Virus record (IMG/VR): IMGVR_UViG_3300021957_000327
Location: 1-22,965 of that record
Direction: 5' to 3' (one strand)
Origin: a virus
DNA: 22,965 nt
Made by a program: the position numbers and the translations under genes. Below are positions 1 through 22,965 of the stretch, one piece after another (position 1 is the first letter of the stretch; each line of letters starts with the position of its first letter). The notes below the pieces were generated by a model. It had not been told where the DNA came from, ran no database searches, and was given only the letters and a program-made list of their open reading frames with translations.

Positions 1-109
1 GGTGCTGGCGGGGCGCTTTGTTTCGCTAGAGATAGAATAAAGGAAACCTAATTTAGAACTTATTGGAATAAGAGATCAGATCATCATTAGTGTTTCACGC
101 TTACATTGG

Positions 110-133
110 TTAATATGATGATTAATATGATGA
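110..133 (+). repeat. 12-bp perfect tandem repeat, two copies
   Basis: The unit TTAATATGATGA occurs at 110-121 and again at 122-133 without mismatch. Each copy contains TATGAT, a one-mismatch match to the sigma70 -10 hexamer. Just downstream, ATGATTAGTGTTC (129-141) nearly repeats ATCATTAGTGTTT (82-94). The block is AT-rich and lies between the edge of the window and the 24-bp repeats. It may be an A+T-rich protein-binding stretch or a duplicated promoter element. Confidence 0.75.
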
Positions 134-141
134 TTAGTGTT

Positions 142-208
142 CGGAAAACCGTACTACTGATCGTACGGAAAACCGAACTACTGATAGTACGGAAAACCGA
201 ACTACTGG
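142..208 (+). repeat. 24-bp tandem repeat, about 2.8 copies, upstream of terS
   Basis: Three copies of a 24-bp unit starting CGGAAAACCG lie at 142-165, 166-189 and 190-208 (the last truncated), with only two single-base differences between copies 1 and 2. Each begins with the small dyad CGG-AAAA-CCG, and copy 2 contains ACTA-CTGA-TAGT (177-188). The last copy runs into the ribosome site of terS. Iterated sites just upstream of terS suit a terminase-binding (cos/pac-type) site or an operator. The sequence shows the repeat; its role is inference. Confidence 0.8.
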
Positions 209-215
209 AGGGTGG

Positions 216-641
216 ATGGCAAGCACAGGTGGAGTCAAGATTGGGTCGTCATACGACGAGGCTAGAACAAGAAAAGTAAATGCGGAAGCAGAGATAGCCG
301 AACTAGAGTTAAAAAAGATACACAGTGAGCTAGTGAACGCGGATGATGTGGTTTCGGCGTGGACAGATGTTCTTGGTTCTGTTAAATCACGATTGTTATC
401 TATACCTACTAAAGCAGCGCCTGTTGTTGCGGCAGAAGGTAACGCTGGCGTTTGCCAAGATGTCATTGAGCAACTTATAACTGAAGCATTAGAAGAGCTG
501 AGTCGATATGAGCCAAAGATTAGCCCAACAGAATCAACTGCAAGCAAAGTTGAACCCAGCGATGAAGGTGATGAGTCCGCCCCCAAAGAGAAGCGTAAGC
601 GAGTGGGCAGACCAAGAAAGGCGGCTGGACTCGCAAAGTAG
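216..641 (+). CDS. terS: Terminase small subunit (Nu1-like, shortened)
   Basis: Predicted DNA-recognition subunit of the packaging terminase, 141 aa. The ATG at 216 follows GGAGG (207-211) with four bases between. Residues about 14-75 are helical and charged (AEAEIAELELKKIHSEL, then SVKSRLLSIPTKAAP), matching the helical part of Nu1-type small subunits, where a Leu-Pro-x-Lys/Arg-x-Ala-Pro stretch is common. No N-terminal helix-turn-helix like that of lambda Nu1 is visible. Instead the C terminus has a basic AT-hook-like motif, KRKRVGRPRKAA (nt 591-626). The last 71 nt overlap the large-subunit gene and encode this motif. Position next to terL supports the call; whether the AT-hook replaces the missing DNA-binding domain is inference. 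Confidence 0.8.
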   Translation: MASTGGVKIGSSYDEARTRKVNAEAEIAELELKKIHSELVNADDVVSAWTDVLGSVKSRLLSIPTKAAPVVAAEGNAGVCQDVIEQLITEALEELSRYEPKISPTESTASKVEPSDEGDESAPKEKRKRVGRPRKAAGLAK

Positions 642-2358
642 TGCGGAGCCTGGCCGATGGTATACATCGAGAGCGGAATATCAAAGAGGTATAATGGATG
701 CGTGCTCGGACTCTAAAATACAAGAAGTTGTCGTCATGGCGGGCGCACAGCTTGGTAAGACTGAAGCTATTCTTAATATCATTGGGTATCACATTGATAA
801 CAATCCGTGTCCAATTCTGGTGTTACAGCCGACGTTGGAGATGGCTCAGGCGTTTTCAAAAGATAGGATCGCCGCAGGATTACTCCGCTCAACTCCCGTA
901 CTCAAAGGAAAGGTAAAAGATCCTCGTGCGCGTGACAGTGGGAACACAACGCTCCACAAAGTCTTCTCTGGCGGTGCGGTTACTATCGTGGGTGCTAATT
1001 CGCCTGCGGGTCTTGCGTCTCGACCAATCAGGATTGTTCTATGTGACGAGGTGGACAGATATCCAACGTCAGCAGGAAGCGAAGGAGATCCGATACAACT
1101 TGCTCGCAAGCGAAGCGCTACTTACTTCAACAGAAAGATCATTATGGTCAGCACCCCGACTAACAAAGGGGCTTCACGGATTGAAGATGCTTATGGCAAA
1201 TCCGACATGCGTGAATATCATGTACCTTGCAAACATTGCCACCATCCTCAGATCCTCAAGTGGGCGAATGTAAAATGGGAAGATGGTCAGCCGGAGACAG
1301 CTAAGTATCTTTGCGAAGAGTGTGGTGTGCTCTGGGATGAGGCGGATCGTGTTTGGTCTATTCGTAATGGCGACTGGGTGGCGAAAAAGCCGTTCAAAGG
1401 TATTGCGGGATTTGCGATCAACGGTTTGTGTTCGCCGTGGACACCTTTGGCTGATGGCGTTCGTGATTTCCTTAGCGTTAAGAAGAATCCTGAGCAGTTG
1501 CGTGTATGGACTAATACTTATTTGGGTGAGACGTGGGAGGACGCTGGAGAACGTATTGATGATTTTGAGCTGGCTGACCGGCGAGAGGAAATGCCATTTG
1601 TCCCAGATGAGGTCATGGTGCTCACAGCGGGGATTGATACGCAAGACAACCGGCTCGAAATGACGGTGCAAGGGTGGGGCAAGGACGATGAATCTTATGT
1701 AATCGACCACGTCACGTTGTACGGCGATCCTTCTACGCCACAGCTTTGGGGTGATCTTGATTCTAAGCTACTTCAGCAATACGAAACGGCGTCTGGACGA
1801 CTTCTTGGTATTCGCGCTGCGGCAATCGACTCGGGTGGTCACTTCACAAACAGCGTTTACGCATTCTGTAAGAAAAACCAAGGTCGTAGAATATTTGCGA
1901 TCAAGGGTGTTGGCGGTGACGGTAAGGCTATAGCAGGTAGACCGACTAAAAATAACACTATGAAGTGTCCATTATTCCCGGTTGGCGTCGATACAGTAAA
2001 GGATTTGGTCTTTGCTCGATTAAAGATCAAAGAGGAGGGTTCTGGGTATGTGCATTTCTCAGATGCGCTCACAGACGAGTATTTTCGGCAACTTACAGCG
2101 GAAAAAGCAGTAACTAGGTTCCACAGGGGCTTCAAAAAGCGAGTTTTCGAGAAGGTTAGAGCTAGAAATGAGGCACTAGATTGTATGGTGTACTCAATCG
2201 CCGCATATAGTATACTCGGGGTGAATGTAAATGCCCTTGCGAGTAAAATTGCAGGGCAAGAACAACCTCAGCAACAGGAAAGTAAGCCTGAGAGGAAGCA
2301 GGAGTCGTTCGTTCCTAGCTATCCACGTAAGGGCAACTTTGCAAACTCTTGGCGATGA
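571..2358 (+). CDS. terL: Terminase large subunit (lambda gpA family)
   Basis: ATP-driven DNA packaging motor and nuclease, 595 aa from the ATG at 571. This start puts SVSEWADQERRL near the N terminus, as in gpA-family proteins; the next in-frame ATG (about 694) would remove that conserved part, and the open frame before 571 adds unrelated residues. Walker A is AGAQLGKT (residues 57-64) and Walker B ends in the acidic pair D159-E160 (LCDEVDRYP). VSTPTNKG is the likely coupling motif. Four cysteines, CKHC (220-223) and CEEC (248-251), form a probable zinc site seen in this family. Nuclease-domain aspartates are likely D356 (AGIDTQDN) and D420 (AAIDSGGH). It overlaps terS by 71 nt and ends six bases before the next gene. 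The start is the only uncertain point. Confidence 0.95.
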   Translation: MSPPPKRSVSEWADQERRLDSQSSAEPGRWYTSRAEYQRGIMDACSDSKIQEVVVMAGAQLGKTEAILNIIGYHIDNNPCPILVLQPTLEMAQAFSKDRIAAGLLRSTPVLKGKVKDPRARDSGNTTLHKVFSGGAVTIVGANSPAGLASRPIRIVLCDEVDRYPTSAGSEGDPIQLARKRSATYFNRKIIMVSTPTNKGASRIEDAYGKSDMREYHVPCKHCHHPQILKWANVKWEDGQPETAKYLCEECGVLWDEADRVWSIRNGDWVAKKPFKGIAGFAINGLCSPWTPLADGVRDFLSVKKNPEQLRVWTNTYLGETWEDAGERIDDFELADRREEMPFVPDEVMVLTAGIDTQDNRLEMTVQGWGKDDESYVIDHVTLYGDPSTPQLWGDLDSKLLQQYETASGRLLGIRAAAIDSGGHFTNSVYAFCKKNQGRRIFAIKGVGGDGKAIAGRPTKNNTMKCPLFPVGVDTVKDLVFARLKIKEEGSGYVHFSDALTDEYFRQLTAEKAVTRFHRGFKKRVFEKVRARNEALDCMVYSIAAYSILGVNVNALASKIAGQEQPQQQESKPERKQESFVPSYPRKGNFANSWR

Positions 2359-2364
2359 TGGGCT

Positions 2365-2949
2365 ATGGCAAACTTATTCGACGCTGCAAATGCTCCAGAA
2401 GGAGAACCGGCTGAGGTCGTCGTAGGCGACTTTGTGCAATGGAAGCGCTCCGATCTAGTTAGCGATTACCCGACAGCAACTCATTCAGCAGAATATGTCG
2501 CTCGAATAACGGGTGGCGGTAGCACCGAGCACAAAATAGCGGCTACTGAAGCAACTGATTACTACCTTTTCACGATAGATTCTTCGACTAGCGCGACGTA
2601 TGACGCTGGTTTGTATCACTGGCAGTTAGAGATCACGCAAACGTCATCAGGCAATAGGATTGTCGTTGATATTGGCGATTTCGAGTTCCTGCCTGATATG
2701 GACAGCAATCAAGCTGATCCGCGAGTACACGCTGAGATCATGGTGGCTAAGATTGAGAGTCTATTGCAAGGAAAAGCTGACTCAGATGTCTCTTCTTACT
2801 CTATTGCTGGTCGATCTCTGACCAAACTTAGCTTTCAAGAGCTTGTTGATGCTCGTGATTACTACCGTCGCGAAGTGGTTAAGCATAAAAACGATGCCTT
2901 GATGAAAAGAGGCAAGAAAAGCGGCTCTACCATACAGGTAAGGTTCTGA
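2365..2949 (+). CDS. Head-tail joining protein: beta domain fused to gpW-like C terminus
   Basis: 194 aa, between the terminase and portal genes, the position of W in lambda. Residues about 18-112 look like an all-beta domain (GDFVQWKRSDL, YYLFTIDSST, GLYHWQLEITQT, IGDFEFLPD). Residues about 118-194 are helical: AKIESLLQG, then YSIAGRSLTKLSFQELVDAR and DYYRREV, ending in a basic tail with QVRF. The IAGRSLTKL...LVDARDYYRREV part resembles gpW (lambda, 68 aa), which plugs the portal and prepares heads for tail joining. I have seen this two-part arrangement in other phage proteins, so the fusion is probably a family rather than unique. The ribosome site before ATG 2365 is weak, suggesting coupling to terL translation. 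Confidence 0.65.
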   Translation: MANLFDAANAPEGEPAEVVVGDFVQWKRSDLVSDYPTATHSAEYVARITGGGSTEHKIAATEATDYYLFTIDSSTSATYDAGLYHWQLEITQTSSGNRIVVDIGDFEFLPDMDSNQADPRVHAEIMVAKIESLLQGKADSDVSSYSIAGRSLTKLSFQELVDARDYYRREVVKHKNDALMKRGKKSGSTIQVRF

Positions 2950-2950
2950 T

Positions 2951-4447
2951 ATGGGTTTATTTGATAGGTTCACTGGCAAAAAACCAGAGAAAGAAGACAA
3001 AACGAAGGTTTTTAAGCGTTCTTACCATGCGGCGAATACTGGCCGACTTTTTGCCGACTATGTTGACTCACAACGGTCTCCAGACAGTGAATTACACCCT
3101 GTAATTACTCGAATGAGGGCCAGATCGCGTGATTTGGCTCGAAATAACGAATATGCAAGGCGATATTTTAACTTATTGAAGACAAATGTCGTTGGGCAGT
3201 ATGGCTTTAAGCTACAAGTTAAGGCGTTAGATCCGCGCGGAGCCTTAGACACAGACGGAAATTCTGCTATTGAGCAGGCGTTCAAGGTATGGGGTAAGCG
3301 CGGAAATTGCACAGCAGACGGCAAAATGGGCTGGATTGACGTGCAAAAGATGGTTATGGAAGGTTTGGCGCGTGATGGTGAGGTCTTTGTCATCAAGCAC
3401 AGAGGTAATTCGTTCCATGATTCATTCACTCTTGAGTTTATCGAGCCAGATCAGGTCGATGAAGAGAAAAATGAGCGCTTAGACAACGGCAGAGAGATCA
3501 GAATGGGCGTGGAGCTTGATAAGTTCCGCAAGCCTATTGCGTATCACCTTCTTACTTCGCATCCAGGCGATTATGACTTTGCAAGCATGGTTAAGTCGCC
3601 AAAGCACAAGAGAGTGCCTGCTGATCGTGTCATACACGTATTTAGTGCTAATCGAGCTGGTCAAACTCGCGGTGAGCCTTGGATGGCTCCAGCGATGGGA
3701 AGCATCAAGCAGTTAAACGGCTGGCGAGAGGCTTCTATCATTGCGGCTCGCATGGGCGCGTCAAAGATGGGCTTTTTCACGTCGCCTGGCGGTGATGGAT
3801 TTGTAGCGGATGAGATGGACGGCAATATACCGTTAATTGATGCCCAGCCAGGTAGCTTCCACCAGTTGCCACAAGGCGTGGACTTGAAGACGTTTGACGT
3901 TGGCTATCCCACGAGTGAGTTTGATAGCTTCCATAAGTCGGTTCTCAAAGGGATATCGTCTGGTCTTGGTGTGTCGTATACCTCATTAGCCAATGATTTA
4001 GAGGCAACGTCTTATAGCTCTATTCGTCAGGGCGCTTTAGAAGAGCGCGACTTCTATAAGAATGTACAGCAGGTAATGATTGATCACTTCGTTCGCCCCG
4101 TATATGAGGCGTGGTTGAATTCTGCAATGGAAGTCGAGTCAGTTTTTATGCCGATGGCGACTTTTGATAAGTTCTCTTTAGCGTCAGAGTTCCGTGGTCG
4201 CGCTTGGAATTGGGTTGATCCCATGAAAGAGATGAACGCTGCGGTGCTAGGAATGAAGAACGGCGTATTGAGCCTACAAGATGTAGCGGCACAGTACGGG
4301 AAGGACACAGAAGAGCTTCTCGCAGAGATAAAGCGAGACAAGGATCTTATGGAGCAGTTCGGTATAACTTACGCTCTTGAGCCTTATGGGGCTGTTCAAG
4401 TGGGCATCGAACCTGATATATCAGGAGATGATGATGGCGAAATATAA
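2951..4447 (+). CDS. Portal protein (lambda gpB family)
   Basis: 498 aa. It should form the dodecameric ring at one head vertex through which DNA enters and leaves. Recognisable features: an N-terminal basic stretch with YHAANTGRLFADYVDSQRS, a conserved helical block RARSRDLARNNEYARRYFNL, then TNVVGQYGFKLQVKA, FTLEFIEPDQVD, HVFSANRAGQTRGEPWMAPA and the SYSSIRQGALEERDFYK block. All are typical of lambda-type portals, and the length is close to gpB. The ATG at 2951 follows AGGTAAGG about six bases upstream. Its end overlaps the next gene's start by 14 nt, so translation is probably coupled. No scaffold or protease gene separates it from the capsid gene. Confidence 0.93.
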   Translation: MGLFDRFTGKKPEKEDKTKVFKRSYHAANTGRLFADYVDSQRSPDSELHPVITRMRARSRDLARNNEYARRYFNLLKTNVVGQYGFKLQVKALDPRGALDTDGNSAIEQAFKVWGKRGNCTADGKMGWIDVQKMVMEGLARDGEVFVIKHRGNSFHDSFTLEFIEPDQVDEEKNERLDNGREIRMGVELDKFRKPIAYHLLTSHPGDYDFASMVKSPKHKRVPADRVIHVFSANRAGQTRGEPWMAPAMGSIKQLNGWREASIIAARMGASKMGFFTSPGGDGFVADEMDGNIPLIDAQPGSFHQLPQGVDLKTFDVGYPTSEFDSFHKSVLKGISSGLGVSYTSLANDLEATSYSSIRQGALEERDFYKNVQQVMIDHFVRPVYEAWLNSAMEVESVFMPMATFDKFSLASEFRGRAWNWVDPMKEMNAAVLGMKNGVLSLQDVAAQYGKDTEELLAEIKRDKDLMEQFGITYALEPYGAVQVGIEPDISGDDDGEI

Positions 4448-6920
4448 AGGTGAAGACATTGATACTAAACCAACTGAAGGCATGGTTGCAGAAGCTAGAC
4501 GAGGTCTTGATTGGCGCAAGGAACACGGTCGGGGCGGTACTGAGGTCGGCATTGCTCGCGCTCGTGATATTGTTAATGGGCGGGAGCTTTCTCCTAGCAC
4601 TGTGCGTCGTATGTATTCATTCTTTTCTCGACATGAGGTCGATAAGCAAGGAAAGGGATTTAGTAAGGGTGAAGGCTACCCCAGCGCAGGAAGAATCGCA
4701 TGGGCGCTCTGGGGAGGAGACAGTGGATTCTCCTTCTCAAGAAAAATAGTTAAACGACTCGACGCAATAGATGAGAGGTGCGACGAAATGGAAATAGAGA
4801 CTAGAGCAGAACCTGATGGTCTGAAAGTTGGCGACATGGTGAGCTGGAATAGCTCTGGCGGTCGAGCTGAAGGCAAGATTGATCGTATTGAGCGCGATGG
4901 CGATATCAACGTGCCAGACTCTGATTTTACCCTCACAGGTAAAGAAGATGATCCTGCCGCACTCATTACGCTGTACAGAGACGGCGAGGCTACAGAGCGA
5001 AAGGTCGGACACCGATTCTCTGCACTTACTAAGATTAGTGAGCGTTACTATGAAGAAGAGCGGCATATCAAGAACATCACTGAGACTGACGACTCTTATA
5101 TCGTAGAGTTTGGTAAGTCAGAGGAGCCAGAAATGGCTTCAGAAGGAGATGAAGAGCGAGTAGAGAAGCTAGAAGTTACTACTCGCGCTATGCAGATGGA
5201 TGCGTCTCCGATTAAAGAAGATGAGCGACGTGTAAAGATGGCTCTTAGCTCTGAGGAGCCTGTAGAGCGATCATTCGGCACAGAAGTGCTGGAGCACTCT
5301 GAGGAAGCTATTGATTTGAGCTTCTTGAATTCAGGTAGAGCACCCGTTCTCCTCGACCACAACCCCGAAAAACAGGTGGGGATTATAGAATCTGTCGAAC
5401 TCGATGGCTCGGCACGGCGTCTCCGTGCGACGGTGCGTTTTGGAAAGAACGGACTTGCTAGAGAGGCATTCGACGATGTTGTTGATGGCATTCGCGCAAA
5501 TGTATCCATTGGATACGCTATCAACAAAATGGAACGTCAAGGCAATGACAAGTATGTCGCTAAGTCTTGGCGTCCAGTAGAAGCTAGTTTGGTGTCTATC
5601 CCAGCGGATGTCTCCGTTGGTGTTGGTCGGTCAAGCGAGCCTACACCCGAACCCGTAACCATAACTGTTAGAGAGGAAACTCCTATGACAAATGAAGTAG
5701 ATGTTGCGGCCATCGAGTTAGAAGCTCGTAAAGCCGCCCAAAAAGATGCTGCTCAAATCGTTGAGCTTGGTGCGCGTCACAATCAGTCTGACATGGCTAA
5801 GAGAGCAATCTCTGATGGTCGTTCGGTAGCTGAGTTCCGTGGCGAATTGCTTGATGTAATCGGTTCAGAGCGTGCTCTGGAGTCGCAAGACATCGGCTTG
5901 ACCAGTAAGGAAGTTAAGCGCTTCTCTATTGTTCGCGCTATTCACGCTTTGGCCAACCCAACTGACCGTCGTGCTCAAGAAGCCGCCGCATTCGAGAAAG
6001 AGTGTTCGGAAGCTGCTGCCGCTGAGTTCGGTCGTTCTGCACAGGGAATCATGCTTCCAACCGACGTTCTGCGTACTTGGAAACGTGACCTTAACTCAGC
6101 AGACGAAGCTGACTTGTTTGGCGAAGATTATCGCGGACAAGACTTCGTTGATGTACTGCGTAATGCTTCAAGCGTAATGCAGGCTGGTGCTCGTACTCTG
6201 AATGGCCTTTCTGGTGATGTCCGCATCCCCAAGAAGACAGCAGCGGCGTCAGCGGCTTGGATTGCTACCGAAGGTGGTGCTTCAACTGAGTCAGAGATGA
6301 CTGTCGGCAATATCGCGATGACACCTAAGACTCTGGGTGCTTTCACAGATGTGACTCGTCAGTTGATGATTCAGTCAAGCATGGACGTAGAATCTTTGAT
6401 TCGTGACGATCTCGCTACAGCAATCGGTCTTGCGATTGACTTAGCAGGTCTTGAGGGATCAGGATCAAGCGGCCAGCCTACTGGTATCTTGAACACTTCT
6501 GGCATCAATAGCGTTACTAACTTCGCGGCGGCTAATCCTACCTTCGCAGAAGTGGTAACTCTTGAGACTGCGCTTGCAGAAGACAATGCGCTCATGGGCA
6601 ACTTGGCATACATTCTGCCAGCGGCCATGTACGGTGCATTGAAGACTACTGAGAAAGCATCAGGAACAGCGCAGTTCGTAGTAGAGCCTGGCGGCACTAT
6701 CAACGGACACCGTGCGATTGTTTCTAACCAAGGAACTGCTGGAAACCTTTACTTCGGTAACTTCAGCGATCTTCTGGTTGGCTTCTTCGGCGGTCTTGAC
6801 CTAGTAGTTGATCCATACACTGCATCAACAAGCGGAACTGTCCGTGTAGTTGCACTGCAATCTATGGACTTAGCTGTACGTCACGCTGTTAGCTTCGCTA
6901 AGGGTAACGACGGAGCCTAA
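4434..6920 (+). CDS. Prohead protease-major capsid fusion (HK97 type) with two extra N-terminal domains
   Basis: 828 aa. The ATG at 4434 follows AGGAG (4423-4427) by six bases; ATGs at 4428 and 4431 lie too close to it. Domains in order: residues 1-105, an unnamed phage domain (EARRGLDWRKEHGRGGTEVG, YPSAGRIAWALWGGD); 130-200, a tudor-like domain resembling the DUF2945/Hva1 family (LKVGDMVSWNSSGGRAEGKI); 267-402, an S78-type prohead protease with likely catalytic H309 (LLDHNPEKQVG) and S358 (IRANVSIGY); 418-828, an HK97-fold capsid protein preceded by a helical delta/scaffold segment. Capsid hallmarks include WIATEGG, AFTDVTRQLMIQSSMDVE and GSGSSGQPTGILN. No stop or frameshift separates protease from capsid. 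Protease should cut the delta part during head maturation. A good internal start at 5685 could make capsid alone. Confidence 0.92.
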   Translation: MAKYKGEDIDTKPTEGMVAEARRGLDWRKEHGRGGTEVGIARARDIVNGRELSPSTVRRMYSFFSRHEVDKQGKGFSKGEGYPSAGRIAWALWGGDSGFSFSRKIVKRLDAIDERCDEMEIETRAEPDGLKVGDMVSWNSSGGRAEGKIDRIERDGDINVPDSDFTLTGKEDDPAALITLYRDGEATERKVGHRFSALTKISERYYEEERHIKNITETDDSYIVEFGKSEEPEMASEGDEERVEKLEVTTRAMQMDASPIKEDERRVKMALSSEEPVERSFGTEVLEHSEEAIDLSFLNSGRAPVLLDHNPEKQVGIIESVELDGSARRLRATVRFGKNGLAREAFDDVVDGIRANVSIGYAINKMERQGNDKYVAKSWRPVEASLVSIPADVSVGVGRSSEPTPEPVTITVREETPMTNEVDVAAIELEARKAAQKDAAQIVELGARHNQSDMAKRAISDGRSVAEFRGELLDVIGSERALESQDIGLTSKEVKRFSIVRAIHALANPTDRRAQEAAAFEKECSEAAAAEFGRSAQGIMLPTDVLRTWKRDLNSADEADLFGEDYRGQDFVDVLRNASSVMQAGARTLNGLSGDVRIPKKTAAASAAWIATEGGASTESEMTVGNIAMTPKTLGAFTDVTRQLMIQSSMDVESLIRDDLATAIGLAIDLAGLEGSGSSGQPTGILNTSGINSVTNFAAANPTFAEVVTLETALAEDNALMGNLAYILPAAMYGALKTTEKASGTAQFVVEPGGTINGHRAIVSNQGTAGNLYFGNFSDLLVGFFGGLDLVVDPYTASTSGTVRVVALQSMDLAVRHAVSFAKGNDGA
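5671..5687 (+). promoter_or_regulatory. Internal ribosome site and in-frame ATG for a free capsid protein
   Basis: Within the fusion gene, GAGAGGA (5671-5677) is followed after seven bases by an ATG at 5685 that is in frame (codon 418). Translation from there gives 411 aa: a helical delta/scaffold segment beginning MTNEVDVAAIELEARK and then the whole capsid domain. HK97 gp5 (385 aa, with a roughly 100-residue delta part) has the same plan. The start falls exactly at the boundary between protease and capsid domains, after the Pro/Glu-rich linker EPTPEPVT. Function is inferred from the site's quality and placement, by analogy with nested starts such as lambda C/Nu3. Confidence 0.55.
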
Positions 6921-6929
6921 GGCTAGTAG

Positions 6930-6955
6930 CCCGCCCTTCGGGGCGGGTTTTCTCT
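6930..6955 (+). terminator. Intrinsic terminator after the capsid gene
   Basis: A perfect 7-bp G+C stem, CCCGCCC (6930-6936) and GGGCGGG (6941-6947), encloses the very stable TTCG tetraloop and is followed by TTTTCTCT (6948-6955). It begins ten bases after the capsid stop codon. No promoter is visible between it and the next ATG at 6967, so the next genes depend on read-through. It may also protect the 3' end of the capsid mRNA. Confidence 0.9.
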
Positions 6956-6966
6956 AAGGAGGATGT

Positions 6967-7185
6967 ATGAAATACGAAGTAATTAAGGGTTGTGTAATCA
7001 CTGGTAAGACCTACCGTGCAGGGCAAGTTGTCGAGCTTGATAACAAGCTGGCTGAGTCGCTGATGGGTATTGGTCGCATTGCACCAGCCGATGAGACTAC
7101 GACAGAAAATCGTGCTGTAGGCGTAGAAAACTCAGAAGACAAGCCAAAGACTCGCAAGCGGACTACTAAGGCGAAAGCTAAGTAA
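6967..7185 (+). CDS. Small conserved phage protein with basic tail (hypothetical)
   Basis: 72 aa, unknown function. Residues 1-42 (MKYEVIKGCVITGKTYRAGQ, then VVELDNKLAESLMGIGRIAP) resemble small proteins often found just after phage capsid genes: a short beta hairpin, a V-V-E-L strand and a helix ending in a G-R/K-x-x-P turn. Residues 45-72 are low-complexity, first acidic and then Lys/Arg/Thr-rich (KTRKRTTKAKAK), possibly DNA- or RNA-contacting. AAGGAGG (6956-6962) lies four bases before the ATG, one of the best ribosome sites in the window, which may offset low transcription past the terminator. The stop overlaps the next start (TAATG). A head decoration or completion role is possible but unproven. 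Confidence 0.75.
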   Translation: MKYEVIKGCVITGKTYRAGQVVELDNKLAESLMGIGRIAPADETTTENRAVGVENSEDKPKTRKRTTKAKAK

Positions 7186-7502
7186 TGTCTGTTGAGACGC
7201 TGGATGATCGAAAGGTGTTGTTAGCTGACTTTGGAGTGGCCTGTACTGGCACGACAACTGGCGGCGGCTCTGTGTCGTTTAAGGCGATATATGATGCACA
7301 GCACTCGCTAGAGGAAGCAGGCGGTTTTGTCGCTTTCTCGCTCGATCAGCCGCGTCTTACTTGTGTATCTTCAGAGGTGTCTACTCTAGCGGAGGGGAAC
7401 ACCGTTACTGTGCCGGTCAATTCAGTTAATACCAATTACACAATACGTGTTGTAATGCCAGATGGCACAGGTATAACTGATCTGGCTCTGGAGAAGCAAT
7501 GA
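7185..7502 (+). CDS. Probable head-tail attachment protein (gpFII-like)
   Basis: 105 aa, mostly beta. The N terminus LADFGVACTGTTTGGGSVSF followed by KAIYDAQ resembles FII-type attachment proteins (lambda FII is 117 aa), in which a strand pair, a G-[VI]-[FY]-D-like motif and a C-terminal beta region (GNTVTVPVN, TNYTIRVVMPDGTG) form the surface to which the tail binds. The position between capsid and tail-terminator genes matches lambda FII. The start overlaps the previous stop by one base (TAATG) and the end overlaps the next gene by four (ATGA), so the three genes are probably translated in series. Sequence likeness is modest; position carries much of the call. Confidence 0.6.
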   Translation: MSVETLDDRKVLLADFGVACTGTTTGGGSVSFKAIYDAQHSLEEAGGFVAFSLDQPRLTCVSSEVSTLAEGNTVTVPVNSVNTNYTIRVVMPDGTGITDLALEKQ

Positions 7503-7936
7503 GTCATATCCGCACAAGAATTCGTCAGAACCTAGTTACTACCTTAACGGGTTTAGATAACACAGGAAGTAACTGTTTTGACACGCGCGTATTCCCTATG
7601 CAGGCTAGTGCGCTGCCAGGGATATGTGTTTATACAGTGAGCGAGACAACTAGATATCCTAGTATGCGTCCACCAAGAACTTTGCAGAAAAGATTGTCTG
7701 CACGCATAGAGGTGTACGTTAAGATGACCTCTACATACGACGAAATGGTAGATCAAATAAGCGCAGACATAGAGGAAGCGCTGTATACGGATCTAACAAG
7801 GAGCAACTTAGCGACAGATACGCGAGTTGTCTCATTTGATACTGACTTCTCGGCTGACGGTGATCAACCTGTCATGGTAGGTAGGCTAACTTGCGAAATC
7901 GACTATTTCGCGGTTGAGGGTAGCCCAGAAGGTTAG
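7499..7936 (+). CDS. Tail terminator protein (gpU-like)
   Basis: 145 aa. It probably forms the hexamer that stops tube growth at the top of the tail and docks on the head. The pattern is typical of the U-like fold: an N-terminal helix (IRTRIRQNLVTTLTGL), the strand RVFPMQASALPGICVYT, a central RLSARIEVYVKMTSTYDEMV with the strand-then-helix order of this family, IEEALYTDL, and a C-terminal strand VGRLTCEIDYFAVEG. Lambda gpU is 131 aa. It starts within the previous gene's stop (ATGA). The -35 of a likely promoter lies in its final codons. Confidence 0.72.
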   Translation: MSHIRTRIRQNLVTTLTGLDNTGSNCFDTRVFPMQASALPGICVYTVSETTRYPSMRPPRTLQKRLSARIEVYVKMTSTYDEMVDQISADIEEALYTDLTRSNLATDTRVVSFDTDFSADGDQPVMVGRLTCEIDYFAVEGSPEG

Positions 7937-7942
7937 TAAAAT
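7914..7942 (+). promoter_or_regulatory. Sigma70-like promoter for the tail tube gene
   Basis: TTGAGG (7914-7919; four of six consensus bases) and TAAAAT (7937-7942; five of six) are separated by exactly 17 bases. The predicted transcription start is near 7949, giving an untranslated leader of about 25 nt before the tail tube ATG (7975). It precedes the most abundant tail protein, and there is a 38-base intergenic gap here where almost all other junctions overlap. Found by eye; chance matches of this quality do occur. Confidence 0.5.
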
Positions 7943-7974
7943 CGGGTTAATTAATTTTTCGTGAGGACGTAAAA

Positions 7975-8367
7975 ATGGCGACAAACATAGGTAAGGACGG
8001 GGCGGTATACAGCGGTTCAAACGCTGTTGCTGAGATTAAAGACTGGTCTCTTGAGACCACATCCGAAGTTGCAGATGATACTGTAATGGGCGATACATGG
8101 ATGACTCACACTGCTACGCAGAAGTCATGGACTGCATCATTTACAGCGTTCTGGGATCCTTCAGACACCAATGGTCAGCAGACTTTAGCGGAAGGCGCAT
8201 CAATCACTTTGAAGCTGTATCCCACGGGTAACACTTCGACGCAGATTGAGTGGTCAGGAACAGCGACTATTACTTCGGTAAGTAAGTCTGCTTCGTTCGA
8301 TGGTTTTGTCGAAGCTAGCTTTAGTGCTCAAGGTAATGGTGCGATGACTGAAGCGACTGTCAGTTAA
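7975..8367 (+). CDS. Major tail tube protein
   Basis: 130 aa, predicted to stack in hexameric rings to form the tail tube. The sequence has the short tube-protein pattern: GKDGAVYSGSNAVAEIKDWS, TTSEVADDTVMGDTW, then KSWTASFTAFWDPSD, QQTLAEGASITLKLYPTG and a final FDGFVEASFSAQGNG strand pair. The alternating beta strands with one central loop match small tube proteins. It lacks the extra C-terminal Ig-like domain of lambda gpV (246 aa). GAGGA (7963-7967) lies seven bases before the ATG, and a likely promoter lies just upstream, fitting high expression. The stop overlaps the next start. Confidence 0.85.
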   Translation: MATNIGKDGAVYSGSNAVAEIKDWSLETTSEVADDTVMGDTWMTHTATQKSWTASFTAFWDPSDTNGQQTLAEGASITLKLYPTGNTSTQIEWSGTATITSVSKSASFDGFVEASFSAQGNGAMTEATVS

Positions 8368-8696
8368 TGAGTAAATTAATTGATAGTGTAGTACAGCACT
8401 TCAGCAATCTTGGCGTCAGAGAGATTACAGTTCCAGAGTGGGATGCAACTCTCTACGTCAAGAATCTGACTATTGAGGACAAGGCAAAGTTAAATGCTCG
8501 TTCTCAAGACGACATTCACGATTATATGGTTTATGCGATCATCTTTGGTGTGGTTGATAAAGAAGGCAACGCTGTCTTCGATATTGGCGACAAGGTGAAG
8601 CTACGCCGTTCAGCGTCCTCCGCAGTCGTGGAAAGAGTCGCGAATGAAGTGCTTGCGTTCCAGACTCAGAATGAGGAAGAGCGCGAAAAAAACTAA
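8367..8696 (+). CDS. Tail assembly chaperone, short form (gpG-like)
   Basis: 109 aa. This is the short of two chaperones that coat the tape measure during tail assembly. Features include the early beta strand ITVPEWDATLYVKNLTIEDK, a helical part, DYMVYAIIFGVVDKEGNAVF, and a C-terminal charged helix ending EEEREKN. The W-D-A-T-L-Y-V-K-x-L-T pattern and the location between tube and tape measure are characteristic of G. It ends at a TAA directly after a canonical slippery heptamer, where some ribosomes shift to make the longer product described next. Confidence 0.88.
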   Translation: MSKLIDSVVQHFSNLGVREITVPEWDATLYVKNLTIEDKAKLNARSQDDIHDYMVYAIIFGVVDKEGNAVFDIGDKVKLRRSASSAVVERVANEVLAFQTQNEEEREKN

Positions 8697-8902
8697 TAGA
8701 TGATCAAGGGAACCCGACTGAGCTTTACCGTGTATACGAGCTAGCGGAACATCTTGGTCAGACTATTAGCACGGTTTTGGCAATGACGCCCACTGAGTTC
8801 CAACATTGGTGGACGTTTTTCAGTATAAGGGCGAAAAGGCGAGAACGTGAGCACAACAGATCCCATAGTAATTCACCTACAGGCAAAAGACGACGGCGTT
8901 AA
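8367..8902 (+). CDS. Tail assembly chaperone, -1 frameshift fusion (gpGT-like)
   Basis: 178 aa if ribosomes slip -1 at 8687-8693: 109 residues of the short form and then 69 encoded from 8693 to 8899, with stop TAA at 8900-8902. The extension begins LIDDQGNPTELYRVYELAEH and continues LGQTISTVLAMTPTEFQHWW, which is the helical pattern of T domains that bind the tape measure. It has no start codon of its own at a sensible place, and it fills the otherwise empty 150 bases between G and the tape measure, then overlaps it by 56 nt. Its Arg/Lys-rich end (KRRERE, GKRRRR) lies in that overlap. G/GT frameshifting is well established in lambda; here it is read from the sequence. Confidence 0.88.
8687..8693 (+). 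promoter_or_regulatory. Programmed -1 frameshift site (A AAA AAC)
   Basis: In the G frame the codons are GAA AAA AAC TAA, so the heptamer A AAA AAC (8687-8693) has the canonical X XXY YYZ phase and lies immediately before the zero-frame stop. Both tRNAs can re-pair after slipping one base back, and the next codon is then CTA at 8693. I saw no strong stem just downstream; GGGAACCC (8708-8715) is too tight to fold alone. The adjacent stop codon may supply the pause. Confidence 0.88.
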
Positions 8903-11240
8903 CGAAGTCTTTGATAGTGCCGAACGCGCTATAAAGAAACAAAAGAAAGCCGTAGACGACACGATGCGTCGGATGAAGGAATACCATCGGACGCTTGGGA
9001 TGACCAAGCAAGAGCTTGAGATATATCGCCTGAAGCAGCTGAAAGCCAGTGATGCGACGATACGTGCTGCAGAGCGCATGGCCGCACTAACTAAAGCTAA
9101 AGAAAAAGACATCCAAACTAACAAGCGTATGAACGGTAGCTTGCGGATGATCCGTGGTGGATTTGGTCAAGTAGGCCACCAGCTTCAAGATATTACTATC
9201 CAGGCGCAGATGGGAACTGATGCGTTCATTATCTTGGGTCAGCAGGGTTCTCAAATCGCTTCGATATTTGGCCCAGGCGGCGCAATGATTGGAGCGTTAC
9301 TTGCTGTAGGCGCTGCTTTTGCTTCTTATATAAGTTCGAGTAATAAAGCATCCGATAGTCTCAAGGAGTTAAAAGAAAGCGGTGACGAAGTTGCGTCAAT
9401 GTTTCGAGATGATCTTTTTGGTGCAACAAGTGATGTCACAGAAGAGTTTTTAGCCTTAGCAAAAGCATCTAAGACGTTAGCTATTACTGATGCGTTAATA
9501 AATCAGGCTTCGGCAACTCAGGCGTTGGCAGATGCACAAAGTATGGTAAATAAAGAATTTACCTTCGTAAAACAGGTTTATAGCAAAGCTATAGATCAGT
9601 CCAGATTAGTTGCCTTGACCACAGAGGAAATAGCGGAAAAGTACGGTGTTGCCACTCAAAAAGCTGACGAATTTAAGACCGTTTCATTAGGGTTAATTAG
9701 CGACTTGAATGCCAATAGAGACACTTTTCTTAACTTTATCAACACAGAACAGCTAGAAGGTAGAGCGACCCCTGCACTGTTAGAACTAAGAAAAAAAGTC
9801 GATGACTTAGGAAAGGAAGGACTTAGAGCAGCAACCCAACTTCAAAGCATAGAAAACGTGTTGTCTCGCTTAAGAGAAGAAGGCCCATTAACTGCCCTAG
9901 AAGATCCTGCTACGGAAAAATCGCTACAGAAAGCAAGAGATACATTGCAGAGCATCAATACTAAATTTGATACTGGTGCGAAAAAAATACGGAATACGTA
10001 TGTCGCCGCTATGAGGCAGGCAACAGAAGCTCACAATACTTTGGGTAGCACTGCTGAAGAACGAATGGCTACTGAAGAGCAGTTAATGTCTCAAATGAGC
10101 AATGCAATATTGGCCCATGAGCAGAAACGTGCAGATGCAGTTAGAAAGCGTCAAGAAGACGAGCAGAAAGATCAGCAAAAAAGGCTTAATAATATCGACA
10201 GAGTGCGAATTGCCGAAACCGATGCAATCGCTGCAATAAATGCCGAACAAGAAAGTAAACGTCAAATTGTCTTAAAGAACGTCAATGATACGGCTGAAGT
10301 GCAAGCTGCTGCTGCATTGAAACTAGCCGCTATTGAGTCTGAAAGACAAAGGAAGCTGGCTGATTTCCATCGCGAAAGAGTGATGCTGGAAGAGGATGAG
10401 GCAGAAAAGAAGTTCCAAATTCAGCAGAAAGGAAAACGCAAAATAGAAGATATGATGAACGATGGCACTAACAAGTTCGTCGAGGATCTTCAGCGCCGTG
10501 CTCATGCCTTAGAGTCCGCGCTAGCACAGAACTTTATTACTGAGTCAGAGCACGCTGAGTATCGCAAGCAGTTGCAGACTGAGTACACCAATCACTTACT
10601 AAACGAAAACCTTAAAATTATTGGTGGTCTAAAGAACGTAGAAGAGGGTTTTGTAAACGCATCGCACGCATTCATCACTGGCGCGCAAAACGGTACGGAA
10701 GCTATCCAACAGTTTGGTCGTGCTATCGTTGATGAGCTTATTAAGAGCCTCGTTCAGATGGGTGTTGAGCACGTTAAGCAGATGGTCATCAAGAAGCAGA
10801 TCGAGGCTAAGGGATTATCTGGATCTGTAGCTATGAATGCGGGCGCTATGACTGCGATAGCTGCTGCGAGTGCTCCTGCGGCGGCTTTAGTCTCACTTGC
10901 TACAGCAGGCGGCAATTCAGCTCCTGCGGTCGCGGGTATGGGGACAGCATTTGCTACTTCGAGAGCTATGTCGTTGGCATCATTTGATGGCGGTGGCTTC
11001 ACAGGAATGGGCGCTCGGTCTGGCGGTGTGGATGGTAGGGGCGGCTTCCCAGCTATCCTACACCCCAACGAAACAGTTGTTGACCATACAAGGGGTCAAG
11101 GGCAAGGTATCACTATCATCAATAATATCGACGCATCGGGCAATCAGGATGTTGACGAGAAGATCGCTATCGCGGTTACACAGTCGTCTCGTCAGACTGT
11201 TGAGCAAGTACACAACATGATGCGTAGAGGGCGTATGTAA
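8847..11240 (+). CDS. Tail tape measure protein (gpH-like)
   Basis: 797 aa; sets tail length and later enters the host envelope. The start is a GTG at 8847 inside the chaperone extension, with AAGGCGAG upstream. Residues 1-100 are charged and helical. Residues 101-162 carry the lambda-family signature MIRGGFGQVGHQLQDI, then ILGQQGSQIASIFGPGG and a hydrophobic segment (AMIGALLAVGAAFASYI) that could cross a membrane. Residues about 422-535 are a long Glu/Lys/Gln coiled coil. An Ala/Gly-rich part (about 660-705) and GFPAILHPNETVVDH follow, then a C terminus starting ITIINNIDASGNQDVDEKI as in many relatives. At about 0.15 nm per residue the tail would be near 120 nm. Codons 230-540 look more A+T-rich than the flanks. 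Confidence 0.93.
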   Translation: MSTTDPIVIHLQAKDDGVNEVFDSAERAIKKQKKAVDDTMRRMKEYHRTLGMTKQELEIYRLKQLKASDATIRAAERMAALTKAKEKDIQTNKRMNGSLRMIRGGFGQVGHQLQDITIQAQMGTDAFIILGQQGSQIASIFGPGGAMIGALLAVGAAFASYISSSNKASDSLKELKESGDEVASMFRDDLFGATSDVTEEFLALAKASKTLAITDALINQASATQALADAQSMVNKEFTFVKQVYSKAIDQSRLVALTTEEIAEKYGVATQKADEFKTVSLGLISDLNANRDTFLNFINTEQLEGRATPALLELRKKVDDLGKEGLRAATQLQSIENVLSRLREEGPLTALEDPATEKSLQKARDTLQSINTKFDTGAKKIRNTYVAAMRQATEAHNTLGSTAEERMATEEQLMSQMSNAILAHEQKRADAVRKRQEDEQKDQQKRLNNIDRVRIAETDAIAAINAEQESKRQIVLKNVNDTAEVQAAAALKLAAIESERQRKLADFHRERVMLEEDEAEKKFQIQQKGKRKIEDMMNDGTNKFVEDLQRRAHALESALAQNFITESEHAEYRKQLQTEYTNHLLNENLKIIGGLKNVEEGFVNASHAFITGAQNGTEAIQQFGRAIVDELIKSLVQMGVEHVKQMVIKKQIEAKGLSGSVAMNAGAMTAIAAASAPAAALVSLATAGGNSAPAVAGMGTAFATSRAMSLASFDGGGFTGMGARSGGVDGRGGFPAILHPNETVVDHTRGQGQGITIINNIDASGNQDVDEKIAIAVTQSSRQTVEQVHNMMRRGRM

Positions 11241-11842
11241 TGGCAACGTACAACTTCCCTAGCATTACTCCAACGAGTCAGACGTTTGAGCTTATAACGA
11301 ACTCTAGGCAGTTTCAGAGTCCAGTAAGCGGTGCAGTGCAGACGCTTTCTCGTAAGGGATCGTTCTGGAAAACGCGTATGACGTTTAGCAACCTTCGCGG
11401 AAATGATAGAGCGGAGATGCAAGCGTTCATAGCTAAGATGGATGGTCAAACACACCGTATGAGGCTGGAAGACTACGGCAGGGTGCGTTATGGCGCGGCG
11501 ACTTCACCTCAGTCGGTATTAGTCGATGGCGCGGGGCAGACAGGATCGTCAATCAGCTTGGATGGAGCTTCTAATAGCGTCACTAACTTCTTTAAGGCTG
11601 GCGACTATATGTCGTTTAATAATGAGCTGCACATGGTGACGGCTGATGCTAGTTCAAATTCTAGCGGTCAAATCACGGTAAGTATCGCGCCACCAATACG
11701 CAAGGCGACTACTAACAATGATGCGGTTCAAATATTCGCCCCGTTAGGAGTGTTTATGATGATCAATACTCCGCGATGGTCTACAGAATCTACGTATATC
11801 AGCTCAATTACGATTGAAGCGGTAGAGGATATCTTGGCATGA
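11240..11842 (+). CDS. Distal tail / minor tail protein (Dit- or gpM-like)
   Basis: 200 aa. It belongs to a phage family I recognise by pattern: ATYNFPSITPTSQTFEL, SPVSGAVQTLSRKGSFWKTR, MTFSNLRGNDRAEMQAFIAK, then a central loop with VDGAGQTGSSISLDGASNSV and FFKAGDYMSFNNELHMVT. The beta-rich N terminus with a conserved R-A-E-x-x-A-F-x-A-x-x-x-G-Q helix is like the belt domain of distal tail proteins, and the position right after the tape measure is that of lambda M. It probably forms the ring linking the tube to the tip. Its ATG overlaps the tape-measure stop (TAATG), and its end overlaps the next gene by four bases (ATGA). Confidence 0.68.
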   Translation: MATYNFPSITPTSQTFELITNSRQFQSPVSGAVQTLSRKGSFWKTRMTFSNLRGNDRAEMQAFIAKMDGQTHRMRLEDYGRVRYGAATSPQSVLVDGAGQTGSSISLDGASNSVTNFFKAGDYMSFNNELHMVTADASSNSSGQITVSIAPPIRKATTNNDAVQIFAPLGVFMMINTPRWSTESTYISSITIEAVEDILA

Positions 11843-12507
11843 GTCGTGGCTTATCTACGGCAGTTGTGAACGCGCTAAAAGCGGATGTCGTTCGTCCTAT
11901 CACGTTTGCAAAGCTCGACTTCTCTAGTAGCACCTTATACCTACATGACAGCATCGGCACGTTTACGTGGGGCGGTAATGATTGGCTAGGTGTTGGCGAT
12001 TTTGGTTCGGTGTCTAGTATCGAGGAGGGTGCTGATATAGCGCCTTACAGTATCACTCTGACGCTATCAGGTATCGACTCTACGATTGCTGATATTGGCA
12101 CAGCAGGAACTGAAGACTATTTCTTACGTGATGTAGACATTTATCTGGGCTTGCTCGACGAAGATGAGGCTCTGCTAGAAGATCCTAATAAGATTTGGTC
12201 GGGCTTCATGGATGTGATGACTCTTACGGCTGGATCGCAGGGCAATGACTTGATTCAGCTTACGTGTGAGTCTGAGATGGCTAAGATCAATCGGTCTCGA
12301 AACTTAAAGTACACGCACGCAGAGCAGCAGCGAGCCAATTCAAGTGACCTTTTCTTTGAGTATCTGCACGAGATAGCAGGCGCTAAGATACTATGGAAAG
12401 ACAGCAACAGCGGTAACTTGGGTGTTGGTAGTGGAAGCATTGGCGGCGGAGGTGGCGGCGGTGGCGGCAGAGGTGGCCCAAGACCAGATCCAGGCGACCT
12501 CCCCTAG
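11839..12507 (+). CDS. Tail tip protein (gpL-position, DUF2163-like) with polyglycine C terminus
   Basis: 222 aa. The pattern MSRGLSTAVVNALKADVV, PITFAKLDFSSSTLYLHDSI, FTWGGNDWLGVGDFGSVSSI and KIWSGFMDVMT followed by ECxxxMAKI and RSRNLKYTHAEQQ is that of tail proteins found between Dit-like and NlpC/P60-like genes, analogous to lambda L. The second half (SDLFFEYLHEIAGAKILWKD) is short. The C terminus is low complexity: nine consecutive glycines, RGG, then PRPDPGDLP. I have seen glycine-rich ends on related proteins. This tract overlaps the next gene and doubles as its ribosome site. Starts within the previous stop (ATGA). Confidence 0.7.
   Translation: MSRGLSTAVVNALKADVVRPITFAKLDFSSSTLYLHDSIGTFTWGGNDWLGVGDFGSVSSIEEGADIAPYSITLTLSGIDSTIADIGTAGTEDYFLRDVDIYLGLLDEDEALLEDPNKIWSGFMDVMTLTAGSQGNDLIQLTCESEMAKINRSRNLKYTHAEQQRANSSDLFFEYLHEIAGAKILWKDSNSGNLGVGSGSIGGGGGGGGGRGGPRPDPGDLP
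12448..12463 (+). promoter_or_regulatory. Ribosome site made of glycine codons, with GTG start for the next gene
   Basis: The next gene's frame has no ATG before its conserved region. Inside the polyglycine codons of the upstream gene, a perfect GGAGGT (12448-12453) lies seven bases before an in-frame GTG (12461-12463). Other in-frame GTG/TTG codons (12422, 12425, 12431, 12440, 12452, 12473) have weaker or badly spaced signals. The tract 12442-12476 has about ten GG pairs and might fold as a two-tier G-quadruplex, which would affect initiation. Confidence 0.5.
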
Positions 12508-12880
12508 TATCTTTGCCGCGCTCAATCGCTGGCAAAAGGGAGAGTTTCAATACGGCACGCGAGATTGCGTAGCTTTCACTGTGTTCATGATTCGAGAACT
12601 GCATGGCGTTGATTACCGTGATGAGCTGGTGTACGCCACGGAAGAACAAGCCTACGAAATCATTCGAGCGCACAATGGATTTATGAATCTTATCGACAGC
12701 GTTCTTGGTCATCCTGCTGACTATCCCACGGTTGGTCATCCCGTAATGTGTGATTTACCTCGTATCGGACTGCTGATGGGGTTAAAATTGGGGGAGTCAG
12801 TGGCCGTTGTCACTAAGCGCGGACTCACGACGATTTCAGATAGATACATCGTAAGGAGTTGGGAATGCCATCAGCAGTAG
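12461..12880 (+). CDS. NlpC/P60-like tail protein (DUF6950-like; gpK position)
   Basis: 139 aa with the GTG start at 12461; the start is uncertain because the frame is open from before 12422. The conserved core is IFAALNRWQKGEFQYGTRDC followed by VAFTVFMIRELHG, with the Asp-Cys pair expected at the active end of an NlpC/P60-type cysteine-peptidase fold. The region EEQAYEIIRAHNGFMNLIDS and the later GHPVMCDL and GESVAVVT strands fit DUF6950-type phage proteins. A catalytic histidine is not obvious; GHPVMCD is a candidate. In lambda the K protein at this spot carries an NlpC/P60 domain thought to act during tail-tip assembly or cell-wall crossing. Overlaps the upstream gene by 47 nt and the next by 16. 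Confidence 0.7.
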   Translation: MAAEVAQDQIQATSPSIFAALNRWQKGEFQYGTRDCVAFTVFMIRELHGVDYRDELVYATEEQAYEIIRAHNGFMNLIDSVLGHPADYPTVGHPVMCDLPRIGLLMGLKLGESVAVVTKRGLTTISDRYIVRSWECHQQ

Positions 12881-15800
12881 CCGCTACAGTTACTTTCTTA
12901 AAAACGGTTGGTTTGGCAGTAGGCGGACTAACTATTAGTGGTGGCACAGCTTTGGCTATTGGTGCTGCTACTGTAGTTGCTGGCGCTATAGCGGCCCAGA
13001 AGCTCATATCGTCTTTATATTCAGTTCCTAGTCTTGATAGCGACAGTAGTCGTCAAGCGACTGTGAGAGGCACTGTAGAGCCTCAGAAGCTCATTTACGG
13101 TGAAGCTCTAGTATCTGGCCCTATTAGCTTTGTTGGCGTTGCAGGCACTGATAACCGCGATCTGTATCACTCTATTGTTCTTGCCGGTCATCCTTCTGAC
13201 TCGATCTCAGATATCTACTTTGACGATGAAAGAATCCAGAGCGCACACATAAACGGATCTGGCAATGTCACGACAGGCGTATTTGGCCCGAAAGATGGCA
13301 CAACTATCTGTGTTATAAGGAAGCTAACAGGAGGTCAGACCACAGCAGATTCCGTGTTAGATGGCGCTTTTAACACTATCAATTCTAGTGAGCACATCGG
13401 GACTAACCTTACTTACATTGTCACTAAGTTTACGCTGACTGAAAACAGCCAAGAGACTTGGGACAAATTCCTGCCGAATGACATTAAAGCTCTCGTTAAG
13501 GGTAAGAAGGTATATGACCCACGGCAGGACAGCACAAGCACGCATTACGACGCGAGCGTAGGTGTTTCTACCCAACGGTCTACGAACTCAGCGACGTGGG
13601 CTTGGTCAGATAACCCAGTCTGGTGTCTTGTTGACTATCTCACGGATGACCGTTTCGGTATGGATATCGACTTAGATCGTATTGATCTGAGCAAGGCGGT
13701 CGATGCTGCCGATATATGCGACGTGGCAGTAAGCGTGCCTGGAGGCGGAGAGAGTCGCTATACCTGTAATGGTGTGATCTTCGGGACTGCGACTCACAAA
13801 GCAAACATCAATAAGATTCTATCGTCTATGAATGGAATGCTTACCTATACTAACGGTAAGTATGTCATCAGAGCAGGTGCATTTGAGTCAGTCGGCACGG
13901 GAATGACGCTGACTGAAGATCACATGACTGGGCCTGTTAAGCTGAAGACCTCGTTTGAGCGTAATGAGCGCTTTAACACCATCACAGGTACTTTCGTTGA
14001 CCCTGAGAAGAACTTCAAAGAGATAGAGTTCCCAAAGGTACAGATCACTAGCGCATTGACTCGTGACAACAGTGAAGAGCTGACACGCGAGCTTAAACTG
14101 AGCATGACCAATAGCCGGTACATGGCCCAGAGGATTGCTCATAAGCTAATACAGCTTAGTGACCTACAGAAGGTGCTGACTTTCCCGACTAACTTGGCTG
14201 GCGTAAATATATCAGTCGGTGATCGTGTCAACGTGACGCTTTCTGAGTTTGGCTATACGAACAAGACCTTTGTCTGTCTAGGATGGACGCTTAGTGAATC
14301 AGGCTCTGGCGGTGTAAACCTTACGCTGCGGGAAGATGACTCTTCATCTTATTCAGACTTGGCAGTATCTGGCTATTCCACGGTTACTCCTGCGGGCGGT
14401 ATACAACAGGGTTTCTTCGGCGTTCCTGATCCTAGCGGTTTGAGTGCTACGGCTCATGTAGAAAGCATTGAGTTAGATTGGACTAACCCAGCTAACATGA
14501 CTGGCATTATCGCTATCGAGGTGTTTGCTTCACCTAATTCGAGCTGGTCAAGTGCAGTCAAAATTGGTGAGACGATTGGTACGCAATTTGTTCACGACGA
14601 ATCAAATGGTGTCGATCCTATTGTCGAGAACGATCAGCGTTATTACTGGGTGCGGGCGCGTCGATTCCCATCGGGTGAAGGATCTGATGCTGTATCAGAC
14701 AGAAACCCTGATAGTGATACCAGTACCATACAGGCTACCAAGGGCGCACTCGGCGATCTTTCTGGGTTAGATACTGTCGGTGATTCGCAGATTGACGATA
14801 ACGCCGTTACTAATAGAACGATTGCAGATGACGCAGTCGATACTGATCAGATCAATGATGGTGCTGTAGATACGGATCAGATAGCGAACGACGCCGTCGA
14901 TATCACCAAGATCGCAAACACGCTAGAGACAACAAACTTCAGCACCACCAACGGAACGGGCTGGCAAATAAAGACTGACGGCACGGCTACGTTTAACGAC
15001 GTAAATGTCAGGGGCGAAGTAGTTGCAACACAGCTTAACGTGCAGGACGCAACGATATCGGGAAGCCTCAAAGCGAATGAGCTATCAGACGGCATTGTAA
15101 AGATAACTAGCGTCTCGCAAGAGGTATGGAACGAGATTGAAAGTAGGGTTGGATCTACGACAGGAAGCACGGGGTTTTTCGAGGCGGCATCAGGCAATCT
15201 TACTGGTGGGGACTTAACCCTTACCACAGCATCAACAAAGGCTCACGCGACAGGCCAAACTGTATATTTTGAGTTAGACGCTGTTTACTTTTGGTCTAGC
15301 GCTACAAGCGTCAGCGGTAATGATCTTTTACTAGACGTGAAATTTCAACACAGTACCGACAACGTCACATATACAACCGTCAACACCACACAAATAACCG
15401 TTGAGCGTCATAACTACTTTAACGGTTTTATGTATGACATTGATAACAGTGTTCAGTATCAGCTAACGGGATTGGCCGCTGGCAACTACTATTTCCGTGT
15501 TTCACTTGAGCCAGTAGGCGCAACCCCCAACGCTTTCTCTATTGCTTACCTTGGTGTCCCTGTTTCCTTTGAGGTAAACGAGATTGGAACTGGGTCGGTA
15601 TCGACAGGCGGCAATGCTGACACGCTAGACAACCTCGACTCGACAGCGTTCCTGCGATCAAACACAAATGACACGTTTGACGGCGACCTTACAATTACAG
15701 GTCAGCTAATACTAAACGGCAGTATTGACCAGTACAACGTCACAGATTTGGACGTGACCGACAAGACGATAACCGTGAACAGTGGCAACACGCAGTCATT

Positions 15801-18800
15801 GAGCGACGGCGCTGGCCTTATAGTAGATCGGGGTAGTGCAGCGGATGCGTCTATTACTTGGGATGAGACAAACGACAAGTTTACGGTCACAGACGAGTTC
15901 TATGCGCCGACGATAGCTGGAGACGATTTAGTTCTAAGGGAGTGGACTGGCAATTCTGCGTATGGGTCATTAGCGCACAAAGACCAATCTGGCGTTGAAT
16001 ACATGATCATTAGCCAAGACAACCACACCTTCATATCGGCGACGACAGGGTACGACGTAAAAATCAGGGGCGGAAATAACACCTCAACGCATGAGATTGT
16101 TGTCTACCCAGACCAAGATGCTACTGCAAGCGGAAATAAGATTTGGCATGGTGGCGACTTCACCTCCACGAACATAAGCAACTGGAACACAGCCTACACC
16201 TACAGCCAAGTCGGACACCTGCCGCTTGCAGGAGGCGCGCTTACTGGGGCTCTAACAACCACCGGAATAGATATTAATGGGTCTAGCGGCGATTCTATAT
16301 TAAGAATAAATCCTAATAATGGAAGTTCTTTAGACGCAGTGGCTCAGTGGAATGGCAACGCGCCTATTGGCAGTGAAGGCTTTGAGATTTGGTACGACAA
16401 TAGTGTCGGAGACGTTCATTTACATACAACGTACAACAATCCCGACGCCGCTATTCGCTTCCATACGAGGACAGGCACAAGCAAAGCCACATCTAATGAG
16501 CGGTTTGTTATTTCTGGCGATGGCGACTTCGACTTTAAAAGCGGAGATTTCAGCAATGTCGGCGCAATAGCAACGAGCGGCGATATTACTGTAGGTAGCA
16601 ACAGGAATATCAATCTGTCAGGCGACCTGAAGATGACAGGCACCGACAGCTATATCTGGGTGCCAAATACTTCAAGCGGCTTCACTGGTTTCTATAGTGT
16701 AGATAACGGTGTCGTTGCCCGTTATGAGAACAACACTAACGGCTGGGGCTTCATGGGTTCCCCAGAGGCAAACTATGCCGTTAAGGTGCATGGCGCTTTA
16801 TATGCAACGACAGATATACGATTCGACTCTGCCTTAAAACTAGGCGCTAACACAGTAATAGCGTCAACACGTCGTTTTTATGCTTCTAATGGTACAAGTT
16901 CAAAAGCGGCGTATTCGTTTGACGGTGATTCGGGAACGGGCATTAGTCGCACTGCGGCAGGCCGTATCGACTTCCTATCAAGCGGCGTTGTAAAGGCATA
17001 CATACGAACAGGTACAACTAACCCAATCAGCGACACAATGTATGTGGACGGTCAGCTTGGCGTGAACGGCCAAGTCGTGTGGTCAGGCGGCACTTCAGCA
17101 AATGCTAATGCAGCGTACGGCTGGGGAGATCACAGTACACAGGGGTATCTCACTGCGGAGGCTGACACTTTAGCCACAGTCACAGGGCGCGGGGCTACGA
17201 CTACAAATGCAATCAGTACGGGTGCTATTACTAGCAGTGGCACAAGCACGTTGGGCAACTTACGCTTAACCGACAGTTCTCGTATGGGCTTCGGCACTGT
17301 CAAAGCAGGCGGATCGGTAGGTCACAACAGTACGGATGAAGAGGGAATTTTCTGGCACACGGATAATGTTTACGGCATCTATCGCACTTCCGGTACGTGG
17401 GCGTCACCAAACTATCAGCAACTTAAACTGCGCTGGGCTACAGGCATTGAGCTAGACGGAGGCACTGCTTACGGAAAGTCTGGCGTCAACATTGTAAATG
17501 GCTCAGACCTTCAGATGGGCGGTACAACCTTCGTAGACTCTAGTCGTAACATAACGGCAGGCACTATCTCTAGTGGTGCTATTACAAGTACAGGCAATAT
17601 TAGTATTCCTGTTGCAAGTAAACTTTATTTTGATGGCGGTGTTCATACCTATATAAGTGAAGATATAGATGATAGGTTGCGTTTCTTTGTAGGTGGTGCT
17701 GAGTTTATGCGCTTCACCGAAACAACAAGCAATCTTGTTCACTTTTATCAAAACGTCAGTACAACTGGAAACCTTGTTGTAGGGGGAGATGTTACCGCTA
17801 CTGGATATCTACAGGCGACTAGCTATCTCTATACCCGAAATGATTTGCGCGTTTTAAATGCCGCAGGAACTGGTTGGACTACATGGGGTACAAGAAGCAA
17901 TGGTAATTACAATCTAAATGTAGGAACTATCTCCTCGGGCGCTATTACAGCAACAGGTAATATCACAACTTCCGGCAGCATTACTTCCACAGGAACCTTC
18001 ACAAGCACCAATCTGGCGGCAACAGGGACTGTAAGCGGCGATCAATTTAGAGCGAGTTTAGGAACTCAAAGCGCGCCAGCCTATACGTTCAAGAATGACG
18101 ACGACACAGGATTTTATGGCGGTGGAAATACAGTCTACGGCGTTACTGGTGGTCAAAAGCGTCTCACCTTAAACGCGTCAGGCGTATCTGCTCACAACGA
18201 TCTCATCGTTTTAACGGGCAAGCTGAAATTTGGCACCGTTGATGTTATCGATGCAAGTCGCAACATTTCGGCAAGTGCGATTACCGCAACCACACTAAAA
18301 GAAACTGACGGAGGTGACGGTTTTACTGAGATCGGCTCAAGTAACTTTGGTTATTTTAGCTGGGGTGTGGAGATAGCAAACCCAAGCGCCGGCTATCGTG
18401 CTATACGTTTCGCAGGGAAGAAAAAATACTTTGTACTAGAGGCCGACGTACTAGGCACTAGCAACGCTAACCACACCGGTATGTTCTGGGGCAACGCCGA
18501 TGGCACCTCGATCTATGCAGGAAGCACAACGGGTTATAAAACCACTCACCAAAACACAAGCTCATTTCACATACGAGACATCAACGGCAACGCAAACCAA
18601 GAGACATATAACCCTGGATTCTCACCGAGCGACGGTGCATGGCACCATCAGAAGATTGCAGCAACGCCTGACGGATACGTGCGAGTCTGGATTGACGGCG
18701 ATCTGAAGTTTGAGGAGACGGGATACATACCTTCAGCCGCAGGTTATCTCGGATTTATTAATTATCAAGGGACTTTGCGCTTTGCCAATATTCGTTGCCG

Positions 18801-21800
18801 AACAATTAACGAGGATGAGTCGCAGCACTTTAGCAATAAAATCACGAGTGCCTCTGCACCGTATGCTAGTGGCGATCGCTTTATCAAGATTGCAAACAAC
18901 ACTGCTAGTGCAGCGGGAACTCTTGTTACAGCGGACAATGGCAATACATGGCTAAACGCGGACGGCGGGAAAGACTTGTGGCTCAACTGGTACTCACTAA
19001 ATAGTCCGGCAAGCAAAGCCGATTTGCAAGTAGGAAATGGATCGGGCGGCGCTTCAATCTTAACCGTTGCCGGTACTAATAACAGAGTCGGAATTAACGA
19101 CAGCTCTCCATCTTTTTCCTTAGATGTTAACGGCAGTATGAGAATTACTGGCGATGCCTTGACGAGTACGCTGTCCGTAGGCTCACAGATTGGCAGTCGA
19201 TCCAACGCTTTGAGCGTAGATAACAATGATAACTCTAGTCCAATCGCGGCAAAAAGTGAACAAGCAACCGTGTTTAGTGTACTTCCGTGGGATTCTGGCG
19301 AGACGTATATTGCAAGCGGCATTTATTATGACGACGGATCGTGGGTTCATGCGTCAGCAAACACTAAAAACTGTTTGCTTAGGATTGGTGGCGACAAAGT
19401 AAGCTGGTATTCCTCTGATAATAGTTCTGGCAGTTGGAACGTCGCTTCGGATCAAATTCTATGGGACAGCACGGGAGTTTGGAAAAACGCCGTAGACACA
19501 GGAAGTGCAATTACGTCAGGTGGCGCAGTTACAGCGGGTAACGGATCGACTTCACTAGGTTACTACGTCGGTACAACTCAGGTCATCCAAGGTTCGACGC
19601 GCAATTTATTAAATATTGGCACAGCGTCGTTAGGCAAAACGACAATCAAGCCAAGCGGTTACATAAACAGCCCCACTGACCACGCGGCTCTTAACATTGG
19701 TCGCGCTAGTGGCGGTGAGACTCGTGCGATTGATATTTGGGGGGACTGGAGTTCAGGGGAAAGTAAGTCGATAACCGCGAACTACGGTACGTCCACGACT
19801 GCAATGGTCGGTCAGATAAACTTTGCTCACAAACCGACATCCAACACTACGGGGTCAAGTATTCGGTTCGGCAAGCTATTCCACGGAGGAGATTCGTCGC
19901 TCTACACAATGGAATTGCACAGCGAAAGCACTTCGCTTGGCTACTTAAACATCAATCGCGATATGGTGCAGCTTGGACAAGACAGCACCTATACAGGAAC
20001 GTATGCGACTATAGGGTTTGGCGGCAGAACCAACGGGTATAACAGAGTTTTTGGTTCCACCGGCACTGCCGATGGTCTTTTCCTTGCCTCAGCAACAGGT
20101 AGAGGAGTATTTGTTAGAACAAATGGTGCTAGCACAGACACATTCAGCTTTACCGCCGCAGGCGCTTTTCAAGTTGCTGGCACAACCGTCATCGACTCTA
20201 GCCGCAACATCACAGCAGGCGCCATCGCCGCAACTTCGGTTGACAGTGGTGGAGCGGTAACTGGTAGTAGCTTTACAGCAGATCAGGGCAATAGAACTGT
20301 AGCAATCAGCAACGGCACCATGACAATGAAAGGTAGCACCGGAGGGTGGGCGTTTGGTCTATACGCTCTTGGTAGCTCAAATACTAATCATGGAGGCTTT
20401 GGCTTTTATGGAGGCGCTGACGCGTTTACCTATTACTATATTGGAGCAAGTTATAACAACCCCACCAACTTTAGGTTCTATAAAAGTGGTCAGCTAAACA
20501 TAGGAACCAACACGATCCTAGATTCCAGCCGCAACCTGACCAATATCGGCACCATCTCCTCAGGCGCTATTACTAGCAGTGGCTCGGTAACAGCAACCAC
20601 AATTAACAACGCAACGGGAGCCGTTCTTAATTTAGGTAACAGCACCTACACAATAATAAACAACCCAGAAAACAGTGTTGCTTTGTATTTGGGAGACAGC
20701 GCCGACAGAAGCAACTATTACCAAAACAACGTTCATCACTTTAGGCACACAAACGCCACTACTTATTATTTAAGTTTGGACGGTACAGGAGCAAACATCC
20801 GTTCGGGCGGACTACAAATCAGCGGAACGGAAACCATCTCATCAACGCGCCGATTTTACGCATCTAATGGAACATCGGTAAAAGCCGCCTATTCTTTTTC
20901 TGACGAGACAAATACAGGATGGTACAAGCCAGCCGCAGGCGAGATCAAATTCATAGGTCAAAGCGTTGAACGCTTGCATATTACTAGCTCAGGCGAAGTG
21001 CAAGTTACCGATGGCCAATTAAGAATTACTAACGATGCCACGTCCGTTGACGCGCTAATCATGGGTAGCGGCACACAAACCGCATACACGAACGTTATTT
21101 GGTCGAGTAACAGCGGCACAGCGCAAATATGGAAAGCAGGAAGTCTCTACACCTCTTATGGTGGTACGAGCGCCATGAACATCTACAACAGTAACGGCAA
21201 GATTTCTTTTCATCCTTTCGGAACTGCAAACGTCGTGGAGATCGATGCTAGCTCTCTCGCTTTGGGCGCTGGAAAAACGATTAGGATGCTAAGTACAAGC
21301 AGCACCCTTATTTCTCACGGATCTTATACAGATGCGATTGGCTATAACGCAAGTTATGGAACCTATATCGGTGCGGGCAGTCGGTATGTGTATTCTGGAA
21401 GCTCATCAACGGGTAACGGCGGCTCTCACCCTTATTATTCTAATGGCGCAACAATCTCAAACATTACACACGACGCAGGCCAGATTAACAACTCGTATGC
21501 AGGCCAGCATTATATTAACGTCGGGAATACAGGTAACGGAGGTTTGCGCGTATCAGGAAGCGCTACAAGCGGCCCTCAAATCGGCATTCTCTCTACTGCA
21601 ACAGGTGGCACGCAGTGGCAGTTAATCTCTAACGGCTCGGGCAATACTGACGGCGCTGGTCGTTTACAGATCTGGAATTCAACTAACAGCCACGCCGCCG
21701 CGACGTTTGGTCAAAATGGTGCAACACCAATAAAATTTTATAACAATAAGTTTTTGTTAGCAGCTTCAAATATTGGCATTGGAAAAGAAGCGAGACCTGA

Positions 21801-22683
21801 GGGTGCTATTTCCTCATCAATTTACAACTTCAAAAATGGCCTTTTCTGGCACAATAACTCCAGTGGTGACTATGGGATTTTCAGAACAGCAGATGGATGG
21901 TCAAGCCCAACTTACTCGCAGTTAAGAATTCAGTGGACTACCGGAATCATACTTGATGGTGGATCGGCGTACGGTAAGTCTGGCGTAAATATTGTTGGTG
22001 GCTCAGACCTACAGATGAACGGCACAACCGTCATCGACTCTAGCACTAACGGCGTATTCAACAACCTTCGCGCAGACGGCGGCAACCTCATCATGGGCGA
22101 TGAGGCGTATTCTACTAGTGCCGATTATGTGGGAATGAAAACCTCTAACATGAGTGGCTCTAGCGACTACATGATCATTTCGGGATTAAGTGACGGAAAC
22201 ACCTATTTAAGCGCAAAAAATGGCGCGAAGGTGTTTGTCCGTGGAGGTGGCAATAACGGATCTAACGAATTAGAGGTGACTGACAGCACTTTTATAAGGG
22301 CGACCACGAGCAACTTTTACTGCACTGGCAATGTCACTGCGTTTTACTCATCCGACAAATCCCTCAAAGAAAATATCCGCGTCATAGACAGGCCAATCGA
22401 AAAGATTAAACAGATCCGTGGCGTCTATTTTGATTGGACAGATGATTACATCAAAGGGCAGTCTGGCGACGGCCAATTACACGTTCGAAAGGATGATGTT
22501 GGCATCATCGCTCAGGAAGTAAAACCTGTACTTGATGAAGTCGTTACGACTCGTGAAGACGGCACTCTAGCTGTTAGATACGAAAAAATGGTTGCCCTTT
22601 GTATTGAGGCAATTAAAGAGCAACAAGATCAGATTGATTCATTAAAAACCATCATAGAGGAAATGAAAAATGGCAATAACTAA
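12865..22683 (+). CDS. Giant tail-tip/fibre fusion: gpJ-like protein with S74 chaperone end
   Basis: 3,272 aa from the ATG at 12865, which follows AAGGAG (12853-12858) by six bases; a TTG at 12859 is unlikely. Residues 1-50 are hydrophobic and Ala/Gly-rich. Residues 70-512 are gpJ-like central tip (IYGEALVSGPISFVGVAG, NPVWCLVDYLTDDRFGMDI, GVNISVGDRVNVTLS). About 521-620 is a fibronectin III-like domain. Residues 643-682 are four 10-residue repeats. From about 690 to 3150 is a Ser/Thr/Gly/Asn-rich fibre of beta repeats (ITSSG, DSSRNIT, AYSF...TG) with YGWGDHSTQGYL near 1415 and a lectin-like domain at about 1816-1982. The end is an S74 chaperone with S3163 and K3168 in SDKSLK, then a coiled coil. 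It binds the host receptor; after cleavage a mature protein of about 3,162 aa remains. In lambda J is 1,132 aa and the side fibre a separate gene. Confidence 0.93.
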   Translation: MPSAVAATVTFLKTVGLAVGGLTISGGTALAIGAATVVAGAIAAQKLISSLYSVPSLDSDSSRQATVRGTVEPQKLIYGEALVSGPISFVGVAGTDNRDLYHSIVLAGHPSDSISDIYFDDERIQSAHINGSGNVTTGVFGPKDGTTICVIRKLTGGQTTADSVLDGAFNTINSSEHIGTNLTYIVTKFTLTENSQETWDKFLPNDIKALVKGKKVYDPRQDSTSTHYDASVGVSTQRSTNSATWAWSDNPVWCLVDYLTDDRFGMDIDLDRIDLSKAVDAADICDVAVSVPGGGESRYTCNGVIFGTATHKANINKILSSMNGMLTYTNGKYVIRAGAFESVGTGMTLTEDHMTGPVKLKTSFERNERFNTITGTFVDPEKNFKEIEFPKVQITSALTRDNSEELTRELKLSMTNSRYMAQRIAHKLIQLSDLQKVLTFPTNLAGVNISVGDRVNVTLSEFGYTNKTFVCLGWTLSESGSGGVNLTLREDDSSSYSDLAVSGYSTVTPAGGIQQGFFGVPDPSGLSATAHVESIELDWTNPANMTGIIAIEVFASPNSSWSSAVKIGETIGTQFVHDESNGVDPIVENDQRYYWVRARRFPSGEGSDAVSDRNPDSDTSTIQATKGALGDLSGLDTVGDSQIDDNAVTNRTIADDAVDTDQINDGAVDTDQIANDAVDITKIANTLETTNFSTTNGTGWQIKTDGTATFNDVNVRGEVVATQLNVQDATISGSLKANELSDGIVKITSVSQEVWNEIESRVGSTTGSTGFFEAASGNLTGGDLTLTTASTKAHATGQTVYFELDAVYFWSSATSVSGNDLLLDVKFQHSTDNVTYTTVNTTQITVERHNYFNGFMYDIDNSVQYQLTGLAAGNYYFRVSLEPVGATPNAFSIAYLGVPVSFEVNEIGTGSVSTGGNADTLDNLDSTAFLRSNTNDTFDGDLTITGQLILNGSIDQYNVTDLDVTDKTITVNSGNTQSLSDGAGLIVDRGSAADASITWDETNDKFTVTDEFYAPTIAGDDLVLREWTGNSAYGSLAHKDQSGVEYMIISQDNHTFISATTGYDVKIRGGNNTSTHEIVVYPDQDATASGNKIWHGGDFTSTNISNWNTAYTYSQVGHLPLAGGALTGALTTTGIDINGSSGDSILRINPNNGSSLDAVAQWNGNAPIGSEGFEIWYDNSVGDVHLHTTYNNPDAAIRFHTRTGTSKATSNERFVISGDGDFDFKSGDFSNVGAIATSGDITVGSNRNINLSGDLKMTGTDSYIWVPNTSSGFTGFYSVDNGVVARYENNTNGWGFMGSPEANYAVKVHGALYATTDIRFDSALKLGANTVIASTRRFYASNGTSSKAAYSFDGDSGTGISRTAAGRIDFLSSGVVKAYIRTGTTNPISDTMYVDGQLGVNGQVVWSGGTSANANAAYGWGDHSTQGYLTAEADTLATVTGRGATTTNAISTGAITSSGTSTLGNLRLTDSSRMGFGTVKAGGSVGHNSTDEEGIFWHTDNVYGIYRTSGTWASPNYQQLKLRWATGIELDGGTAYGKSGVNIVNGSDLQMGGTTFVDSSRNITAGTISSGAITSTGNISIPVASKLYFDGGVHTYISEDIDDRLRFFVGGAEFMRFTETTSNLVHFYQNVSTTGNLVVGGDVTATGYLQATSYLYTRNDLRVLNAAGTGWTTWGTRSNGNYNLNVGTISSGAITATGNITTSGSITSTGTFTSTNLAATGTVSGDQFRASLGTQSAPAYTFKNDDDTGFYGGGNTVYGVTGGQKRLTLNASGVSAHNDLIVLTGKLKFGTVDVIDASRNISASAITATTLKETDGGDGFTEIGSSNFGYFSWGVEIANPSAGYRAIRFAGKKKYFVLEADVLGTSNANHTGMFWGNADGTSIYAGSTTGYKTTHQNTSSFHIRDINGNANQETYNPGFSPSDGAWHHQKIAATPDGYVRVWIDGDLKFEETGYIPSAAGYLGFINYQGTLRFANIRCRTINEDESQHFSNKITSASAPYASGDRFIKIANNTASAAGTLVTADNGNTWLNADGGKDLWLNWYSLNSPASKADLQVGNGSGGASILTVAGTNNRVGINDSSPSFSLDVNGSMRITGDALTSTLSVGSQIGSRSNALSVDNNDNSSPIAAKSEQATVFSVLPWDSGETYIASGIYYDDGSWVHASANTKNCLLRIGGDKVSWYSSDNSSGSWNVASDQILWDSTGVWKNAVDTGSAITSGGAVTAGNGSTSLGYYVGTTQVIQGSTRNLLNIGTASLGKTTIKPSGYINSPTDHAALNIGRASGGETRAIDIWGDWSSGESKSITANYGTSTTAMVGQINFAHKPTSNTTGSSIRFGKLFHGGDSSLYTMELHSESTSLGYLNINRDMVQLGQDSTYTGTYATIGFGGRTNGYNRVFGSTGTADGLFLASATGRGVFVRTNGASTDTFSFTAAGAFQVAGTTVIDSSRNITAGAIAATSVDSGGAVTGSSFTADQGNRTVAISNGTMTMKGSTGGWAFGLYALGSSNTNHGGFGFYGGADAFTYYYIGASYNNPTNFRFYKSGQLNIGTNTILDSSRNLTNIGTISSGAITSSGSVTATTINNATGAVLNLGNSTYTIINNPENSVALYLGDSADRSNYYQNNVHHFRHTNATTYYLSLDGTGANIRSGGLQISGTETISSTRRFYASNGTSVKAAYSFSDETNTGWYKPAAGEIKFIGQSVERLHITSSGEVQVTDGQLRITNDATSVDALIMGSGTQTAYTNVIWSSNSGTAQIWKAGSLYTSYGGTSAMNIYNSNGKISFHPFGTANVVEIDASSLALGAGKTIRMLSTSSTLISHGSYTDAIGYNASYGTYIGAGSRYVYSGSSSTGNGGSHPYYSNGATISNITHDAGQINNSYAGQHYINVGNTGNGGLRVSGSATSGPQIGILSTATGGTQWQLISNGSGNTDGAGRLQIWNSTNSHAAATFGQNGATPIKFYNNKFLLAASNIGIGKEARPEGAISSSIYNFKNGLFWHNNSSGDYGIFRTADGWSSPTYSQLRIQWTTGIILDGGSAYGKSGVNIVGGSDLQMNGTTVIDSSTNGVFNNLRADGGNLIMGDEAYSTSADYVGMKTSNMSGSSDYMIISGLSDGNTYLSAKNGAKVFVRGGGNNGSNELEVTDSTFIRATTSNFYCTGNVTAFYSSDKSLKENIRVIDRPIEKIKQIRGVYFDWTDDYIKGQSGDGQLHVRKDDVGIIAQEVKPVLDEVVTTREDGTLAVRYEKMVALCIEAIKEQQDQIDSLKTIIEEMKNGNN
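14791..14910 (+). repeat. Four in-frame 30-bp repeats (10-residue units) in the tip-fibre hinge
   Basis: Units at 14791, 14821, 14851 and 14881 encode IDDNAVTNRT, IADDAVDTDQ, INDGAVDTDQ and IANDAVDITK, each exactly 30 bases, with I at position 1, D or N at 3 and A-V at 5-6 always kept. They lie between the fibronectin-like domain and the fibre. Similar I-x-D-G-A-V strings occur in many phage tail proteins and probably form a trimeric stalk. Silent bases differ between copies, so they are not recent duplications, apart from the likeness of units 2 and 3. Confidence 0.8.
16861..16986 (+). repeat. Fibre module A, copy 1 (RRFYASNG / AYSF type)
   Basis: Encodes STRRFYASNGTSSKAAYSF, then D-x-D-S-G-T-G-I and a strand ending FLSSG. 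It matches copy 3 (20839-20994) nearly residue for residue over its first 19 amino acids, although most wobble bases differ. The motif 'AYSF, acidic, TG, then a G-x-I-x-F strand' is a common phage fibre repeat. Confidence 0.75.
17344..17550 (+). repeat. Fibre module B, copy 1 (GIFWH...YGKSGVNIV)
   Basis: Sixty-nine residues beginning GIFWH and containing TAYGKSGVNIVNGSDLQM. They align with 21838-22050 (71 residues) with 46 identities by hand count and one two-residue gap. Bases differ at many silent sites. The two copies are about 4.3 kb apart in the same gene. Confidence 0.8.
18061..18183 (+). repeat. Fibre module A, copy 2 (AYTF type)
   Basis: Encodes SAPAYTFKNDDDTGFYGGGN followed by TVYGVTGG, QKRLTLNASG. 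It has the same order as module A copies 1 and 3 (aromatic-rich strand, acidic turn, T-G, strand, then L-x-[LI]-x-[AS]-S-G), but lacks RRFYASNG. This is the most divergent of the three. Confidence 0.6.
18310..18812 (+). other. Lectin-like (LamG/concanavalin-type) domain within the fibre
   Basis: Residues about 1816-1982 of the tip-fibre protein break the repeat pattern. They read as a compact jelly-roll domain: YFVLEADVLGTSNANHTGMF, a loop, SSFHIRDINGNANQETYNPG, then the diagnostic GAWHHQKIAATPDGYVRVWI-DGDL pattern and GYLGFINYQGTLRFANIRCR. The 'W-H-x-[IV]-x-[VI]...-[VR]-V-W-I-D-G' string is typical of LamG and related carbohydrate-binding folds. A role in binding surface glycan is inference. 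Confidence 0.6.
20179..20202 (+). repeat. Exact 24-bp repeat in the fibre, copy 1 (second copy 22021-22044)
   Basis: The bases 20179-20202, encoding GTTVIDSS, occur identically at 22021-22044. This is the only long perfect DNA repeat I found in the fibre; related versions at 17521-17544, 18235-18258 and 20506-20529 differ at several bases. It may mark more recent exchange or a recombination point. Confidence 0.7.
20839..20994 (+). repeat. Fibre module A, copy 3 (RRFYASNG / AYSF type)
   Basis: Encodes STRRFYASNGTSVKAAYSF, then D-E-T-N-T-G-W-Y and AAGEIKF, ending with ERLHITSSG. The first part is nearly identical in protein to 16861-16986, with different codons. The ending resembles that of copy 2. 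Confidence 0.75.
21838..22050 (+). repeat. Fibre module B, copy 2 (GLFWH...YGKSGVNIV)
   Basis: Seventy-one residues aligning with 17344-17550, including SAYGKSGVNIVGGSDLQM and GTTVIDSS. It lies just before the S74 region. The final 24-bp stretch (22021-22044) is shared exactly with 20179-20202, so this copy is a mosaic of module B and a third fibre segment. Confidence 0.8.
22342..22680 (+). other. S74 intramolecular chaperone (self-cleaving) domain
   Basis: The last 110 or so residues of the tip-fibre protein. FYSSDKSLKENIRVID holds the S74 signature; S3163 (nt 22351) and K3168 (nt 22366) are five residues apart, as are Ser911 and Lys916 of the phage K1F endosialidase. GVYFDWTDDY, DDVGIIAQEVKPVLDEVVTT, RYEKMVALCIEAIKEQQDQI and a coiled-coil end follow the family order. 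It should trimerise the fibre, fold it, then cut itself off before S3163. Confidence 0.9.
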
Positions 22684-22939
22684 CACACGAACAGTACAGC
22701 GTTGCGAAGTATACCCAGCTCAGGAAGGTGATGATCCGACTGTTATGGTGGTTTATAACCATACGTTTGACGACTCAACAGACGACGCTTTGCCGGTAAC
22801 TACTAATTTGGTTAAGCATCTTTCTCGATATGAGCCGCTACCTATGGATGCTGAAGAAGGCGCAGAGCGCACAGCCACAGATGTCACCGGAGAGGATCAG
22901 CTGGTGCAGGATATTTGCGCTGCGCTTTGGACTGATTAA
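22670..22939 (+). CDS. Small conserved phage protein after the fibre (hypothetical)
   Basis: 89 aa, function unknown. It starts MAITNTRTVQRCEVYPA, continues DPTVMVVYNHTFDDSTDDAL and PVTTNLVKHLSRYE, and ends VTGEDQLVQDICAALWTD. I recognise this layout (T-R-T-V-Q-R-x-E-V-Y-P, a D-D-S-x-D-x-x-L-P-V strand, and the T-G-E-D-Q-L-V-Q-D-I-C end) from marine phage genomes next to fibre genes; no activity is known to me. It is acidic, with no signal peptide or membrane segment. The ATG overlaps the fibre gene's last 14 bases and has GAGG about nine bases upstream. Its stop overlaps the next start (TAATG). A structural or fibre-linked role is a guess. Confidence 0.82.
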   Translation: MAITNTRTVQRCEVYPAQEGDDPTVMVVYNHTFDDSTDDALPVTTNLVKHLSRYEPLPMDAEEGAERTATDVTGEDQLVQDICAALWTD

Positions 22940-22965
22940 TGCCGTTACAGACATCGGGTGCTATT
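22939..22965 (+). CDS. Start of another gene, cut by the window edge
   Basis: The ATG at 22939 overlaps the previous stop codon (TAATG) and opens MPLQTSGAI, nine codons, before the window ends. This opening resembles small marine-phage proteins that begin MPLQTSG and continue with an I-S-L strand; they often sit beside the preceding protein. Nothing more can be said from 27 bases. Confidence 0.55.

Follow-up and report, generated by a model that had tools for sequence, protein, structure and literature searches.

Comparative sequence analysis indicates that a conserved and convergently evolved nested start very probably makes a free delta-capsid chain from the protease-capsid fusion gene of this virus, in addition to the full-length fusion. 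The support is threefold: an internal start that is kept among relatives, a reading frame that is always open across the protease-capsid junction, and the boundary of the mature capsid chain in the roseophage R4C.

The fusion gene and its proposed internal start site

The window, by which we mean the whole stretch of DNA analysed, comes from IMG/VR, where it is a virus record of 22,965 bases; it has a head module of the lambda type, in which the fusion orders its domains as N-terminal module, Tudor-like domain, S78 prohead protease, delta domain and HK97-fold capsid. The features relevant here are:

508-2358: terminase GpA
2951-4447: portal
4434-6920, + strand: protease-capsid fusion ORF of 828 residues, from the ORF and domain calls
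4461-4772, + strand: N-terminal module (N-module), phrog_2859, function unknown, residues 10-113
4830-4976, + strand: Tudor-like domain PF11160, residues 133-181
5304-5609, + strand: prohead serine protease domain, Peptidase_S78 PF04586, residues 291-392
5598-5702, + strand: disordered hypervariable linker containing the putative internal start, residues 389-423, from AlphaFold2 pLDDT below 50
5670-5677, + strand: putative internal Shine-Dalgarno (SD) sequence AGAGAGGA
5685-5687, + strand: putative internal start codon ATG, Met418 (codon 418 of the fusion), in frame with the 4434 start
5685-6104, + strand: delta (scaffold-like) domain, residues 418-557, mostly helical, from AlphaFold2 secondary structure with the boundary taken from the R4C mature chain
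6105-6917, + strand: predicted mature HK97-fold capsid, about residues 558-828, 27.8 kDa, from PF05065, the 8GTA alignment and Foldseek
6928-6951, + strand: rho-independent-terminator-like hairpin just 3' of the capsid, with a 9-bp UUCG stem, -18.4 kcal/mol and a U-rich tail

The start of the fusion at 4434, from which the protein begins MAKYKGED, has AGGAG upstream and an SD pairing energy of -7.4 kcal/mol. PF04586 and the capsid family PF05065 (residues 569-825) both scored above cut-off in the one open frame, NCBIfam TIGR01543 matched residues 303-397, and phrog_617 matched residues 244-826 with an E-value of 6e-144, so that the gene belongs with the phrog_617-type fusions, which join an S78 protease and an HK97-fold capsid in one frame. 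The NF045541 model for prohead protease/major capsid protein fusions gave 142.4 bits over residues 262-534 only, below its curated cut-off of 525 bits, and the gene is not a Gifsy-2-type ClpP-like fusion, since its own protease is S78. An AlphaFold2 model of the full fusion, of modest confidence (mean pLDDT 67), was disordered at residues 119-122, most of 204-257, 389-423 and 549-569.

The initial annotation had placed an SD and an in-frame ATG at 5685 between the protease and capsid domains, and the domain calls confirm this, the protease matches ending at residue 392 or 397 and the capsid match beginning at 569; the 411-residue downstream chain that it described is likewise correct (43.1 kDa, with the ATG as codon 418). 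The internal SD pairs at -6.4 kcal/mol, with 7 nt separating AGGA from the ATG, a strength comparable to that of most gene starts of the window and reached by only 25 of the 673 ATGs in the window on both strands. Because two further in-frame ATGs of the fusion carry better SDs (4788, -7.1 kcal/mol; 5133, -8.3 kcal/mol), the window sequence by itself gives moderate evidence that is not decisive and could reflect chance; conservation across relatives lifts the predicted internal start far above chance. No sigma-70-like promoter was found near 5685, where site counts were at chance level, and no known Rfam element matched within window positions 4000-7500. The 121 nt around the internal start (5625-5745) fold better than shuffles (z -4.2), the ATG region itself being fairly open; a conserved RNA structure was considered here and rejected, as the relatives vary widely and the consensus structure is essentially nil.

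The terminator-like hairpin after the capsid gene sits within the structural gene run and was missed by a consensus scanner. Several relatives' records annotate a terminator at the same place, and such a hairpin would fit with capsid output being controlled separately. One ORF of 3274 residues (12859-22683), lying after the tail genes, takes up the final 43% of the window.

The predicted delta-capsid product

The delta-plus-capsid plan of the nested chain, also proposed in the initial annotation, is supported by predicted helices, which dominate residues 424-548 of the model, and by the mature chain of R4C, whose major capsid protein vBDshSR4C_006 has a solved structure (PDB 8GTA; PMC10276861). 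The window capsid is related to this protein both by phmmer (E-value 3e-48) and by Foldseek, in which 8gta_A was the top match of the window fusion (E-value 7e-17). The 268-residue chain in 8GTA corresponds to residues 362-629 of R4C, i.e., the C-terminal end of a 629-residue fusion ORF, and therefore a fusion relative ends as exactly the part downstream of delta. The alignment to 8GTA begins at window residue 561, opposite chain residue 4, and the disordered segment 549-569 of the window model brackets the expected cleavage site. Like the window, R4C has a fusion gene of this family that holds an SD-ATG pair (the internal Met is residue 189, preceded by GTTGAGCAATCGGAGGACGCA), but its fusion lacks the N-module and the Tudor-like domain. 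The passages of the R4C paper (PMC10276861) drawn on here do not name the protease part and make no reference to an internal start.

Conservation of the proposed start across relatives

Our set of relatives consisted of 80 close ones, widened by named phages, more viral contigs and bacterial genomes, and held 347 ORFs with a readable junction in 108 clusters at 75% identity; a scan of viral contigs based on R4C gave no matches. Nearly all of the 80 close relatives, two of whose loci begin too late in the contig or hold only part, had, at the junction, an ATG together with an SD-like string while the flanking residues varied, and in all 32 distinct aligned close relatives the AGG and the ATG were invariant, as almost nothing else in the linker is. 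All 347 ORFs read through the junction without a stop, across linkers of 33-103 residues that were always in frame. Split protease and capsid relatives were not found within the family (0 of 347 ORFs), the capsid-only matches sitting at contig ends, and the fused state is common down to about 35-40% identity.

A linker ATG was present in 104 of the 108 clusters, or in 103 when the last 12 linker residues, a conserved delta block, were left out. The five representatives with no usable Met (four without any and one with a Met only in the conserved delta block; L137, L145, L162, L165 and L328) had a GTG at the homologous position or adjacent to it, homology being judged by eye from the neighbouring residues. 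In L328 the GTG is preceded by AAGGAG, and in L165 just 3 of the 47 Val codons are GTG. The check proposed in the initial annotation, conservation of the ribosome site in relatives, thus held in 108 of 108 clusters as an ATG or GTG in the hypervariable linker, present in the cyanophage-like clusters as a start codon alone.

The cyanophage-like group, a presumptive label for the kin of S-CBS1, S-CBS3 and S-LBS1, includes L085, L089, L090 and part of L102-L180. Its clusters keep the ATG or GTG at the junction with no SD, and the 20 nt upstream of the start are nearly devoid of G (3% vs 31%) and weakly structured. Since only 43% of the annotated starts of S-CBS3 have an SD, SD-less starts are common there; initiation at the junction of these clusters is probably SD-independent, and the internal-start mechanism would differ in them.

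We set the cyanophage-like clusters apart and calculated statistics on the other 94. Linker ATGs in these had a median SD of -6.0 kcal/mol, with 85% at -4 kcal/mol or better, compared with a median of -1.9 and 16% for 1254 further in-frame Mets in these genes (p = 3e-39; the clusters are related and not fully independent, so this and the other p-values overstate independence and serve as guides). Selection of the best Met in each linker tilts the result toward a signal, yet tests on the first linker Met alone (82% passing the SD threshold) and on single-Met clusters (90%) agreed with it. Synonymous-codon shuffles gave -4.09 vs -6.19 observed (p = 5e-12), while the control Mets had weaker SDs than their own shuffle expectation. 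The preferred SD-ATG gap was 7 nt, and in the offset profile the mean SD energy came down to about -6 just within one codon of the ATG on either side (-1 to +1), the signal as a whole being confined to offsets of -1 to +2 codons, with the trough centred exactly at the ATG and the SD nearly absent just upstream. As many as 29 residue combinations encoded the SD core, and all three codon phases were used. The mRNA around the site was weakly structured (-6.5 vs -15.4 kcal/mol, p = 4e-38), including within the same linkers (-7.5 at the site vs -13.7). By these measures, the conservation of the candidate site is that of a nucleotide signal and goes further than the encoded protein would demand.

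Additional candidate starts upstream

Besides the site at 5685, in-frame SD-ATG pairs mark two module boundaries of the fusion, at 4773-4790 (Met119, after the N-module) and at 5118-5135 (Met234, before the protease), and the 4788 pair (GAGAGG...ATG) recurs in the window's nearest relatives. The best Met of each locus between the N-module and the protease had a stronger SD than best-of-n synonymous shuffles (-7.2 vs -6.4, p = 2e-6) and weaker mRNA structure (p = 9e-11), the effect being smaller than at the capsid site. As a lead, the first pair (4788) suggests a third product without the N-module. In Roseobacter phage CRP-823 (L083, 1983-2699 and 2659-4911) the N-module is a separate ORF in another frame overlapping the protease-capsid ORF, whereas in the window it is fused.

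Fusions with an unrelated protease, and alternative explanations

Fusions with a ClpP-like protease, which is unrelated to S78, occur in mEp043, mEp213, F10, Fels-1, Ayreon and their IMG/VR kin, and we collected 166 open fusion ORFs of this type in 22 clusters at 85%. All 22 clusters had a linker ATG with an SD at -4 or better (median -6.2 vs -1.7, p = 1.5e-13), the SD exceeded synonymous shuffles (p = 7e-7), and the mRNA at the site was again weakly structured (-6.35 vs -16.2, p = 1e-13). No internal start was annotated in the ClpP-type records that we examined; three of them (L375, L376 and L377) were annotated only as "head maturation protease" or "putative Clp protease," which hides the capsid gene. 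Given the open frame and the kept start in both fusion types, selection appears to keep both the fusion and the free capsid in two independent fusion types. Two Helicobacter prophages (L359, 1386-3146; L360, 1386-3134) have divergent S78 protease-capsid fusions annotated as "hypothetical protein," and both carry SD-ATG pairs at the junction.

Distant relatives with separate genes raise the question of whether the internal start is a relic, i.e., whether separate genes were fused by stop loss and the old capsid start and its SD persist unused. In Cellulophaga phage phi39:1 the protease and capsid genes overlap at TAATG and the 439-residue capsid protein is made from its own start at the protease stop, which also speaks for the nested-start reading; the protease and capsid of BgVeeders33 are likewise separate genes, and the site in the fusions lies where an ancestral capsid start would be. 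We nevertheless regard a relic as quite improbable: the fusion persists to a divergence that gives time enough for an unused signal to decay, yet the SD remains above synonymous expectation, a GTG is found where the ATG is missing, and the unrelated ClpP-type fusions carry the same signal.

Ribosome pausing at SD-like strings has been proposed, and one such string lying exactly at the domain boundary could slow ribosomes so that the protease folds before the capsid, with no initiation. A pause site has no need for a start codon 7 nt downstream, yet every cluster has an ATG or GTG, including the SD-less cyanophage-like ones, and an ATG in weakly structured mRNA points to initiation; this makes a pause site highly improbable. 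Least probable of all, and largely refuted by the shuffle and offset controls, is an artefact of composition in which a Glu/Lys-rich linker yields purine-rich SD-like strings and Mets: KE and EE are indeed the commonest residues under the SD core, and a chance linker Met is expected in about 75 of the 108 clusters, but the signal exceeds synonymous shuffles, draws on many residue combinations in every codon phase, is confined to the codons next to the ATG and is accompanied by a loss of mRNA structure.

Proposed mechanism and its implications

Under the nested-start reading, which we prefer, initiation at 4434 would give the full fusion with the protease as a minority subunit, and initiation at the internal SD and ATG (5670-5687) would give the free 411-residue delta-capsid as the bulk procapsid subunit. 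A few fusion subunits would co-assemble through the common delta-capsid part, placing the protease inside the shell. Once the shell is assembled, a cut by the protease near residue 558 would release both delta and the protease itself, so that a mature capsid subunit of about 271 residues remains. We infer actual initiation, the product ratio, co-assembly, the order of cleavage, stoichiometry and dosage from sequence patterns. The idea of dosage raised in the initial annotation, many capsids and few tethered proteases, would fit the frame that is always open and the start that is always kept.

More broadly, we lean slightly toward the view that tailed-phage protease-capsid fusions are generally nested multi-start genes, in which at least two unrelated protease classes were fused independently, each keeping or evolving a capsid start, and in which the product annotated as "major capsid protein" or "head maturation protease" is the minority one. 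In the window's clade, initiation at 4788 and perhaps at 5133 may yield further protease-capsid chains that lack the N-module, giving a graded, co-assembling set. A nested start would offer a way to explain how a phage with a protease-capsid fusion builds a shell of hundreds of subunits without hundreds of tethered proteases, and it can be put to the test in cultured phages. That two unrelated protease classes show the arrangement suggests that such fusions generally need more free capsid than protease-capsid. In many annotated genomes, the records of these genes probably give an incomplete account of where the capsid genes start, how long they are and what they make, which matters for modelling capsids and for expressing virus-like particles. 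Our searches of the open full-text literature turned up no description of a capsid start inside a protease-capsid fusion; an earlier report may exist, for instance in subscription papers on Gifsy-2 and F10. Nor did we come across gel, proteomics or ribosome-profiling data on any member.

Comparison with known systems

In lambda C/Nu3, and in Mu I/Z, a second, in-frame start nested in the gene of the head protease yields the scaffold. The window shares with lambda the use of one frame with two starts, a long product with the protease and a short product that would be the abundant assembly subunit, and a common C-terminal part for co-assembly; as in lambda, the in-frame start lies inside the protease gene with its own SD and is conserved in relatives. 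The two differ in that the predicted nested product of the window is delta plus the major capsid protein, including the whole HK97-fold capsid, rather than a separate scaffold lacking a capsid domain, and in that the protease is S78-type. Herpesvirus UL26/UL26.5 similarly encodes a nested in-frame short product of the capsid protease gene, and its long form carries the protease into the procapsid; there, however, the short product is a scaffold with its own transcript, whereas for the window we propose an internal ribosome site and a capsid product. Gifsy-2-type composite genes comprise a ClpP-like protease, a central domain and the capsid, and the ClpP fusions of mEp213, F10 and Fels-1 have in common with the window a linker ATG preceded by an SD, although their protease class is unrelated to S78. 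Finally, HK97 has the gp4 protease and the gp5 delta-capsid as separate genes; it shares with the window an S78-type protease and an N-terminal delta, removed at maturation, on an HK97-fold capsid, whereas the window fuses protease and capsid and appears to have kept the capsid start inside.
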